Translations under genes and position numbers: made by a program
Source: Bacteroidota bacterium
GTDB lineage: Bacteria > Bacteroidota > Bacteroidia > Flavobacteriales_D > Sanyastnellaceae
Direction of reading: 5' to 3'
NCBI GenBank assembly: GCA_027619225.1
Contig: JAQCFW010000008.1
Coordinates: forward strand, 1-64,000
Length of the DNA: 64,000 bases
Part shown: piece after piece, positions 1 to 64,000 of the stretch
Position numbering within the stretch: position 1 is the first letter of the stretch
How the letters are laid out: each line of letters begins with the position of its first letter
Notes under the pieces: model-generated
What the model was told of the DNA's origin: nothing
The model's input: the letters and a program-made list of their open reading frames with translations, nothing else
The model's database searches: none

Positions 1-1
1 C

Positions 2-1126
2 GGATCGTTAGGTAATTTCATTCAGAGACATGTGGGAGCAGTTGCTAAGAAGCATGAGAGTGAGGTCTGGTACGCGGCTCCAGTTTCTAATGAGAGTCCT
101 CTTTTAGGGACGATTGAGGTGATTGAGAGAGATGGGTTTTTAGAGAGAATCGCATACCCGAAGGCAACTAAGCCAGGAGTGAGAGCCATGACGAGGGCTC
201 TATTAAAGATGGTGCCAGGTGAAAAAATCGCTATGCCGGATCTTGTGCATCTGCATGTGGCTTTTCCGGCTGGGAGGGCGGCGAGGATGCTTTCCGAGAG
301 TTGGGATGTGCCGCTTGTCATCACTGAACACTGGACGGCTTACCACGATTCACAGCACATTCCGCTTTGGCGTAAGATTTCTATGCGAAGAACGGCCGCT
401 TACGCATCAGCCTTTTGTCCCGTTACAGATCAACTTGGAGAGAAGATGAGGGAGTTTAAGATGCTCAACCGCAAAGGTAACAGTGTATATACAACCGTGC
501 CTAACGTAGTGGATACAGAAATGTTTACAATAGCTTCTGAGAATGAAGTCAAGGGTGATGAGGTGCGTCTCCTTCACGTGAGCTCTTTAGATGAATCCCA
601 AAAGAACATTACAGGCATCCTGCATACACTCGCAACTTTAAGAAGATCGCAACCAGAGTTTAAGTTTTGCGCGACGTTCGTTGGTGGAAATGACTCGGAA
701 AAACTGGGGAAGTTACGTACGTACGCTGCATCATTGGGACTTACAGAAACATGTGTAACATTTACAGGACCTTTATCGAGCGAAGAAGTGGCCAAATGTA
801 TGCAGTCTGCGGACGCACTCATGCTGTTCAGTCGAAACGAAAACTTCCCTTGTGTAATTGCTGAGGCGTGGGCTTCAGGAGTTCCTGTGATATCCACAGA
901 TGTGGGTGGAATTTCTGAGCACTTGGTGGAGGAGTCGGGGCGAGGGATTCTAATTCAGTCGGAAGACGAATCTGGATTGAGAGAGGCAATTTTGAGTCTC
1001 GGAGACGGAGCGAAATTTAATTCTGTCGAGATAAGAAAGTACGCAACAAAGCACTTCAGTGTGGAAGCGATCTCGGAGGCGTTCGACAAAGTATACCGAG
1101 AGGCTTTAAAGAGTGGGGCCGAGTGA
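2..1126 (+). CDS. Glycosyltransferase family 4 (5' end outside the window)
   Basis: A retaining glycosyltransferase of the GT4/GT-B type that would add a sugar to a surface polysaccharide or LPS precursor at the inner membrane. The frame is open to the left edge, and the residues before the GTG at 32 (GNFIQRHVGAVAKKH) look like the usual start of the N-terminal domain, so the true start lies upstream and the GTG is an internal Val. The C-terminal donor-binding domain carries the E-x7-E motif (ENFPCVIAEA) followed by the typical ASGVPVISTDVGGISEHL stretch. It is followed with a 4-bp overlap (GTGA) by a flippase gene, which supports a polysaccharide cluster to the left. Donor and acceptor sugars cannot be told from sequence. 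Confidence 0.9.
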   Translation, partial: GSLGNFIQRHVGAVAKKHESEVWYAAPVSNESPLLGTIEVIERDGFLERIAYPKATKPGVRAMTRALLKMVPGEKIAMPDLVHLHVAFPAGRAARMLSESWDVPLVITEHWTAYHDSQHIPLWRKISMRRTAAYASAFCPVTDQLGEKMREFKMLNRKGNSVYTTVPNVVDTEMFTIASENEVKGDEVRLLHVSSLDESQKNITGILHTLATLRRSQPEFKFCATFVGGNDSEKLGKLRTYAASLGLTETCVTFTGPLSSEEVAKCMQSADALMLFSRNENFPCVIAEAWASGVPVISTDVGGISEHLVEESGRGILIQSEDESGLREAILSLGDGAKFNSVEIRKYATKHFSVEAISEAFDKVYREALKSGAE

Positions 1127-2328
1127 AGTTTTTGTCGGACATATCTCACTCGATTGGGTCGCGCCTCGTACTTCTCGTGGCAACCTTAGGGACAGTTCTG
1201 CTCAACAGTCATTTTCTTGGAGAAAGTGGGCTGGGGAGTGTGGCGCTTCTACAGTTTGGGCTCTTGCTCGTAACCGGTATGGCGGGGTTTGTGGCGGCAG
1301 GAGCTGTCGTTTTCGTAAGAAGATCTCATAAGCCATCACAATTGAGAAAGGTGGCGTACCTGTGGTGCCTTCTTTCGGCCATCGTTGCATCTGTATTGGG
1401 GGCTGCTTTAGGAATCATACCCAGTGAGTGGCTTATAGCTTCCTCCGCACTGGGCCTCATGCAGAGTATCATCGTATTTCACAGTCAGCTGCTCATAGCT
1501 GGGGGGCGTATTCGTACTAACAATCAGCTTCAGATAGTCCAAACCGCCTCCCTTCTCGCCTCAACCCTCCTAACCTACCTCTACTTTGAAATTGTCACGA
1601 CCATGGGATTTATGTGGGCCCTCTCAGCAGCATTAGCGGTAGCCTTAGTGTTTTCTATCATAGCCATGAAAGGCACTTGGGAAAGCGCTCCAACATCTGG
1701 ATTGCATGACACCCGTTCAGCTACTCCATTGTTATTTCGTTACGGCAGCCAGGGATCTACCGGGTCCATATTACAACTCCTAACAAACAGAGCAAACCTC
1801 TCACTTTTAAATCATTTTATAGGGACTGCCGGGGCAGGCGTTTACTCGGTGGTGTATTATGGTGTCGAAGCTGTTTGGACTATCGCTAGAGCATTAGCCC
1901 CAATGGTCAATACTGAAGTCGCCTCTGCATCTTCGTCCGTTGAACGCCGCACCATCACAGCCGGATACCTAAAGCGGACCTTGATGCTTACCATTCCCCT
2001 CACAATCTTAGCCTCAGCAGTTCCAGAGTCCTTTTACGCCTGGGTTTTCGGGATTAAAGGAATCGCAATTCCCCTGAGGATTTTATCCCCCGGAATGATT
2101 GCCGGGGCCATATCGAGCATAATCGCTCACCACCTAAGTGCGATAGGACTACACAAGTGGAATGCCCGCACTTCCGGAATAGGATTCACCGTGCTAATTT
2201 GCGTGGGATGGTTCGCGGTACCTACTTATGGCGTAGCTGGCGCAGCAGTGGCCGCTTCAGCAGCTTATGTATTGCAAGCAGCAGGGCTCATTTTCGCTCT
2301 TCTCAAAGAAGATCCAAAAGAGAATTAA
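1123..2328 (+). CDS. Polysaccharide flippase-like membrane protein (Wzx/MATE type)
   Basis: A 401-residue hydrophobic protein with about twelve predicted membrane helices and no soluble domain, the architecture of Wzx/MurJ-type lipid-linked oligosaccharide flippases. It would move undecaprenyl-linked glycans across the inner membrane. The GTG start overlaps the stop of the glycosyltransferase by 4 bp, so translation is probably coupled. Its 3' end overlaps the 3' end of the convergent bshB1 by 26 bp. No sequence motif fixes the substrate; the call rests on hydrophobicity pattern and neighbour. Confidence 0.75.
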   Translation: MKFLSDISHSIGSRLVLLVATLGTVLLNSHFLGESGLGSVALLQFGLLLVTGMAGFVAAGAVVFVRRSHKPSQLRKVAYLWCLLSAIVASVLGAALGIIPSEWLIASSALGLMQSIIVFHSQLLIAGGRIRTNNQLQIVQTASLLASTLLTYLYFEIVTTMGFMWALSAALAVALVFSIIAMKGTWESAPTSGLHDTRSATPLLFRYGSQGSTGSILQLLTNRANLSLLNHFIGTAGAGVYSVVYYGVEAVWTIARALAPMVNTEVASASSSVERRTITAGYLKRTLMLTIPLTILASAVPESFYAWVFGIKGIAIPLRILSPGMIAGAISSIIAHHLSAIGLHKWNARTSGIGFTVLICVGWFAVPTYGVAGAAVAASAAYVLQAAGLIFALLKEDPKEN

Positions 2329-3049
2329 CGCCCACCGGCCTTCTTATCTCGAACCCCTCGCCTGCCGCAAACCCGCAGGGCCTTCCCATCGCTAAATCTC
2401 GTCCCTTCAGATGCTCGAGAAACTCTGGCGAAGAAATTGGCGTCTCGGGGGCGGCGCTCGTATCACCGTTGTTCTCGGAATAAAATTGTGATTCGTAAGC
2501 AAGGATGGATTTTAACTTAATGTCTTCGTAGCCACTGATATCTACGACAACATCTGCCATCCTATCATAGTCCTGGATATAATGATATACCGCATCAGGG
2601 CGATGAGGTGAGAAAGGAATTCCTGAATCATCTAAATCACCTGTTTCACATTTGACAAGCCCGGCTAAGAAAGAAGCTTGGTACACAAGTTCAGCTCCTT
2701 TTCCATGGTCAGGATGCCTATCGTCGAGAGCGTTAGCTAGAATAATTCGGGGACGGTATTTTCTGATGACCTTGACAACTTCGAGCAAGGAGTTTTCATC
2801 ACATTGGAAGAAACCGTCTGGAAGACCTAGGTTAATTCTGGTTTTCACTCCTAAAATTACCGCGGCGGCTGCAGATTCCTGACTGCGGATTTTAGCTGAG
2901 CCTCGCGACCCTAGCTCTCCTCGCGTGAGATCTACAATTGCAACTGACTTACCTTCTACAACTAATTTAGCAATCGTTCCTCCAGCAGAGAGTTCTACAT
3001 CGTCTGGGTGCGCTCCGAAAGCAAGAACGTCAAAATGCATGGTTTCCAT
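2303..3049 (-). CDS. bshB1: Bacillithiol biosynthesis deacetylase BshB1 (LmbE/PIG-L family)
   Basis: A Zn-dependent N-deacetylase that converts GlcNAc-malate to GlcN-malate, the second step in making the thiol bacillithiol. The metal-binding AHPDDVE motif is at residues 13-19, the TRGELGSRG stretch typical of the BshB1 subgroup at about 42-50, and the second His motif (DDRHPDHG) near 106-113. Length (248 aa) is normal. The ATG at 3049 is chosen over the internal ATG at 3040 because a -7-like box ends exactly 4 nt upstream of it. The 3' end overlaps the convergent flippase gene by 26 bp. No other bsh gene is in the window. Confidence 0.9.
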   Translation of the reverse strand: METMHFDVLAFGAHPDDVELSAGGTIAKLVVEGKSVAIVDLTRGELGSRGSAKIRSQESAAAAVILGVKTRINLGLPDGFFQCDENSLLEVVKVIRKYRPRIILANALDDRHPDHGKGAELVYQASFLAGLVKCETGDLDDSGIPFSPHRPDAVYHYIQDYDRMADVVVDISGYEDIKLKSILAYESQFYSENNGDTSAAPETPISSPEFLEHLKGRDLAMGRPCGFAAGEGFEIRRPVGVNSLLDLL

Positions 3050-3053
3050 AAAG

Positions 3054-3061
3054 CGAAGGTA
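3054..3061 (-). promoter_or_regulatory. Predicted -7 box of bshB1, leaderless spacing
   Basis: Read on the minus strand this is TACCTTCG, one base from the Bacteroidetes -7 consensus TAnnTTTG, followed by cttt and the ATG. A start site 4 nt after the box would make the ATG the first codon of the mRNA. It lies in the 20-bp gap after the upstream gene. Confidence 0.5.
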
Positions 3062-3069
3062 ATCTTATA

Positions 3070-4122
3070 CTACCTATTAGAAATAAAAACAGCAGATATA
3101 GGTCTGTGATCGCTGAGTTCTATTTCGTGAGTCTCGAATGAAACGACTTCTAAAGACGACGAACTCATCATATAATCTATTCTCAATCCTGCGATATCAC
3201 CTACGTAAGTAGAACCTAAACCTGCACCCGCTAAAGCAAAGGCGTCAAATAATTCCGGTGAACCTGACCTTAAAGTAGACAAGGCAAAAGAAACAGGGGT
3301 GTCATTAAAATCCCCGCAAAGTATCACTGGGTAGGGACTGGAATCGATGGAGGTGCGAAGAACTTTAGCTTGGGCAGAACGAAGTGAGAATGCTGAGGAA
3401 AGTCGAGACCACAATTTCTTGCTCTGCTCAGTATCAGGTCCTGATCGTACCGCATCATAATCGCCACCCACGAGTCCCACGGACTGTAAGTGCACGTTGT
3501 AGACTCTAATGGTGTCATTACTCTTAGGAGAAATAACATCGAGAACAAGTCCTCTGGCAAAATTCTCATCTTCAAAAATCCATGGCTTGAAATCCACAAT
3601 TTTTAATTTAGTGGCTATCGCCGTACCTGCTCTGTTGCTCGCATATTTCACGGTTGCCCCATCTAAAGATTTAGAAACTTCTCCCTTCATTTCCACAGGC
3701 ATCTCCTGAAAACACATGATATCAAGGGATGTCGAAGAAAGCCAGGTTAAAATATCATTGCTTGTTTTTTCTCCCTCTAACCAATCATATTCATCCATTC
3801 TTCTGACATTAAAAGTACCCACAGAAATAGTGGATGTATCATCCGTCAACTTAGCTACGCCACCTATTCCTCCAATTGTTAAAGCAATACTTGATTGAAG
3901 GAAAAATAGCATGATAAAAGGAACAACCAAACCTTTCCACCCACCGCGAATTAACCTTAAAACAACGCCGATAAAAAACACCAAAAGGGCATAAGGGAAC
4001 GTTAATCCGAAAACAGCAAAAAACGGAAATATCTCAGGCGAGATTAATTCACCAGCCTTCGCCCCAACAAGAATAAACATCGCTGGTTCTAAGATAAAAT
4101 GATCTAATCTAATCCCAGGCAC
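3070..4122 (-). CDS. Endonuclease/exonuclease/phosphatase family membrane protein
   Basis: An EEP-fold phosphodiesterase anchored in the inner membrane. The N-terminal ~100 residues are hydrophobic (two or three helices, including ISPEIFPFFAVFGLTFPYALL), followed by the catalytic domain. It shows the expected metal and catalytic motifs: FQEMP (Glu), GDFNDTP, RIDYMM and the terminal SDHRPI. The frame extends to an ATG at 4206, but that would overlap the rhomboid gene by 80 bp. A GTG at 4122, 4 nt after the rhomboid stop, keeps the first membrane helix; an ATG at 4080 is the other option. It is last in the mutL-rhomboid operon. The substrate (nucleic acid, lipid or phosphoinositide-like) is unknown. 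Confidence 0.8.
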   Translation of the reverse strand: MPGIRLDHFILEPAMFILVGAKAGELISPEIFPFFAVFGLTFPYALLVFFIGVVLRLIRGGWKGLVVPFIMLFFLQSSIALTIGGIGGVAKLTDDTSTISVGTFNVRRMDEYDWLEGEKTSNDILTWLSSTSLDIMCFQEMPVEMKGEVSKSLDGATVKYASNRAGTAIATKLKIVDFKPWIFEDENFARGLVLDVISPKSNDTIRVYNVHLQSVGLVGGDYDAVRSGPDTEQSKKLWSRLSSAFSLRSAQAKVLRTSIDSSPYPVILCGDFNDTPVSFALSTLRSGSPELFDAFALAGAGLGSTYVGDIAGLRIDYMMSSSSLEVVSFETHEIELSDHRPISAVFISNR

Positions 4123-4126
4123 TCTT

Positions 4127-5056
4127 TTATTTTTTAGATTGAGTAAACAAAAACTTTTTTTCTTCTTTGCTAAGATGATCGTATCCGTGACGTGAAATCT
4201 TCTCAAGGATTAAATCTAACCTATCCTCCCTATCCTTTCTTTCAGAGTTAAAGTCATCGTCACTTTTAGGAGGACGAGTTACTTTAGGTTTCTTTCTTAT
4301 AGACTTTGTAAAGCTGAACCTTTTACTGAAGGAGTTACTTGATGAAGTGGGGATAGAAGACATGATCATATCAATAATCACCTCTAACCATCTAACAATA
4401 TTAATCCCTTTGCGAGAGTAAACTATTAAGAAATACCCAAAAGCGGCACCGCCTAAATGAGCTATTCGCCCTCCTGTCTCATGACCTGAGTCGCCCATTA
4501 TTCCGAAATAATCAAAAAGTACATACCCTATAGCGATATACTTCAACTCAACAGATCCGAAAAGAAAAAAAGGGATTCTTTTAGTTGGATTCAAGGTAGC
4601 TGTAGCAGTGAAAATTGCCATAATAGCTGCGGAAGCTCCATAAGCAAAAGAGACCTCCTCCATACTCAGTCCAGGTAAGATATTCACTGACAGTGCATAA
4701 ATTATGAAGCCCGCTAGGCCACCCATGATGTATGTGCTGAGTAATCTTCTTGAACCCACTACAGAAACATACATTCTACCCATCCACCACAGAAGCATCA
4801 TGTTGAACAAAAGATGAAAGATTTCTTTATGTGCGAACATATGAGTCAGAATCGACCAGGGTCTATAAAGTAAAGTAGGGAGGTCGGTAGTAGCAAATAA
4901 GCTAAAACCACCAGACACATTTTCCGACAGCTGAATTCCAGTTAATTTTGTGAAACCGAACGCCAAATTGAGTAAAACGAAAACACCCACGTTTACCCAA
5001 ATCAACTTGTACAACATGCCTCCAGCAGTCCAGCTTTTCTTAATATCTTCCCACAT
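4127..5056 (-). CDS. Rhomboid family intramembrane serine protease, second copy
   Basis: A 309-residue protein with a six-helix rhomboid core and a basic cytoplasmic tail of about 90 residues (KRFSFTKSIRKKPKVTRPPK and beyond). The active-site serine lies in AYGASAAIMAIF, so the usual GxSG is GASA here, and the catalytic histidine is in HLGGAAFGY. The conserved second-helix HLLFNMMLLWWMG matches the family. It starts 8 nt after the stop of the first rhomboid gene and belongs to the same operon. Paired rhomboids after mutL are, from memory, usual in Flavobacteriia. Substrates are unknown. Confidence 0.88.
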   Translation of the reverse strand: MWEDIKKSWTAGGMLYKLIWVNVGVFVLLNLAFGFTKLTGIQLSENVSGGFSLFATTDLPTLLYRPWSILTHMFAHKEIFHLLFNMMLLWWMGRMYVSVVGSRRLLSTYIMGGLAGFIIYALSVNILPGLSMEEVSFAYGASAAIMAIFTATATLNPTKRIPFFLFGSVELKYIAIGYVLFDYFGIMGDSGHETGGRIAHLGGAAFGYFLIVYSRKGINIVRWLEVIIDMIMSSIPTSSSNSFSKRFSFTKSIRKKPKVTRPPKSDDDFNSERKDREDRLDLILEKISRHGYDHLSKEEKKFLFTQSKK

Positions 5057-5064
5057 ACGAGTTT

Positions 5065-5691
5065 TTAATAAAAATTAGTTCTATCACGCTGCCACTTCTT
5101 GATCATAATGTATCCGATCAACATCCCACCGAGGTGGGCGAAATGAGCGACGTTGTCCCCAGGATTGTTTTGGAAAGCAGTCATCAGTTCTATCGCACCA
5201 TATCCCATAACAAAGTATTTCGCTTTGATAGGAATAGGCGGAAAAAGAAGCATGAGCTGTGTGTTTGGGAATAGCATGCCAAACCCAAGTAACAAACCAA
5301 AAACACTACCACTCGCACCTAAAACCCAGCCCATATCGACACCAGGGTCAAAAGAATCAATTTGGCTATATATGCTTAAACCTACTGTGAATTCATAAAG
5401 GAAAAAAGAGCCTATCCCGCAGACCATATAATAAATTAAAAATCTCTTCTCACCCCACACCTTTTCAAGTGCGCTACCGAAAACCACAAGGGCAAACATA
5501 TTAAATAATATATGCGTGAAACCACCATGCATAAACATGTAAGTCACCATCTGCCATGGGTAGAAGTCGGGAGAAAGTGGGTAGTGACCCATAAACCAGA
5601 ACTGCAATTGCGGAAATGCTTGTTGGGCTAGGAAAACCAACACGTTAATGATGACTAAATTCTTAACTACCGGAGTCATTCTGTCTAACAT
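5065..5691 (-). CDS. Rhomboid family intramembrane serine protease, first copy
   Basis: A compact 208-residue rhomboid with six membrane helices. The catalytic pair is visible: Ser in LGASGSVFGLLLG (canonical GxSG) and His in HFAHLGGMLIGY, with the helix-2 motif HILFNMFALVVFG. It cuts membrane proteins within or next to their transmembrane helices. The gene lies 7 nt after the mutL stop and 8 nt before the second rhomboid, so the three are probably co-transcribed. It lacks the long cytoplasmic tail of its neighbour. Confidence 0.92.
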   Translation of the reverse strand: MLDRMTPVVKNLVIINVLVFLAQQAFPQLQFWFMGHYPLSPDFYPWQMVTYMFMHGGFTHILFNMFALVVFGSALEKVWGEKRFLIYYMVCGIGSFFLYEFTVGLSIYSQIDSFDPGVDMGWVLGASGSVFGLLLGFGMLFPNTQLMLLFPPIPIKAKYFVMGYGAIELMTAFQNNPGDNVAHFAHLGGMLIGYIMIKKWQRDRTNFY

Positions 5692-5698
5692 AGTTGAA

Positions 5699-7528
5699 TT
5701 ATTTTAATCTGGTTTCAATATTCTCGAGAGAGAACAATGTGTATACGGCTCTCCCTCTTGCATCTATAGCTGGGGATTCGCAGTCGAATAATTTTGAGAC
5801 AAGATCTACCATCTCGCCATGGGTCAGGTTGATGTTGTTTTTTTCTGAAAGTTTCAATGCTCCCGCCTGAGCAGCCGCCTGAGCGAGTTTCTCTCTTCTC
5901 CCCTCCTCATCACTCCAAGTTCCGTCCTTCAGCGCCCCCAAAACGGAATCAATCCAATCCTGCAATCTCCCCGCAAGCCCGGAAGGAACAGTCACAACTT
6001 CTACTTCTCCCGCATTTGACGATTCTAACTCTAGGCCAAACATCATCAGAATTTCCGATGCTCCTAAAAGCAAATCAGTATCAGCTGTTGAGAGATAAAT
6101 CGGCTCTGGAAAGAGTAATTTTTGGCCCAAACTGGATCCCATTCCACGCCCTGCATGAAGGTACTGCTCGAACAACACCCTTTCATGGGCTCGCCGAGCA
6201 TCAATGACAATGACGCCTTGTTGACTCTCTGTTACTATAAAACGAGAGCTTAACAAAAACATATTCGGAGCTTTCTCCTCTACAAAGCTTTCTTGAGCAA
6301 CACCTATTTCTTCCTCGCTCCCAAACATCTGATACAAGTTGTCAAGTTCCGTTTCTGAGCTTTTCTCAAATCCCCCGAACGATGCTTCAGCGCTTCTCTT
6401 TTTAGGTGTAGAGCCCCCCGAAGTAAAGGGGTTGTAGTTGGGGTTAATGTGAACTGTGGGTTCAGCGATAAATACGCCTTTAGGAGGAGGATCTAAGGAA
6501 ATACTGAGTTCCGATTCAAAATCTAAAGAGGGAGCTACATTGTGTTTTCCGAGTGCGCGTTTTATCGCGGAGCGAAGCATGGCGAAAATGATTTGGTCTT
6601 CTTCAAACTTCGCCTCCACTTTTGTGGGATGAATATTCACATCAATTTTAGAAGGGTCCACATCGAGAAAAATCGTGTACAAAGGGAAGCTGCCAGGACT
6701 AAGAACGCCCTCATACGCATTCATAATCGCACGATGCATAAGTGGGTGTTTAATGAACCTTCCGTTTACGAATAAAAATTGTTCTCCCCGAGTACGTCGC
6801 GCAAAAGCTGGCTTACCCACGAAGCCATAAATTTTTACGACATCTGTTTCTTCCTCGACAGGGACTAACCTCTCGTCGTGCTTAACACCGAAAATAGATA
6901 CCACCCTCTTTCTTAAAGAGCCAGGCTTAAGGTTGAAAAGATCGCCACCATTACATTGAAGTCTGAAACTCAAATCAGGATGAGCCATCGCTACCCTTTG
7001 GAATTCATCTACGATATGTCTAACCTCTACTTGATCAGATTTAAGGAAATTGCGCCTGGCAGGAACGTTAAAGAAAAGATTTTTAACTGAGAATGAAGAC
7101 CCTTCAGAACATGCCACCTCTTCAATATCGCTCATCTGATCACCACTGACAGAAATCTTAACACCCAAATCAGCTCCAGTTACACGTGTTTTAAGTTCTA
7201 CATGTGATATCGCTGCGATCGAAGCAAGAGCTTCCCCTCGAAATCCCTTCGTAACGAGTGACAGTAAATCGTCTGCAGAAGTAATTTTTGAAGTGGCGTG
7301 CCTTGTAAAACATCTTCTTGCATCCATCTCCCCCATACCACGTCCATTATCAATCACCTGAATGAGAGTTCTTCCTGCATCTTTCACCACCACCACAATT
7401 TCCGTAGCATCAGCGTCCACTGCGTTCTCCACCAATTCCTTTACGACAGAAGCAGGTCTATTCACAACCTCACCAGCAGCGATTTGGTTCGCTACATGGT
7501 CTGACAATTGAACAATTAAATCATCCAT
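5699..7528 (-). CDS. mutL: DNA mismatch repair protein MutL
   Basis: A 609-residue GHKL ATPase that couples MutS mismatch recognition to strand removal. The N-terminal domain has ELVENAVDADA (motif I, near 30), DNGRGM (motif II) and TKGFRGEALASI (motif III), then the S5-like transducer with DVNIHPTKVEAKF. The C-terminal dimerisation domain is present from about residue 415. Where endonuclease-proficient MutL proteins have DQHA(x)2E(x)4E this one reads DARRAHERVLFE, and no CPHGRP motif is seen at the end, so nuclease activity is doubtful. Its start overlaps the stop of the preceding small gene by 8 bp. Confidence 0.97.
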   Translation of the reverse strand: MDDLIVQLSDHVANQIAAGEVVNRPASVVKELVENAVDADATEIVVVVKDAGRTLIQVIDNGRGMGEMDARRCFTRHATSKITSADDLLSLVTKGFRGEALASIAAISHVELKTRVTGADLGVKISVSGDQMSDIEEVACSEGSSFSVKNLFFNVPARRNFLKSDQVEVRHIVDEFQRVAMAHPDLSFRLQCNGGDLFNLKPGSLRKRVVSIFGVKHDERLVPVEEETDVVKIYGFVGKPAFARRTRGEQFLFVNGRFIKHPLMHRAIMNAYEGVLSPGSFPLYTIFLDVDPSKIDVNIHPTKVEAKFEEDQIIFAMLRSAIKRALGKHNVAPSLDFESELSISLDPPPKGVFIAEPTVHINPNYNPFTSGGSTPKKRSAEASFGGFEKSSETELDNLYQMFGSEEEIGVAQESFVEEKAPNMFLLSSRFIVTESQQGVIVIDARRAHERVLFEQYLHAGRGMGSSLGQKLLFPEPIYLSTADTDLLLGASEILMMFGLELESSNAGEVEVVTVPSGLAGRLQDWIDSVLGALKDGTWSDEEGRREKLAQAAAQAGALKLSEKNNINLTHGEMVDLVSKLFDCESPAIDARGRAVYTLFSLENIETRLK

Positions 7529-7868
7529 TATCTCTAATAAATTCTAACATTTTCCCGAATTCCGTTGTTTCAGCCCAAACAATCATTTTCCATGTTATCC
7601 ATAACAAAACCACTCCTATTAAAACCACCCTGACATTTGCTTTTCTAGCGCCATTTCTAACTGAACCTCCTTTTCTGAATCTTATACTAGAAGCCGTATT
7701 TTGCTCGGGAACTTTCTCTCCTCGCTCCATCGCTACCTCTGACTCTATCCTACGTTTGCGCTCACCCCATTGAGGAGGATCATCGGAAAGATGTCGAGAC
7801 TTAAAAACGAATGATCGAGGCTTGGTTCTCACATTGCGGAACATCCCTCGAAGCTTAGGTGCTTCCAT
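7521..7868 (-). CDS. Small single-pass membrane protein upstream of mutL
   Basis: A 115-residue protein: a basic, probably disordered N-terminal two thirds (many Arg/Lys, e.g. KSRHLSDDPPQWGERKRR), one strong transmembrane helix near 82-100 (VVLIGVVLLWITWKMIVWA) and a short C-terminal tail. Small proteins of this shape beside mutL recur in Flavobacteriia and are sometimes mislabelled riboflavin synthase subunit beta; nothing here supports that enzyme activity. It overlaps mutL by 8 bp and follows ispH by 29 bp. Function unknown. Confidence 0.72.
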   Translation of the reverse strand: MEAPKLRGMFRNVRTKPRSFVFKSRHLSDDPPQWGERKRRIESEVAMERGEKVPEQNTASSIRFRKGGSVRNGARKANVRVVLIGVVLLWITWKMIVWAETTEFGKMLEFIRDNG

Positions 7869-7897
7869 AGTGGCTAATTTACGAGTAAGCAGAAGTC

Positions 7898-9109
7898 TTA
7901 ACTACTCTTCTCTGCCCAAATATTCAACACTGAATCAACATCCTTCCCACCGGGAAAACTATGTAATATCTTATGTAAAACTCGCTCCATAGAAGCATCC
8001 GGACAAGATGCTCCACTTGTTAAAAGAATAGTAGGAACATCTTTAAAATCAGCCGTTTCCGACAGAAATCCTTCAGTCACTACGATTTTCTGTTTGTGAA
8101 TATCGAAATGATTGAGTTCACCGTTGGCTCCCCAATTCAGTTCATTTTGAACAAAATAGGTAGGCTTTACTTTTTCACAAATTTCCACAATATGTGATGT
8201 GTTTGAACTATTATACCCTCCAACCACTACAACTAAATCTGCTCCACCTTCATTCAAAGCTCCTATTGTAGACCTCTGATTGTCGTTCGTAGCGTAGCAA
8301 AGTGTATCCTTCGTATTTGCAAATTCTTTTGAGGCCTCTTTTAAAATATCAGCTATCGTTTGTGTCTCGGAGGCAATCATTGTTGTTTGGTTTACAACAC
8401 CGATATTTTGCATGTCTTCATCGAAATCAAATCCCTCACTCGTGCGTCCCTTAAACATTTTATCGAACCCCTCTGATCCCTCAACCATCATCTTAGCTAA
8501 AGCATGCGCCTCCTTTAAATCTGCCACCACCAAAGCCGAACCATTTTTCGACGCATGAGAGAATGTCGCCCTTGTTTCTTCGTGATCAGGTTTCCCATGA
8601 ATTATTACTGTAAAATGATTGCTACCCAATTGTTCAGATCTCTTCCAAACTTTTTCCACAAATGGGCACGTTGTATCATATTTTTCTATATCAACTCCTA
8701 TTTTACAGAGCTTATCTTGCATTTCCAATGTTGTTCCGAAAGCCGGAATGATCACAACATCATCTGCTGTAACTTGGCTTATTGGTGTCATTTCTCTTCC
8801 CTTTGTATCCATCAAAAACCTCACTCCTCTACTCTCTAGATCTTCATTCACTTCAGGATTGTGAATCATTTGGCTTAAAATAAAAATCTGTTTGTCCGGG
8901 TTTTCTACGATTGCCTTGTAGGCAATTTCAATTGCGTTTTCTACTCCAAAACAAAATCCAAAATGTCTTGCCAGTTGAATTTTTACATTTCCGAAATCCA
9001 GTAAAGTTGGCGTAAAATCCAACTTTCTCGCATCCAACTCTTTCCTCCTCGCCTTCACCATACTAATGATGGGACTTCTAAAATGATCTGGTATATCGAA
9101 ACTGCGCAT
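7898..9109 (-). CDS. ispH: 4-hydroxy-3-methylbut-2-enyl diphosphate reductase
   Basis: The last enzyme of the MEP isoprenoid pathway: an Fe-S enzyme that reduces HMBPP to IPP and DMAPP in the cytoplasm. Three cysteine motifs that hold the cluster are visible (HFGFCFGV, TTCPFVEKV and TLCYATNDNQR), as are VNQTTMIASET and the GGYNSSNTSHI substrate pocket. At 403 residues it is the long IspH form with about 40 extra N-terminal residues, common in Bacteroidetes. A box TAATTTCG ends 4 nt before the ATG, so this may be the first gene of the operon running to the EEP gene. Confidence 0.96.
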   Translation of the reverse strand: MRSFDIPDHFRSPIISMVKARRKELDARKLDFTPTLLDFGNVKIQLARHFGFCFGVENAIEIAYKAIVENPDKQIFILSQMIHNPEVNEDLESRGVRFLMDTKGREMTPISQVTADDVVIIPAFGTTLEMQDKLCKIGVDIEKYDTTCPFVEKVWKRSEQLGSNHFTVIIHGKPDHEETRATFSHASKNGSALVVADLKEAHALAKMMVEGSEGFDKMFKGRTSEGFDFDEDMQNIGVVNQTTMIASETQTIADILKEASKEFANTKDTLCYATNDNQRSTIGALNEGGADLVVVVGGYNSSNTSHIVEICEKVKPTYFVQNELNWGANGELNHFDIHKQKIVVTEGFLSETADFKDVPTILLTSGASCPDASMERVLHKILHSFPGGKDVDSVLNIWAEKSS

Positions 9110-9113
9110 ACCG

Positions 9114-9121
9114 CGAAATTA
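9114..9121 (-). promoter_or_regulatory. Predicted -7 box of ispH, leaderless spacing
   Basis: Minus-strand TAATTTCG, then cggt, then ATG. One base from TAnnTTTG and the same 4-nt spacing seen at six other genes in this window, which predicts a leaderless transcript for the ispH-mutL operon. Confidence 0.5.
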
Positions 9122-9173
9122 ATTCTAAAACCCTCCCATTGCTAACGAACTAAATAAAATCCATCAAGACTGT

Positions 9174-9614
9174 TTAATCTCCTTGTAAATTCTTATTCTC
9201 CTTGAACACCAACTTCAACTCTTCAGAAATTCCACCTTCACTTCTTCGAGCCACCCTTTTCAACTTTCTCAAAATACGTTCTTCGTTGAAATCTAAACCC
9301 TGTAATTGTTCAAGTGCCATAATTTGAATAAGCGTGCCTTGTAACATTGGCTCAGATGTAAAAACTGGCCACTCCTCCGTGTCTATCTCTACCCTAATCT
9401 TATCACTCTCTGCAATCCATTCTAAAGTCCAAGCATCTATTGCCGGTATATACTCCTCACAGGCCCCAGCTCCTCTATCTAGTCTCCACTCTAAAGCATC
9501 TTCCACCCACTCTCGTGTCGCCAATCCGTTTTCTGGCCAATCCGGTGCGCCCCCACAAACGAGGCAAGCAAAACACCACCAGGGCGTTATCGATATAGCA
9601 GAAAACATCATCAT
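9174..9614 (-). CDS. Hypothetical small secreted protein
   Basis: Not recognised. A 146-residue protein that begins with a short hydrophobic stretch (MFSAISITPWWCFACLVCGG), either a weak signal peptide or a membrane anchor with two cysteines. The rest is acidic and rich in Trp and Glu (NGLATREWVEDALEWRLDRG, then VEIDTEEWPVF), ending in a charged helix (EERILRKLKRVARR). The start codon region overlaps the stop of the saccharopine dehydrogenase gene by one base, so the two are probably co-transcribed. Translated codons look normal for the genome, but I see no domain. Confidence 0.6.
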   Translation of the reverse strand: MMMFSAISITPWWCFACLVCGGAPDWPENGLATREWVEDALEWRLDRGAGACEEYIPAIDAWTLEWIAESDKIRVEIDTEEWPVFTSEPMLQGTLIQIMALEQLQGLDFNEERILRKLKRVARRSEGGISEELKLVFKENKNLQGD

Positions 9615-10951
9615 TATAGTTCTATTTGAGACTCTTTAAATACCACCCCAAATTCCTCTAATTTAGGAAGAACCACATCATAGTAGTTAGGTGTTACTGG
9701 AATTTGTACCCCCACACTCCCGAATCCTCCACCTACCATCATATGTTCCGCTGCAATTGCCATAGGTAAACCTACGGTGTCAGACATCGCTGTATACATA
9801 GAGTCACGACCTTCTAAGAAAAACTCAGAAGTTCTAGCGTATCGTTTGCCGTCTTTCTCAAACTCGAATCTATGCCACATCACAATCATATCCCTATCTC
9901 CATCCTCTAGGGCCCACTTTTTCACAAGGAGTGCCTCGATTATTTCTGCAGGTGTTCCTTCTGTAATTTCAGGACCCACTTCCGTGTCGAAAAGCCCTAA
10001 CCACTCTAACCGTTCGTTCGTTTCGTGGTCGCTTATCACAGTTGCATTAATGGCTTCTGAAACCGTCATTCCCGCAGTTTTAGAAGGTAAAAACGATCTC
10101 GTCCACTCACTCCATGATATACCTTTAGACCAAACCAGCTTCGCATCATCCCTCACCATACCTAGCTGAACTAAAATATCCCACGACCTACAAAACCCAT
10201 CCACTCTCAGAGTTCCTCTGATCAAGGTCTCCATATCAGGTAGATTGTAAATCTCTTCGTATGTAAGAGAGTCACGATTGGGATAACCTTTAAAGAGCTG
10301 ACCCTCAACCTCAATCGCCCTAAGTCTGCGAAACACTCTGTGCGGAGGTACGAGTTTCACTCTCCCTGCATCCTTAAAGGTTGCTGAACCACCCTGACCA
10401 GCAAGCACAATGTTCCTCGGGTTCCACGAAATCTTGTAATGCCAAGGGTTGTTGTCCGACTCCTCAGCGACAAGGCCACCACAATACGATTCAAATCCCT
10501 TCATTACTCCCCCCTCAGACTTAATCTCATCTATAACCTTCATGGCACTCATGTGATCAATCCCAGGGTCAAGACCTATCTCATTCAGAACGAGAACACC
10601 AGCCTCCTTAGCGGCTTCATCAAGGGACTTCATCTCATCGCTCAAATAACTAGGAGTAATCACAGGCACTCCAGCAGCAATAGCAACTTTAGCAACACTA
10701 GCATGCAAAAAGGCTGGCACCATACTCATCACAAGATCTGCCTCACCTATCCTCTTATCTCTCTCAATATTATCGAGTGCAGACAATTGAAAAGCTTCTC
10801 CTATCTCATGACCGCTCACTTTTTGTTGAGCTACAGACAGATCAATATCTCCAACAACTACCTTCCAACCACACGCCTCAGACCTGTCTAAAAGTCTCTT
10901 GATTAATGTACTACAAGACCTTCCTGCTCCTAAAACTAAAATAGACTTCAT
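9614..10951 (-). CDS. Saccharopine dehydrogenase family oxidoreductase
   Basis: A 445-residue NAD(P)-dependent enzyme of the saccharopine dehydrogenase/reductase (Lys9-like) family. The Rossmann nucleotide-binding motif is at the very N terminus (ILVLGAGRSCSTLIKRLL), followed by the family stretch ending NEIGLDPGIDHMSAMKVID (about 140-160) and FESYCGGL. It probably acts in lysine breakdown by the saccharopine route or a related amino-acid conversion; no partner lysine gene is nearby, so the exact reaction is inferred. It is transcribed away from the lipoprotein operon, and the 112-bp gap between them holds a 10-bp inverted repeat. Confidence 0.85.
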   Translation of the reverse strand: MKSILVLGAGRSCSTLIKRLLDRSEACGWKVVVGDIDLSVAQQKVSGHEIGEAFQLSALDNIERDKRIGEADLVMSMVPAFLHASVAKVAIAAGVPVITPSYLSDEMKSLDEAAKEAGVLVLNEIGLDPGIDHMSAMKVIDEIKSEGGVMKGFESYCGGLVAEESDNNPWHYKISWNPRNIVLAGQGGSATFKDAGRVKLVPPHRVFRRLRAIEVEGQLFKGYPNRDSLTYEEIYNLPDMETLIRGTLRVDGFCRSWDILVQLGMVRDDAKLVWSKGISWSEWTRSFLPSKTAGMTVSEAINATVISDHETNERLEWLGLFDTEVGPEITEGTPAEIIEALLVKKWALEDGDRDMIVMWHRFEFEKDGKRYARTSEFFLEGRDSMYTAMSDTVGLPMAIAAEHMMVGGGFGSVGVQIPVTPNYYDVVLPKLEEFGVVFKESQIEL

Positions 10952-10980
10952 CTAAACTTTAATTATAAATATTTAACTCA

Positions 10981-11046
10981 GCAAGATATGGCACGCAAAT
11001 TGTTTTCACCCAAAATCAATACAAAACCTACAAAAGCATATCTTGC
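10981..11046. promoter_or_regulatory. Divergent control region with a 10-bp perfect inverted repeat
   Basis: GCAAGATATG at 10981-10990 and its exact complement CATATCTTGC at 11037-11046 flank the gap between the minus-strand saccharopine dehydrogenase and the plus-strand lipoprotein operon. Each arm reads TATCTTGC outward, two bases from TAnnTTTG, so the arms could be a mirrored pair of -7 boxes or operator half-sites. 46 bp separates the arms. Confidence 0.35.
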
Positions 11047-11063
11047 AAGTGAAATTAGCCGAG

Positions 11064-12449
11064 ATGAAAAATTTTATTTCCCCTTTTATAATAATACTTA
11101 CTGCTATTACCCTTAGCGCTTCATTAAATAGCTGTAAAGGAGCTAAGGCATACGTCAAGCGTGGAGCTAAGATGGAAGCCGCCGGAATGATAGACCAAGC
11201 CGCAGACTTTTACTCCACTGCTCTCAAGAAAAAACCAGCAAACTTAGATGCTCTATCTGGTCTCAATCGTACAGGCCAAATAATACTATCCCGACACCTC
11301 GCTTTATTCGAAGAAGCTATCCTAGGCAGCGAAAAGGATTCAGCAATTCGAAACTTCAAGAATGCCGAATCATTCTATGACAAGGTACACGCTTTAGGTG
11401 TAACTCTCAACTTTCCTGACTCAAAAAAAGCCCAATACGAAGCTGTGAAAAACGACCATGTTAAAGATCTTTACACGATTGCGACCTCGCACCTTGAAAA
11501 GTTAGAATACAACCAGGCTCTCAAACTGTTAGAGGAAATTACATCTCTCGTACCTGGCTTTAAAGATGCCGCCTCACTTGCTGATTACGCCTTTTGCACA
11601 CCAGCTTACGATTTAGCGATGACTTCAATGGACGATAAACTATTTCGTTCTGCATATGAAGGTTTCTCAGATGTAGTTAACCGCGATGCAACATTTAGAG
11701 ACGCTTCTGAAAGACGTGACGAAACTCTAGAACTAGGACGCTTCACGATTGCTCTTATGTCTTTCAAGAACGGTTCTAACAGACGTAATATCAGTACTAA
11801 GCTTAGCTCTTATGTAGAACAAAACCTCATGGGGTCTAACGACCCTTTCCTTGTTGTTGTAGATCGAGAATCGATTGACTTAATACTTCAAGAACAACAA
11901 CTAGAGCTCAGTGGACTTACATCTGGAGCAGAACTAGAAATAGGTTCACTACTTGGTGTTAAGGCGATGTTAAAGGGGACTGTCACAGAATGTTCTGTCT
12001 CAACAACGCCTCTCCGACACGAAAACAAACGCGGATACGAAAAATATAGAGTAGAAACTATCGATTCCGAGGGGGAAAAGCATTACGAAACGAAATATCG
12101 CTCCGTTGGATACACTGAATTTTACCAATCCTCTGAGGTTACAATGTCATTCACCCTCAAGCTCGTTTCAATGGAAACAGGAGCTATATTATCTAGCAAA
12201 ACAATGGAATCTTACTCTTCAGACGAGGTTCGATACTTAAAATACGGAGGTAATGCTAGAATGCTTTACCCCGCAAAATCTAATGGGTCAGTTAACGGTT
12301 CAAGTAGCGGACATAATATACTTCTAGGTCTAATTGGAGAAAGAGAAGATTTAAAAAACGACAATATCATGATTGATGATATCACCCAGAATTTAGCCGC
12401 AAAAATCCAACTCGAAATAGAGAGAATCATTCAAGAACAAGTAAGGTAA
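11064..12449 (+). CDS. TPR and CsgG-like outer-membrane lipoprotein
   Basis: A 461-residue lipoprotein (starting at ATG 11064; an in-frame TTG at 11043 would add seven residues ahead of the signal). The signal peptide ends in the lipobox SLNSC. Residues ~25-200 look like TPR or helical-repeat segments (EAAGMIDQAADFYSTALKKK, YNQALKLLEEI). From about 225 the protein resembles CsgG: LGRFTIALMSFKNG, VVDRESIDLILQEQQLELSG and LLGVKAMLKGTVTE. CsgG forms the outer-membrane pore for curli subunits; relatives such as FlgT/HfaB have structural roles. First gene of a three-lipoprotein operon. Pore formation is not proven by the sequence. Confidence 0.8.
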   Translation: MKNFISPFIIILTAITLSASLNSCKGAKAYVKRGAKMEAAGMIDQAADFYSTALKKKPANLDALSGLNRTGQIILSRHLALFEEAILGSEKDSAIRNFKNAESFYDKVHALGVTLNFPDSKKAQYEAVKNDHVKDLYTIATSHLEKLEYNQALKLLEEITSLVPGFKDAASLADYAFCTPAYDLAMTSMDDKLFRSAYEGFSDVVNRDATFRDASERRDETLELGRFTIALMSFKNGSNRRNISTKLSSYVEQNLMGSNDPFLVVVDRESIDLILQEQQLELSGLTSGAELEIGSLLGVKAMLKGTVTECSVSTTPLRHENKRGYEKYRVETIDSEGEKHYETKYRSVGYTEFYQSSEVTMSFTLKLVSMETGAILSSKTMESYSSDEVRYLKYGGNARMLYPAKSNGSVNGSSSGHNILLGLIGEREDLKNDNIMIDDITQNLAAKIQLEIERIIQEQVR

Positions 12450-12460
12450 AGTAAAGGAAT

Positions 12461-13843
12461 TTGAAGCAACGACTACACTCCATCAGCATACTAATTTTTG
12501 GCTCTTTTATTATCTTGGGGTTAGAAGGTTGTGCGAGCTTAAGTAAGGTGGATATGGAAAAACCTGTTTGGGCTACAGAAAGACCTATAAACTCAAGTTA
12601 CTATATAGGAATCGCAGGTGTTTCTAAAGAAGAATTTCCATATAATGCTTCAGAAATTGCAAGAGAAAACGCGCTCAACTCGCTTGCTAGAGAAATTCGA
12701 GTTAAGGTCTCATCTTCATCATTATTATCAACCCTTCAAGTAAACAGTTGGGTCGAGGAGAGTTTCATTTCAAACATAGAATCCACAGTTGTTGAAGATT
12801 TAGAGGGATTTAATTTAATAGACTCGTATGAGAGCCCTACGGAAGTCTTTGTCTACTACAGACTCTCTAAATCTGAGTACGCAAGGATTTTAGCTGAACG
12901 TAAACACGTTGTTTTGGGATCAGCATACGGACATTACTTAGATGCCGAAAGGAAAATCTCTGAAGGAGCAATTTCTGGAGCAATCGAGAGGTATTTAATG
13001 GGGCTTGACGTCATGAGTAAATACCTCGGAGAATTAAATCCTTATACGGGTGAAGATGGGATCCCTTTCGATCTAGATCGGGCATTACTAAATGGAATGT
13101 CAGATGCCATAAGCGGACTTGTATTGTTACACGAAAAAGAAGAAATTAAGCTTTTACTTAATAACAGGTATACTGACAAAGTATCTATCTCATCATTTTT
13201 CAACAACAATAGCGTTTTTGGAATTCCTTTAAAATATTCATACAACAGAGGAGCAATACCCGTTAGAGGTACCACAAAAACTTCTGGAAATGGAATTGCA
13301 GAAATCCCCCTTAACGGATTCACTCCAGGGATATCGCAAAGCGAACTTATCGTTGATGTGGACATTTTATCATTTTCAAAAGTCCTCAATTTGCTTAGTC
13401 CGCTCGGTCCACTACTTGAAGGTATAACATCTACACCTTTAAGGATTCCAATTGTCCTTGAGCGGCCTAAAGTTTTTGTTGTGGGTACTGAAAAAATGTT
13501 CCAAAAAACGATTTCTCAAGGAGAATTAATTCCAGCGCTAAGAGCGGCATTAATAGAAGAGGGAGTAGAGGTTATAGACCACGCTACTTCAAAAGCACTA
13601 ACTCTAACTGTTAATGCCGATACACAGGCTGGAGGTGAAGGTTCTGGCTTTTTTACTGCATATCTTAATGCTACATTAGAGCTCACAGACGAAAATGGAA
13701 AGCTCATCATGCAAAAAAACCTTGAGCGAATTAAAGGCGTTCAATTAGATAGGATAAAAGCAGGACAAGATGCGTACAGAAAGGCTGCTATTGAAATAAA
13801 AGGTAGATTTACAAGTAAATTTGTTGGTGCGCTATATGAATAG
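12461..13843 (+). CDS. LPP20-family lipoprotein, long form
   Basis: A 460-residue lipoprotein with a TTG start preceded by AAAGGA, one of the few possible ribosome-binding sites in the window. The lipobox is LEGC. Residues ~30-145 form an LPP20-like domain (PVWATERPINSSYYIGIAGVS, then ENALNSLAREIRVKVSSSS), and the rest has no recognised family: a segment with an Ig/carboxypeptidase-regulatory look (GTTKTSGNGIAEIPLNGFTPG) and a C-terminal part that may resemble FlgT or LptE-like folds (ALRAALIEEGVEVIDH). It begins 11 nt after the CsgG-like gene. Function unknown. Confidence 0.72.
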   Translation: MKQRLHSISILIFGSFIILGLEGCASLSKVDMEKPVWATERPINSSYYIGIAGVSKEEFPYNASEIARENALNSLAREIRVKVSSSSLLSTLQVNSWVEESFISNIESTVVEDLEGFNLIDSYESPTEVFVYYRLSKSEYARILAERKHVVLGSAYGHYLDAERKISEGAISGAIERYLMGLDVMSKYLGELNPYTGEDGIPFDLDRALLNGMSDAISGLVLLHEKEEIKLLLNNRYTDKVSISSFFNNNSVFGIPLKYSYNRGAIPVRGTTKTSGNGIAEIPLNGFTPGISQSELIVDVDILSFSKVLNLLSPLGPLLEGITSTPLRIPIVLERPKVFVVGTEKMFQKTISQGELIPALRAALIEEGVEVIDHATSKALTLTVNADTQAGGEGSGFFTAYLNATLELTDENGKLIMQKNLERIKGVQLDRIKAGQDAYRKAAIEIKGRFTSKFVGALYE

Positions 13844-13893
13844 ATTGTAGTTTGGCACAGTCTATGTAAAAATATTAAAAAAAAAAGAACATT

Positions 13894-14460
13894 ATGAATA
13901 ATATCAAAACCTTATGTGTCGCAGCTTCTGCGGTCATCTTTAGCCTTGCAGGTTGCAAAGGAAACCAAGCAATTACACCTACTCAAAATGGTGAAGTAGA
14001 AATAATAGAGTATTGTACAGGGTCAGAATACAATTCTGACAGCAAGCATTTTAGAGCGACTGCAACAGGTGAGAGCTTAAGCCGTGAAACGGCAAAGAAA
14101 ATGTCTAGGTCAAATGTGGAAAATCGTCTAGCACGATCTATCTCTGCAACACTATCTATCGTTACTGACAACTATGTAAACTCTACAAGTTTTAACAACA
14201 AAGAAGAGGTGACAGAGACATTCAATGACATGGCTCGTACAGTTGTAGAGCAGGAACTCAAAGGAGCTATTATCATCTGCGAAAGACTAACTCAAAAGGT
14301 GGACGGCTCTTTCGTTAGCTACATCGCTATAGAGTTAAGTGGAGAAGGAATCGCACAAGCTTACAATGAAAGACTCGCTAAAGACGAGCGCATCATGGCT
14401 GAATACAACTACGAAAACTTCAAGGAAACTTTTGAAGCGGAGATGAATAAACTGAACTAA
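13894..14460 (+). CDS. LPP20-like lipoprotein, short form
   Basis: A 188-residue lipoprotein with lipobox SLAGC. The mature part resembles the LPP20 domain: FRATATGESLSRETAKKMSR followed by a helix-strand pattern and a C-terminal acidic helix (ENFKETFEAEMNKLN). Third gene in the lipoprotein operon, 50 bp after the long LPP20 gene; the A-rich gap just before the ATG (13876-13893) lacks a clear Shine-Dalgarno. The same helix pattern (repeated Ala/Leu-Arg-Glu before an exposed strand) occurs in the neighbour, suggesting the two LPP20 domains may pair. Confidence 0.7.
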   Translation: MNNIKTLCVAASAVIFSLAGCKGNQAITPTQNGEVEIIEYCTGSEYNSDSKHFRATATGESLSRETAKKMSRSNVENRLARSISATLSIVTDNYVNSTSFNNKEEVTETFNDMARTVVEQELKGAIIICERLTQKVDGSFVSYIAIELSGEGIAQAYNERLAKDERIMAEYNYENFKETFEAEMNKLN

Positions 14461-14470
14461 CCTACACTGA

Positions 14471-15049
14471 CTAAATACTATTCACCCAATTCTTCAACAT
14501 CAATCTCCCGTCAGTGGTGAGTATCGATTCCGGATGGAATTGTAAACCCACAATGGGTCTAGATTTGTGTGAAATAGCGAGGATGATTTTTGTATTACTC
14601 CTCGCAAGCACAGATAAATCAGATGGAAGACTCGCTTCTACAGCACACCAACTGTGGTAATGCCCTACTTCACAACCAGAATGAATGTTTTCGAAAATAT
14701 CACAGGGTTCAACGATTTCCAATACTCCCACTCGACCATGAAGGACTTCATTCATGTTCTCTAACTCTCCTCCAAAATATTCTACAATTGCCTGAAGCCC
14801 TAAACACACCCCTAAGATTGGTTTATCTAATTTAACTGCGGATGCTAACACATCCATTAAACCCGGAGCATCAGAAGGCATACCTGGACCAGGAGATAAC
14901 ACTATTGCATCGAAAGGCTCAAGCACTTTATCAATTTCAATTTTAAGCTCCTCTGGTCTTACAACCACAACATTTGCTCCTGCTCTCTCAAGGTCATGAG
15001 AAAGATTCCATGAGAAAGAATCGTGATTATCGAAGAGTAAAACGTTCAT
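14471..15049 (-). CDS. Glutamine amidotransferase of anthranilate or aminodeoxychorismate synthase
   Basis: A 192-residue class I glutaminase that supplies ammonia to chorismate-using synthases (TrpG for tryptophan or PabA for folate). The catalytic triad is visible: Cys in PILGVCLGLQAI, and His and Glu in LQFHPESILT. The start is ATG 15049 (MNVLLFDNHDSFSWNL), the family's usual beginning; the frame extends 16 residues further without homology. No trpE, pabB or other trp gene is adjacent, so PabA is somewhat more likely than TrpG, but sequence alone does not decide. Divergent from ridA across 52 bp. Confidence 0.9.
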   Translation of the reverse strand: MNVLLFDNHDSFSWNLSHDLERAGANVVVVRPEELKIEIDKVLEPFDAIVLSPGPGMPSDAPGLMDVLASAVKLDKPILGVCLGLQAIVEYFGGELENMNEVLHGRVGVLEIVEPCDIFENIHSGCEVGHYHSWCAVEASLPSDLSVLARSNTKIILAISHKSRPIVGLQFHPESILTTDGRLMLKNWVNSI

Positions 15050-15076
15050 TTTGTAGAAATTGCTGCAAATTAGCGG

Positions 15077-15090
15077 TAAAGATATCTTTA
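15077..15090. promoter_or_regulatory. Palindromic bidirectional -7 element between pabA/trpG and ridA
   Basis: TAAAGATATCTTTA is a perfect 14-bp palindrome that reads TATCTTTA on both strands, each one base from TAnnTTTG. It lies 27 nt from the minus-strand start and 11 nt from the plus-strand start, so a single palindrome could serve both genes. It could equally be a regulator's operator. Confidence 0.4.
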
Positions 15091-15101
15091 AATTCATTTC
15101 A

Positions 15102-15491
15102 ATGTCACAACATCTTCACACAGACGACGCAGCAAAGCCTGTAGCATCTTATTCTCAAGCCGTAAAAGCTGGAGAACTCATCTTTGTAAGTGGGTGCATA
15201 CCTATAAATCCAGCAACGGGAAACTTAGTTGAATCTAATATTGAAGAAGCCACTGAACAATGTCTTGAAAATGTAAAGCAAATTCTAAAAGGAATTGGAC
15301 TCCATTTGGGAGATATCGTAAAGGCATCAATCTTTATGATAAATACCGAGGATTATTCTGGAATGGACTTAACCTACTCACAAATGATACCTCAACCATA
15401 TCCTGCGAGAGAAGCTATATTTGTAACAGCTCTTCCTAAAAATGCGCGAGTAGAAATTTCAGTGATCGCAAAAACTCGATCGCAAAAATAG
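15102..15491 (+). CDS. ridA: RidA family reactive intermediate deaminase
   Basis: A 129-residue RidA/YjgF/UK114 protein that hydrolyses reactive enamine/imine intermediates released by PLP enzymes. Family hallmarks are YSQAVKAGELIFVSGCIPINPATG, a central EATEQCLENVKQIL helix and the C-terminal YPAREAIFVTALPKNARVEIS, with the substrate-binding Arg in PAREA. The ATG at 15102 gives the normal N terminus; the upstream in-frame start at 15060 adds unmatched residues. It converges with lptD across 16 bp. Confidence 0.94.
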   Translation: MSQHLHTDDAAKPVASYSQAVKAGELIFVSGCIPINPATGNLVESNIEEATEQCLENVKQILKGIGLHLGDIVKASIFMINTEDYSGMDLTYSQMIPQPYPAREAIFVTALPKNARVEISVIAKTRSQK

Positions 15492-15507
15492 AATCTTAGT
15501 CTAAAAA

Positions 15508-17928
15508 TTAGAATAAAAACTCACCATTGCCTCCTCTGGCTTCGAATTTAATATCTTTTAAAAGAGGTGATTTTATATTGAGCCTAATCGCAAAACTTTT
15601 CCTTACTCCTATAGGGATCCAATTAAATGTGAGTTCCCAACAATGTAAATCCCAATGGACATTTATAGCAGTTGGCGTAAATTCTTTGTATTTCAAATCG
15701 TAACCCGTAGTGACATCAAATGTCCACTTTGAAAACAGTTTTACACCACCTCTCATAGCTATTCCATGAGTTATAGCAGATGTATCAGATTGCTGTGCCG
15801 TATCAAAATGTTTCGAGAGATTCATGGTGTAATCTAATCGGGTATTCCAGGGGTAACCACCTTCAGTTCCTCCATTGAAGGAAGTCCCCACTGCCGCAGT
15901 TGCTCTTTTGAGTCTAAGCACATCTGCACCTGAACCACTCGACGCTAAGAATGTTGAAACTGTAGCTCCAGTTGCGTCTTGAGCATAAGCTGAGTGTGTC
16001 GAAGTAAAGTTTAAATTCACCTTGTTAAATAAGCTTGTAAAACCTCTTGAAGTGATGTCTGAAAGTTGGAGCGAATCGGCTAAGAAATTGTAGCTCATCG
16101 AAGAAGAAAAGTTGTCAATAATTTTCACCTTCTTTACTTTTTCTAATGATGAATCCCAGATTTTAGCTTCTAAATTTTGACCTAAAGAAAAGTTAACAGC
16201 ACCCGATTCACGAATGTCTGTAGGTGCAAACCGATTGAGCTCCCAAGGGTTCCAAGAAAGCGACTCATCATTTAACACAGCGACTTGAGAACGAGTGCGC
16301 TCAGGGGTGTAGCTCATCGAAATACTTGGAGACAAGACGTGTCTCAAGGCTTTTAACCGACGCTTTTCTGCAAAAGTATACATTCCATAAAATCTTGTAT
16401 TTGCACTTAACGAAGCGCTCCAATTCCTGTCTGTCATGATGCCGGAAATTGTATCTATCTGCTCCATTAAATTACCTTCGATATCATATAAGAGTGATTT
16501 AGACAGCTCCGCAAAACCCATAAATTCATCATACTGAAATGATGGAGCAAAGGTGATAAAACCGATTGAACCACTCGAGGAAGCAGAAATACTATGCTTA
16601 AGGCCGCTCTTAATTTCCATAGACGAAAAATCTAGAGAGGCAAGAGAGGAGTCGGCGATTTGGGCTACATTTTCGAAACGAGAGTTATAGCTCATGGAAA
16701 TTCCATCTAACACCTTACTCGTTCCTTTATCTAAATTTAATATATCACTTATAGACCTACGACTCATCGTAAGAGTTGCAGAGGGTAAAGTCATGGACAC
16801 ATTGCCAGTAAGTGAGTTTTGTGAATGTCTGGCGCTTGTTGTAAGAGAGAAAGGAGATCTAGGAGCTGTGTAACTCCATTGTAAACTGGACTGGAAAGTG
16901 TTCGAAAGGAAATCTTCCATACTGGAATTTAGGTTTTCTTGGAATATGTCTGAAGATCCGAAATTTAGAGATGCCGAAAATCTTTGGTTGGGTCTTGACC
17001 TTGGGTCTTGTGTATGAGTCCACCTCACGAAGAAGTTGTTTTCTTTTGCAAATCCTGGTAAACCTTCAAACCCGGACTTCCTTTTGTTGTAGCTAAGCGT
17101 AAAATTTCCGTTAGATTTATACCTGTAATTGTATTGTGACACATTCTTCATAGCCCATGTACCACCTGAGTATAGATCGAAAAGCAGTCTTGTATCCCAA
17201 TGCTCTCCCAAGGGTAAATAGTATCCCAAATCCTTGAGGAAAAAACCCAACGTGCCACCATCTCCGTAACTAGGAAGAAGGAGTCCATGCGATCTCTTTT
17301 CTTGATTTAAAGGAAACCATGCGAAGGGCAGAGCAAGTGGTGTGGGTATTTTCCTGAATTTCATATATAGCGGTCCGGAGATTACTTTTTCGTCTGGGTA
17401 GAGAATCGCGCGCGATAAATGGAAATGGAAATGTGGGTTGTCTGCGTTACATGTTGTGAACTTTCCATCTTGAACATGGATTGCATCTCCAGGCAGGCGT
17501 TTAGAATTTTCTGCATGAAAAACCAGTTCTCCTTCAGTGGTTACAGCGTGATGACTAAATCCTTTTTCTGTATTGAAGTTGTAGCACAACTGATCTTGGG
17601 TGAAAACTGATGAACCCTGTTTAAAAACTGGTCGACCTGTCCAATTTCCCAGTGAATCTTTCGTTCCAAATGCACAAGCTTCTCTTATATCAGTCTTGTA
17701 AACCACCCTGTCAGCCGTCAACTCAACATCTCCACTCTTAATAATCACATCCCCAAACAACAATACCAGGTTGCTATCCACGATCATAACGATGCTATCT
17801 GAAGCAGAATATGTCATGGATTCATCCTGTCCCAACAAGGTCTCATTTTTCAACACAAGAATCAGGAAAAGGAAGAACATTCCTAACCTATATCCACGTG
17901 TATTTCCTTTAATTTCGGGGTAAGCCAT
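15508..17928 (-). CDS. lptD: LPS assembly outer-membrane protein LptD
   Basis: An 806-residue protein (start ATG 17928) that places LPS in the outer leaflet of the outer membrane. A basic N terminus and a hydrophobic signal (GMFFLFLILVL) lead to an OstA/LptA-like beta-jellyroll at about 40-140 (GDVIIKSGDVELTADRVVYK, AFGTKDSLGNW). The remaining ~600 residues are a beta-barrel rich in alternating aromatic strands, ending in the outer-membrane-type strand EARGGNGEFLF. Its start overlaps that of the divergent amidase gene in a CATG. A second start at 17880 would remove the basic n-region. A -7 box lies 20 nt upstream. Confidence 0.9.
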   Translation of the reverse strand: MAYPEIKGNTRGYRLGMFFLFLILVLKNETLLGQDESMTYSASDSIVMIVDSNLVLLFGDVIIKSGDVELTADRVVYKTDIREACAFGTKDSLGNWTGRPVFKQGSSVFTQDQLCYNFNTEKGFSHHAVTTEGELVFHAENSKRLPGDAIHVQDGKFTTCNADNPHFHFHLSRAILYPDEKVISGPLYMKFRKIPTPLALPFAWFPLNQEKRSHGLLLPSYGDGGTLGFFLKDLGYYLPLGEHWDTRLLFDLYSGGTWAMKNVSQYNYRYKSNGNFTLSYNKRKSGFEGLPGFAKENNFFVRWTHTQDPRSRPNQRFSASLNFGSSDIFQENLNSSMEDFLSNTFQSSLQWSYTAPRSPFSLTTSARHSQNSLTGNVSMTLPSATLTMSRRSISDILNLDKGTSKVLDGISMSYNSRFENVAQIADSSLASLDFSSMEIKSGLKHSISASSSGSIGFITFAPSFQYDEFMGFAELSKSLLYDIEGNLMEQIDTISGIMTDRNWSASLSANTRFYGMYTFAEKRRLKALRHVLSPSISMSYTPERTRSQVAVLNDESLSWNPWELNRFAPTDIRESGAVNFSLGQNLEAKIWDSSLEKVKKVKIIDNFSSSMSYNFLADSLQLSDITSRGFTSLFNKVNLNFTSTHSAYAQDATGATVSTFLASSGSGADVLRLKRATAAVGTSFNGGTEGGYPWNTRLDYTMNLSKHFDTAQQSDTSAITHGIAMRGGVKLFSKWTFDVTTGYDLKYKEFTPTAINVHWDLHCWELTFNWIPIGVRKSFAIRLNIKSPLLKDIKFEARGGNGEFLF
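17910..17917 (+). promoter_or_regulatory. Possible -7 box for the amidase operon
   Basis: TAATTTCG on the plus strand, one base from TAnnTTTG, ends 9 nt before the amidase ATG. It lies inside the first codons of lptD, so the two promoters face each other. A very short 5' leader is predicted. Confidence 0.35.
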
Positions 17929-19042
17929 GAAGCATCTAAAACAACACTCAAAGCTACTTAAACCCGCGGCTCTTGCGTTAGCAATTGTCGCAGTTTTTGC
18001 AATCGCAGCTTTTACACCCATTAAACCAACTATGGTAGTGGTTATTGATGCGGGCCATGGGGGGAAAGATCCCGGAAATCTAGGCACAGGTAGATATTCT
18101 TCGACTGAAAAAGACATTACGTTAGCTGTATCAAATAAACTTGCGGCTTATATCGGTGAAAAGATGCCCGATGTGAAAGTGATCCTAACAAGAAAAGACG
18201 ATTCATTCCCCAAACTCTCAACACGAGTAAAAATTGCGAACAACTCGGAGGCTGATGTTTTTATCTCCATTCATTGCGACGCATTTTCATCCTCCACTGC
18301 CCTTGGAAGTGGCACTTATGTAATGGGCATGCATAAAACTGAAGCCAGTCTTAAAAGTGCTATGCGAGAGAACGCTAGTATTTACAAAGAGGACAATTAT
18401 GAGGAAGATTACGCGGGGTTTGACCCGAATGACCCGGACACATACATTGCTCTTTCTTTGCGCCAAAATATTTTTTTAGACAACTCTCTCTTACTCGGGT
18501 CACTCATTCAAAATCAATTTCGTGAAAGAGTTGGAAGAAAAGACAGGGGGGTGAGACAAGCAGGATACTACGTGATTTCCTTCACCACTATGCCAAGCGT
18601 TCTTGTAGAACTTGGATTTTTAACCAACCCAGATGAGGAGGAGTTCTTAATCAGCATAGAGGGCCAAGAATATATGGCCTCTGCTCTATACCGAGCCTTG
18701 AGAGATTACCGCGTCGCTCAGGGTTTAGGAACAGGGCTTGTTGAGGAGATTGTAGATCCAAATAACAACGACGAAGTAACTGATGGAGTGTGGTTTAAAG
18801 TGCAGATAGCATCTTCCCCCACTCAACTTGAGAAATCCGCTTCAGTTTTTAGAGGTCTTCACGACGTGGACATGTATCTTAGTGGTGATTTATATAAATA
18901 CACAGTAGGAAAATTTAGACGAACTGAAGAAGCTCACAATAAAAAACGAGAACTGCGAGAGCAAGGTTTTAACGGAGCTTTTGTAACAGCTTTCAAAAAC
19001 GGATCTCGAGTCCCGATGTCTAGTGTAAGCCCTGAAAATTAA
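17927..19042 (+). CDS. N-acetylmuramoyl-L-alanine amidase with SPOR-like domain
   Basis: A 371-residue periplasmic Zn amidase (amidase_3, AmiC type) that cuts the bond between MurNAc and the stem peptide. After a signal peptide (ALALAIVAVFAIAAF) the Zn-binding VVIDAGHGGKDPG begins at about residue 37, with further family motifs ISIHCDAF and VLVELGFLTNPDEEEFL. Residues ~290-365 resemble a SPOR domain (WFKVQIASSPTQLEKSASVF), which would target septal denuded glycan. Its start codon overlaps that of lptD by 2 bp on opposite strands. It heads the operon with the MlaD-like gene. Confidence 0.93.
   Translation: MKHLKQHSKLLKPAALALAIVAVFAIAAFTPIKPTMVVVIDAGHGGKDPGNLGTGRYSSTEKDITLAVSNKLAAYIGEKMPDVKVILTRKDDSFPKLSTRVKIANNSEADVFISIHCDAFSSSTALGSGTYVMGMHKTEASLKSAMRENASIYKEDNYEEDYAGFDPNDPDTYIALSLRQNIFLDNSLLLGSLIQNQFRERVGRKDRGVRQAGYYVISFTTMPSVLVELGFLTNPDEEEFLISIEGQEYMASALYRALRDYRVAQGLGTGLVEEIVDPNNNDEVTDGVWFKVQIASSPTQLEKSASVFRGLHDVDMYLSGDLYKYTVGKFRRTEEAHNKKRELREQGFNGAFVTAFKNGSRVPMSSVSPEN
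17949..17956 (-). promoter_or_regulatory. -7 box of lptD
   Basis: TAGCTTTG on the minus strand matches the TAnnTTTG consensus exactly and ends 20 nt before the lptD ATG at 17928, which supports that start over the one at 17880. It lies inside the amidase coding region. Confidence 0.5.
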
Positions 19043-19046
19043 CACC

Positions 19047-20102
19047 TTGAGTAAAGACGTAAAACGAAATATAGTTTCACAAGAATTTAAAATTGGTACC
19101 CTAATGATCTTAGGAGTAGTTCTACTTATAACAGGACTGACCTACCTAAAAGGATTTAATCCACTGAGTAAACAAATTCATTTATTTGCGGTTTACGATG
19201 AGATTGAGGGTCTTGCAGTCTCGAACCCCGTTTTAGTGAATGGTTTTAAAGTTGGACAGGTTACGGATGTTCATTTTCTAGAGAATGGAAATGGTGCTCT
19301 ACTTGTAGAGTTTATGATTGAAGAATCTAAACTTAAAATACCGATTGACTCTGATGCACAAATCTACTCTTCCGACCTGTTTGGCACAAAAGCTATCAAA
19401 ATTAAGCCTGGTATTACAGATCTCTATATTCAAGATGGAGACACTCTATTTTCTTCAGTTGAGATGGATATAACGGCCGCCGTAAGAAAGGAATTAGAAC
19501 CACTTAGGCGTAAAACTGAAGAGCTGATTAAAGGTGTTGACGATATTCTTTTGAATATGAAAGCCGTCTTTGAAGACGATGCAACACAGGGCCTCCCATC
19601 TGCATTTGAAAGCATGCAACGAACGCTCAGAACTCTCGAAAATACAGCTGAAAATCTTGACGTTCTTGTTGAGGATAATCGAATTATCTTTACTAAAGTA
19701 ATGTCCAATGTTGATGATTTAGCTTTTAACTTAAGCAACAACAATAATAAGATTACAAACATAATTTCTAATTTTTCTGACCTAAGTGACTCCTTAGTTA
19801 AGATAGATATTGCTACAACAATGGCTAAAGCTGACAGAGCTATGGAAGAAATCACCGTAATGACAAAACGAGTTAACAATGGTGAAGGAACCTTGGGTAA
19901 ATTAATGGTTGATGACTCACTTTACAATGGGTTGGTCGAATCTAATATTGAAATACAAGAGCTTTTAGACGATTTACAGCTGAACCCTTGGAAGTATGTA
20001 CGTGTGAGCCTTTTCGGGAGAAAACAAGATGCGAAAATGTCTAAAGGAGATCTCAAACGAATGGAGAAGACGATTCGTGAGGAAATTGAGAAACAACAAT
20101 AA
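19047..20102 (+). CDS. MlaD-type MCE protein
   Basis: A 351-residue inner-membrane protein with a TTG start 4 nt after the amidase. One N-terminal membrane helix (IGTLMILGVVLLITGLTYLK, about 15-34) is followed by the MCE domain (HLFAVYDEIEGLAVSNPVLVNGFKVGQV..., about 45-125), which binds lipids in Mla/phospholipid or steroid transport. The C-terminal half is a coiled-coil/helical region (TVLEDAT-like NTAENLDVLVEDNRIIF, SNNNNKITNIISNFSDLSDS). No ABC ATPase or permease of the Mla type is adjacent. The link to an amidase and Fe-S genes is common in Flavobacteriia in my memory. Confidence 0.87.
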   Translation: MSKDVKRNIVSQEFKIGTLMILGVVLLITGLTYLKGFNPLSKQIHLFAVYDEIEGLAVSNPVLVNGFKVGQVTDVHFLENGNGALLVEFMIEESKLKIPIDSDAQIYSSDLFGTKAIKIKPGITDLYIQDGDTLFSSVEMDITAAVRKELEPLRRKTEELIKGVDDILLNMKAVFEDDATQGLPSAFESMQRTLRTLENTAENLDVLVEDNRIIFTKVMSNVDDLAFNLSNNNNKITNIISNFSDLSDSLVKIDIATTMAKADRAMEEITVMTKRVNNGEGTLGKLMVDDSLYNGLVESNIEIQELLDDLQLNPWKYVRVSLFGRKQDAKMSKGDLKRMEKTIREEIEKQQ

Positions 20103-20117
20103 AAGGCTGAAAACACG

Positions 20118-21449
20118 ATGATTTCACAGTTTATTTTTGTCTTGATGTTGGGGCTGGGAATTTCTCTTTTCGCACGACGCATTGCGTTTGTCCGCCGCAA
20201 CATTAATATGGGGCGAAATATTGACTTATCTGATCGCAAATCCGAGCGCTGGAAGACAATGGCACTTGTCGCTCTAGGCCAAAGCAAGATGGTCGCTCGA
20301 CCCGTAGCAGGTATCCTTCACATATTTGTCTATGTTGGATTCGTGATCATAAATCTCGAAATGCTCGAGATTGTGATCGATGGAATACTTGGGACACATC
20401 GTATATTTTCATTTCTGGGACCTGTTTACGATTTGTTAATTGGGGCATTTGAGTTTCTTGCTTTGGGAGTTCTTGTGGCTTGTGCTATATTTTTAATACG
20501 AAGAAACGTGATCGGTTTGGCTCGATTTAAATCAAAGGAGATGGGTGGTTGGCCTTCTCTCGATGCGAACATCATCTTGGTTGCGGAGATTTTACTCATG
20601 TTCGCTTTTCTCAGCATGAATGCTACAGACGCAATTGCAATGGAAAGAGGACTTGATCACTACAGTGTAGCAGGTAGCTTTCCGATAAGCCAATACCTCA
20701 CCCCTCTTTATGTTGGACTTAGCGATGTAGGATTGGTCTTTGCTGAACGTGGATTTTGGTGGTTCCATATTGCAGGAGTTCTATCATTTCTAGTTTACGT
20801 TCCCTACTCGAAACACTTCCATATTTTACTCGCTTTCCCGAATACCTATTATTCAAATCTTGACGTAAGTGCGAAGATGAACAACATGGCGTCTGTGAAA
20901 AAGGAGGTGGATCTAATGATGGATCCCACTGCCGATCCGTATGCAACTCCTGCCCCATTGCCTGAAGGGCAAGTTGAGGATCCTCCTTGTTTTGGAGTGA
21001 AAGACGGCGCAGATCTAAGCTGGAAACAGATTATGGAGTCCTACTCATGCACTGAGTGTGGGAGGTGCACGTCTGTTTGTCCTGCCAGCAATACAGGGAA
21101 AGAATTGTCGCCGAGGAAGATCATGATGGATTGTAGAGACAGAATGGATGAGATCGGAGAAAATAGAGATGCCAATTCCGGTGAGTTTAAAGAAGATGGG
21201 AAGAAATTATTGGGGGACTATATTTCTGAAGAAGAACTTTGGGCTTGCACCTCATGCCAAGCATGTGTGGATGCCTGCCCTATAAATATCAATCCCATGG
21301 GAATCATCTTAGATATGCGCAGAAGCCTCATTATGGAGGACAGCAAATCTCCTGAACCCATAACTACTATGTTTAACAATATTGAAAATAACGGTGCTCC
21401 GTGGGCTTTCCCAGCAGCGAGCAGAGGAGATTGGATTAAAGACGCATAA
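20118..21449 (+). CDS. Membrane-bound 4Fe-4S protein (Hdr/DUF224-type, N-terminal half)
   Basis: A 443-residue protein. The N-terminal ~250 residues hold about five or six membrane helices with conserved-looking His (GILHIFVYVGF, FHIAGVLSF, HFHILLAFPN), resembling NarI/HdrE-type cytochrome b anchors. The C-terminal part binds two 4Fe-4S clusters: CTECGRCTSVCP near residue 310 and CTSCQACVDACP near 376. It would pass electrons between a soluble carrier and menaquinone. The next gene supplies two CCG domains, so the pair looks like a split version of the membrane Fe-S oxidoreductases that link electron-transfer flavoprotein to quinone. Haem binding is inferred. Confidence 0.82.
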   Translation: MISQFIFVLMLGLGISLFARRIAFVRRNINMGRNIDLSDRKSERWKTMALVALGQSKMVARPVAGILHIFVYVGFVIINLEMLEIVIDGILGTHRIFSFLGPVYDLLIGAFEFLALGVLVACAIFLIRRNVIGLARFKSKEMGGWPSLDANIILVAEILLMFAFLSMNATDAIAMERGLDHYSVAGSFPISQYLTPLYVGLSDVGLVFAERGFWWFHIAGVLSFLVYVPYSKHFHILLAFPNTYYSNLDVSAKMNNMASVKKEVDLMMDPTADPYATPAPLPEGQVEDPPCFGVKDGADLSWKQIMESYSCTECGRCTSVCPASNTGKELSPRKIMMDCRDRMDEIGENRDANSGEFKEDGKKLLGDYISEEELWACTSCQACVDACPININPMGIILDMRRSLIMEDSKSPEPITTMFNNIENNGAPWAFPAASRGDWIKDA

Positions 21450-21452
21450 ACA

Positions 21453-22253
21453 ATGAATACTTTTAAAGTTCCTACAATGGCGGAAATGACCGCCGAGGGA
21501 AAAGCTCCTGATGTTCTTTTCTGGGTTGGCTGTGCTGGTAGTTTTGATGACCGAGCAAAAAGCATCACCAAAGCAATTGCTAGAATATTACATCATACTG
21601 AAATAAGTTTTGCTGTACTCGGTGCAGAGGAAAGCTGTACAGGTGATCCTGCTAAGCGTGCCGGAAATGAATTTCTATTCCAAATGCAAGCTGCAGCTAA
21701 CATTTCCGTCCTAAACGGCTACGGAATCAAAAAAATCGTTACGGGCTGCCCTCACTGCTTTAACATCATGAAGAATGAGTACCCTGAGCTCGGAGGTAAA
21801 TATGAAGTAATGCATCACAGTCAGTTTATCGCAACATTAATTGCTGACGGAAAACTAACTCTTGCTGACGACCACCCATTTAAAGGAAAGCGAATAACGT
21901 TCCACGACCCATGCTATTTAGGAAGAGGAAATGGTGAGTACGATGCTCCCCGCTCTGTGATCGAAGCACTCGATGCTGAGCTCGTGGAGATGAAACGCTG
22001 TAAATCAAAAGGCCTATGCTGTGGAGCAGGTGGAGCACAAATGTTCAAGGAAGCAGAAAAGGGAAACAAGGAAATCAACGACGAACGTACTGAAGATGTT
22101 CTCGAGACAAAAGCAAGCGTAGTTGCTACTGGATGTCCATTCTGCAACACCATGATGACAGATGGGGTGAAGTCCGCAGAAAAATCAAATACAATTGATG
22201 TAAAAGACATCGCAGAGATGATCGCTCAGGCAGCAAATATTTTACCAGAATAA
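21453..22253 (+). CDS. Heterodisulfide-reductase-like Fe-S protein (two CCG domains)
   Basis: A 266-residue soluble protein of the HdrB/GlpC/LutA type with two CCG cysteine domains: GCAGSF... and GCPHCFNIMKNEYPEL in the first, then HDPCYLGRGNGEYDAPR, LCCGAGGAQMF and GCPFCNTMMTDG in the second. It follows the membrane 4Fe-4S gene by 3 nt and fabG follows by 2 nt, so these genes are co-transcribed. Together with its neighbour it probably forms a membrane-associated electron-transfer complex. The electron donor is unknown; ETF, lactate and glycolate-type donors are all possible. Confidence 0.85.
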   Translation: MNTFKVPTMAEMTAEGKAPDVLFWVGCAGSFDDRAKSITKAIARILHHTEISFAVLGAEESCTGDPAKRAGNEFLFQMQAAANISVLNGYGIKKIVTGCPHCFNIMKNEYPELGGKYEVMHHSQFIATLIADGKLTLADDHPFKGKRITFHDPCYLGRGNGEYDAPRSVIEALDAELVEMKRCKSKGLCCGAGGAQMFKEAEKGNKEINDERTEDVLETKASVVATGCPFCNTMMTDGVKSAEKSNTIDVKDIAEMIAQAANILPE

Positions 22254-22255
22254 AC

Positions 22256-23002
22256 ATGTTATTACAAGGCAAAATCGCAATAATTACTGGAGCTTCCAGA
22301 GGTATAGGTAAATCTATAGCTAAGTCATTCATAGCTCAAGGAGCTACCGTAGCGTTTACATACCGCAGCTCAGAGGAGAAGGCTATAGAGCTTGAAAAAG
22401 AACTTACTGTAAATGGTGGAAAGGCGAAGGGATTCAAATCTGACGCTTCGAAGATGGCAGATGCTGAATCTCTCGTAAAAGATGTTTTAGAGGCCTTCGG
22501 CACAATAGACATTGTCGTAAATAACGCAGGCATTACGGACGACACTTTACTAATTAGGATGTCAGAAGAACAATGGGATCGCGTTATTAACGTAAACCTC
22601 AAGAGCTGCTTTAACCTCACGAAAGCCGTTCTCAAAACGATGTTAAAAGCTCGATTTGGCTCTATCATAAACATAAGTTCGGTTGTAGGCGTTCAAGGCA
22701 ATGCAGGCCAAGCTAACTACGCTGCATCCAAAGCCGGCATACTTGGTTTTACCAAATCTATTGCTCTTGAGCTCGGCTCGCGCAACATTCGTTGTAACGC
22801 TATAGCACCTGGATTTATCGAAACAGAAATGACGGCGAAATTAGACCCGGACACTGTTCAAGGTTGGCGCAACGCTATCCCTTTGAAAAGAGGAGGAACA
22901 CCTGAGGATGTTGCGAATGCATGCATTTTCTTAGCCAGCGACATGTCTTCGTATGTCACAGGCCAAACGTTGAATGTTTGTGGCGGAATGATCACTGCGT
23001 AG
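22256..23002 (+). CDS. fabG: 3-oxoacyl-[acyl-carrier-protein] reductase
   Basis: A 248-residue short-chain dehydrogenase that reduces 3-oxoacyl-ACP to 3-hydroxyacyl-ACP with NADPH in fatty acid elongation. Motifs: TGASRGIG (near 12-19, cofactor binding), NNAGIT (about 89), Ser in NISSVVG, and the YAASKAG catalytic Tyr-Lys pair near 153-159. The last residues SSYVTGQTLNVCGGMITA are typical of FabG. Length is normal. It begins 2 nt after the CCG protein gene and is followed 9 nt later by the VWA-like gene. Confidence 0.95.
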   Translation: MLLQGKIAIITGASRGIGKSIAKSFIAQGATVAFTYRSSEEKAIELEKELTVNGGKAKGFKSDASKMADAESLVKDVLEAFGTIDIVVNNAGITDDTLLIRMSEEQWDRVINVNLKSCFNLTKAVLKTMLKARFGSIINISSVVGVQGNAGQANYAASKAGILGFTKSIALELGSRNIRCNAIAPGFIETEMTAKLDPDTVQGWRNAIPLKRGGTPEDVANACIFLASDMSSYVTGQTLNVCGGMITA

Positions 23003-23011
23003 GGATTTTTG

Positions 23012-25138
23012 ATGCACGATTTATTGACTGATATTCAGGTAAACGCTCCACTCTGGAAATGGATTCTAGGAGGGTGTGTTGCATTAGGTCTTGCTTTACT
23101 CCGCTACGCCATGGGGTCTGACAGACCAGCACAATCATGGTTGCGTTGGGGATTAGGGGCATTGAGATTTGTTATTCTAGGAACGCTGTGCTTTCTGCTG
23201 CTAGAGCCTTTGATAAAATCTCTAAGTCAAGAAGTAGAATCTTCAAAAATAATTTTAGTTCACGACGGCACTTCTTCTCAATGGATGGGAAAAGATAGCA
23301 CGGCTAAGAAACTTGAATTACAGAAGTGGATTAAAGAGCTCCCAGAGTTTTTTAACACACAAGGAATAGAAACCAAGAGTTTTGTTTTCGGGGCTCAACT
23401 TCAGAGTCTCACTTCAGTATCTATCAACGAGGACTCGCTTGTGTTTGATTCTCCAAGAACCGATATAGCTGGGGCGATTGAAGGGGTTCGAGATCTTTTT
23501 TCTCATAAAAATATTGCTGCTGTAATTGTCACAACTGACGGGCTTTCTAATAGGGGCAACAATCCTGAGTTTGGCTCCCAATTCATGAACGCTCCTCATT
23601 TCTTTGTGGGAAGTGGAGATACGACTCACATTAAAGATTTAAAGATTGTAGATTTAATCTGCAACCATGTCGCCTACTTGGGAAATGACTTTCCTGTGGA
23701 GGTTAGGCTACATTCTCGGGGATTTAAAGGAGAGAATATTAAATCCACCATCTATATTAATGGCGAGAAAAGAGACGATGTCGTTTGGTTAAGTGAGTCA
23801 GAAGTAGATTCTAAAAGCCACAAATTCACAATAAGGGCGGACAAGGTGGGAGCTCTAAAAATACGAGTCATCTCAAGGGCAGAGATCTCTAATGAGGACT
23901 TGATGTCCAACAATTCCCGCACAGCCATTATTGATATTCTCGAAAGTAAAAGGAGAGTCTTGATTGTAGCTGATGCTCCACACCCGGATGTGGCAGCTGT
24001 AAAAAACGCTGCACAAAGCAACAAGCATCAAGAAGTAGAAGTTGTTTGGGCTACCGAGCTAAATCAAAATGAAGAGATGCCCGATTACGATATCATGATT
24101 CTTCACAACCTACCAAACCCTCAAGCACCCCTTCCTGAAATCGTAAGTGAAGCAATTGCACAAGACGTTCCAATGTTATTTATCGGTGGAGCTAATGTGG
24201 ATTGGAGGCAACTTCCATTAGAAAGAACTGGAATAATCTATGAGACATCTGACCTCTCCGAAAATGTAGGCGGCAGTGTGAATGATGAGTTTTCTTTATT
24301 TTCATTTGAAAAGACCCTTGAAACGAAGCTTTCGTATATGCCACCATTAAACTCTGTTTTGGGGAAGGTTGAAGCAAAAAAATCATTCGATGTATTGCTT
24401 TATAAGAAGTTAGGTTCGCTTGAAACTACTTGGCCTTTGTGGGCGTTCAATAAAGACGCAGCGGGAAGGAGAAGCGGAGTGATCTTAGGTGAGGGGATCT
24501 GGAGATGGAGGATGGAAAGTTTTATTAAAGATGGAAATTTCGAAGCATTCGATGAATTAATCAACAACTCTATAAAATACCTGTCGAGTAGAGATGATGT
24601 TAGGCGATTTAGAATAGAGTCCCCTCACAAATTGTTCGAAGATGAAAGAGTAAAATTTACCGCTCAAGTTTATGATGCTTCGCTTAACCCTACAACAGAG
24701 GTGGATGTAGAGCTATCAATCTCAGACAAAGATGGACAGGAGTTGGATTTTTTCTTCACTACTGAAAACAATTACTACTCCCTAAATTGTGGCAGGTTTA
24801 CACCTGGAACTTATACCTGGGAATCACATTGTGTATTAGATTCAGAGGTAAGAGAGTTAAAGGGTGAATTTAACGTAGTTGAACTGAAAGCTGAACAAAC
24901 ATCATCGGCTGCTGACCACGGCCTTTTAAAAAGACTTAGCAAGAAATCTGGAGGATTATTCCTTGGAACTATTGCTGACGCTGAGTTAACAAGGGTAATA
25001 GACAATATTGAACTTAGAGATATTGTACATGAATATACTGAAAGGCAAGAACTTATTCGTTATGATCTTCTAGTTTGGCTTATACTTGGAGCATTAACTT
25101 TAGAATGGGTAATTAGAAGGAGGCAAGGAGGATATTAA
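23012..25138 (+). CDS. Membrane-anchored VWA-like protein
   Basis: A 708-residue membrane protein found across Bacteroidetes, with no confident function. Two or three N-terminal helices (about 15-75: WKWILGGCVALGLALLRYAM, GLGALRFVILGTLCFLLLEP), then a large extracytoplasmic region with a von Willebrand A-like segment (KIILVHDGTSSQW, IAAVIVTTDGLSNRG), Ig-like and glutamine-amidotransferase-like segments (RRVLIVADAPHPDVAAVKNA), and a C-terminal helix (YDLLVWLILGALTLEWVIRR). ATG 23012 is preferred over the TTG at 23009. It resembles proteins of the Bacteroidetes aerotolerance (Bat)-like group only in domain order. Confidence 0.72.
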   Translation: MHDLLTDIQVNAPLWKWILGGCVALGLALLRYAMGSDRPAQSWLRWGLGALRFVILGTLCFLLLEPLIKSLSQEVESSKIILVHDGTSSQWMGKDSTAKKLELQKWIKELPEFFNTQGIETKSFVFGAQLQSLTSVSINEDSLVFDSPRTDIAGAIEGVRDLFSHKNIAAVIVTTDGLSNRGNNPEFGSQFMNAPHFFVGSGDTTHIKDLKIVDLICNHVAYLGNDFPVEVRLHSRGFKGENIKSTIYINGEKRDDVVWLSESEVDSKSHKFTIRADKVGALKIRVISRAEISNEDLMSNNSRTAIIDILESKRRVLIVADAPHPDVAAVKNAAQSNKHQEVEVVWATELNQNEEMPDYDIMILHNLPNPQAPLPEIVSEAIAQDVPMLFIGGANVDWRQLPLERTGIIYETSDLSENVGGSVNDEFSLFSFEKTLETKLSYMPPLNSVLGKVEAKKSFDVLLYKKLGSLETTWPLWAFNKDAAGRRSGVILGEGIWRWRMESFIKDGNFEAFDELINNSIKYLSSRDDVRRFRIESPHKLFEDERVKFTAQVYDASLNPTTEVDVELSISDKDGQELDFFFTTENNYYSLNCGRFTPGTYTWESHCVLDSEVRELKGEFNVVELKAEQTSSAADHGLLKRLSKKSGGLFLGTIADAELTRVIDNIELRDIVHEYTERQELIRYDLLVWLILGALTLEWVIRRRQGGY

Positions 25139-25186
25139 TTCAATAAAAAAACATTTAAAAATTTTAAAACCATCAATATATAGACT

Positions 25187-26023
25187 ATGAATATACCAAC
25201 AGACGAAGAAAAGAAACGCATACGACTCATCGTCATTGCGACTTTAGTAATTCTCCCAGTAATTTTACTTTGGAGCTCACTCACAGTAACCATTCAATCA
25301 GGTCACGGGGGATTAATTTTTCATACTTTCGGAAACGGAGTAAACCCTGAGGCACCAGCTATGCCTAGTGGATTTCATATCAAGGCACCATGGAATAAAA
25401 TCTATGAGTACGAAGTACGACAGCAAGAACTTTTTGAAAACCTTGAAGTTTTATCATCGAATCTCTTAAAGATTAAGATGGATATGACTGTCTTTTACCA
25501 GCCCGTTTATGACAAACTTGGATATCTCGAGACTGAGCGTGGATCTCGCTATAAAGAAAAGGTCATCCAGCCTGCTATGAGGTCTGTAGCAAGAGAAGTT
25601 ATCGCTCAGTACTTACCTGAAGAATTCAACACCACCAAGCGTGAAGAAATTCAGTTAGAGATAGAAACTCGATTGTCTGAAAAACTCTCTAACAACTACA
25701 TTCAACTGAACGATGTTCTTATTAGAAACATTGAGCTTCCTCTAACTCTTGAACAAGCTATTGAACGTAAATTACAACAGGAGCAAGAGTCATTAGAGTA
25801 CGAATTCCGTATCGAAAAAGCGAGTAAAGAAGCTGATCGAAAACGAATTGAGGCGGAAGGTATTCGCGATTTCCAGAACATCGTATCTCAGAGCATATCT
25901 GACGATTTACTTCAGTGGAAAGGTATCGAGGCTACAACAGAACTTGCAAGCAGCAACAACGCTAAAGTTGTTGTGATCGGATCAGGAGACAATGGACTTC
26001 CATTAATTCTAGGAGGAAACTAG
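25187..26023 (+). CDS. Prohibitin/SPFH family protein
   Basis: A 278-residue member of the SPFH (stomatin/prohibitin/flotillin/HflK-C) family. One N-terminal membrane helix (LIVIATLVILPVILLWSSLTV, about 12-32) is followed by the SPFH domain (about 40-200, with NLLKIKMDMTVFYQPVYDKLG and the REVIAQYLPEEFNTTKREE stretch) and a coiled coil (ERKLQQEQESLEYEFRIEKASKEA). It probably forms large membrane rings that influence FtsH proteolysis or membrane organisation; ftsH is 4 kb away on the opposite strand. Last gene before a strong terminator. Confidence 0.9.
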   Translation: MNIPTDEEKKRIRLIVIATLVILPVILLWSSLTVTIQSGHGGLIFHTFGNGVNPEAPAMPSGFHIKAPWNKIYEYEVRQQELFENLEVLSSNLLKIKMDMTVFYQPVYDKLGYLETERGSRYKEKVIQPAMRSVAREVIAQYLPEEFNTTKREEIQLEIETRLSEKLSNNYIQLNDVLIRNIELPLTLEQAIERKLQQEQESLEYEFRIEKASKEADRKRIEAEGIRDFQNIVSQSISDDLLQWKGIEATTELASSNNAKVVVIGSGDNGLPLILGGN

Positions 26024-26044
26024 AAACTCTAAATACCATTCATT

Positions 26045-26077
26045 AAAAAAGGCCCGCTTTAATAGCGGGCCTTTTTT
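26045..26077. terminator. Bidirectional rho-independent terminator
   Basis: A perfect stem: AAAAAAGGCCCGCT at 26045-26058 pairs with AGCGGGCCTTTTTT at 26064-26077 around a TTAAT loop. The GC core plus T-tracts on both sides ends transcription of the plus-strand prohibitin gene and of minus-strand rpmB. Confidence 0.93.
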
Positions 26078-26114
26078 AATGTCTTAAAGTATACTCTTTC
26101 GAGTTAAATACATC

Positions 26115-26360
26115 TTATGCTTTTTCAACCAAAATCCCTGCGCTTTTAGCACGGTTCATCGCAGCAAGTAAACCTATCTTATTGATAGTACGCATAGCTG
26201 CAACAGATACTCGTAGAGTTACCCATCTATCTTCTTCAGAGATATAAAAACGCTTGCGCTGTAGGTTTGGGTAAAAACGACGCTTGGTCTTCGCATTAGA
26301 ATGACTAACGTTGTTTCCAAACATTACTTTCTTTCCTGTTATCTGACAAATACGGCTCAT
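26115..26360 (-). CDS. rpmB: 50S ribosomal protein L28
   Basis: An 81-residue large-subunit ribosomal protein. It begins [20 protein letters not shown] and carries the family stretch [16 protein letters not shown] and [16 protein letters not shown]. Length is normal. In most Bacteroidetes I recall, rpmB is followed by rpmG, a DUF4295 gene and ftsY; here the next thing is a terminator, so rpmG must be elsewhere. A near-consensus -7 box is 19 nt upstream. Confidence 0.97.
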
Positions 26361-26379
26361 GACACTAAAATTAGGAGTG

Positions 26380-26387
26380 CAAATAAA
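26380..26387 (-). promoter_or_regulatory. Probable -7 box of rpmB
   Basis: TTTATTTG on the minus strand, one base from TAnnTTTG, followed by CACTCC, with a 19-nt gap to the ATG. The TTTGCA extension also occurs at the acnA, birA and DEAD-box promoters in this window. Confidence 0.35.
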
Positions 26388-26399
26388 CGACTTTTTTCT

Positions 26400-26876
26400 C
26401 TATCTACCAACACTATCAGCAAAACTCTTCAAGGATTCTTTTAAATATTGAACTCCCTTCTCTACAGACGCTTCTACCACCTCACTTCGATCACCTTCTA
26501 TATGTTCAATCCAAGATTTACAACCATTTGGACCGGCTACTGAAAAGCAAACTGTTCCTACTGGAGTTAACGCTGTCCCTCCTGATGGTCCGGCTATTCC
26601 CGTAGTTGCTATTGCAAAATCAACCTTGAGAAGATCTCTACATCCCAGAGCCATAGACTCAGCAACTTCACAACTTACTACGCCATGTTGTTCAATGATA
26701 GAACTGGAAACATTTAAAAGAGAACACTTCACATCTGTTGAATAGGCAACAATACCACCCCTAAAATATCGACTGGAGCCCGAAACGGAGCTAATCGCCT
26801 TCGCGATAGCTCCGCCCGTTAAACTCTCGGCTGTACCGAGCGTAAAGTCACAGTCAGAAAAATCAGTCAACTGCAA
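26400..26876 (-). CDS. pncC: Nicotinamide-nucleotide amidohydrolase (CinA C-terminal domain only)
   Basis: A 158-residue PncC-type amidase that deamidates NMN to NaMN in NAD recycling. Motifs: TLGTAESLTGGAIAKAI near residue 10-27, the STDVKCSLL segment, and ATTGIAGPSGGT with the catalytic region. The N-terminal MoaB-like domain of full-length CinA is absent, and the start overlaps the stop of the T9SS protein gene by 14 bp. In Flavobacteriia a full-length cinA usually sits here, so this may be a domain-loss form. Confidence 0.9.
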   Translation of the reverse strand: MQLTDFSDCDFTLGTAESLTGGAIAKAISSVSGSSRYFRGGIVAYSTDVKCSLLNVSSSIIEQHGVVSCEVAESMALGCRDLLKVDFAIATTGIAGPSGGTALTPVGTVCFSVAGPNGCKSWIEHIEGDRSEVVEASVEKGVQYLKESLKSFADSVGR

Positions 26877-28791
26877 GTCTAATTACAGTGTGAACTCCTG
26901 ATTGAGAAATATCTACGAGATAAACTCCAGATGCAAGGTCCGAAATATTTACTTGCTCTACCATAGAAGTTGTCGTCCAAGAATATAAAATTCTACCATT
27001 TAAATCAATGATTTTTACATCATGAGCACCAGCTCTATCGATGACTAACTCAACATTAACAGTTGATGGATTAGGGTAAAGAGTTACTTCGCCCTCAGAG
27101 AAAGGCTCAGCAATTCCCACGTAATCCTCAAACTCGATATCTGCACAGTCTCCTAAATCTGCAACGGCTACACGGAGGTGAATTATATCGTTCAAATCAA
27201 CTGGATCTAAGTCTCCACGAACATGAAGTCCTGGCTCGAAATCTCTTTGGTATATGATTTCTAGATTGTCAACGACGTCTGGGGCCAAAGAACCGAAAAC
27301 AGATTCATATCCGTCGAAGTCTAAATCAGGAGTTAAATCACATGCATCGTCAGAATTCCATGACGTACCATTGTCCATAGAGTGAACGACGTAAAGGTGG
27401 CGGTAGTTTTGAGACCCGGTAGAGTAATCCTCACGAATCGCAGAGTAAGTCACAAAAAGATTTCCATCAACATCAGATCCCATGCTAGGAATTCCAGCGA
27501 GGTTAACGTAGTAAGCAGCGATCTCATCTTCTAAATCTAGGGTGCCGCTTTCGTCAATGTCGTAAGCATAAGCGATCGTTAAAGAACTGTCAACGCCGAA
27601 GCTTTGGTTCCAGTACTCTAGACCATTGGTTCCTGGGAAGTAGGAAGTAGTTTCATCTGTAGTATCTGCATCCATGTAATACATTCCTCCAAAAACAACG
27701 TGAACCATTCCGTTCCCATCAATGTGAACATCACCAGCACCATCAGAGTTTAAATACTCTTGGAAAATTCCGTCATCATTAAAATCTTCCCCTCCATCAA
27801 TAGGCAAACCATCATCAGCAACGTAGTTATCTACTGGAAAGTCTATCACAGCAGTGTACTCCCAGGTATCTCCGTTATCCTCAGAAATCATCACGAAAGT
27901 ATCCCTGAAATCGTTGAATACTGTAAAAGCTACTACACCATCGCGAGCGTGAATAGCATACGTATCACCACTAAATCCAACAAAATTAGTCGTGTCTAGT
28001 GCTGGGAAAGTTTGCTGCTCCCATGTCGCCCCTGAATCTAAAGACCGGTAGTACATAAGTGCCCCGTCTTGGCCTTGGAATTCGAGTCCGCCGTTTCCTA
28101 TAGGTGTTGAAATACCCAATACGTGAATCGTGTTTCCATCCGGTCCGCTTGTTGCCGTTCTAGGCCAAAGAACTCCAAATGGACCATCCATTGGAATGCT
28201 CATCTCTGACCAAGTATCATTACTTCCCACAGCTCGAGAAGTAAACAAAAAGGGTGTGTCGATTCCTGGGTGAGTAACGCTGTACTCTAAGCCAGAAGCT
28301 GTATGGCCTATAGAAGCCCAACCACAGCGAACACTCTCAATTCTCTCATACGGTTGTTCGTCCCAATTCTCACCATCGAAAAAGTTGTACCCTGTACCAC
28401 GGTCAGGGAACGAGCCAGTCTCCAGACTCATAATCCATCCTGCACTGATTGCATCACCAGAACCCACAAGTCTATCGTCAATAGCAGCATTTGACTGAAG
28501 ATCATATTGAGTAAGTCCAATTATTTGTCGCTGGACAACCAAAGCGCGGGTTTGAATATTTTCAACCTGACCTATTTGCCCTTCTTCTGAGAAAGGTATT
28601 AATGGAATCTCATTAAAACCGTCTACTGCAATCGTAGGCATCGGTTTTGAAATCCTTGCCTCAACAGGCACTTGGGGGACATCGCTTAAAGAAAAGGAAG
28701 GAGACGAAGCGTCTTGTTGGGCAAATAAAGGAGCCTGTAAACCAGCTGCTAAAAATAGCATTGCTGAGGAAAAAAGTAAAGTTTGTTTCAT
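26863..28791 (-). CDS. Secreted Asp-box protein with T9SS type A sorting domain
   Basis: A 642-residue secreted protein. The N terminus has a signal peptide (FSSAMLFLAAGLQAPLFA). Several Asp-box (BNR) repeats, S/T-x-D-x-G-x-x-W, are visible: SLDSGATWEQ, SEDNGDTWEY and SMDNGTSWNS, the hallmark of sialidase-like six-bladed propellers. The last ~80 residues are a T9SS type A sorting domain (LYPNPSTVNVELVI, VKIIDLNGRILYSW, NISDLASGVYLVDIS). Asp-boxes alone do not show sialidase activity; substrate is unknown. The protein is cleaved and released or anchored after T9SS export. Confidence 0.85.
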   Translation of the reverse strand: MKQTLLFSSAMLFLAAGLQAPLFAQQDASSPSFSLSDVPQVPVEARISKPMPTIAVDGFNEIPLIPFSEEGQIGQVENIQTRALVVQRQIIGLTQYDLQSNAAIDDRLVGSGDAISAGWIMSLETGSFPDRGTGYNFFDGENWDEQPYERIESVRCGWASIGHTASGLEYSVTHPGIDTPFLFTSRAVGSNDTWSEMSIPMDGPFGVLWPRTATSGPDGNTIHVLGISTPIGNGGLEFQGQDGALMYYRSLDSGATWEQQTFPALDTTNFVGFSGDTYAIHARDGVVAFTVFNDFRDTFVMISEDNGDTWEYTAVIDFPVDNYVADDGLPIDGGEDFNDDGIFQEYLNSDGAGDVHIDGNGMVHVVFGGMYYMDADTTDETTSYFPGTNGLEYWNQSFGVDSSLTIAYAYDIDESGTLDLEDEIAAYYVNLAGIPSMGSDVDGNLFVTYSAIREDYSTGSQNYRHLYVVHSMDNGTSWNSDDACDLTPDLDFDGYESVFGSLAPDVVDNLEIIYQRDFEPGLHVRGDLDPVDLNDIIHLRVAVADLGDCADIEFEDYVGIAEPFSEGEVTLYPNPSTVNVELVIDRAGAHDVKIIDLNGRILYSWTTTSMVEQVNISDLASGVYLVDISQSGVHTVIRLAVD

Positions 28792-28877
28792 AAATAAATT
28801 GTTAAACTGAATTTAGAAGTCCAAACTAATCAATTATCACCTCTTTACCATAATTTATAGCAGAAAAATTATATTTA

Positions 28878-29534
28878 TTACCTTTTTAAGATTGCAATTA
28901 CTGTTTCACGTCCCATCACCTTATCATCTAAATTTACAAGAATTTCAGCATCAAGTGGGAGATATAAATCAATTCTAGAACCGAATTTTATGAACCCGAC
29001 TTCCTCTCCTTTTACTAAAGTTTGTCCTGGCTTAATATAGTAGCGGATTCGGCGAGCTACAGCACCCGCAATTTGACGGAAAAGAACCTCACCACATTCA
29101 CCTTCTATTACCAGAGTTGTTCGTTCGTTTTGTATGCTACTCTTGGGATGCCATGCCACAAGATATTTTCCTGTGTGGTATTTAGCGTACTTAACAAGTC
29201 CAGCCATAGGGCTCCACTGACAATGGACATTCAAAGGACTCATGAAAATACTCACTTGAATACGTTCATCCTTGAAGTACTCTGTCTCTTTCACCTTCTC
29301 AATGACTACGACTTTCCCGTCACTTGGAGAGATTACGTCTCCGACACCTCCCGCTGGAGTTCTATGAGGTATTCTAAAAAATTGAGCGAATAAAATGAAT
29401 ACGATTGCTGAGCAAGATCCTACAATCCACAATACAATTTCCGGTACCTCGAGATAGTATAACACAGCTAAAATCAAAGCTGAAACACCAAGCACAAAGC
29501 CCAATGGAATAAAACCTTCTCTATGTAATGTCAT
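28878..29534 (-). CDS. psd: Phosphatidylserine decarboxylase (archaetidylserine-type, short form)
   Basis: A 218-residue short PSD that makes phosphatidylethanolamine from phosphatidylserine at the membrane. Two N-terminal helices (about 13-50), then the RIPHRTPAGGVGDVISPSDGKV motif, NVHCQWSPMAG and the self-cleavage site GSRIDLYLP, where the Ser becomes the pyruvoyl prosthetic group. It overlaps cdsA by 4 bp (ATGA), so the two steps of phospholipid synthesis are coupled. Length fits the short Bacteroidetes form. Confidence 0.92.
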   Translation of the reverse strand: MTLHREGFIPLGFVLGVSALILAVLYYLEVPEIVLWIVGSCSAIVFILFAQFFRIPHRTPAGGVGDVISPSDGKVVVIEKVKETEYFKDERIQVSIFMSPLNVHCQWSPMAGLVKYAKYHTGKYLVAWHPKSSIQNERTTLVIEGECGEVLFRQIAGAVARRIRYYIKPGQTLVKGEEVGFIKFGSRIDLYLPLDAEILVNLDDKVMGRETVIAILKR

Positions 29535-30163
29535 AAAACAAACAATCTAATGATTAGTACTACAGGGGCCGCAATCAGAAGTCCATCAAACCTATCTAAA
29601 ATACCTCCATGTCCTGGCAACAAGGAGCCACTGTCTTTAACGTCGGCATGTCTTTTAAGTGCACTTTGGACTAAGTCACCCAGAGTAGAAAGTATGCCCG
29701 TCAAAACGCCCAGCCAAGCACCATCATTGCCCATCCAAAGCCACCCCACGAAAGCGGCACCCACCGCCCCGACAAAAGCTCCTTCCCAAGACTTGTTAGG
29801 GGATGATTTAGGAGCAAGTCCTCTTTTAATAAACTTCTTTCCGAACACCCTCCCTCCTATATATGCAAAGGTGTCATTCGCCCAAATCCAAGTTAAAAAT
29901 GCCACTACCTCCCATCCTCTATAATCCGAATTAAAATCCATCCAAGATTCAATTGGTCGTCCCATCCCCCACAAAGAAACTACAGCAATTGTGATCAGAA
30001 AATAACCCAGTGGAGGTCCCTTTAAATGATTGTACTCTTTTAATCCTAGTACTAAAACAGCTGCCCACAAAATAGAAGCAGAAATTAAATCAAAAGTCGT
30101 AGCGAAAACAACAATAGACACGAATACTACCCCAGTTAAGGTACGAGTGATTAATTCATTCAT
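29531..30163 (-). CDS. cdsA: Phosphatidate cytidylyltransferase
   Basis: A 210-residue integral membrane enzyme that makes CDP-diacylglycerol from phosphatidate and CTP. The family signature is near the C terminus (SALKRHADVKDSGSLLPGHGGILDRFDGLLIAAP), and the middle has the DTFAYIGGRVFGKK and SPNKSWEGAFVG segments. It is shorter than the 260-290 residues I expect, with fewer membrane helices at the N terminus, so it is a compact form. It overlaps psd by 4 bp and the 31-codon ORF upstream by 4 bp. Confidence 0.93.
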   Translation of the reverse strand: MNELITRTLTGVVFVSIVVFATTFDLISASILWAAVLVLGLKEYNHLKGPPLGYFLITIAVVSLWGMGRPIESWMDFNSDYRGWEVVAFLTWIWANDTFAYIGGRVFGKKFIKRGLAPKSSPNKSWEGAFVGAVGAAFVGWLWMGNDGAWLGVLTGILSTLGDLVQSALKRHADVKDSGSLLPGHGGILDRFDGLLIAAPVVLIIRLFVL

Positions 30164-30255
30164 AACTGCAGTATCTCAGAATCAATAAGGATTTGCTGGC
30201 GCATCTCTACGCCAGGGGCGAAAGAGTCAGAAAAAACAACAACCCATCCGTTCAT
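30160..30255 (-). CDS. 31-residue ORF resembling the start of DUF2007 (remnant or micro-gene)
   Basis: A 31-codon ORF that fills the space between ftsH and cdsA exactly: its ATG overlaps the ftsH stop by one base (TAATG), and its TGA overlaps the cdsA ATG by 4 bp (ATGA). It starts [10 protein letters not shown] and ends IDSEILQL. This matches the first ~30 residues of DUF2007 proteins (W-x-V-x-F..., then an E-x-x-x-x-x-L-x-x helix), but the C-terminal half of that fold is missing. It may be a truncated DUF2007 gene or a coupling peptide. Function unknown. Confidence 0.5.
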   Translation of the reverse strand: MNGWVVVFSDSFAPGVEMRQQILIDSEILQL

Positions 30256-32279
30256 TATTCAGACTTAGGCTTCTTTTTAACCTTACGGACAACATTGGGG
30301 GGTTCTTCGATCAACTTAACTCCCACCACCTCTTCTTCAAAAGGTCTTGGTCCTAAAATTCTCTCAACGTCAACTTTAAAAATCACCTCATCTTTAAGAA
30401 GAGCTTCAGCGAGTTCTGTTAGTTTATTCTTATTTAAATTTAGAATTTCTTGTGCCTTTACATAAGCCTGTTCTATCACTTTACTCACTTCCTCGTCGAT
30501 GATACGAGCTGTAGCTTCAGAATACGGTTTTGTAAAAGATTGTTCACCTCTCGAGTCGTAATAACTGATATTGCCAATCTTGTCATTCAGACCGTAAACT
30601 GTCACCATTGCCTGGGCTTGCTTCGTTACTTTCTCAAGATCACTTAAAGCTCCAGTGGAGATTTTATTAAACATGATTTTTTCAGCGGCACGTCCGCCCA
30701 TAGCAGCACACATTTCGTGAAAAATCTGTTCTGTTGTAGTTATCTGGCGTTCATGAGGTAGATACCAAGCCGCTCCAAGACTCTTACCCCTAGGAATGAT
30801 ACTGACCTTCATAAGTGGAGAAGCATACCTCAGCAACCAACTCACAATGGCATGACCAGCTTCGTGGAAGGCAATCGTCTTCTTTTCTGTATCTGAAATC
30901 ACGCGAGATCTCTTTTCTAAACCTCCAACAATTCTATCAACGGCTTCATTGAAATCTGTATGACTCACTGAATTTTTTCTTTTCCTCGCAGCAAACAAAG
31001 CCGCCTCATTACACACATTAGCAATATCAGCACCACTAAATCCAGGAGTTTGCTTAGACAAGAGGTCAATATCAACAGTTTTATCCGTTTTAATAGGTTT
31101 TAAATGAACTTTGAAAATTGCCTTGCGCTCATTAATATCTGGCATATCCACATAAATTTGTCTGTCGAAACGCCCAGCTCTTAGAAGAGCCTTATCCAAT
31201 ACATCTGCTCTATTTGTAGCGGCTATGATAATAACTCCACTGTTAGAACCAAATCCATCCATCTCAGTTAGTAACTGATTTAATGTGTTTTCTCTTTCGT
31301 CATTTGAGCTAAAGCTTGCATTTTTCCCACGAGCTCTACCTATTGCATCTATTTCATCAATGAAGATGATCGACGGAGCTTTTTCTTTAGCTTGCTTAAA
31401 TAGGTCTCGTACTCTTGAAGCACCTACTCCTACGAACATCTCAACAAAATCTGAACCACTTAAACTGAAAAAAGGCACCTTGGCCTCCCCTGCAACAGCT
31501 TTAGCTAATAATGTTTTTCCAGTTCCTGGAGGACCTACAAGAAGGGCTCCTTTAGGAATCTTAGCTCCCAACTTAGTATACTTTGAGGGTTTCATAAGAA
31601 AATCTACAATCTCTTCAAGTTCCTCTTTGGCCTCATCTACTCCTGCTACATCCGCGAATGTAATATCAGTTGAGTCTCCCTTTTCGTGAAGCTTCGCCTT
31701 TGACTTTCCTATGCTGAAAATCTGATTGCCGGCAGCCCCTCCTCCACTCATTCGCTTCATAATGAACATCCAAACCACTATCATGATCACAAGGAAGAAA
31801 ACCCATGAGAACATCTGTTGTCCCCATTCATTTACTGGCTCATACTTAGAATTTACATTGTTTAAATCCGTCAGCTGCTTGTAATCTTCTGTATAGCTAT
31901 CTCCTGGAGGCATTGAAAACCAAACATCTGGACCAGCATACAACCCCATAATCCCTCGTGAATCATCATCGCTAGAACCTACTAAATCTTCTTTCGCAGA
32001 TTCAGTTAAATACACTTTGTACACATGACCATCATGTATCACGTGATCTACATCATCTGACTCTACATAAGATTTAAATTCTGAAAATTGAATCTCACTT
32101 CCTCCACCATCGGAGTTGAGCATGATCATTCCGAGCAACAAAACACCCACAACAGCATAAATCCAATAAAAGTTCACGTTTTTAACAGAATCTTTCTGAG
32201 GAATAGGTGTGTTAGATGTCGACTTTTTCTTAGAGGTTGACTTTTTACTGGTCAAAGGTTTTTTCTTGTTATCACTCAT
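30255..32279 (-). CDS. ftsH: ATP-dependent zinc metalloprotease FtsH
   Basis: A 674-residue membrane AAA+ protease that degrades unfolded membrane proteins and regulators. A Lys/Ser-rich N terminus leads to membrane helices near 37-55 and 150-175. The AAA domain has [16 protein letters not shown] (Walker A), [11 protein letters not shown] (Walker B) and [21 protein letters not shown]. The zinc site is HEAGHAIV near residue 468. Its ATG overlaps the rsfS stop by 4 bp. The LUD-domain gene that often follows ftsH in Flavobacteriia is absent here. Confidence 0.97.
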
Positions 32280-32677
32280 ACTTCCGCATTGTTTATTAAT
32301 TCTTCAGCGGCATATTCATGCTTTGTAATCGCAGCATCACCCCACAACTCCTCAAGCGCAAATCTACTCCTTGCATCCTTGTGAAATACATGAACTACAA
32401 TATCAAAATAATCTACAATAGCCCAAACACCGGTTCTTAACCCTTGTACGCTCACTGGCTTTTCACCAATAGCTTCGAAAACAACTTTTTCAACTGAAGC
32501 AGCTAAAGCTTCAACTTGAGTGTGGCTATTTCCATGGGAAACAATAAAATAAGACGCAATAGAATTGTGAATCTCACGTAAATCAATAATAGAGATTTCG
32601 TGACCCTTAACATCTTCGAGACCCTTAACAACTGCGTCTAGCAGAATATCAGAGTCGGTAACAGTCGATTTTTTCAT
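32276..32677 (-). CDS. rsfS: Ribosome silencing factor RsfS
   Basis: A 133-residue RsfS/Iojap protein that binds L14 and blocks joining of the ribosomal subunits when nutrients are scarce. The conserved segments are KGLEDVKGHEISIIDLREI, ASYFIVSHGNSHTQVEAL and WAIVDYFDIVVHVFHKDAR. The start is ATG 32677 (MKKSTVTDS); an in-frame longer version starting at 32746 has no homology and would cross the birA promoter. It overlaps ftsH by 4 bp. Confidence 0.94.
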   Translation of the reverse strand: MKKSTVTDSDILLDAVVKGLEDVKGHEISIIDLREIHNSIASYFIVSHGNSHTQVEALAASVEKVVFEAIGEKPVSVQGLRTGVWAIVDYFDIVVHVFHKDARSRFALEELWGDAAITKHEYAAEELINNAEV

Positions 32678-32694
32678 GCAAAAATTTGAGGACA

Positions 32695-32711
32695 CGAAGT
32701 TACTACTTTTG
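32695..32711. promoter_or_regulatory. Back-to-back -7 boxes of rsfS and birA
   Basis: The minus-strand box TAACTTCG (32695-32702) and the plus-strand box TACTTTTG (32704-32711, exact consensus) are separated by one base. The birA ATG at 32718 lies 6 nt after its box, so its mRNA has almost no leader. The rsfS ATG is 17 nt from its box. Confidence 0.45.
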
Positions 32712-32717
32712 CAAGTG

Positions 32718-33548
32718 ATGACAACCGATATAGGAAACATTAGCAAAATAACAACTAACAGGGGGGTTTATCCGCTACTGAGGCTCACAACTGTAAGTAG
32801 TACAAACGATTACGCTATTGAATTGCTGCGTAAGCCCGACACTCCCTCTGAACTTTTTATTGTTGCTGACCATCAAACTATGGGCAAAGGCCAAATGGGA
32901 CGGAGTTGGCACACCTCCCCAGGCAACAATCTAAACCTGAGCTACTTAATAAAAAACATAACATCTGCCCCTTCCATTTTCAATATGGCAATCGCATTAG
33001 GCGTACTAGAAGGAATTAGAGATTGCTCGTTTATCGAGGGAGTTAGATCGTCTGATTTTCATATAAAATGGCCAAACGACATCGTCTTAGATCAAGTTTC
33101 AGAGGTTAGAAAAATTGCTGGAATTCTCATTGAAAACTCATGGCGTGGAGAAACACAGACGGCATCAATTGTCGGTGTAGGAGTGAATTTAGACACTCGA
33201 TTTTCAACAGAACAAGTTGCTGGTTTCAATTTAATGCCCGGCAATCTAAATGATTACCTCAGTGAAAATCTTTCAGCTCTAAGTTTAGAGCTCCCCATCA
33301 TCAACTCTATTCAAAATAGAATCCACATGCTTTCAACTTACAGGGGCGACGAAATAATCCTTGAGGATTTTAACAAAGAGCTCTTTGGACTAAATAGTGA
33401 ACGCCTTTATACAATTGACAACAAACCTTTCAAAGGTGCTTTACTTGGAATTGAAAAAGATGGGCGGGGCGTGTTTTCTAGGGTAGATAGAGAAAACCTA
33501 AAGGCGCAGTCGTCTAGTGTTGTTTGGTCTTTTAAGGGGAAGGTGTAA
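32718..33548 (+). CDS. birA: Biotin-[acetyl-CoA-carboxylase] ligase
   Basis: A 276-residue biotin protein ligase that attaches biotin to carboxylase carrier domains. Motifs: GKGQMGRSWHTSPGNNL (biotinoyl-AMP binding, about 55-72), KWPNDIVL (about 118), and KIAGILIEN with GVGVNLD. It lacks the N-terminal winged-helix repressor domain of E. coli BirA, as usual in Bacteroidetes. ATG 32718 is preferred over ATG 32676, because the -7 box lies between the two and the family N terminus aligns with the shorter version. Confidence 0.93.
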   Translation: MTTDIGNISKITTNRGVYPLLRLTTVSSTNDYAIELLRKPDTPSELFIVADHQTMGKGQMGRSWHTSPGNNLNLSYLIKNITSAPSIFNMAIALGVLEGIRDCSFIEGVRSSDFHIKWPNDIVLDQVSEVRKIAGILIENSWRGETQTASIVGVGVNLDTRFSTEQVAGFNLMPGNLNDYLSENLSALSLELPIINSIQNRIHMLSTYRGDEIILEDFNKELFGLNSERLYTIDNKPFKGALLGIEKDGRGVFSRVDRENLKAQSSSVVWSFKGKV

Positions 33549-33562
33549 CTCGAATAAAACAG

Positions 33563-33976
33563 TTACGACAAAGGAAACTTCTGCTTCATACCCTCCGCCA
33601 ATTCTTCGAATAAACTCTTTAAAGCTGGCTCAACCATCATTTTAGTGAAGGGATTTAAATCAGCATCACTTCTAACTCTACAAGAGACACCATCCTCGTG
33701 CATCACTGCTACAGCCTCTAAACTGAATTTGACGGGGGTAGGGGATACGGTGTTTAATTTAATTAGCATGTTTTCTGCCAACTCAGACAAATCTTTTTCA
33801 AGGTGAATTGAAACTCCTCCTTTCACTTTAAAAGAACATTTATCACCATTTGAAGTGAAATCTTTTACAGCTCCTTCTGGAAGTAATTTACCCAATCTAG
33901 ATAAGTCGTTGATCTCAGCTTTTAAATCTTCAAGCGAAATACCTAAGATTACTTCTGGGCCTTCAAATGCAATCAT
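33563..33976 (-). CDS. SRPBCC/START-like family protein
   Basis: A 137-residue START-like (SRPBCC) protein downstream of pyrE. The pattern is a lipid-binding helix-grip fold: FEGPEVILGISLEDLKAEI, KCSFKVKGGVSIHLEKD, PVKFSLEAVAVM and the long C-terminal helix FTKMMVEPALKSLFEELAEGMK. Start ATG 33976 is 13 nt after the pyrE stop. In Flavobacteriia a gene of this type next to pyrE is usual from memory. Ligand and role unknown. Confidence 0.75.
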   Translation of the reverse strand: MIAFEGPEVILGISLEDLKAEINDLSRLGKLLPEGAVKDFTSNGDKCSFKVKGGVSIHLEKDLSELAENMLIKLNTVSPTPVKFSLEAVAVMHEDGVSCRVRSDADLNPFTKMMVEPALKSLFEELAEGMKQKFPLS

Positions 33977-33989
33977 AATACTATTTAAT

Positions 33990-34640
33990 TTAAAGTTGTT
34001 TTTCACTCCATGCAACAGGGTCGAGGATCCATGAGTATAACTGAGATTTTTGGTCTTCAGTAATGTAATTAGATTCAGAAGCAACCTCCAACATCGTCGG
34101 ATAGTCAGTAAGGGTAAAGAATGGACATTTCTTCTGCTCAAACCTCTCTACCGCATCAGGAAATCCATAGGTGAAGAAAGCAAGCAAGCCTAAGACTTCT
34201 AAACCAGCCTCTCTAATTGCGTCGACGGCAGATAAAGAGCTTTTTCCTGTGGAGATTAAGTCCTCAATGACGAATACGCTATTAAAATCTGAGTAATCAC
34301 CTTCTATTCTTTGGCCGGTTCCGTGTGATTTAGCAGAAGCTCTTACATAGATGAATGGGATCTCTAATTCTTGGGCAATTAAAGCTCCAAGTGCAATCCC
34401 ACCCGTTGCGACTCCAGCAATGGCATCTGGCAACCCAAAACGATCTTGAATCATGGCTGATGCAATTTTACGAATGCTCGTTCTTATCTCGGGGTGACTT
34501 AAAATACGCCTGTTGTCACAATAAATAGGAGACTTTCTACCACTCGCCCACATAAATGGCTGTTCAGGTGACAATTGAACGGCCTTGATTCTGAGTAAAA
34601 ATTCAGCTACCTTTCGGTTATTATTTTTGCTGGTAGACAT
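33990..34640 (-). CDS. pyrE: Orotate phosphoribosyltransferase
   Basis: A 216-residue enzyme of de novo pyrimidine synthesis that makes OMP from orotate and PRPP. Motifs: SGRKSPIYCDNRRILSHPEIR (orotate/active-site loop near 30-50), YVRASAKSHGTGQRIEG (catalytic loop Lys) and the PRPP signature VFVIEDLISTGKSSL (about 126-140). ATG 34640 is set by an exact -7 box TACCTTTG ending 4 nt upstream. Its ATG overlaps the ATG of the divergent NUDIX gene in CATG. Confidence 0.95.
   Translation of the reverse strand: MSTSKNNNRKVAEFLLRIKAVQLSPEQPFMWASGRKSPIYCDNRRILSHPEIRTSIRKIASAMIQDRFGLPDAIAGVATGGIALGALIAQELEIPFIYVRASAKSHGTGQRIEGDYSDFNSVFVIEDLISTGKSSLSAVDAIREAGLEVLGLLAFFTYGFPDAVERFEQKKCPFFTLTDYPTMLEVASESNYITEDQKSQLYSWILDPVAWSEKQL
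34622..34629 (+). promoter_or_regulatory. -7 box of the NUDIX gene, inside pyrE
   Basis: TATTTTTG, an exact match to TAnnTTTG, 9 nt before the plus-strand ATG at 34639. It lies within the first codons of pyrE. Confidence 0.45.
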
Positions 34641-35280
34641 GACACAAAGGTACGTTGTATTTATGCTGAATCGAAGGGTTTGTTTTAATGAATCCGACTC
34701 TGCTATGCTTCCAAAAGAAGGTTTAACATTGTCACTTTTCAACCCCGATTCAAAGACTTTAAAAGAGCTGCCGAAGTTTATTACTTCTCACCCGAATTTA
34801 AATGAAATTTATATTTCCAGCAAAAATGTAGATGAGCTCTGGATGAGGTTTTGCATGAATTACTTTGAGGTCGTCTCTGCAGGAGGATTGGTCGTAAACA
34901 AAAACAACAAAGTGCTTTGGATTCATCGCAATAAACATTGGGACCTTCCTAAGGGGAAAGTTGAACCAGGTGAAAGCCTTGAAGATGCTGCAGTTAGAGA
35001 AGTTACTGAAGAAACTGGAATTCGGGAATTAACAATAACAGGGGATTTAGCGACCACATACCACACCTACGAGGTAGATGGTATAGCGCATCTAAAAACC
35101 ACTTTTTGGTACACTATGACTCACAACGGAGAAAACACGGCAGGTACGCCCCAAGAGATAGAAGGAATTACAGAAGTCAGGTGGATGAATGCCAATGTTC
35201 CAAAAAATATTTGGGAATCTACCTATGGCAGTATCCGAATTGTAATTAATGCCTATTCTAAAACTACCGAGGCAGTTTAG
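34639..35280 (+). CDS. NUDIX hydrolase
   Basis: A 213-residue NUDIX hydrolase. The Nudix box is complete: GKVEPGESLEDAAVREVTEETGI (G-x5-E-x7-REUxEE-x-GU), at about residues 112-134. The N-terminal ~85 residues (ending FEVVSAGGLVV) resemble a separate small domain. It hydrolyses a nucleoside-diphosphate-linked substrate; which one is unclear. ATG 34639 is favoured by its -7 box; the upstream in-frame start at 34585 lies inside pyrE. The start codon overlaps the pyrE start codon on the other strand. Confidence 0.88.
   Translation: MTQRYVVFMLNRRVCFNESDSAMLPKEGLTLSLFNPDSKTLKELPKFITSHPNLNEIYISSKNVDELWMRFCMNYFEVVSAGGLVVNKNNKVLWIHRNKHWDLPKGKVEPGESLEDAAVREVTEETGIRELTITGDLATTYHTYEVDGIAHLKTTFWYTMTHNGENTAGTPQEIEGITEVRWMNANVPKNIWESTYGSIRIVINAYSKTTEAV
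34645..34652 (-). promoter_or_regulatory. -7 box of pyrE, leaderless spacing
   Basis: TACCTTTG on the minus strand, an exact consensus match, then tgtc, then the pyrE ATG. It lies inside the NUDIX coding region, so the two promoters face one another and the two mRNAs overlap at their 5' ends. Confidence 0.55.
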
Positions 35281-35325
35281 AATGTAAACTTCCAAGGGAA
35301 AGGCGCGAGTAAAATTTTATTTATT

Positions 35326-35790
35326 TTACGAAACAAAATCGAGTACGGCACGAGGTACAAATTCTTTAATACTGCCACCATTTGTGAGTATATCCCTTAC
35401 AACTGAAGAGGAAATAGGTGCGTATTCAGGGTCCGTAAAGAGAATTACAGTTTCTAAAGACGCGTTAAGCCGCTTGGTCATCTGGGCAATGGTGCGTTCG
35501 TATTCGAAATCGCTCACATTCCTCACCCCTCTAAGCATCCAATACGCATCAATTTCAGCACAGAAATCAACAGTCAACCCCTTATAGCTTTCTATCCTCA
35601 CTTGCGATACATCTTTAAATACAAGCCTTAACATCTCCATCCTTTGATCTAAAGTGAATCTTGTTTTCTTAGTAGAGTTCACCCCTACTGCAACGACAAT
35701 CTCATCGAACATAGGCAATGCTCTGCGGATGATGTTTTCATGTCCCAATGTGATTGGATCGAACGATCCTGGAAAAACTGCTCTTCTCAT
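35326..35790 (-). CDS. coaD: Pantetheine-phosphate adenylyltransferase
   Basis: A 154-residue enzyme of coenzyme A synthesis that makes dephospho-CoA from 4'-phosphopantetheine and ATP. Motifs: PGSFDPITLGHENII (nucleotide-binding T/HxGH), RGVRNVSDFEYE, and PISSSVVRDIL at the C-terminal active-site segment. Length is normal. It overlaps rsmD by 4 bp and is last in the rsmD-coaD arm of this operon. Confidence 0.96.
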   Translation of the reverse strand: MRRAVFPGSFDPITLGHENIIRRALPMFDEIVVAVGVNSTKKTRFTLDQRMEMLRLVFKDVSQVRIESYKGLTVDFCAEIDAYWMLRGVRNVSDFEYERTIAQMTKRLNASLETVILFTDPEYAPISSSVVRDILTNGGSIKEFVPRAVLDFVS

Positions 35791-36326
35791 GATTCGAAGT
35801 TAAAGAAACTAAACACAACATGCCCAAACTTTCTGCTTTCCACAAACCCCTCTTCTTCAGAGAAAACCATTCTCTCTCCATGCTCGAGCACGAAAATGCC
35901 ATCTTTATTTACTATTCCTGACTTATTTACCAAACCTGGTATTTTCTCTAAATCCTTCATTTCAAAGGGAGGGTCAGCAAAAACAAAGTCAAAAGACGAT
36001 GATGCCTTTTGAATAAATGAAAAGCAATCTCCAGTCACAACGACAGCACTCTCATATCCCAACGACTTAAAGTGTTCTTTTATCTGCTTGCATGATTTAT
36101 TCTGCTTTTCTACTGAAGTGATTGATCTAGCTCCCCTGCTCGCACATCCTATACCAACCATGCCCGTTCCAGCAAATAAATCTAATACATCAGCCCCCTC
36201 TAAATCCAATCTCGTTCGAAGTAAATTGAACAACCCTTCCCTTCCGAAATCTGTTGTAGGCCTACCCATGAATCCACTGATAGGCTGCAATTGCCTACCT
36301 CTCCATGCCCCACCTGTTATCCTCAT
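35787..36326 (-). CDS. rsmD: 16S rRNA (guanine-966-N2) methyltransferase
   Basis: A 179-residue SAM-dependent methyltransferase. It begins MRITGGAWRGRQLQ (the RsmD start), has the SAM site LDLFAGTGMVGI (motif I), and DPPFEM in place of the NPPY catalytic motif (motif IV). It overlaps coaD by 4 bp and its start overlaps the DUF3822 gene by 4 bp. Confidence 0.93.
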   Translation of the reverse strand: MRITGGAWRGRQLQPISGFMGRPTTDFGREGLFNLLRTRLDLEGADVLDLFAGTGMVGIGCASRGARSITSVEKQNKSCKQIKEHFKSLGYESAVVVTGDCFSFIQKASSSFDFVFADPPFEMKDLEKIPGLVNKSGIVNKDGIFVLEHGERMVFSEEEGFVESRKFGHVVFSFFNFES

Positions 36327-37129
36327 AAAGCCAATGACTTAAGACCTTCAAAATCTGTATCACCCAACAAGTGTATGTCTTTAAAAAACCTCGACAAGGA
36401 AGATTTTAAATCCACTGCTCCTTCCCCCGAAATTCTAATGATTAAATCTTCAGGCCCCTTCCCGTCCCTGTGCATCACATTCACGATGTCGTATAGCATT
36501 CCCTCTACATTTCCTTCTTCTGAGTATCCAGACCAAACTGCTTTGCCTTCGCTTGCCGCCACAAAATCTGCTCCCCTCTTACCCACATCTACACGGATTA
36601 CCCACTTACTTGAATTCTGTCTGGAATCTGCTACGGCCAGCTTCATATTCGCAGCTCTATTCACAATTCCCCTCGCTTGTGGAAAAGAATTGATGACTGC
36701 AAACTCCCAATTTTCATCCGTTTTTTCAATAAAGACAGGCTCGCCTTCTACAGACTCTAAATGCTGCTTTCGCAACAATGATTTATTATCTGATGACATT
36801 GACTCTAAAGCAACAGCGTTGTGAAAATTAAACCACATTGAAGCTGATTCATCACTACTTTCTAAGACGATCGCCGGCAGCATCGTAACAGGAGAAAACC
36901 TGCGTGAATAAAGTACTGTTTCTAAAGCTTCTGATCTACTTTTCAAAGCCCTAATGACCTCAGGGAGCATAGAGGGTTGATTCACCTCTCGTGCGCCAAA
37001 AGAATAATTTACCAAATTATCTATTTTTGACATCCAAGCCCATTGAACTTCGAACCCGTCCCACCGAAGCAACAAACCGAAGGGTTCAACTTTCGTCTCT
37101 AGGACTTTATCTGTTTCGCCAGTTTCCAT
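36323..37129 (-). CDS. DUF3822 family protein
   Basis: A 268-residue protein found in Bacteroidetes only, with an Hsp70/actin-like ATPase fold in other members. It has the strand-helix pattern of that fold (WVIRVDVGKRGADFVAASEGKAVWSG, IIRISGEGAV), but no clear nucleotide-binding loop can be claimed. Its 3' end overlaps rsmD by 4 bp and its 5' part overlaps the next gene by 23 bp. The coupling to rsmD-coaD is conserved from memory; function unknown. Confidence 0.78.
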   Translation of the reverse strand: METGETDKVLETKVEPFGLLLRWDGFEVQWAWMSKIDNLVNYSFGAREVNQPSMLPEVIRALKSRSEALETVLYSRRFSPVTMLPAIVLESSDESASMWFNFHNAVALESMSSDNKSLLRKQHLESVEGEPVFIEKTDENWEFAVINSFPQARGIVNRAANMKLAVADSRQNSSKWVIRVDVGKRGADFVAASEGKAVWSGYSEEGNVEGMLYDIVNVMHRDGKGPEDLIIRISGEGAVDLKSSLSRFFKDIHLLGDTDFEGLKSLAL

Positions 37130-37991
37130 CTGTGTGAGCTTCGGAAGTTGACCCGAAACTTAGCGTATCTTTCTTTACTTTAACTCTACCGAAAGGTGTC
37201 GGATCTTGTACCAATAAAGTTGGCTGCCAAAGACCTCCTACCTCTACGATTCCCGTTTTCATAATAAAACGCTCGCCTGTTAAAGGGTTAAAAGGCATTT
37301 CATTCATTTTAAAATGAGGAAGCTTTGAAGAAGTCCTTATTTCCGGAGTAAAATTCTCTGCAAAAAAACTTGTGTAAATGGTATCTCTGATTTTAAAAGG
37401 ACTGTTGTCCTCTTCAATGTCAGATAAAAGCTGCGCGTGTGAAACGCCTATAATGTCAGAAATACTATCTAAGTCAACACGCTTAATTACATACCCATTC
37501 TTAAAGCTTTTTCTTTCAGGAAGAGTGTCGTGGAAAGACCCCATGTTATAGGTAACGGGTACAACAACTGCATTAATGAAAGATTGAAGGCTCTCAAAAT
37601 CCATTGCATAAGTTCCGTATACCGATTTATGAGCAAGTTGACTTTCACGAATATCTTTTAGACGTTGAATTGTTTGGGCTTGAACCTTCACCTTCGTTTC
37701 TTGAAATACGATCTCATCATTTACTGACATCACAACAGAGTATGATAAGCATAAAGATCCTACAACGCCAAAAATTAGCAACCACTTATAAGCTTTCGTA
37801 TCGATTTTATCGAGCACAGATGGCAGAGCGATGACCCCAACGAAAATCAGAGCTAATCCAGCAAAAAGCATTCCCAAAGGCTGACTTTCAAGAGCATCGC
37901 CTAGTAAATATTTCACCACTGAAACCAAACCTGAGAGTAGTAAAAAAGCAGAAATTACGTACTTACCGTAGTCTATATTATTCTTATTCAT
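37107..37991 (-). CDS. Conserved membrane protein next to DUF3822
   Basis: A 294-residue protein with three membrane helices in the first ~95 residues and an extracytoplasmic domain with the recurring motif QRLKDIRESQLAHKSVYGTY (about 128-147), which I have seen in Bacteroidetes proteins of unknown function next to DUF3822. The motif recalls pseudopilin-like N-terminal helices, without a clear prepilin peptidase site. Start ATG 37991; the longer frame from 38036 lacks homology. It overlaps the DUF3822 gene by 23 bp. Confidence 0.7.
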   Translation of the reverse strand: MNKNNIDYGKYVISAFLLLSGLVSVVKYLLGDALESQPLGMLFAGLALIFVGVIALPSVLDKIDTKAYKWLLIFGVVGSLCLSYSVVMSVNDEIVFQETKVKVQAQTIQRLKDIRESQLAHKSVYGTYAMDFESLQSFINAVVVPVTYNMGSFHDTLPERKSFKNGYVIKRVDLDSISDIIGVSHAQLLSDIEEDNSPFKIRDTIYTSFFAENFTPEIRTSSKLPHFKMNEMPFNPLTGERFIMKTGIVEVGGLWQPTLLVQDPTPFGRVKVKKDTLSFGSTSEAHTDGNWRNR

Positions 37992-38011
37992 AAAAATTAT
38001 ATTTCGAGCAA

Positions 38012-38019
38012 CGAAACTA
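38012..38019 (-). promoter_or_regulatory. Possible -7 box of the membrane-protein/DUF3822 operon
   Basis: TAGTTTCG on the minus strand, one base from TAnnTTTG, ends 20 nt before the ATG at 37991, the same distance as at lptD. Confidence 0.4.
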
Positions 38020-38055
38020 CAACATACTTTGCGCAATACATAAGCATAGCGCTTG

Positions 38056-38063
38056 TAACTTCG
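38056..38063 (+). promoter_or_regulatory. Possible -7 box of the RecD-like helicase gene
   Basis: TAACTTCG on the plus strand, one base from TAnnTTTG, 7 nt before the ATG at 38071. A very short leader is predicted. Confidence 0.35.
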
Positions 38064-38070
38064 CCTGTGA

Positions 38071-39507
38071 ATGATAAGTCACACATCAAAAGAGCTTGCC
38101 TCAAGACTTCGATCTCAATTCCCACACACTCCAACTCAGGGGCAGGAGCGACTTGTCCATGTATTTTCTAAATTCTCGATTTCTGAAAAGCCCCGATGTA
38201 CTTTAATTATTAAAGGATATGCCGGAACGGGTAAAACCACGTCTATTGGAGCTATCGTTAGGACGTTAAGGGAGATTCGTGTTTCCACTGTACTTCTCGC
38301 TCCCACAGGGCGTGCAGCTAAAGTAATGGCTTCCTATAGCGGGATTAACGCGTCAACAATTCACAGGAAGATTTATGTTGGAGCAAAGCGATCTGACGGC
38401 TCAGACGTCTATAAAATAGCGCCCAATCTATTTAAGAAAACCACTTTTATTGTCGATGAGGCATCTATGATAGGTGAGTCTAGCGGTCTTGTGACTAACC
38501 TTTTAGACGATTTACTCGAGTATGTATTCTCTGGAGTTGATTGCAGGCTCGTCCTTGTTGGTGATGACGCTCAATTGCCTCCTGTTGGCTGTTCTTCCAG
38601 CCCCGCTCTTCAGGAATCGCGTCTAGCATCTATGCACAGCTTAACAATCGCCACTGTTGAACTTACTGAGGTCGTGAGGCAAGAGTTAGACAGCAGCATA
38701 CTTGCCAATGCTCATGCACTTAGGTTAGATATTGAAAATGCAGATTCAGAAGGGAAAACCAACTTCCCTAAAATCGATCTTAGCATAGGTCCAGACGTGG
38801 TCAGGCTTCCCGGTCTCGAACTGCAGGATACTTTAGAAACTCTGCACGGGCGTTACGGGGAGGAGGGTGTGATTGTGGTGACTCGGTCTAACAAAAGGGC
38901 GGTTCTTTTTAATGGCCAAATCCGTACTCGTGTTTTGTGGTTAGAGGACGACATCAATGCTGGAGACCGGTTAATGGTGGTGAAGAATGATTATTTTTGG
39001 CTGAAAGACCACAAAGAATTGCCCATAGATTTAATTGCAAACGGTGATATGCTTGAAGTCTCCCGAATCGGATCACGCTTCACGAGATACGGACACGAAT
39101 TTGCAGAAGTCGATGTGGTTTTATCCGACTTCCCTGACTACCCATCCTTCTCAGTCACCATATTACTGAGTATCTTACACGATCCTCGACCGTCGCTTCC
39201 TCAATCTGAATCCAAAGCGCTATATCACGCCATAGCTAAAGATTACGCCGACCTTCGCACAAAATCAGCGATACACAAAGCTGTAATTGCAGACCCGTGC
39301 TATCGGGCTTTACAAGTCAAGTTTGCATACAGTCTGACCTGTCACAAAGCCCAAGGAGGTCAATGGCCAGCGGTCATTTTAGACCAAGGGTATCTGACGG
39401 AGGAGATGTTAGATAAGGAGTGGCTTAGGTGGCTATACACTGCTTTTACAAGGGCAGAAAAAGAACTCTACCTCCTGAATTTTGACGATCAGTTTTTTAC
39501 TGCTTAA
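38071..39507 (+). CDS. RecD/Dda-like superfamily 1 DNA helicase
   Basis: A 478-residue SF1B-type helicase. Walker A is GYAGTGKTTSIG (about 49-60), the TFIVDEASMIG (Walker B) and LVGDDAQLPPVG (motif III) follow, and the UvrD_C_2-type end has YSLTCHKAQGGQWPAVILDQ. It lacks the nuclease of RecBCD. Role in repair or replication restart is inferred. Its stop and the stop of the convergent cyanophycinase gene overlap by 4 bp in a shared TTAA. Confidence 0.88.
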   Translation: MISHTSKELASRLRSQFPHTPTQGQERLVHVFSKFSISEKPRCTLIIKGYAGTGKTTSIGAIVRTLREIRVSTVLLAPTGRAAKVMASYSGINASTIHRKIYVGAKRSDGSDVYKIAPNLFKKTTFIVDEASMIGESSGLVTNLLDDLLEYVFSGVDCRLVLVGDDAQLPPVGCSSSPALQESRLASMHSLTIATVELTEVVRQELDSSILANAHALRLDIENADSEGKTNFPKIDLSIGPDVVRLPGLELQDTLETLHGRYGEEGVIVVTRSNKRAVLFNGQIRTRVLWLEDDINAGDRLMVVKNDYFWLKDHKELPIDLIANGDMLEVSRIGSRFTRYGHEFAEVDVVLSDFPDYPSFSVTILLSILHDPRPSLPQSESKALYHAIAKDYADLRTKSAIHKAVIADPCYRALQVKFAYSLTCHKAQGGQWPAVILDQGYLTEEMLDKEWLRWLYTAFTRAEKELYLLNFDDQFFTA

Positions 39508-40811
39508 TCACAAAAAACCACAGACTGCAACTCCTTGTTTTCCGAACTCACGATAAAGCAGCCAGCGGAGTTCAATCCTCTAACAAGGTGTTCACCAGCA
39601 CTCATTTCACCCAAATTCTGAACAATCCTCCCGGACATATCTAAAATTGTGATTGACGTAGAAATGGGCAACCGAATCGAGATGTAACCACCCGAAGAGT
39701 TTTTTATTTCGATAAACTCCAATTCTACTTCAGACAAATCAATCACGGAGTTAACTGAACTCGAAGAACATACAGGCTCCTCAAGCATATCTGACATAAT
39801 GAGCTCACCATCCTCCACCCACCAATTCTCCCACTCACCTCCTATTCCAGTAGACCAATCATTTAAATCTAGCCCTCTGTTACCCTGCTCAGTCGCATCA
39901 ACAACATAAACATTGAGAGCTCCACCTTCAAATCCCCAATCTAATGGAGTGCCCGGCTGGCAAAAGGGTGCAGGTACATCGAGACATGCAGGTCGCAAAA
40001 AATAGACCTGTTCCGGGTATTGCGGATACTCGCCGTAACAATGTGCAAAGCCATCTTCACCAATACACACAGCAGTATATTCATTACAACCTATTCCCAA
40101 TGCTGCGATGTTATGGTCTGTCACTAATCTTGACAAAAAAGCCACATGACGTCCCTTTCTATCAGGGTCATCATAATGAGAATCTGTAATGACTGTGTTC
40201 ATAAAAGGCAATCTTAAAAAATCTCCATAACGTACATCCATATCCTCGTTATATGGATCACTCAAAGCAGAACCAGAGTAAACAGTCCCATTAGAGGCAG
40301 CGAAATAACCAAAACCTAGAACTGCAAGTCCAGCCGAAATACCACCTATGGCACCACCTCTCCCGTTTACTAATGCGTGAAGAGCGTCTTCAATAGGCGT
40401 GTCTTTCCAAAACTGAACGTAGTCGTGTTGATCTCCCCCTGCTAACCAGACTGCCTCAGCTTCGGCAATCCTCTCTAAGATGTATGGCTCAGTCGCGGAG
40501 TTGGGATTGTTGCAACGGATTGTCTCTACTCTATTCACATCTACCCCCAAATCTGAGTATAAATAATCGTTATAAGCATCTGATCCACTCACTCTTAAAA
40601 CCAGTATATCCCCTCCTGCAGCTCTTTCTAAAAACCAAACCATAGCTTCGGGCATCTCTCCCGCTCCTCCCATAAGCACGAGCCCCATCTCATGATCTAC
40701 ATCTACTGAGGATGTATTACCAATGCTCCACGAAGTGTAGTTCTGGGCATTAGAAACACATGGTGAAAGACAAAATAAAACAATACTAACTGAAGAGATA
40801 AATTGATCCAA
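39504..40811 (-). CDS. Secreted cyanophycinase-like S51 peptidase with T9SS-type C-terminal domain
   Basis: A 435-residue protein with a TTG start and a signal peptide (SSVSIVLFCLSPCVSNA). The peptidase S51 core has VLMGGAGE near the start, IAEAEAVWLAGGDQHDYVQFW and the catalytic serine in IGGISAGLAVLG (about residue 160). The last ~75 residues look like a T9SS sorting domain (SITILDMSGRIVQNLGEMSAGEHLVRGL). The substrate may be a peptide or cyanophycin outside the cell. The 58-residue PspC gene precedes it by 17 nt, so they may be co-transcribed. Confidence 0.82.
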   Translation of the reverse strand: MDQFISSVSIVLFCLSPCVSNAQNYTSWSIGNTSSVDVDHEMGLVLMGGAGEMPEAMVWFLERAAGGDILVLRVSGSDAYNDYLYSDLGVDVNRVETIRCNNPNSATEPYILERIAEAEAVWLAGGDQHDYVQFWKDTPIEDALHALVNGRGGAIGGISAGLAVLGFGYFAASNGTVYSGSALSDPYNEDMDVRYGDFLRLPFMNTVITDSHYDDPDRKGRHVAFLSRLVTDHNIAALGIGCNEYTAVCIGEDGFAHCYGEYPQYPEQVYFLRPACLDVPAPFCQPGTPLDWGFEGGALNVYVVDATEQGNRGLDLNDWSTGIGGEWENWWVEDGELIMSDMLEEPVCSSSSVNSVIDLSEVELEFIEIKNSSGGYISIRLPISTSITILDMSGRIVQNLGEMSAGEHLVRGLNSAGCFIVSSENKELQSVVFCD

Positions 40812-40828
40812 TTTGGTATAATTAAATG

Positions 40829-41005
40829 TTATTCTTTAGGTAAAAGAATCCAAAGAGAAATGTAAACAGCAATACCAAAACCTGCAAAAGCTAAAAAAAC
40901 AAATGCAAATCTAACATTCCGAACTGGCAGGTCATAGTATTCAGCCAATCCAGCACAAACCCCAGCTACTTCTTTGCCGTATTTCTTTCTACTTAGTTTA
41001 TGCAT
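40829..41005 (-). CDS. PspC domain mini-protein (58 residues)
   Basis: A 58-residue protein, below common gene-size cutoffs. It begins MHKLSRKKYGKEVAGVCAGL, with the PspC-family stretch KKYGKEVAGVCAGLAEYY (about 7-24), VRNVRFAFVFLAFAGFGI as the single membrane helix, and LWILLPKE at the end. PspC-domain proteins sense or respond to membrane stress in the phage-shock system. Start at ATG 41005 and stop at 40829 give 59 codons with stop. 17 nt separate it from the cyanophycinase gene. No pspA is in the window. Confidence 0.82.
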   Translation of the reverse strand: MHKLSRKKYGKEVAGVCAGLAEYYDLPVRNVRFAFVFLAFAGFGIAVYISLWILLPKE

Positions 41006-41075
41006 GTTAATCCTTAAGTTCTAATTAAGGATAAATATAAGGATAAAAATCAAAGAATATTTGAAAAGAAAGTTG

Positions 41076-41083
41076 TACTTTTG
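41076..41083 (+). promoter_or_regulatory. -7 box of ndk
   Basis: TACTTTTG, an exact TAnnTTTG match, 22 nt before the ndk ATG. Confidence 0.5.
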
Positions 41084-41105
41084 AACCCCATTAAAAAACA
41101 CTCTT

Positions 41106-41525
41106 ATGGCGACAAATCGCACATTTACAATGCTCAAGCCGGACGCTACCGGAGCTGGCAACACAGGAAAAATCATTGACCGCATGATTGAGGCAGGCTT
41201 CTCAATTAGGGCAATGAAATGGACACAGCTTTCTAAAGCTCACGCAGAGGCTTTTTACGCAGTTCACTCTGAAAAACCTTTCTATGGAGAGCTCGTTGAG
41301 TACATGACATCTGGTCCTATCGTTGCTATGATCTTAGAAAAGGATGATGCAGTTGCATCTTTCCGCGAGTTAATCGGAGCGACTAATCCTGCTGAAGCAG
41401 CACCTGGAACGATCAGAGCTGACTTTGCCGAGAGCATTTCTGCCAATGCTGTTCACGGATCTGATTCTGATGAAAACGCTCAAATCGAGGGCCGTTTCTA
41501 CTTCAGCGAATGCGATGAAGCATAA
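41106..41525 (+). CDS. ndk: Nucleoside diphosphate kinase
   Basis: A 139-residue enzyme that equilibrates nucleoside di- and triphosphates through a phosphohistidine. It begins [10 protein letters not shown] and ends with the active-site [15 protein letters not shown] containing the catalytic His. Length is normal. icd follows 12 nt later. Confidence 0.97.
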
Positions 41526-41537
41526 ATACTGACATGC

Positions 41538-42770
41538 ATGAAAAAGATTAAAGTAAACAATCCAGTTGTAGAGATCGATGGCGATGAGATGACGCGCATT
41601 ATTTGGCAGTTCATCAAGGATAAACTGATTCTACCTTACCTAGATATAGAGCTACTCTACTATGACCTAGGAATTGAGAAGCGTGATGAGACGAATGACC
41701 AAATCACCATCGATGCTGCCGATGCAATTAACAAGTATCACGTGGGCATTAAGTGTGCAACTATAACTCCTGATGAAGATAGAGTTGAAGAATTTGGGCT
41801 GAAGAAAATGTGGCGCTCTCCCAATGGAACACTGAGAAACATCATCGGAGGTACCGTTTTCCGTGAGCCTATCATTATGAAGAACGTTCCGAGACTTGTC
41901 CCGGGTTGGACGGAGCCGATTTGCATCGGACGCCACGCATTCGGAGATCAGTACAAGGCTACTGACACTGTGATTAAAGAAAAGGGTACACTAAAGATGT
42001 CTTTCATTCCTGAAGATGGAGGTGTAACACAAGAATGGACTGTGTACAAATTCGAAGGTGCTGGAGGAGTTGCAATGAGTATGTACAATACGGACGAAAG
42101 CATTTATGGTTTCGCTCATTCTTGTATGAATCAAGCTCTTACAAAGAAGTGGCCACTTTACCTCTCAACGAAGAATACAATTTTAAAAGCTTACGACGGA
42201 CGCTTCAAAGACATCTTCCAAGAGGTCTTCGATGCCGATTACTCTCAAAAGTTTGCTGATGCAGGAATCACCTATGAGCATCGCCTTATTGACGATATGG
42301 TAGCAGCTGCGATGAAGTGGAGCGGTGGATTTATTTGGGCTTGTAAGAACTACGACGGAGATGTTCAGTCTGACACTGTCGCTCAAGGCTTCGGATCACT
42401 TGGTCTTATGACATCTGTACTTGTTACTCCTGATGGCGGGACGATGGAAGCTGAGGCTGCCCACGGAACCGTGACTCGACACTACAGAGAGCACCAGAAG
42501 GGAAATAAAACATCGACAAATCCCATCGCTTCGATATTTGCTTGGACACGTGGCTTAAACTTCCGTGGAAAGCTTGATGGGAATGAGGATCTCCGAAACT
42601 TCGCAGATAGTCTAGAGCAGGTTTGTATCGATGTTGTTGAAAGTGGGCGCATGACGAAGGACCTTGCACTTCTCATCCATAAAAATGATATGACTTCAGA
42701 GCACTGGTTAACTACAGAAGAATTCCTTGAAGCCATTGACTCTGACCTTAAGGTTCGGATGGGCGCTTAA
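41538..42770 (+). CDS. icd: NADP-dependent isocitrate dehydrogenase
   Basis: A 410-residue isocitrate dehydrogenase of the eukaryotic-like homodimeric subfamily, which makes 2-oxoglutarate in the TCA cycle. It has [19 protein letters not shown] at the N terminus, [20 protein letters not shown] (isocitrate-binding Arg and Asn), and [15 protein letters not shown] with [14 protein letters not shown] near the C terminus. Length is usual for the type. With acnA 6 kb away on the other strand it gives two consecutive TCA steps. It follows ndk by 12 nt. Confidence 0.96.
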
Positions 42771-42800
42771 TCCAAGTTTCAACCCAATTGATCTTTTAGA

Positions 42801-42808
42801 TATCTTTA
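42801..42808 (+). promoter_or_regulatory. Possible -7 box of rocD, leaderless spacing
   Basis: TATCTTTA, one base from TAnnTTTG, followed by cccg and the ATG: the same 4-nt spacing as at six other genes. The icd-rocD gap is 42 bp, so rocD may have its own start. Confidence 0.4.
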
Positions 42809-42812
42809 CCCG

Positions 42813-44105
42813 ATGGAAATGAATGAAAATATTGTGAATAGACCTTCTAATTCAGAAGAGGCTATGGCTCTAGAAAATCGTCACGGAGCACACAACTATC
42901 ATCCACTACCTGTCGTACTGGACAGAGGAGAAGGCGTGGTTGTTTGGGATATTGATGGGAAAGAATACTACGATTTTCTCAGCGCATATAGCGCAGTAAA
43001 CCAAGGGCATTGTCACCCAGCTATTGTAAAAGCAATGGTCGATCAGGCGAACAAACTCACTCTGACTTCACGTGCGTTCTACTCTTCGAACCTCGGTAAT
43101 TACGAGAAGTTTATCACAGAATATTTCGGGTACGACAAGGTTCTACCTATGAATACCGGAGCTGAAGCCGTTGAAACTGCCATCAAAATTGCCCGTAAAT
43201 GGGCCTATGATGTTAAAGGAGTTCCAGCTAACCAGGCTCGCATCTTAACGTGTGGTGAGAATTTCCATGGCCGCACAACTACCATCGTTTCATTTTCTAC
43301 GGATGAGGATGCGACAGGTGGTTTTGGACCCTATACTCCGGGATTTGACGTTATTGAGTACAACAACCTAGACGTATTACGCGAAGCTGTAAAAGACCCT
43401 AACGTAGCCGGTTTCTTAGTCGAGCCTATCCAAGGTGAGGCAGGGGTAAATGTCCCTTCTGAAAACTACATTCGTGAGGCTCACGCCATTTGTAAGGAAG
43501 CGAACGTTCTCTTTATGGCTGATGAAGTCCAAACAGGAATCGCCCGCACTGGGGCTCTACTTGCTACTTGCGGAAATTGCACTTGCTCTGGATCTTGCGA
43601 ACGTCAAGACACGTTCGTGAAAGCCGACCTTCTCATTCTCGGAAAAGCTTTAAGCGGAGGCGCTTATCCCGTTTCTGCTGTCCTTGCAGACGAAGACATT
43701 ATGTCTGTAATACACCCAGGACAGCACGGATCTACTTTCGGAGGAAACCCCGTAGCCGCAGAAGTAGCTATCGCAGCCCTATCTGTCGTACGCGACGAAG
43801 ACTTGGCTTTGAATGCACGTACACTTGGACATCAGTTCCGTGCTGGAATCGAATCAATAGCTCAGGAATGTTCGCTCATCAAACTCGTTCGTGGACGTGG
43901 ATTGCTGAACGCTGTAATCATCAACGACACCCCGGAATCCACCACAGCGTGGGATCTATGTGTCGCCATGAAAGACAACGGGCTTCTCGCAAAACCTACC
44001 CACGGAAACATCATCCGTTTTGCTCCTCCCTTGGTAATTACTGAAGAGCAGTTAGATGAATGCCTTGCCATCATCCGCAAGACGTTTCTGGAGTTCGAGA
44101 AATAG
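42813..44105 (+). CDS. rocD: Ornithine aminotransferase
   Basis: A 430-residue PLP aminotransferase that moves the delta-amino group of ornithine to 2-oxoglutarate. Family motifs: HNYHPLPVVLDRGEGV, SAYSAVNQGHCHPAIV, MNTGAEAVETAIKIARKW and the PLP lysine in LLILGKALSGG. A short cysteine-rich insertion (CGNCTCSGSCERQ, nt ~43568-43606) precedes the PLP-lysine strand; it contains four Cys and could bind metal. From memory, Bacteroidetes enzymes often have this insertion. Confidence 0.93.
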   Translation: MEMNENIVNRPSNSEEAMALENRHGAHNYHPLPVVLDRGEGVVVWDIDGKEYYDFLSAYSAVNQGHCHPAIVKAMVDQANKLTLTSRAFYSSNLGNYEKFITEYFGYDKVLPMNTGAEAVETAIKIARKWAYDVKGVPANQARILTCGENFHGRTTTIVSFSTDEDATGGFGPYTPGFDVIEYNNLDVLREAVKDPNVAGFLVEPIQGEAGVNVPSENYIREAHAICKEANVLFMADEVQTGIARTGALLATCGNCTCSGSCERQDTFVKADLLILGKALSGGAYPVSAVLADEDIMSVIHPGQHGSTFGGNPVAAEVAIAALSVVRDEDLALNARTLGHQFRAGIESIAQECSLIKLVRGRGLLNAVIINDTPESTTAWDLCVAMKDNGLLAKPTHGNIIRFAPPLVITEEQLDECLAIIRKTFLEFEK

Positions 44106-44163
44106 TATTCTCTCTCTTAATTTGTTTCTGAAATCTTAAACCAACTAAATTGAGTTTGTTAGT

Positions 44164-45156
44164 TCAGTCAATAAACCCCTGCTCGCGCATCCAATCGTCG
44201 TTGTATATTTTCGCTACATAGCGGGAACCGTGATCGTGGAAGAGGACGACGGGGAGGTCCCCAGGTTTAAGTTCGGATTTGAGTTGACGAAGACCTTCTA
44301 GGGCAGAACCGCTAGAGTAACCGAGGAAAAGACCTTCTTTAAGAGCGAGCTCTCGGGCGGCGAGGGCAGCATCCTTATCTGTCACCTTCTCAAACTTATC
44401 TATCATATCGAACTTAACATTTGCAGGAAGGATATCTTCACCGATTCCTTCTGTGAGGTAGCTGTAGATTTCTTTTTCGTCAAACTCTCCAGTTTCGAGA
44501 TACTTTTTAAAAACAGAACCATAAGAATCGACACCCCATATCTGAATATCTGGATTCTGTTCTTTAAGGTATTTTGCCACACCTGAGATGGTTCCTCCTG
44601 TTCCCACTCCTACGATGAAATGTGTGATACGACCTTCTGTTTGGGCCCAAATTTCAGGGCCTGTAGAAAGATAATGAGCTTTACCGTTGCTGAGGTTGTC
44701 GTATTGATTGCACCAGAAACTATTCTCGATTTCAGAATTCAACTTCTCCGCTACACTGTAGTAACTGTCAGGATGATCGGGAGCGACAGCCGTAGGACAA
44801 ACATGCACCGTACACCCCATTGCCCTTAATATATCTACCTTCTCCTTACTCTGTTTACTATTCGTTGTGCATATGAGGTTATAGCCTTTTATGATCGCTG
44901 CGAGCGCTAGTCCCATACCTGTGTTTCCCGAAGTACACTCGATGATGGTTCCTCCTGGCTTCAAGTCACCCGAAGCCTCAGCATCTTCAATCATTTGAAG
45001 TGCCATCCTGTCTTTCACACTGTGACCTGGATTAAAGTACTCCACCTTGGCATACACATCGCAAGGAAAATCTTCAACGATCTTATTTAGTTTAATAAGA
45101 GGCGTATTCCCAATTGTTCCTAAGATGTTTTCGTGTACGTTTTTTCCTTTATTCAT
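44164..45156 (-). CDS. Cysteine synthase/cystathionine beta-synthase-like PLP enzyme
   Basis: A 330-residue fold-type II PLP enzyme. The PLP lysine is in FNPGHSVKDRMA (about 43-54), the substrate loop in ECTSGNTGMGLA, and the phosphate-binding GVGTGGTISGVAKYL (about 187-201). It ends with LGYSSGSALEGL. O-acetylserine sulfhydrylase (CysK) and cystathionine beta-synthase cannot be separated from this alone: the GHSVKDR spelling is closer to CBS-like bacterial proteins. It has no C-terminal CBS domains. ATG 45156 is supported by an exact -7 box with 4-nt spacing. Confidence 0.9.
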   Translation of the reverse strand: MNKGKNVHENILGTIGNTPLIKLNKIVEDFPCDVYAKVEYFNPGHSVKDRMALQMIEDAEASGDLKPGGTIIECTSGNTGMGLALAAIIKGYNLICTTNSKQSKEKVDILRAMGCTVHVCPTAVAPDHPDSYYSVAEKLNSEIENSFWCNQYDNLSNGKAHYLSTGPEIWAQTEGRITHFIVGVGTGGTISGVAKYLKEQNPDIQIWGVDSYGSVFKKYLETGEFDEKEIYSYLTEGIGEDILPANVKFDMIDKFEKVTDKDAALAARELALKEGLFLGYSSGSALEGLRQLKSELKPGDLPVVLFHDHGSRYVAKIYNDDWMREQGFID

Positions 45157-45160
45157 TCTG

Positions 45161-45178
45161 CAAAAGTAAGTACCTTTC
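45161..45178. promoter_or_regulatory. Back-to-back -7 boxes between the PLP enzyme and the LolC/E gene
   Basis: TACTTTTG on the minus strand (45161-45168, exact) ends 4 nt before the PLP enzyme's ATG. TACCTTTC on the plus strand (45171-45178) ends 7 nt before ATG 45186. Only two bases separate the boxes and the whole divergent gap is 29 bp. Confidence 0.5.
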
Positions 45179-45185
45179 AGCCCCG

Positions 45186-46646
45186 ATGGGTATTACTCGT
45201 AAAATAGCAAACCGGATGAGCCGAGAAGCAAATGGATCTCATTCATCTTGGGCTCGCCCAGTGGTTAAGATTGCTACAGCAGGAGTAGCCTTAGGAATCG
45301 CTTTGATCATTGTGTCCACAGCTATCGTCCAGGGTTTTCAGCACGAGGTGAAGGAACTTGTAATTGGATTTAGTTCTCACCTTCAGATAACTGCGAACGA
45401 TCCTGACAATGATGGGTTGGTACTTGACTCTGAACTTTTAAAGGAGCTTTCCGATTTACCTGGAGTGCGGCACGTAGCTCCCATGCACCTCAGGCCCGGT
45501 CTATTAGAAACAAGTGAGTCGCTAAAAGGTGTAACGGTAAAGGGAATAGACTTCGGGGTCTCAGAAACAAATTTTTCTACTGATACGACGATGATCTGGG
45601 AGGCTCTCACATCTGGAGAGCTACCACACAGCGAAAACGATATCCTGATTTCTAAGCCACTCGCGTCTAAACTCGAACTTCAAGGTGGTGACCGCATCGC
45701 GCTTTATCTCGTGATTAAAAATGAAGACGTAAAACCTCGTCAAGTGAAAGTTTGTGGGATTTATGAAACTGGGTTACTTGAATATGACGAGAGGTTTGTG
45801 TTCGTGAATAGCTCTCTTTTACAAGACGTATCGAATCGAGGAGTCCAAGCAGTAATTTATCTCGATGAGGAGGAGTCCGCGCCGAGAGGGGTTGCTTTCG
45901 GTTTGGACACCGGTGGGGAGAAAGCGCAAGGGGTTTGGTCTCCTAGAAAACCTGAATTTTTAGAAGAAAAAGACACGCAATTCTTATGGGTTGTGGGAGA
46001 TTCTATCGTTAGCGATACAGCAGTCTGCACGTATTCAGGAGGCGATTGGACGGCTGAATCTGGAGATGGTTCTGAGGAGATGTTTGCCGAGGGCTACGAG
46101 ATATTAATTGATGATTTAGATGCTCTAAACTTTGTAGAGGAGGAGGTGTTCCACGTCTTGCCTTACACACTTACGATATACAATGTTAAACGGCAGAGTC
46201 CCGAAATTTTCAGTTGGCTTGCTATGTTGGATATGAATGTCGTCATCATCATAGGACTGATGATTATGATAAGTATCATCAATATGGTCAGCGCCTTGCT
46301 GATTGTGATTCTCGAGCGTCGCCCGCAAGTGGGACTGCTTAAAGCCCTAGGGATGAATGATGCTACTGTAATCAAGTTGTTCGTGAGATATGCAGCTCGC
46401 ATTATTGGGGGTGGATTTCTTGCTGGAAACATCCTGGGCTTAGGTATTTGTTTAGTCCAAACAAAGACTGGCTTACTCACCCTCGATCCTGCAGCATACT
46501 ATGTTTCAGAAGTACCCATCTTACTTGATTTTACAAGATTAGCTTCGATAGAGATTGTAGCTTTTGCCGCCTGTATAATTGCGATGCTTCTTCCAGCTTG
46601 GTACAGTACACGAATTCAACCTTCCACAGCGTTAAAAATGAAGTGA
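45186..46646 (+). CDS. LolC/LolE-like ABC transporter permease
   Basis: A 486-residue inner-membrane permease of the FtsX/MacB superfamily, in the lipoprotein-release (Lol) subgroup. It has one N-terminal helix (KIATAGVALGIALIIVSTAI), a periplasmic MacB core domain (about 60-360) and three C-terminal helices (VVIIIGLMIMISIINMVSAL, ARIIGGGFLAGNILGLGIC, IEIVAFAACIIAMLLPAW). The cognate ATPase is not in the window. Start ATG 45186; the longer frame lies in the divergent PLP gene. Its TGA overlaps the next ATG by one base. Confidence 0.86.
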   Translation: MGITRKIANRMSREANGSHSSWARPVVKIATAGVALGIALIIVSTAIVQGFQHEVKELVIGFSSHLQITANDPDNDGLVLDSELLKELSDLPGVRHVAPMHLRPGLLETSESLKGVTVKGIDFGVSETNFSTDTTMIWEALTSGELPHSENDILISKPLASKLELQGGDRIALYLVIKNEDVKPRQVKVCGIYETGLLEYDERFVFVNSSLLQDVSNRGVQAVIYLDEEESAPRGVAFGLDTGGEKAQGVWSPRKPEFLEEKDTQFLWVVGDSIVSDTAVCTYSGGDWTAESGDGSEEMFAEGYEILIDDLDALNFVEEEVFHVLPYTLTIYNVKRQSPEIFSWLAMLDMNVVIIIGLMIMISIINMVSALLIVILERRPQVGLLKALGMNDATVIKLFVRYAARIIGGGFLAGNILGLGICLVQTKTGLLTLDPAAYYVSEVPILLDFTRLASIEIVAFAACIIAMLLPAWYSTRIQPSTALKMK

Positions 46647-47842
46647 TGAAAAAACTATTTTTACTCATTTCTTTTATGTGCGGAATTTCCGTCCATGGCC
46701 AAACAGAGGACATTGTCCTTGGCAATGAAAACATCGACATGATTGTTCAACTCACTACCTCGAAAAAGGTGGCTGTTGTCGGCAACCATACTTCTGTTCT
46801 AAGTTCTTCGGGTACTCATCTTGTGGATACATTAATCTCTCGAGGAGTTAACTTGGTGAAGGTGTTCGCTCCGGAACATGGATTTCGTGGGGACAGGGCG
46901 AATGGCGCTCATATTCATGACGATATCGATCTTAAAACGGGCCTCCCAATTTTATCTCTTCATGGAAAATCTCGCAAACCCTCCCCTACTTCTATCTCAG
47001 ATATCGACATCATTGTCTTCGATATTCAAGATGTCGGAGCTCGATTCTATACTTACTTAAGCACTCTCCTTCTGGTCATGGAAGCTGCAGCTGAAAATAA
47101 CGTTTCCGTTATCGTGCTCGACAGGCCAAACCCACACGGTCATCATGTGGAGGGTCCGATGCTTGATCCAAAATTCAAGTCCTTCGTGGGATGGGCACCC
47201 GTGCCTGTCGTTCACGGGATGACCTTGGGTGAGATCGCGAAAATGGCGAACGGAGAAGGTTGGTTGGCTGGGGAAATAAAAGTTAGCCTCCACGTCATCG
47301 AGTGCTCGGGGTATGCTCACTCCGATCGCTATGCACTTCCCGTCACGCCATCTCCTAATCTGCCCACTGAAGTCTCTATAGAGCTCTACCCCTCGCTGTG
47401 TTTTCTAGAGCCTACTATCGTTAGTATTGGACGTGGAACTCCTACCCCGTTTGAAATAACTGGCTACCCTACATCGAAAGGTGATTTTTCATTTACGCCT
47501 GTATCGACACCTGGAGCGTCTCCGCATCCCAAACACGAAAACACGGAATGTTATGGCAGCAACCACCACGATTTGGGAACGTCTTGGCTTGAAAGTGGTG
47601 TGAGTTGGGATCTATCGATCTTAGAGAGGTATGTTACTCAATACGTGGAGGAAACTGGCCACATCGATGGCTTCTTCTCAGATCCCGATTTCTTCGACAA
47701 ATTGGCGGGAACTGATCAATTGAGAATGGCTCTTGAAAAAGGAGAAAGTCTTGATAAATTGGAGGTGGTTTGGGAAAAAGAAATTGAAGAATTTAAATAT
47801 GTCAGAGAGCCATACCTATTATACCCGCTCGTTCGCAAATAA
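46646..47842 (+). CDS. DUF1343 exo-beta-N-acetylmuramidase-like protein (NamZ family)
   Basis: A 398-residue secreted protein of the DUF1343 family, in which Bacillus subtilis NamZ (GH171) is an exo-beta-N-acetylmuramidase acting on peptidoglycan fragments. A signal peptide ends CGISVHG. Family segments: KKVAVVGNHTSVLSSSGTHLVD, KVFAPEHGFRGDRANG, IIVFDIQDVGARFYTYL and VLDRPNPHG. The ATG overlaps the permease stop by one base (TGATG-type), so the two are coupled. It would help recycle the cell wall released by the amidase, but substrate in this organism is not shown. Confidence 0.87.
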   Translation: MKKLFLLISFMCGISVHGQTEDIVLGNENIDMIVQLTTSKKVAVVGNHTSVLSSSGTHLVDTLISRGVNLVKVFAPEHGFRGDRANGAHIHDDIDLKTGLPILSLHGKSRKPSPTSISDIDIIVFDIQDVGARFYTYLSTLLLVMEAAAENNVSVIVLDRPNPHGHHVEGPMLDPKFKSFVGWAPVPVVHGMTLGEIAKMANGEGWLAGEIKVSLHVIECSGYAHSDRYALPVTPSPNLPTEVSIELYPSLCFLEPTIVSIGRGTPTPFEITGYPTSKGDFSFTPVSTPGASPHPKHENTECYGSNHHDLGTSWLESGVSWDLSILERYVTQYVEETGHIDGFFSDPDFFDKLAGTDQLRMALEKGESLDKLEVVWEKEIEEFKYVREPYLLYPLVRK

Positions 47843-47859
47843 ATATTATCTTAGCGATT

Positions 47860-48372
47860 ATGAAAACAATGAAAACTATTTTCTTGAGTACGTCAACTAT
47901 TGTGTTCGCCGCACTACTAACTCTTTCTGGATGTACGAAGCACGAACCATTCGTAAATATTGAATTTGATTGTGAATGTGGGACTCTTAATCTGGACGGA
48001 CGTGATTTGAAAGTTAGACTTGCTGAAGGCTACGCTCCAGAGACTGGCCCTTCACCTGAGAGTCCTGTGTTGTGGAAGTACTTCGTTGTTGCAGACTTTC
48101 GTACAGAAAATGAAGTAACATACCATGCGCCCAGTCATGACTTGGAGTTTTCTGTTCATTTCGAATCTATGGGAAGTTCTACCACATTAGATGCCGCAAT
48201 CGCTCTTCACGTGAAAGAAATTGAAGCGCCTCACATTGATGTGGAATGGACAATCTCAAGTGGAACCGTGAAAGTGGTACAAACAGACAGCATCCACACA
48301 CTTACTTTTACAGACGTTCAGGTCGGAAATAATGACATCATTAATGCCGAGTTAACCATCGTTCCTCAATAA
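47860..48372 (+). CDS. Hypothetical lipoprotein
   Basis: A 170-residue lipoprotein with lipobox LSGC near residue 25 and no recognised domain. The mature part has two cysteines close together (FDCECGTLNLDGRD) and an acidic, strand-rich body (NEVTYHAPSHDLEFSVHFES, then EWTISSGTVKVVQTD), suggesting a beta-sandwich. It follows the DUF1343 gene by 17 nt and converges on acnA with only three bases between stop codons. Function unknown. Confidence 0.65.
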   Translation: MKTMKTIFLSTSTIVFAALLTLSGCTKHEPFVNIEFDCECGTLNLDGRDLKVRLAEGYAPETGPSPESPVLWKYFVVADFRTENEVTYHAPSHDLEFSVHFESMGSSTTLDAAIALHVKEIEAPHIDVEWTISSGTVKVVQTDSIHTLTFTDVQVGNNDIINAELTIVPQ

Positions 48373-48375
48373 GGA

Positions 48376-50646
48376 TTACTTTACAGCGTTCTCTTCCTTG
48401 ATCAAATTAAGAGCAGAACCTGAACGGTACCAGCTAATCTGCTGAGCGTTGTAAGTGTGCTTAACCACGACAACATCTTTCGATCCATCAGCATGAACGA
48501 CCTCTATAGTTAGTGGCTTTCCTGGCGCAAAATCTTCAAGATCTATAAAGTTAAAAGTATCGTCTTCTTGGATCAGGCCGTAGTCGTTTTCGTTGATAAA
48601 TGTAAGTCCTAACATCCCTTGCTTCTTCAAGTTAGTTTCATGGATACGCGCGAAAGAGTTTACAATTACTGCATATACTCCAAGGTGACGAGGTTGCATA
48701 GCTGCGTGCTCTCTTGAAGAGCCCTCCCCATAGTTAGAATCACCTACCACTACAGAGGCTATGCCAGCAGCTTTGTATGCTCTTGCTACAGCAGGAACTT
48801 CTCCGAAAGAGCCATCTATTTGGTTTTTAACAGTATTCGTAGCTCCACCAAAAGCGTTAACAGCCCCAGTTAAAGTGTTGTTCGAAATGTTGTCAAGGTG
48901 ACCACGAAACCTAAGCCATGGACCAGCCATAGAAATATGGTCTGTGGTGCATTTTCCCTCAGCTTTTATGAGCAGCTTAGCGCCTAATAAATTACCTCCG
49001 TCCCATGGAGAAAATGGATCTAAGAGCTGCAAACGCTCAGAGGTAGAGTTAACTTTAACTTCTATATTAGAACCGTCTGCAGCTGGAGCTAGATAACCTG
49101 CATCCTCAACTTCGAATCCTTTTTCAGGAAGCTCTTGGCCCTTAGGTTCATCAAGCATAATCTGCTTTCCGTCTTTCGTGTAAAGAGGATCTGTAATGGG
49201 ATTGAAGGTTAAATCTCCAGCAAGTGCAATAGCCGTTACAAGCTCCGGAGAACCCACGAATGCATGCGTGTTCGGGTTTCCGTCAGCTCGCATTGAGAAG
49301 TTTCTATTGAATGAGTGTACGATAGAGTTTTTCTCTTTCTTATCAGCACCAGGACGCGCCCATTGTCCGATGCATGGTCCACAAGCATTTGCGAAAACAG
49401 TTGCGCCCATTTCTTTAAAAGTCGAGATAAACCCGTCTCTCTCGATCGTGAAACGAACAAGCTCAGAACCAGGAGTAATATTTAGCATTGCTTTCGCTTC
49501 GATACCGAGTTCATTTGCTTGGCGAGCAATCGAAGCCGATCTTGAAATATCCTCATAGCTTGAGTTCGTGCAAGAGCCTATAAGAGCGTACTCGATAGAA
49601 GTTGGCCAACCATTTTTCTTTGCAGCCTCCTTCATCTCACTAACAGGAGTAGCAAGGTCGGGCGTAAATGGTCCGTTAAGATGCGGTTCAAGCTCACTCA
49701 AATCTATTTCGACAACCTCATCAAAATACTTCTCTGGGTCAGCATAAACTTCTGGATCACCTGTTAAGTGAGTAGCTATTCCATCTGCGGCATCAGCTAC
49801 TTCTGTTCGCCCCGTAGCTCTGAGGTAACGCCCCATACTGTCGTCATATCCGAACAAAGATGTTGTCGCTCCAATCTCAGCACCCATATTACAAATTGTT
49901 CCTTTTCCTGTACAAGAAAGACCTATAGCTCCATCACCGAAATACTCGACGATCGCTCCGGTACCTCCTTTAACTGTTAGAATACCTGCAACTTTAAGGA
50001 TCACATCCTTCGCGCTTAACCAACCACTTAACTTACCTGTTAGCTTAACTCCAATAAGCTTAGGACACTTCAACTCCCAAGGAAGGCCAGCCATCACATC
50101 CACAGCATCAGCTCCACCAACACCCACAGCGACCATCCCCAGTCCACCAGCATTCACAGTATGTGAGTCAGTACCTATCATCATTCCGCCAGGGAAGGCA
50201 TAATTCTCAAGTACGACTTGGTGGATGATTCCTGCCCCTGGTTTCCAAAACCCGATTCCGTACTTGCTCGAAACAGATTCGAGAAAATTGAAAACCTCGT
50301 TATTTAAGTTAATCGCATTCTGTAAATCAGAACTGGCTTCTACCTTTGCTTGGATGAGGTGGTCACAGTGAACCGTTGAAGGCACATAGACTTTTTTCTT
50401 TCCCGCTTGCATAAACTGAAGGAGAGCCATTTGGGCTGTCGCATCCTGCATCGCAACACGGTCAGGCGCAAAATCCACATAATCAATTCCGCGCTGGTAA
50501 ACTTGAGTTGGTTTCCCATCCCAAAGGTGGGAATTCAAAATTTTCTCAGCCAAAGTAAGAGGACGGCCAACTAATTCTCTCGCCGCTTCTATACGCTCAG
50601 GAAACCCGGCGTACACCTTTTTGATCATATCAATATCAAAAGTCAT
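48376..50646 (-). CDS. acnA: Aconitate hydratase (mitochondrial-type, AcnA-like)
   Basis: A 756-residue aconitase that isomerises citrate to isocitrate through aconitate, using a 4Fe-4S cluster. The three cluster cysteines are in [16 protein letters not shown] and [15 protein letters not shown]. The swivel domain is at the C terminus, with [21 protein letters not shown] as its substrate-binding stretch. Length and motifs fit the Bacteroidetes/mitochondrial form. An exact -7 box (TATCTTTG) lies 25 nt upstream. Confidence 0.95.
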
Positions 50647-50671
50647 ATTCTGTGATTTTTGTTTCAGAGTG

Positions 50672-50693
50672 CAAAGATAGGGCAGTACCTTCG
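50672..50693. promoter_or_regulatory. Back-to-back -7 boxes between acnA and the MacB-like permease
   Basis: TATCTTTG on the minus strand (50672-50679, exact) and TACCTTCG on the plus strand (50686-50693) are six bases apart. The plus box is followed by gggc and the ATG, the 4-nt leaderless spacing; the minus box has a 25-nt leader. Confidence 0.5.
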
Positions 50694-50697
50694 GGGC

Positions 50698-51942
50698 ATG
50701 AGGTTATCCCGGTCTGTTTTAATTGAACAAATAAATGTAGCAATTGGCTCCATCCGTGGACAAGCATTACGCACCACTCTAACCGTCGGGATAATAGGCA
50801 TGGGCATCATGGCCCTTATCGCAATGGTGACGGCCACGGAATCCCTCAAAGAAAACATACGCGTCGAATTTTCCTCTCTGGGAACTGATTCTTTTACAAT
50901 TGGGCCCAAACGTAATTCTGGTTTTTTTAAAGGAAAGCGTCCCGCCCCATCCACTCCCATAACTTATAGAGAAGCGCGACAGTTCTCTAAAATAGCACCT
51001 TCAGATGTATTGGTCTCCTCTTCCATATTCGCTTCAGCTACTGCAATTATAGGAAGGAACTCAAATAGAACCGATCCCAATATTCAAATCCTAGGTGTTG
51101 ATGAAAACTATCTAGACGTCTCGAACATCCCATTATCTCATGGCCGGGGTTTTTCTAGTTCTGAAATTAATGCAGGGACTCCACTCATTATTATTGGCTC
51201 TAATATCAAGGACAAACTATTCGAACCATGGGAGGATGTCGTGGGCTCCAATCTTTTGTTATCGGGGTCACGATATACGGTAATAGGAGTGCTGGAATCT
51301 CGAGGGGCGAGTTTCGGGATGTCACAAGACAACCAATGTCTGATCACCACAACCGCCGTTAGACGTCAATTCTCAGACGTAAATAGAAGTTATACAATTA
51401 CTTGCGCCGTGGCCGACACAGAATTTCTCGAGAAATCAACAGATTTCGCTACCGGAGCATTTAGGATGATCAGAGGTGACATGCCAGGTGCTCCCAGTTC
51501 GTTTGACATAAGCAAGAGCAACTCCCTTGTGGAAACTCTGCTCGAAGCCACTTCCGGCATCACCATCGCCGCTGCTGTAATCGGAATTATAACTCTCTTC
51601 GGAGCCGGGATAGGGCTCATGAATATTATGCTCGTATCGGTCTCAGAGAGGACTCGCGAAATCGGAACACGTAAATCTCTAGGAGCAAGTGCACGAGCTA
51701 TACGCACCCAGTTCCTTGTAGAAGTAATTATTATAGGCCAAATAGGTGGCTTTGTTGGTATAACAGCCGGCCTGGGTATAGGCAATATTATCGCATCATT
51801 TTTTGAAACTCCTTTCGTTATTCCATGGGAATGGATTGCAATCGGGATGACGTTGTGTATGATTACAAGTTTGGCAAGCGGATACTACCCAGCAACTAAA
51901 GCAGCTAAACTCGACCCTATCACAGCACTCGGAAGAGCCTAA
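50698..51942 (+). CDS. MacB/FtsX-family ABC transporter permease
   Basis: A 414-residue permease: N-terminal helix ([20 protein letters not shown], about 25-44), MacB-type periplasmic domain (about 45-280, with [13 protein letters not shown] and [20 protein letters not shown]), and three C-terminal helices including the FtsX-type [20 protein letters not shown]. It exports a peptide, lipid or lipoprotein with an ATPase not seen here. ATG 50698 is set by its -7 box; the longer frame would overlap the acnA promoter. Confidence 0.85.
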
Positions 51943-52017
51943 CGCTTTTAATCTTACTTAACATTTCGCATGTAGTAAATATGACACAAAGACGACTGTC
52001 AGTTACATCATTTATAG

Positions 52018-52025
52018 TAATTTTG
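52018..52025 (+). promoter_or_regulatory. -7 box of the fatty acid desaturase gene
   Basis: TAATTTTG, exact TAnnTTTG match, 40 nt before the desaturase ATG. Confidence 0.45.
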
Positions 52026-52065
52026 CTTATTGATCAAGACTGAACATTGAAAAATACTTGAAACC

Positions 52066-53157
52066 ATGAAACTACCTATTGTAAAATTTGCCAGCGACAA
52101 CACAGGGTTTGGAAAAGTCTTGCGTGAACGAGTTGATAAATATTTTGCGGATTCTGGCAAAAATAAATATGGAGGATTCCAAATGTATTTGAAGACGTTT
52201 ATTATGCTCGCACTTTATTTCATTCCTTGGGCTCTATTCACTTTCGGTGGGTTAGAAGGAGGTACGTTTTGGATCGCAGAAGTTCTCATGGGATTCGGAC
52301 TCGCTGGTATCGGATTAAACATTATGCACGATGGGAATCACAATGCTTATAGCAACAAGCCTTGGATTAACAAGCTTATGGGAAGAACGGTTGACCTTGT
52401 TGGAGGAAATGCGGAAATGTGGATGATACAGCATAATGTACTACACCATACTTTTACGAATATCGACGGATTAGACGAGGACATTTCTCCTGCACCAGTT
52501 CTTAGGTTTAACCCCAACAAACCCCTTTATAAAATCCATCGTTTTCAACACATTTACGCTTGGTTTTTCTATTCACTAATGACAATTTTCTGGATGCTCC
52601 CTAAAGATTGGCTGTCTCTTTCTAGGTACCATAAGAAAGACTTAATTAAAATGACAGGAAGAACGACCAAAGGTTTATTTTTCCACATGCTTTCGACGAA
52701 GACCCTTTACTTTACATACTCACTTGTTTTGCCAATAATTTTCAGTGGCCTTCCTTGGTATTTCATTGTTCTGGGATGGTTGGTTATGCATGCTGTTGCA
52801 GGATTTCTTATGGCAATAATATTTCAGCCAGCTCACGTAATGGAGCACAACTCTTTTCCTCAGGCTGGTGATGAGGGGCTTAAACTAGATTCAACTAGAC
52901 TTGAGCACCAGTTTGAAGCTGCAGCTAATTTCGGAATGAACAACAAGGTACTATCGTATCTATGTGGTGGGCTTAACTTCCAAATTGAGCATCACCTATT
53001 CCCTAACATTTGCCACGTTCATTACAGAGCGTTGTCTGAAATTGTAAAGAAAACAGCAAAGGAATTTGACCTTAAATACAAGGGGGAAATGACCTTCAGA
53101 GATGCTCTTGCAATGCACACTACTACTCTAAAAAACCTAGGTAGAAGCAGTCAATAA
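52066..53157 (+). CDS. Membrane fatty acid desaturase (acyl-CoA/lipid type)
   Basis: A 363-residue di-iron membrane desaturase that introduces a double bond into an acyl chain, helping keep membranes fluid in the cold. The three histidine boxes are HDGNHNA, HNVLHHTFTN and QIEHHLFPN. About four membrane helices surround the boxes. It is monocistronic with a clear promoter. The position of the double bond and the acyl carrier are not known. Confidence 0.93.
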   Translation: MKLPIVKFASDNTGFGKVLRERVDKYFADSGKNKYGGFQMYLKTFIMLALYFIPWALFTFGGLEGGTFWIAEVLMGFGLAGIGLNIMHDGNHNAYSNKPWINKLMGRTVDLVGGNAEMWMIQHNVLHHTFTNIDGLDEDISPAPVLRFNPNKPLYKIHRFQHIYAWFFYSLMTIFWMLPKDWLSLSRYHKKDLIKMTGRTTKGLFFHMLSTKTLYFTYSLVLPIIFSGLPWYFIVLGWLVMHAVAGFLMAIIFQPAHVMEHNSFPQAGDEGLKLDSTRLEHQFEAAANFGMNNKVLSYLCGGLNFQIEHHLFPNICHVHYRALSEIVKKTAKEFDLKYKGEMTFRDALAMHTTTLKNLGRSSQ

Positions 53158-53212
53158 AAACAACTAAAAGCGACTTATTTAATTGTTTCTGACACAATTA
53201 AAAAAAAAGTCG

Positions 53213-53220
53213 TAGTTTTG
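53213..53220 (+). promoter_or_regulatory. -7 box of the DEAD-box helicase
   Basis: TAGTTTTG, exact TAnnTTTG match followed by CACCGCG. It begins a 108-nt region to the helicase ATG, so the leader is long compared with the leaderless genes around it. Confidence 0.5.
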
Positions 53221-53242
53221 CACCGCGTTAAAAATGACGCAT

Positions 53243-53311
53243 GCGTGCTTCAGCCGTTGTCGGCACGCGCCACATTATGACTCGGCACGTTCTTCGTACA
53301 CGTTATCGTGC
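53243..53311 (+). promoter_or_regulatory. Structured 5' leader of the DEAD-box helicase mRNA
   Basis: Two hairpins can be drawn in the ~100-nt leader. GCGTGC (53243-53248) pairs with GCACGC (53263-53268), with an inner CG-TTGT-CG; GCACG (53285-53289) pairs with CGTGC (53307-53311). The second ends 17 nt before the ATG. Cold-shock helicase genes often carry temperature-sensing leaders, so this could be regulatory; stability is not computed. Confidence 0.4.
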
Positions 53312-53328
53312 GAGATAAAGTTTCTAAA

Positions 53329-55332
53329 ATGTCTTTTAAAGATTTAGGTTTAAATGAGGTAGTCCTTTCTGCCCTACAACCACTCGGCTACGAAAATCCG
53401 ACTCCTATTCAGGAGCAAGCAATTCCACACGTATTAGAAGGTAAAGATATCCTCGGTAGTGCCCAAACAGGTACTGGTAAAACCGCTGCTTTCTCCCTTC
53501 CTATAGTACATACTCTCGCTTCGCGCCCTTCAAAAACACAGGGTCGCTCAAAGCCTATACGTGCACTTGTCCTAACTCCAACTCGTGAGTTGGCTTCACA
53601 AATTGACGAAAACGTACGTAAATATTGTACGAATTCTAACTTGAGATCTACCGTTGTATTCGGTGGCATCCCTCAGCGTCGACAAGTAGATACTCTTCGA
53701 AGAGGTGTAGATATCCTAATTGCAACACCAGGCCGTCTTCTCGATTTATGCAATCAAGGACATATACGCCTACAAGATGTTGAATTCTTAGTTCTCGATG
53801 AAGCTGACACTATGCTGGACATGGGATTCATCCACGATATTAAGAAGATAATCAAGCAAACACCAAACGATAGGCAGACGCTTTTCTTCTCGGCTACAAT
53901 GCCTCCCAATATTCGTGAGCTTTCTTCTACAATTTTAAAAGATCCCATCCGCATTCAAATCGCTGCTGAGAGTTCTGCTGCTGAAACTGTAACCCAAAAA
54001 GCATATTACGTTCGTCAGAACGATAAGAAAGACCTTCTAGTACACCTCCTAGGTACAGATGAAATTATCAATGCTCTTGTATTTACAAGAACTAAATTCG
54101 GAGCAGACAAAGTTGTACGTCACTTGCAAAACAATGACATACAAGCGGAAGCTATTCACGGGAATAAATCTCAACCAGCTCGAGAAAAAGCGCTTAATAG
54201 ATTTAAAAAAGGAAAAGTAAGAGTTCTTGTTGCTACTGACATCGCCTCACGTGGAATTGACGTTGACGATCTTAGCCACGTTATCAACTTCGAACTGCCA
54301 AATCTCGCGGAAAGTTACGTTCACCGTATAGGGAGAACAGGGCGTGCTGGAAGAGAAGGAATAGCAATTTCATTCTGTAATGAAGGAGAAGAACGCAATT
54401 ACTTACGAGGCATACAAAAACTAATAGACCGTGAAGTTGACCTGATAACAGATCAGCCTTTTAATATGCCTATGGATCCCGTAGGCATGGTTATGCCTAA
54501 AGGTGGTGGTGGTAAAAAGAGTAGAAATCGTGGAAGCGGTGGTGAAGGTCGTAGCTACGGAGGTAACAGTAGTGGCGTAGGTAGAGGTTACGGTGGAAGT
54601 TCTCGAAGTGGTGGTGCAAGAAGTGGTGGTGGTGGATACCGCACTGCTGACAGAGATAACAGAGGATCAAGAAGTTCTTCATTCGGACTACCAAGCAAGA
54701 GCGGAGGTGAAAACCGTGGAGGTGAAAGAGAAAACAGAGGAGGTTACTCTCGCGATAACAACAGAAGTGGTGACAGAGACAACCGAGCTAATAGTAACGG
54801 AGGTGGTGGCGGTGGCTATGCTGCCAACAGAAGTGGTGAAAGAGACAACCGATCTAACAGTGGAGGTGGTGAAAGCCGTGGTTATTCAGCCGACAGAGGT
54901 GGGGACAGAGACAACCGATCTAACAGTGGAGGTGGTGAAAGCCGTGGTTATTCAGCCAACAGAGGTGGGGACAGAGATAACCGATCTAACAGTGGAGGTG
55001 GTGAAAGTCGTGGTTATGCTGCCAACAGAGGTGGGGACAGAGACAACCGATCTAACAGTGGAGGTGGTGAAAGCCGTGGTTATGCTGCCAACAGAGGGGG
55101 GGACAGAGACAACCGATCTAACAGTGGCGGTGGTGAAAGCCGTGGTTATTCAGCCAACAGAGGTGGGGACAGAGACAACCGATCTAACAGTGGAGGTGGT
55201 GAAAGCCGTGGTCAGGGAGGATTCAAAAGTGAGGGGTACAAAAAAGGTGGCTTTAAAAATAACAAATTCAAAGGAGGTGGAGGCAGTTCGACGCCTAGCT
55301 CTAAGTCTGGAGGAAGTTCTTTTAATAAGTAA
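53329..55332 (+). CDS. DEAD-box RNA helicase (RhlE/CsdA-like) with long glycine-rich tail
   Basis: A 667-residue DEAD-box ATP-dependent RNA helicase that remodels structured RNA, usually in cold adaptation and ribosome assembly. All motifs are present: Q motif NPTPIQEQAIP, I AQTGTGKTAAF, Ia PTRELASQ, Ib TPGRLLD, II DEAD (VLDEADTMLD), III SAT, and VI HRIGRTGRAGREG. The tail after about residue 380 is RG/G-rich and contains six near-identical 22-residue repeats with core GGDRDNRSNSGGGESRG. ATG 53329 is the start; an in-frame GTG at 53308 adds residues without homology. Confidence 0.93.
   Translation: MSFKDLGLNEVVLSALQPLGYENPTPIQEQAIPHVLEGKDILGSAQTGTGKTAAFSLPIVHTLASRPSKTQGRSKPIRALVLTPTRELASQIDENVRKYCTNSNLRSTVVFGGIPQRRQVDTLRRGVDILIATPGRLLDLCNQGHIRLQDVEFLVLDEADTMLDMGFIHDIKKIIKQTPNDRQTLFFSATMPPNIRELSSTILKDPIRIQIAAESSAAETVTQKAYYVRQNDKKDLLVHLLGTDEIINALVFTRTKFGADKVVRHLQNNDIQAEAIHGNKSQPAREKALNRFKKGKVRVLVATDIASRGIDVDDLSHVINFELPNLAESYVHRIGRTGRAGREGIAISFCNEGEERNYLRGIQKLIDREVDLITDQPFNMPMDPVGMVMPKGGGGKKSRNRGSGGEGRSYGGNSSGVGRGYGGSSRSGGARSGGGGYRTADRDNRGSRSSSFGLPSKSGGENRGGERENRGGYSRDNNRSGDRDNRANSNGGGGGGYAANRSGERDNRSNSGGGESRGYSADRGGDRDNRSNSGGGESRGYSANRGGDRDNRSNSGGGESRGYAANRGGDRDNRSNSGGGESRGYAANRGGDRDNRSNSGGGESRGYSANRGGDRDNRSNSGGGESRGQGGFKSEGYKKGGFKNNKFKGGGGSSTPSSKSGGSSFNK
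54832..55212 (+). repeat. 66-bp tandem repeat in the helicase tail (5.8 copies)
   Basis: The period is exactly 66 bp (22 codons), the copies differ by a few bases, and the last copy is cut after 51 bp. Each copy encodes one RDNRSNSGGGESRG unit with flanking Y-S/A-A-N/D-R-G-G. Third-base differences are few, so the copies are recent or homogenised. Confidence 0.95.
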
Positions 55333-55361
55333 TTAAAATCTAATTTGTATATTATGTTATG

Positions 55362-55369
55362 TAAATTTG
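55362..55369 (+). promoter_or_regulatory. -7 box of the thioredoxin-like lipoprotein
   Basis: TAAATTTG, exact TAnnTTTG match, 19 nt before the ATG at 55389. Confidence 0.45.
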
Positions 55370-55388
55370 GTATATAATAATTTGTAAA

Positions 55389-56849
55389 ATGAAACCTATG
55401 ACCTTGATTGTAAGCGCTATAGCTATTATGCTCTCTGCGTGTGCTGACAGCGCTCCCGCTCCTGTTTCTAATAAAACAAAGGCTTCTAACATTGTGGCTT
55501 CTAGCAATTCAGTTACTACAGACCAAACTGATGCCATTTCTCCACAGTATAAAAACGGGACTAACGATCAGAACAAAGGAGATAAAACCGGAACAGTAAG
55601 ACTTCACGGGAACATAGCTGCAGCATCAGGATCAATGATTTACCTCTACGAAACAGAGGCTAGAAATAATGCTCTTCTCGATAGTGCTAAAATTGAAGGA
55701 GGTCTTTTCAATTTCAATAACCTCGAAGTAAGCCGTGGTATTTACGAGCTCGTTCTAAACGGTAAAGCAAACAACAAGACCCAAATCATTCTTAACCCAG
55801 ATGAGAGCGATGTTGACATTGATTTTAAATCCAGCCGATTAGCCGGTAACAAAACAACTCCTGGTTCTAGAGAGAACACAGCTTGGTTTAAGTACATAAC
55901 TCTTGAGAATAGGAACAAAAATGAAATCAAGAATCTAAGGAAGGGGATGAAAGACAGCCCTTACCGTTCAAGAATAGAAGAGCAAATAAATGGGAAAGAA
56001 CTCGAACTCGTTCAATCTCAACACGAGATGATTGACACTTACGAAGGAACGTATTTTGCCAAGCTCATTTCTTGGAAGAACCCTATGTATCCCAACTCGC
56101 AAGGTAAATACTTCGAAGATCTGGATCCTCTCGACAATAGCCTGATTCATAATATGGCTATTAGTGATCGTATTCAGAGCATGATGGTTAAATATAGTAA
56201 GGGTGAGGACAGTGGATTCTTCGCTTGTATCGACATTATAAAAGCGCACTTCGAGCCTAACCCTAAAACTCTTGAAAGCGCTCTGTACGCTATGCTTGAT
56301 GGATTCTACAACACGGGTAAAGAAGATATATGCCAATACATCCTCGATAACTACATCTTCGACGAGGATTGTGGTGCCGATTTAAGTGATGTTATTCGCC
56401 TACGTGCGCAGGGGATTATCAATCTCCAAGTCGGCAAGACTCCTCCTAATTTTAATATCGAAGAGTACAATGGAGGTAACGTGAACTTAATGGAAACAGC
56501 TGCAAAGAATCAGTACACGCTCGTTATGTTTTGGGCTTCATGGTGCCACAAATGTGAACAAGAAATCCCAGTTCTTATACCCCTATATTCAAAATTCAGT
56601 GGAAAGGGATTCGAGGCTATTGGAGTATCTATCGATCAAGCAAGAAAAAGCTGGACAGATGTTATTGAGGCAAAAGGAATGCAATACTTGAACGTAAGCC
56701 AACTTCAAGGATGGGACAGCCCCATTGTAAAGGATTACAAGATTACAGCAACACCCACTTATTTCTTACTTAACAGCAAAGGTGAGATTGTACTCAAGCC
56801 TAAGCGTATATATGAAGTGGGTACGTATCTCACGAGTAACATCAAGTAA
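55389..56849 (+). CDS. TlpA-like thioredoxin-domain lipoprotein with DUF4369-like N-terminal domain
   Basis: A 486-residue lipoprotein (lipobox LSAC, near residue 17) with a low-complexity spacer, a DUF4369-like beta domain (about 60-170, GTVRLHGNIAAASGSMIYLYE), a helical middle part and a C-terminal thioredoxin domain from about 355: FWASWCHKCEQEIPVLIP carries the CxxC redox pair (CHKC) and ATPTYFLLN the cis-Pro loop. Such proteins in Bacteroidetes are outer-membrane or periplasmic thiol-disulfide carriers. The substrate is unknown. Confidence 0.88.
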   Translation: MKPMTLIVSAIAIMLSACADSAPAPVSNKTKASNIVASSNSVTTDQTDAISPQYKNGTNDQNKGDKTGTVRLHGNIAAASGSMIYLYETEARNNALLDSAKIEGGLFNFNNLEVSRGIYELVLNGKANNKTQIILNPDESDVDIDFKSSRLAGNKTTPGSRENTAWFKYITLENRNKNEIKNLRKGMKDSPYRSRIEEQINGKELELVQSQHEMIDTYEGTYFAKLISWKNPMYPNSQGKYFEDLDPLDNSLIHNMAISDRIQSMMVKYSKGEDSGFFACIDIIKAHFEPNPKTLESALYAMLDGFYNTGKEDICQYILDNYIFDEDCGADLSDVIRLRAQGIINLQVGKTPPNFNIEEYNGGNVNLMETAAKNQYTLVMFWASWCHKCEQEIPVLIPLYSKFSGKGFEAIGVSIDQARKSWTDVIEAKGMQYLNVSQLQGWDSPIVKDYKITATPTYFLLNSKGEIVLKPKRIYEVGTYLTSNIK

Positions 56850-56857
56850 CGGTTGAG

Positions 56858-57745
56858 TTAAAGCAACGACTCTTGATACTCCTCATGTACCTTGAGGATG
56901 ATTCCGTCGCTGAGCCCCACTTTAGGGACTATGATCTCCTTAGCTCCTGCTAATTTCATGATGCGCAGATATATTTCTGCTGCAGGTATAATCACATCAG
57001 CTCTATCCGGCTTTAGGCTGAATTTCTCAACCATTTCTTTAAATGGATAAGATTTTAAATCTTCCGTTATTTTCTCGATTTTAGAAATTAATATTGGTTG
57101 ATTTTTAGGGTTAAGGATAATGCGTTGTAGCCTATTAATATTACCACCCGACCCAATCGCCATGATCGACTCACCGCTTTCAGACTCGTGCTTTACAAAT
57201 TCCTCTACAGCGTCCCATTCTCCATCACTAACGATTCCTTTAATAACTCTTAAAGTACCTATCTGAAATGACTTGCCCCTCAATTTTTTTCCATTTCTGA
57301 TTAACGTCAATTCAAGTGATCCCCCGCCAACATCAATATATAGATAGTCAGATTTAGATTTAAACGAAGCAACGCTGAAATTTCTAAATATTAAATCTGC
57401 CTCCTGCTGTCCATCTTTAAGTTCGATTGTGATGTTCGCCTCCTTCTTGATGATATCGAGGACATAATCAACATTACTAGCCTCCCTCATCGCACTCGTA
57501 CCGCAGACCTTAAACCACTCAATTTCATAAACGTCCATTAAATACCAAAAAGCCCGCAATACCTTTACCAAATTCCTAGCTTTCTTCTCTGAAATATTCC
57601 CAGTCTCAAAGACATCCTCCCCCAACCTTAAAGGGACTCTCGTAAAGCTTACCTTACTAATGCGCAATTCACCATTCTTAACTACAATCTCTTTGATTAA
57701 TAGTCTTACGGCATTGGTCCCAATATCTATAGCGGCAAACTTCAT
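56858..57745 (-). CDS. Exopolyphosphatase/guanosine pentaphosphatase family (Ppx/GppA)
   Basis: A 295-residue Ppx/GppA phosphatase of the short form, made of the catalytic ASKHA domains only. Motifs: AIDIGTNAVRLLI (about 4-16, phosphate loop), ISEKKARNLV, and DVGGGSLELTLIRNG (about 140-154). It hydrolyses polyphosphate or pppGpp. A -7-like box TATCTTCG (57775-57782 on the minus strand) lies 29 nt before the ATG. Convergent with the thioredoxin-like gene. Confidence 0.9.
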   Translation of the reverse strand: MKFAAIDIGTNAVRLLIKEIVVKNGELRISKVSFTRVPLRLGEDVFETGNISEKKARNLVKVLRAFWYLMDVYEIEWFKVCGTSAMREASNVDYVLDIIKKEANITIELKDGQQEADLIFRNFSVASFKSKSDYLYIDVGGGSLELTLIRNGKKLRGKSFQIGTLRVIKGIVSDGEWDAVEEFVKHESESGESIMAIGSGGNINRLQRIILNPKNQPILISKIEKITEDLKSYPFKEMVEKFSLKPDRADVIIPAAEIYLRIMKLAGAKEIIVPKVGLSDGIILKVHEEYQESLL

Positions 57746-57826
57746 TTTTAATATTCATCAAAGAAATAATTCATCGAAGATAAGGAGTAGTTATCTTTTC
57801 GACATAATTTAAATCTCATCATTATT

Positions 57827-58200
57827 ATGGCAGTTTTAGTAGGCCAATCGGCACCCAAATTCACTGCGGCGGCAGTACTCAACGGCACAGAAATCGTTGG
57901 AAACTTTACATTAGAGCAGTACATTGACAACAAGTACGTTATGTTTTTCTTCTACCCCAAAGATTTCACGTTTGTTTGTCATACAGAGGGCTTTTCTTAA
58001 TAGACAAAGATGGAATCGTTCAGCACCAGCTTGTAAATAACCTCCCACTTGGACGTAATGTTGACGAGGCTATCAGAATGCTAGATGCGCTTATCCATTT
58101 TGAAACTGTGGGTGAAGTTTGTCCTGCCAATTGGAGCAAAGGGAAAGAAGCTATGAGCGCTTCCGACGATGGTGTGTCTGGTTACCTTGCCTATAACTAA
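57827..58200 (+). pseudogene. 2-Cys peroxiredoxin (AhpC/TSA family) with an internal deletion and frameshift
   Basis: The N-terminal part (57827-58000) encodes 57 residues of a 2-Cys peroxiredoxin up to the peroxidatic Cys: [16 protein letters not shown], then a stop. The C-terminal part, in another frame from about 57979, continues [20 protein letters not shown] to the resolving Cys GEVCPANW and a normal end. About 85 residues that should lie between (the region after FTFVCPTE) are missing. The join is at an ACAGAG that both halves share, which fits a deletion between short direct repeats. The gene cannot make a normal enzyme as read. Confidence 0.9.
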
Positions 58201-58217
58201 ATCAAATAACGAGACAC

Positions 58218-59108
58218 CTATTTAGTCAATTTAGAATTTCCTGTTTTCATGGCTTTTAACTCAGACCATTTAAATGGAATGGGGGCAGCTTGAACATACA
58301 GCGGAACGTCAAGTCCTTTCAGAAAGTCCGACGCTATTTTATTAAATAGTTTCGGGCTTTCTATACTTACAACGTGACCACAGCCTTTGATTACAGAGAG
58401 CTTCGCATTCTTCTGGTTTGTAGAAAAATTCTTAGCAGCTCTGAAAAAGATGTGATCCTGATCTCCCATAACTAAGAGACACTCTTTAGAAATCTGCCTG
58501 TTGACATACTCCTTGATGAGTATAAAAAAGGGTCTGTACAATTCAACCCACTTCAAATACTCTGCGGTAGTCATTCTCAAACTCTGCTTGCGAAATATAT
58601 ACCGACTCAAACGATGGTTCCTCCTAGGTAAAACTATGATGCTGAACAAAGTGAAAAATGCTTTAAACGGAAGTATGTATGAGAGTAATTTACCACTATA
58701 CACAAAGGCATGCATGAACATACTGCCATCAAAAATCGCCCCAGCCATCACCATCTTATCAACCAAGTTTGGCCTTAATAAATCAAGCTTCTGTAGTATC
58801 ACCGACCCTATGCTTAAAGATAGAAAGTGGGCTTTCTCAATTTTAAGATGGTCTAAAACTTTGATAATATCACAAGCTACAATATCGAAATCATAGGCTT
58901 TGTATTCAGGTTGAATGTTTTTAGAGAATCCATGATCTCGAAGATCTAATAAGACCAAACGGAAGTCTTTAGAAAAAGATTCTACTTGGAACTTCCACGT
59001 TCTAATAGATCCACCAGCCCCATGTATAAATACCAGCCAAGGCGCCCCCTCCTTCCCAACTATTTCATAGTGAAGTAAATCCCGCGAAATATGATCTGTA
59101 CTATCCAA
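58218..59108 (-). CDS. Alpha/beta hydrolase
   Basis: A 296-residue alpha/beta-hydrolase of unknown substrate. The oxyanion HGAGGS segment is at 29-34, the nucleophile elbow is SLSIGS (G-x-S-x-G becomes S-L-S-I-G, about residue 98), and the catalytic His is in GCGHVVSIESP near residue 250. The start overlaps the valS stop by 8 bp, so they may be coupled. Lipase, esterase and ester-forming activities all fit. Confidence 0.82.
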   Translation of the reverse strand: MDSTDHISRDLLHYEIVGKEGAPWLVFIHGAGGSIRTWKFQVESFSKDFRLVLLDLRDHGFSKNIQPEYKAYDFDIVACDIIKVLDHLKIEKAHFLSLSIGSVILQKLDLLRPNLVDKMVMAGAIFDGSMFMHAFVYSGKLLSYILPFKAFFTLFSIIVLPRRNHRLSRYIFRKQSLRMTTAEYLKWVELYRPFFILIKEYVNRQISKECLLVMGDQDHIFFRAAKNFSTNQKNAKLSVIKGCGHVVSIESPKLFNKIASDFLKGLDVPLYVQAAPIPFKWSELKAMKTGNSKLTK

Positions 59109-61728
59109 GATCTAAAAGCTTCTCCTGCATTATTTCAATCTTAGCCACAGCATCAGCTTCTTTCTTACGCTCATTAGCTACAACTGAATCAGGAGCACCA
59201 CTTACAAAATTCTCATTTGAAAGTTTACCCCTCACACTCTTCAAAAATCCTTTTTGATAATCGAGATCTTTCTGAATCTTTGATTTCTCCGCCACTATAT
59301 CGAAACCATCTCCAAAAGGAATATAAAATCTATGGCGACCAACCATAAACCCAAATGCGCCTTCGACTTTCTCTCTCACTTCCTCTATACTTTCGAGATT
59401 TGTCAGGTGAGAAATCGCAGAATCTAAACCTTTTGGGTACCCCTCTGCCTTTTGAATCTTAAGTTCAAGCTTCTCTCGATTCGCTATGCCATTGTCCTTT
59501 CGAATGTTCCTCACTCCTCCCACAATTTCTTTTAAAACATCGAAGTCCTTCAACAAGACATCTTTTACGACTTCTGCTTCCGGCCACTGAGATACAATCA
59601 AAGCCTCTTCGGGTGTCCTCCTTTCTCCCAACCAAGACCAAACCTCCTCAGTTAAAAAGGGCATAAACGGATGTAATATCTTAACAATACGTTCAAAGTG
59701 AGCGTATGTCGCATCAACAGTCTTTCGATCAACAGGCTCGCCATAAACAGGTTTTACAAGCTCTAAATACCAGCTACAGAACTCCTCCCAAACAAGTCTA
59801 TACGAAGTCATAAGCGCCTCACTCAATCTAAATTCACGGTACTGTGACTCTAAATCCTTCAACGCTGCATTTGTTCTGGTCTCCATCCACTGGATAGCAA
59901 GTATGGCATGCTCAGGCTGCTCTTTAGACTCATCTATTTCCCAACCTTTTACAAGGCGGAAAGCATTCCAAATCTTATTCGAGAAATTTCTTCCCGTCTC
60001 ACAAAGCTTCTCGTCAAACGGAAGGTCATTCCCAGCAGGCGAAGTCAGAAGCATCCCTACTCTCACTCCGTCAGCACCATACTTCTCCATAAGCTCAATA
60101 GGGTCAGGGCTGTTACCTAAGCTCTTGGACATCTTTCTCCCCAATTCATCCCTCACAATACCTGTGAAGTATACATTCTTAAACGGGGGTAAGTTGCGGT
60201 AATGGTATCCACTCATAATCATACGTGCCACCCAGAAGAACATGATCTCCGGAGCAGTCACAATATCATTTGTAGGATAGTAGTAATCAACCTCCTGCTC
60301 TTTGTGCAATCCATCAAACACTTGAATAGGCCAAATCCAAGAGCTAAACCATGTGTCCATTACATCTTCGTCCTGCTTAAGATCCCCTTCTACAATATTT
60401 CTACCCGCCTTTTTTGATGCAGCTTTCAGCGCATCTTCTAACGTTTTTGCAACCACGAAATCATCCTCACCTTCCCCGAAATACCACGCAGGAATCCGAT
60501 GTCCCCACCAAAGCTGTCTACTCACACACCAATCCTTTATATTCTCCATCCAATGTCGGTAGCTATTCTTAAACTTCGCCGGATGAAACTGGATCGTATC
60601 GTCCATCACATGGTCTAGAGCAGGCTTCGCAAGCTTCTCCATGGCCATAAACCACTGAAGCGATAGACGTGGCTCAATGATAGCATCCGTTCTCTCACTT
60701 CGCCCAACCTTATTCGTGTAATCTTCTATTTTCACAAGATTCCCCAGCTTATTCAGATCTTTCGCAATCTGCTTCCTCACTAGGAACCTATCCAACCCCT
60801 CGTACTTGCCCGCCTCGGAACTCATCGTACCATCAGCGGCAATCGTGTTAATCACCTCTAAATTATGCCTCATACCCAGGTCATAGTCATTCACGTCATG
60901 AGCCGGTGTTACTTTCAAACACCCTGTACCAAACTCTAAATCGATGTAATCATCCTGAATAATTGGCACTTCTCTATTGCAAATCGGAATTATCGCCTTC
61001 TTTCCATGAAGATGTACATACCTCTCGTCGTCAGGATGAACACAAATCGCAGTGTCTCCCAATATCGTTTCTGGCCTCGTCGTTGCAACAGTAATCCACT
61101 CATCTACCTCTCCTACAATCTTATACTTAACGTAATAAAGATGTCCATTCTCTTCTTTGTGTATCACCTCCTCATCGCTAACCGCTGTAAGCGCAACCGG
61201 ATCCCAGTTTACCATCCTCACGCCACGATAAATGAGTCCCTCGTTATAGAAATGAATAAACGTATCGATTACCCCTTCGTAATAGCCCTCGTCCATCGTG
61301 AACCTCGTCCTATCCCAATCACAACTAGCCCCGAGCTTCTTCAATTGATCTAAAATAATCCCACCGTGTTCGTGAGTCCAATCCCAAGCATGTCCTAAAA
61401 ATTCATCCCTACTAAGATCGCTTTTTTTTATGCCCGCCTCACGAAGCTTACGCACCACTTTTGCTTCAGTAGCAATTGATGCATGGTCTGTACCAGGCAC
61501 CCAACAAGCATTCTTACCTAACATCCTTGCTCTTCTAACAAGCACATCTTGGATGGTGTTGTTTAACATATGGCCCATATGAAGGACACCCGTAACATTC
61601 GGTGGAGGGATAACTACAGTATAGGGTTCTCTCTCGTCTGGAGAGGACTTAAAGTATCCATTCTCCATCCAGTAGCTGTACCATTTATCTTCCGTCGCGC
61701 GGGGATCGTATTGAGCAGGGATTTCCAT
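59101..61728 (-). CDS. valS: Valine-tRNA ligase
   Basis: An 875-residue class I aminoacyl-tRNA synthetase that charges tRNA-Val. The HIGH motif is HMGH in PPNVTGVLHMGHM and the KMSKS motif is KMSKSLGNS. The editing domain (WITVATTRPETILGDTAIC) and the anticodon-binding and C-terminal coiled-coil domains are present. Length is normal. ATG 61728 (MEIPAQYDP) is preferred over an in-frame start at 61746 because the -7 box TATTTTTG ends 4 nt upstream of it. Confidence 0.97.
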   Translation of the reverse strand: MEIPAQYDPRATEDKWYSYWMENGYFKSSPDEREPYTVVIPPPNVTGVLHMGHMLNNTIQDVLVRRARMLGKNACWVPGTDHASIATEAKVVRKLREAGIKKSDLSRDEFLGHAWDWTHEHGGIILDQLKKLGASCDWDRTRFTMDEGYYEGVIDTFIHFYNEGLIYRGVRMVNWDPVALTAVSDEEVIHKEENGHLYYVKYKIVGEVDEWITVATTRPETILGDTAICVHPDDERYVHLHGKKAIIPICNREVPIIQDDYIDLEFGTGCLKVTPAHDVNDYDLGMRHNLEVINTIAADGTMSSEAGKYEGLDRFLVRKQIAKDLNKLGNLVKIEDYTNKVGRSERTDAIIEPRLSLQWFMAMEKLAKPALDHVMDDTIQFHPAKFKNSYRHWMENIKDWCVSRQLWWGHRIPAWYFGEGEDDFVVAKTLEDALKAASKKAGRNIVEGDLKQDEDVMDTWFSSWIWPIQVFDGLHKEQEVDYYYPTNDIVTAPEIMFFWVARMIMSGYHYRNLPPFKNVYFTGIVRDELGRKMSKSLGNSPDPIELMEKYGADGVRVGMLLTSPAGNDLPFDEKLCETGRNFSNKIWNAFRLVKGWEIDESKEQPEHAILAIQWMETRTNAALKDLESQYREFRLSEALMTSYRLVWEEFCSWYLELVKPVYGEPVDRKTVDATYAHFERIVKILHPFMPFLTEEVWSWLGERRTPEEALIVSQWPEAEVVKDVLLKDFDVLKEIVGGVRNIRKDNGIANREKLELKIQKAEGYPKGLDSAISHLTNLESIEEVREKVEGAFGFMVGRHRFYIPFGDGFDIVAEKSKIQKDLDYQKGFLKSVRGKLSNENFVSGAPDSVVANERKKEADAVAKIEIMQEKLLDLG

Positions 61729-61732
61729 AAGG

Positions 61733-61740
61733 CAAAAATA
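61733..61740 (-). promoter_or_regulatory. -7 box of valS, leaderless spacing
   Basis: TATTTTTG on the minus strand, exact TAnnTTTG match, then cctt and the ATG at 61728. The spacing predicts a leaderless mRNA. Confidence 0.55.
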
Positions 61741-61753
61741 GTTCATGAAAGAA

Positions 61754-61779
61754 CAAAGCCACCCCGAAGGATGGCTTTG
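61754..61779 (-). terminator. Probable terminator of the DUF1573 gene
   Basis: CAAAGCCA (61754-61761) pairs with TGGCTTTG (61772-61779) around ccccgaagga. The minus-strand tail is TTCTTTC, a weak U-tract. It lies between the DUF1573 gene and the valS promoter, so it would insulate valS. Confidence 0.6.
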
Positions 61780-61813
61780 AAAATAATTTACTTAAAAAAA
61801 CTTTCAGATAAAC

Positions 61814-62266
61814 TTAGTTATTTGTCGGTGCGCCAGTAGCCGGCTGTTTTACGGGCACTCCACTTGGAGCTCCAAGGTCAGCAGCTTCTACACGTCCTTT
61901 AATACGAATGACTTTCGTGGGCTCGTTAGAAGCATTTGATGTTATCGTCACAGACTTATTAATAGGTCCAATACGCTTGGTATCGTATTTCACACTGATA
62001 GCAGAAGTTGCATCTGGCATAATCGGATCCTTATCACATATAGGCACTGTACATCCACAAGACCCCTTACAACGAGAAATAATCAGTGGTTCAGTTCCTG
62101 TGTTAGTTACTGTAAACTCACAAGCACCGTTTCCACCTTGTGTGATCGTTTCGTAATCGTGTGTGGTCTTATCTAAAGATATAACCGGACCGTTTACCAA
62201 TTCTTGTCCAGATGCGAATGCCATTAAACCGAAGGCCATAATTAGAGTAGAAAAAAATCTTTTCAT
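61814..62266 (-). CDS. DUF1573 domain secreted protein
   Basis: A 150-residue secreted protein of the DUF1573 family (ASPM/SPD-2/Hydin-like Ig fold), common in Bacteroidetes. A signal peptide (FFSTLIMAFGLMAFASG) is followed by HDYETITQGGNGACEFTVTNTGTEPLIISRCKGSCGCTVP, whose cysteines are conserved, and VKYDTKRIGPINKSVTITSN. The last 20 residues are Pro/Ala/Gly-rich. Start ATG 62266; the longer frame upstream lacks a signal. Function unknown. Confidence 0.88.
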   Translation of the reverse strand: MKRFFSTLIMAFGLMAFASGQELVNGPVISLDKTTHDYETITQGGNGACEFTVTNTGTEPLIISRCKGSCGCTVPICDKDPIMPDATSAISVKYDTKRIGPINKSVTITSNASNEPTKVIRIKGRVEAADLGAPSGVPVKQPATGAPTNN

Positions 62267-62386
62267 AATGAAGTTAGTTATTAGCTCATTTTTATTTGAA
62301 GCATAAAGATACAAAAACAATTCTTATCTTAAAAGCAATTTCCTTGCCAAACTTACAATTGGACAATCAAAATATTTACAAAAAAA

Positions 62387-62410
62387 AAGCCCACCCCGAA
62401 GGGTAGGCTT
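62387..62410 (-). terminator. Strong rho-independent terminator of the large secreted protein
   Basis: On the minus strand AAGCCTACCC, TTCG loop, GGGTGGGCTT then a T-run: a 10-bp stem with one mismatch, a stable tetraloop and nine T. It ends the gene 23 nt upstream. Confidence 0.9.
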
Positions 62411-62433
62411 TCTCAATATCATTAATCTATTGA

Positions 62434-64000
62434 TTAGTTACAAGTCGCACCGAAAGCAGACAAGAATAATAGAAGGTCACTAGTAGCAGCTACTCCGTCA
62501 TTATCTAAATCAGCAGGGCAATCAGACCCATCAGCAAACGTACAAGAACCATCGTCATCATTCGCAAGAGCGTTAAAGTTGTCCGCAGCGGCATAAGTAC
62601 AACCCATAACAACAGCAGGTGCACATGCATCACAAGATGCGAAACACGGAGTACCATTGTCAGCAGCTGCATCAGCAACTGTTATTGTACGGTTTCCTGC
62701 ACCATTACTACAATCTCCGTTTACATACTCATCATCACCCCAAGCACTTCCATTTACGAACTTATACTCATAAGTTCCAGAAGCAAGAGCAATAGCGTAC
62801 TCATATACTCCGCCTCCTAAATCAGCACAAGCAGATGCAGCAGGATCCCATCCTTGGAAAGCACCAGCGATATTAACACCTGAAGTTGCAACTTCAGACA
62901 TATTTACCTGAAGTGTTACAAGGAATAAACAAGAACCATCGTCTGTATTTGCAGCAGCGTCGTAGTTTGTTGCTCCAGCATTAGTACATCCTGAAGTAAC
63001 ACAATTTCCGGCATCACATCCAGCAGCAGCATCGTAGTTGTCAGCAGCAGGGTCTGTACATCCAGGGAAAGTACACATAAGGCTTAACTCACATGGGTCT
63101 CCAGAGAAGTTACAAGCATCAGGTATTCCACAACCAATTGTGAAATTATACATAGGTGCAGCCCATAAGTACTGTCCAGCTCCAGTAGTTGGATCAGCAC
63201 TTACTGGAATAGGAGACATCCAGAATGTACCATTTCCTACCATAGGAATGTTATTTCCAAGAGCAGCGACAGTCATGCCCGTTCCACAAATAGAGAACTG
63301 AACAGTTGATGCAAGTGCAGCAAGTTCACCAAGTAATCCAGTTGGATCTGAAATTCCAGCCATAGAAAGAGGAGCAGAACCATCACCAACTATTACACCA
63401 TTGATACTTACATCAGGATTAACACCACCACCAGCTTCACAACCACCAGCAAGAGACTCATAAGGAGTACCTGATAATGTCAAACCAACCAACCAAACCA
63501 CATCAGCTCCAGTAGGAATATCTGTTCCTTCTAGGTAGTTACAAGATCCGTCATCAATCGTTGCAGCTTCATTGTAGTTACAAGCAATCGCAGATGTACA
63601 TCCTTCAATATTTAATGACTCACCATTACAGTTGTAGCCAGGGTCTGCATAAGAACAAGATCCGTCGTCAGAAGAAGCTAGAGCATTGAAGTTACAAGCT
63701 GCATCATCAGTACATCCAGGTCCAGTAGAAGCTACACCCATTGCCAGCGCCAAACGAGGAGCTGTGTAATCTTGGATAACATCAATCCACATATTTGCCT
63801 CTGTAGGGCCCATATCTGGGTTTAAAGTCATTTGAGTAGCCCAAATCGCAGTTCCGTTAGCTGCATCGTATGCCTGAGCAGCCGCTTCATCCCACCACTG
63901 CCATGGAGAGCCATCGTAAGGCTGGGTTGGAGCTCCATCAACGTAGTTGTTTAGTACTGGAAACAATCCATCAGAACCACCGTTAGCTATAGCTTCTAAA
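62434..64000 (-). CDS. Large secreted protein with cysteine repeats and dockerin-like end (5' end outside the window)
   Basis: Open to the right edge; at least 521 residues. Five GCTD/GCTx...NY/NF...DDGSC-type repeats (e.g. GCTDDAACNFNALASSDDGSC, GCTSAIACNYNEAATIDDGSC, GCTNAGATNYDAAANTDDGSC), common in Bacteroidetes surface proteins, flank a region with AMPK-CBM-like glycan-binding character (LQVNMSEVATSGVNIAGAFQGWDP). The last residues CPADLDNDGVAATSDLLLFLSAFG resemble a dockerin/EF-hand with Ca-binding DxDxDG. It is probably exported, but no type A sorting domain is seen. No catalytic motif visible. Confidence 0.8.
   Translation of the reverse strand, partial: LEAIANGGSDGLFPVLNNYVDGAPTQPYDGSPWQWWDEAAAQAYDAANGTAIWATQMTLNPDMGPTEANMWIDVIQDYTAPRLALAMGVASTGPGCTDDAACNFNALASSDDGSCSYADPGYNCNGESLNIEGCTSAIACNYNEAATIDDGSCNYLEGTDIPTGADVVWLVGLTLSGTPYESLAGGCEAGGGVNPDVSINGVIVGDGSAPLSMAGISDPTGLLGELAALASTVQFSICGTGMTVAALGNNIPMVGNGTFWMSPIPVSADPTTGAGQYLWAAPMYNFTIGCGIPDACNFSGDPCELSLMCTFPGCTDPAADNYDAAAGCDAGNCVTSGCTNAGATNYDAAANTDDGSCLFLVTLQVNMSEVATSGVNIAGAFQGWDPAASACADLGGGVYEYAIALASGTYEYKFVNGSAWGDDEYVNGDCSNGAGNRTITVADAAADNGTPCFASCDACAPAVVMGCTYAAADNFNALANDDDGSCTFADGSDCPADLDNDGVAATSDLLLFLSAFGATCN

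Follow-up and report, generated by a model that had tools for sequence, protein, structure and literature searches.

A conserved row of CsgG- and LPP20-type lipoprotein genes in Flavobacteriales and its possible kinship with LpoB-containing envelope modules

Introduction

Most of what is known about LPP20-type proteins comes from flagellar rings and from Helicobacter antigens. What, then, is the role of a TPR-CsgG lipoprotein (p1), a long LPP20 lipoprotein (p2) and a short LPP20-like lipoprotein (p3) encoded in a row in a bacterium of the order Flavobacteriales? The three genes lie at 11064-14460 of the window, the whole stretch of 64,000 nucleotides of DNA that was analysed. The original prediction, made from the sequence, proposed an outer-membrane ring or a secretion conduit of a new kind. 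We found no report of such an operon in this group among the open-access papers searched.

The three lipoprotein genes form an isolated and conserved row

The trio consists of three co-directional lipoprotein ORFs, all on the + strand, and the ORFs confirmed the predicted row with gaps of 11 and 50 bp (Table 1). The flanking ORFs are divergent upstream (9614-10951, - strand) and convergent downstream (14471-15097, - strand); therefore the trio is an isolated unit, which probably makes one transcript. An alternative TTG start of p1, at 11043, is also open. Lipoboxes had been claimed for all three proteins, and their cysteine was indeed invariant in the aligned rows (30/30 for p1, 32/32 for p2 and 30/30 for p3), the window lipoboxes of p1 (LNSC) and p2 (LEGC) having an unusual residue at -2. 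The proteins are probably sorted to the outer membrane.

Table 1. Features of the trio and positions in the window
Feature	Position	Strand	Basis
Intergenic stretch, presumed operon promoter	10952..11063	+	Between divergent ORF and p1
p1, TPR-CsgG lipoprotein, 461 aa	11064..12449	+	ORF; Pfam CsgG, TPR_2
p1 lipobox cysteine C24	11133..11135	+	Invariant in aligned rows
p1 CsgG domain, residues 234-387	11763..12224	+	Pfam; long strands in low-confidence model
p2, long LPP20 lipoprotein, 460 aa, TTG start	12461..13843	+	ORF; Pfam LPP20
p2 LPP20 (SHS2-like) domain, residues 35-135	12563..12865	+	Pfam
p2 Ig-like middle, about residues 248-292	13202..13336	+	Weak in window protein (Big_1 0.28)
p2 C-terminal LptE / TolB-N / CsgG-like domain, residues 335-460	13463..13840	+	Predicted model, Foldseek, VIA
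p3, short LPP20-like lipoprotein, 188 aa	13894..14460	+	ORF

Among 150 genomes of the order, one or more of the genes had a strong match in 65 and all three in 62 of these, in agreement with the expected co-occurrence in related genomes. Strong matches were kept by hand, one per genome (E <= 5.3e-85 for p1, <= 8.7e-63 for p2 and <= 9.9e-37 for p3), and second paralogs, fragments and weak matches were dropped. Without hand selection, at E <= 0.001, the three gene searches matched in 83, 63 and 65 of the 150 genomes. Of the 65 genomes with strong matches, 60 have the trio contiguous and in p1-p2-p3 order, and it is thus not a chance row, although about 30 genomes were chosen in part for contiguity, since some of the alignment rows were taken from loci retrieved around p1.

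The recurrent neighbours in 33 loci were a divergent gene that is presumably saccharopine-dehydrogenase-like (28 loci), genes that are presumably mutL-like (21), ispH-like (21) and rhomboid-like (16), a small gene (18) and, downstream, a presumably LptD-like gene (14). The order among them varies, and we regarded them as ordinary synteny.

LPP20 loci outside the order

Loci bearing LPP20 genes beyond the order were scanned along with 14 control stretches. LpoB was found at 12 and a TPR-like lipoprotein at 11 of 26 such loci, both at 10, as against none in the controls (Fisher one-sided 0.0017 and 0.0033), the loci not being independent since they stem from 18 genomes of which some share a genus. 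These 26 were newly fetched for 35 LPP20 rows; two of the other nine rows were in the order and seven in or near loci fetched before (L098, L099, L100 twice, L101 twice and L103). Among the five loci picked by p3 matches (L100-L104) LpoB was found at one, and the LpoB scan left out L098 and L099.

Operons with LpoB, a TPR-like lipoprotein and a long LPP20 protein were L101, L113, L115, L119, L121, L124, L125, L126, L129, L130 and L137. Like the trio, these eleven are short rows of lipoprotein genes whose long LPP20 partner matches p2 at both ends, and in four of them (L101, L115, L124 and L126) a short LPP20 gene is nearby. Unlike in the trio, LpoB and the TPR-like protein are encoded separately and the gene order varies; moreover, 14 long LPP20 proteins scanned outside the order gave no Ig-like match at E <= 0.01, in contrast to p2. 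Both the LpoB and the TPR-like alignment keep the lipobox cysteine in every row, 'TPR-like' being a weak label (at E <= 1, TPR_2 matched 7 of the 12 members, with 0.0013 as the best value). In L133 and L134, LpoB lies between a long LPP20 gene and a short p3-like LPP20 gene. In L123, a p2-like gene with an Ig-like match is immediately preceded by the gene of a small protein with matches to CsgG as well as LpoB, and neither of the two products showed a lipobox.

The hhalign comparison of p2 with the long LPP20 partner of the LpoB operons gave 97.4% and E 1.4e-11 over columns 11-451, with the LPP20 and C-terminal ends matching and the middle mostly unaligned. Judged by sequence, p2 is akin to this partner. 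In contrast, p1 gave E 1.4e-4 with the LpoB profile and E 0.0021 (13.5%) with that of the TPR-like family, no better than control pairs without expected kinship (E 1.1e-4 to 3.4e-3), so that a descent of p1 from such genes is at most conjectural. Window p1 scored 12.6 bits with Pfam LpoB, below the cut-off of 22.3, whereas at E <= 0.01 the LpoB profile matched 18 of the 30 homologues of p1, with 9.8e-7 as the best value. A search of 60 genomes, among them that of the window, gave 17 Pfam LpoB matches in 15 genomes, each within p1 or its paralog, a count which a stand-alone LpoB too diverged for Pfam would escape.

Peptidoglycan-hydrolase neighbours were rejected, as SLT (1 of 26 LPP20 loci) and M23 (0 of 26) were not enriched over controls (0 and 1 of 14), by profiles of limited sensitivity since they were built from single seeds. 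SLT matches were in L100, L101 and L115 and M23 in L090, and the amidase profile found nothing at the scanned loci.

Folds of p2 and p3 and a possible ring

p2 matched LPP20 (PF02169) above the Pfam cut-off (4.6e-07, 30.6 bits against 25.9), and the domain was found in all 32 aligned p2 homologues. The p2 family profile matched H. pylori HP1454 (4kzs, E 6.4e-4), which has the LPP20 domain in common with p2 and matches by sequence in that stretch only, whereas H. pylori Lpp20 (5ok8) was matched by the LPP20 partner profile from outside the order (0.0012) and not by p2. In the middle of p2, the 32 homologues matched DUF4198 (7), Big_1 (5), MG4 (4) and bMG3 (2) at E <= 1; in the C-terminal domain, DUF4136 was found in four. 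p3 remained below the LPP20 cut-off (0.17, 12.8 bits) and is therefore called LPP20-like and not a Pfam member, though it matched the p2 profile in hhalign (91.6%, E 8.1e-07, as against 1.1e-4 to 3.4e-3 for the control pairs). Thus, the claim of two LPP20 partners holds for p2 and has to be softened for p3. At E <= 1, LPP20 was found in 24 of 30 p3 homologues (best 0.0017) and the p3 profile had no match among solved structures; FlgT_N matched one of the 30 homologues, weakly (0.047). p3 is the most conserved of the three, with a mean column identity of 58% compared to 51% for p1 and 41% for p2 over slightly different row sets.

The predicted structure of p2 was poor as a whole (pLDDT 49.8, pTM 0.31), with pLDDT about 57-75 in the C-terminal domain; the p1 and p2 predictions were built on small alignments of 5 and 4 rows. 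Foldseek matched this domain to LptE (8h1r, E 1.5e-4). In VIA it reached Z 11.1 with LptE-type 2r76, 10.8 with CsgG 6lqh, 9.4 with FlgT 3w1e (FlgT residues 98-264, 120 residues, 3.5 A) and 9.3 with 8z5n, an entry of the LPHT ring. In FlgT the middle domain, to which the C-domain of p2 aligns, is TolB-N-like.

Could the trio build an outer-membrane or periplasmic ring, resembling the FlgP disk or FlgT ring, around a non-flagellar machine such as type IX secretion or gliding? The alignments to FlgT and 8z5n favour this, as does the fact that CsgG forms rings. However, LptE and TolB have the same fold at equal or higher Z, and to our knowledge neither forms rings. The LPP20/SHS2 fold of the trio is common to the Vibrio FlgT/FlgO and Campylobacter FlgP rings, and the FlgP concentric rings are reported to use the SHS2 fold of Lpp20 and FlgT (PMC12222027), but p2 and p3 are likened to FlgP by fold, the ring-forming hairpin aside. 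An H. pylori mutant without Lpp20 (HP1456) is described as resembling the wild type in its number of flagella, its motility and its resistance to bacitracin (PMC11756786).

As predicted, no flagellar or curli marker was found among those tried, with FlgH (three controls positive) and CsgF (E. coli control positive) each in 0 of 36 genomes, own included; the trio carriers thus differ from hosts of flagellar rings. GldM was present in 35 of the 36, in keeping with a gliding machine, but also where p1 was not found (e.g. G041, G042 and G044) and was therefore dropped as a partner, and no recognised gliding gene was seen by eye among the recurrent neighbours in the 33 loci. Taken together, we consider such a ring rather unlikely. 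More doubtful still is the bolder proposal that in Bacteroidota lacking flagella CsgG-type p1 and LPP20-type p2 and p3 build a flagellum-independent ring or disk, which would be a surviving instance of the lipoprotein stock recruited for flagellar basal disks and H/T rings.

The CsgG domain of p1 and a possible pore

The predicted CsgG domain of p1 was confirmed by Pfam (PF03783, 3.2e-10, 40.1 bits against a cut-off of 20.8) and found in all 30 aligned homologues at E <= 0.01, whereas TPR_2 (1.5e-05, 25.2 bits) was slightly below its cut-off of 27. Like the curli exporter CsgG, p1 is a lipoprotein with a CsgG domain; unlike it, p1 has a TPR N-terminal half, long charged inserts and no CsgF in the genomes. 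A secretion pore of the CsgG type, with two LPP20 accessory lipoproteins, exporting some substrate would accord with this domain and with inserts at both sites where the CsgG membrane hairpins sit. However, the inserts of window p1 exceed those of E. coli CsgG in both length and charge, with 48 residues (35% charged) against 26 (19%) for the first and 63 (25%) against 46 (17%) for the second, which extends beyond the CsgG domain match; family means were 32% and 26% charged over slightly different stretches. Of 30 rows, 7 had a stretch of clean strand alternation in the first insert and 26 in the second, by a weak test in which even CsgG did not score higher than its shuffled sequences.

The p1 model was also poor (pLDDT 59.5, pTM 0.33). 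It draws long strands at residues 301-394, and CsgG was its top Foldseek match, as a pore would have it, but at E 5.5e-3, with no match under 0.001. CsgG was not among the 50 VIA-align rows, which were filled by 14-3-3 proteins on residues 23-126; we read these as mere helical arrangement and not as kinship. The p1 profile matched E. coli CsgG alone at E 0.017 (2.7%) and, among solved structures, TPR-type and other chains only, with no CsgG. The structure check, with a model of this low quality, did not refute a CsgG fold. With CsgF absent from the 36 genomes as well, the proposed secretion conduit is poorly supported, and we regard it as improbable.

Discussion

Most improbable of all is a set of surface-exposed adhesins or antigens as for C. 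jejuni Cj0091, whose gene is reported to share an operon with that of the TPR lipoprotein Cj0089 and which is needed to adhere to INT 407 cells (PMC3100323), as the conservation of p3 seems unlike that of a surface antigen and the four close relatives that bear names are MAGs whose titles mention no host.

We tentatively favour, at a probability of about 0.43, the reading that the trio represents, in the Flavobacteriales, a wider LpoB/CsgG + TPR + LPP20 module, an envelope lipoprotein complex for the upkeep of wall and outer membrane. Elsewhere in the phylum the module would be made up of separate LpoB-type, TPR-like and long and short LPP20 lipoproteins, whereas p1 would unite the TPR part and the LpoB/CsgG-type domain, followed by its long (p2) and short (p3) LPP20 partners. 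Presumably encoded by one transcription unit, the three proteins would form a complex, lipid-anchored in the outer membrane and facing the periplasm. p2 and p3 would provide an LPP20 (FlgP-like) scaffold on which p1 would dock via its TPR region, and its LpoB/CsgG-type domain would be offered to peptidoglycan synthases or hydrolases, whereby wall growth and outer-membrane attachment would be kept in step.

A related set has been described for Campylobacter and Helicobacter (Cj0089-Cj0091; HP0018 and HP1457), where, as in the trio, a TPR lipoprotein is encoded with other lipoproteins, HP1457 being an LpoB homologue and ortholog of Cj0091 (PMC3100323, PMC11394524); the likeness is drawn from the papers' descriptions, and those hosts are flagellated, unlike the trio carriers. 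Helicobacter cells that have lost the TPR lipoprotein HP0018 are reported to be less helical and to hypervesiculate, AmiA and MltD are co-precipitated with it, and in many enterohepatic species its gene lies together with that of an LpoB homologue (PMC11394524). Partly by analogy with this phenotype, peptidoglycan and outer-membrane upkeep would be the most likely role of the trio. Against the module count the statement that LpoB and its PBP docking region are restricted to gamma-proteobacteria (PMC3060616), the p1 profile comparisons, the low LpoB score of window p1, the weak TPR label of the partner family and the lack of hydrolase enrichment at the LPP20 loci. Since a comparable lipoprotein set recurs in the phylum and a related one is in print (PMC3100323, PMC11394524), the idea of a new kind of structure has lost ground.

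A conserved LPP20 operon in genomes without FlgH, with a plausible LpoB-type link, suggests an older envelope role for LPP20 proteins, and the trio offers a small, testable gene set for the coupling of outer membrane and cell wall in this group.

Arrangement and domains of the three lipoproteins

The original prediction described a row of three lipoprotein genes with lipoboxes, and the genes were confirmed as plus-strand ORFs, separated by 11 bp (p1/p2) and 50 bp (p2/p3), with the lipobox cysteine invariant in each of the three alignments. This trio of p1 (TPR-CsgG lipoprotein, 461 aa), p2 (long LPP20 lipoprotein, 460 aa) and p3 (short LPP20-like lipoprotein, 188 aa) is an isolated unit, since the ORF upstream is divergent and the one downstream is convergent. 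The window is contig C32 of a 2.03 Mb genome, 97% complete; each of its four named close relatives is a MAG, titled Flavobacteriales in three cases and Crocinitomicaceae in one.

Coordinates of the trio, its neighbours and related loci (window unless a locus, L, is named)
Feature	Position	Strand	Remarks
p1	11064-12449	+	ORF
p2	12461-13843	+	ORF
p3	13894-14460	+	ORF
Upstream neighbour ORF	9614-10951	-	divergent
Downstream neighbour ORF	14471-15097	-	convergent
Presumed LptD-like and amidase-like ORFs	15508-19042	-, +	191-base overlap at listed 5' ends; real start likely further in
Gene immediately 5' of p1	L050:7250-8245		same strand as p1
Second, diverged p3 paralog	L087:7221-7757		own genome, contig C28; solitary; neighbours presumably msrA-like and dapA-like
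M23 peptidase gene (9.8e-35), 279-aa gene without Pfam match, diverged p3 homologue	L090:6580-8812		row
p3 homologue after 746-747-aa gene in place of p1, genus g47	L105:168-3068		long gene presumably S46 peptidase-like
Same, second g47 genome	L106:6079-10734		long gene presumably as in L105; p2 homologue 3' of p3

The C-terminal CsgG domain of p1 (Pfam, 3.2e-10) was present in 30/30 aligned homologues, and no other protein of this genome matched CsgG at E <= 0.001; the N-terminal TPR region reached 25.2 bits with TPR_2, slightly below the cut-off. The LPP20 domain of p2 (Pfam, 4.6e-07) was found in all 32 homologues, and its Ig-like middle was recognised in a minority of them. The p2 structure model was poor overall (pLDDT 49.8); its best part, the C-terminal domain (57-75), resembled LptE, CsgG, TraT, HpaA, TolB-N, PelC and FlgT (VIA Z 11.1 to 9.4; Foldseek 1.5e-4 for LptE). 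p3 fell below the Pfam LPP20 cut-off, but its profile matched that of p2 (E 8.1e-07).

Conservation of the trio

p1 matches were obtained in 45 of 60 genomes, the own genome included, and p2 followed p1 in 29 of the 30 fetched loci with p1 matches, the sole exception (L029) lying at a contig edge. A search of 150 genomes from the order gave strong matches to p1 in 63, to p2 in 63 and to p3 in 64, and to at least one of them in 65. All three genes occurred in 62 of these 65 and were contiguous and in order in 60, thereby bearing out, within the order, the neighbourhood conservation looked for. Of the remaining two genomes with the full set, G127 carried p2 and p3 on separate contigs, each at a contig end, and G062 had p3 on another contig in a different setting; G086 showed p3 followed by p2 and no strong p1; G137 and G097 each held a single gene. 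The trio genes are thus nearly always all present or all missing, which argues for one shared function. In a phylum-wide search, 17 of 198 genomes gave a match to the p3 profile, five of these a strong one; in the three genomes of family f19 (L097-L099), p2 and p3 adjoin with no p1 alongside.

At least two p3 matches were present in 46 of the 65 genomes with any p3 match in the order-wide search, and seven p3 paralog loci were read. In L055, L058, L059, L061 and L062 there was another p1 paralog with some 22-27% identity and no LPP20 genes, adjoined in 5/5 loci by what we take to be a dephospho-CoA-kinase-like gene; 10 of 60 genomes had such a paralog in addition to the trio copy. In 13 of 33 loci (L050, L042 and 11 others) a same-strand gene, absent from the window, lay immediately 5' of p1, with DUF4476 in both members scanned (3.1e-21, 7.4e-21). 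Four loci (L046, L050, L054, L066) shared a same-strand gene block 3' of p3 that included small lipoprotein-like ORFs, and a large secreted-looking protein from this block was found in six loci.

The originally noted absence of flagellar genes agreed with 0/36 genomes for FlgH, the sole flagellar gene searched; CsgF, the sole curli partner gene searched, was likewise found in 0/36, and positive controls worked for both. GldM was present in 35/36 genomes, hence type IX/gliding machinery is present, but these included genomes where no p1 was found.

A wider LpoB module and the possible origin of p1

LPP20 matches occurred in 24 of 148 genomes of the phylum. We surveyed 26 LPP20 loci from 18 genomes outside the order, with 14 controls 70-100 kb off on the same contigs. 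An LpoB gene was present at 12/26 loci, a TPR-like lipoprotein of about 440-520 aa at 11/26 and both together at 10/26, against 0/14 controls in each case; the loci are not independent, as several share one genus or one genome. TPR_2 matched 7 of 12 members of the TPR-like family at E <= 1 (best 0.0013), and the family had no clear relative among solved structures. Five further loci (L100-L104) were picked via p3 matches; L101 carried a row of LpoB (3.1e-33), a TPR-like gene, long and short LPP20 genes and an MltC-like transglycosylase, and LpoB was found in none of the other four. In both L133 and L134, LpoB stands between a short and a long LPP20 gene. L123 encodes a 206-aa protein matching CsgG (1e-10) and LpoB (3.5e-6) immediately 5' of a p2-like gene that gave an Ig-like match; a lipobox was found in neither protein.

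Pfam LPP20 matched 13 of 14 long LPP20 partners of the module operons. By profile-profile comparison (hhalign), p2 matched these partners at E 1.4e-11 over columns 11-451 (12% identity), the LPP20 and C-terminal parts aligning and the middle being largely unaligned; this lies far beyond unrelated profile pairs (1.1e-4 to 3.4e-3). p3 matched the same partner profile at E 3.8e-07.

An attractive hypothesis is that LpoB-type and TPR-like partners fused to give p1. LpoB matched 18 of 30 p1 homologues, and all 17 LpoB matches among 60 genomes (in 15 genomes) fell in p1 or its paralog, so that stand-alone LpoB was not seen there. The p1 profile matched those of LpoB (E 1.4e-4) and the TPR-like family (0.0021) no better than unrelated controls, and replacement by a CsgG-type domain is an equally likely origin.

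Possible function of the trio

Our best reading, with a tentative probability of about 0.43, is that the trio would make up a complex of lipoproteins that helps to maintain peptidoglycan and the outer membrane, on account of literature on Helicobacter, Campylobacter jejuni and E. coli; the weakness of the TPR label for the partner family lowers this probability slightly. AmiA and MltD are reported to co-precipitate with the Helicobacter TPR lipoprotein HP0018, whose gene the authors connect through synteny with that of HP1457, a homologue of LpoB that is orthologous to Cj0091 (PMC11394524). In C. jejuni, a lipoprotein operon comprises Cj0089-Cj0091, of which Cj0091, and not Cj0089, is reported to affect adherence and colonisation (PMC3100323). 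E. coli PBP1B requires the outer-membrane lipoprotein LpoB, which can also tether outer membrane to peptidoglycan (PMC3060616).

A ring or scaffold ranks as the main alternative, because the SHS2 fold, common to FlgP and Lpp20, is the one from which FlgP forms its rings (PMC12222027). H. pylori Lpp20 (HP1456) is reported to interact with both FapH and FlgP, but its deletion mutant matched the wild type in flagellar number, motility and bacitracin resistance (PMC11756786). That p1 is a secretion pore, one of the two possibilities originally raised, is improbable: its family-level CsgG match is clear and the match to E. coli CsgG alone is weak but collinear (E 0.017, 2.7%), but the hairpin-site inserts of the window p1 are long and charged (48 and 63 residues, 35% and 25%) compared with E. 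coli CsgG (26 and 46 residues, 19% and 17%). A weak structure model drew long strands at these inserts, and a strand alternation test, itself weak, gave 7/30 for the first and 26/30 for the second.

Envelope upkeep and a ring are compatible with each other. The nearest published phenotype for the trio would be that of HP0018, whose loss is reported to lead to hypervesiculation and less helical cells (PMC11394524).
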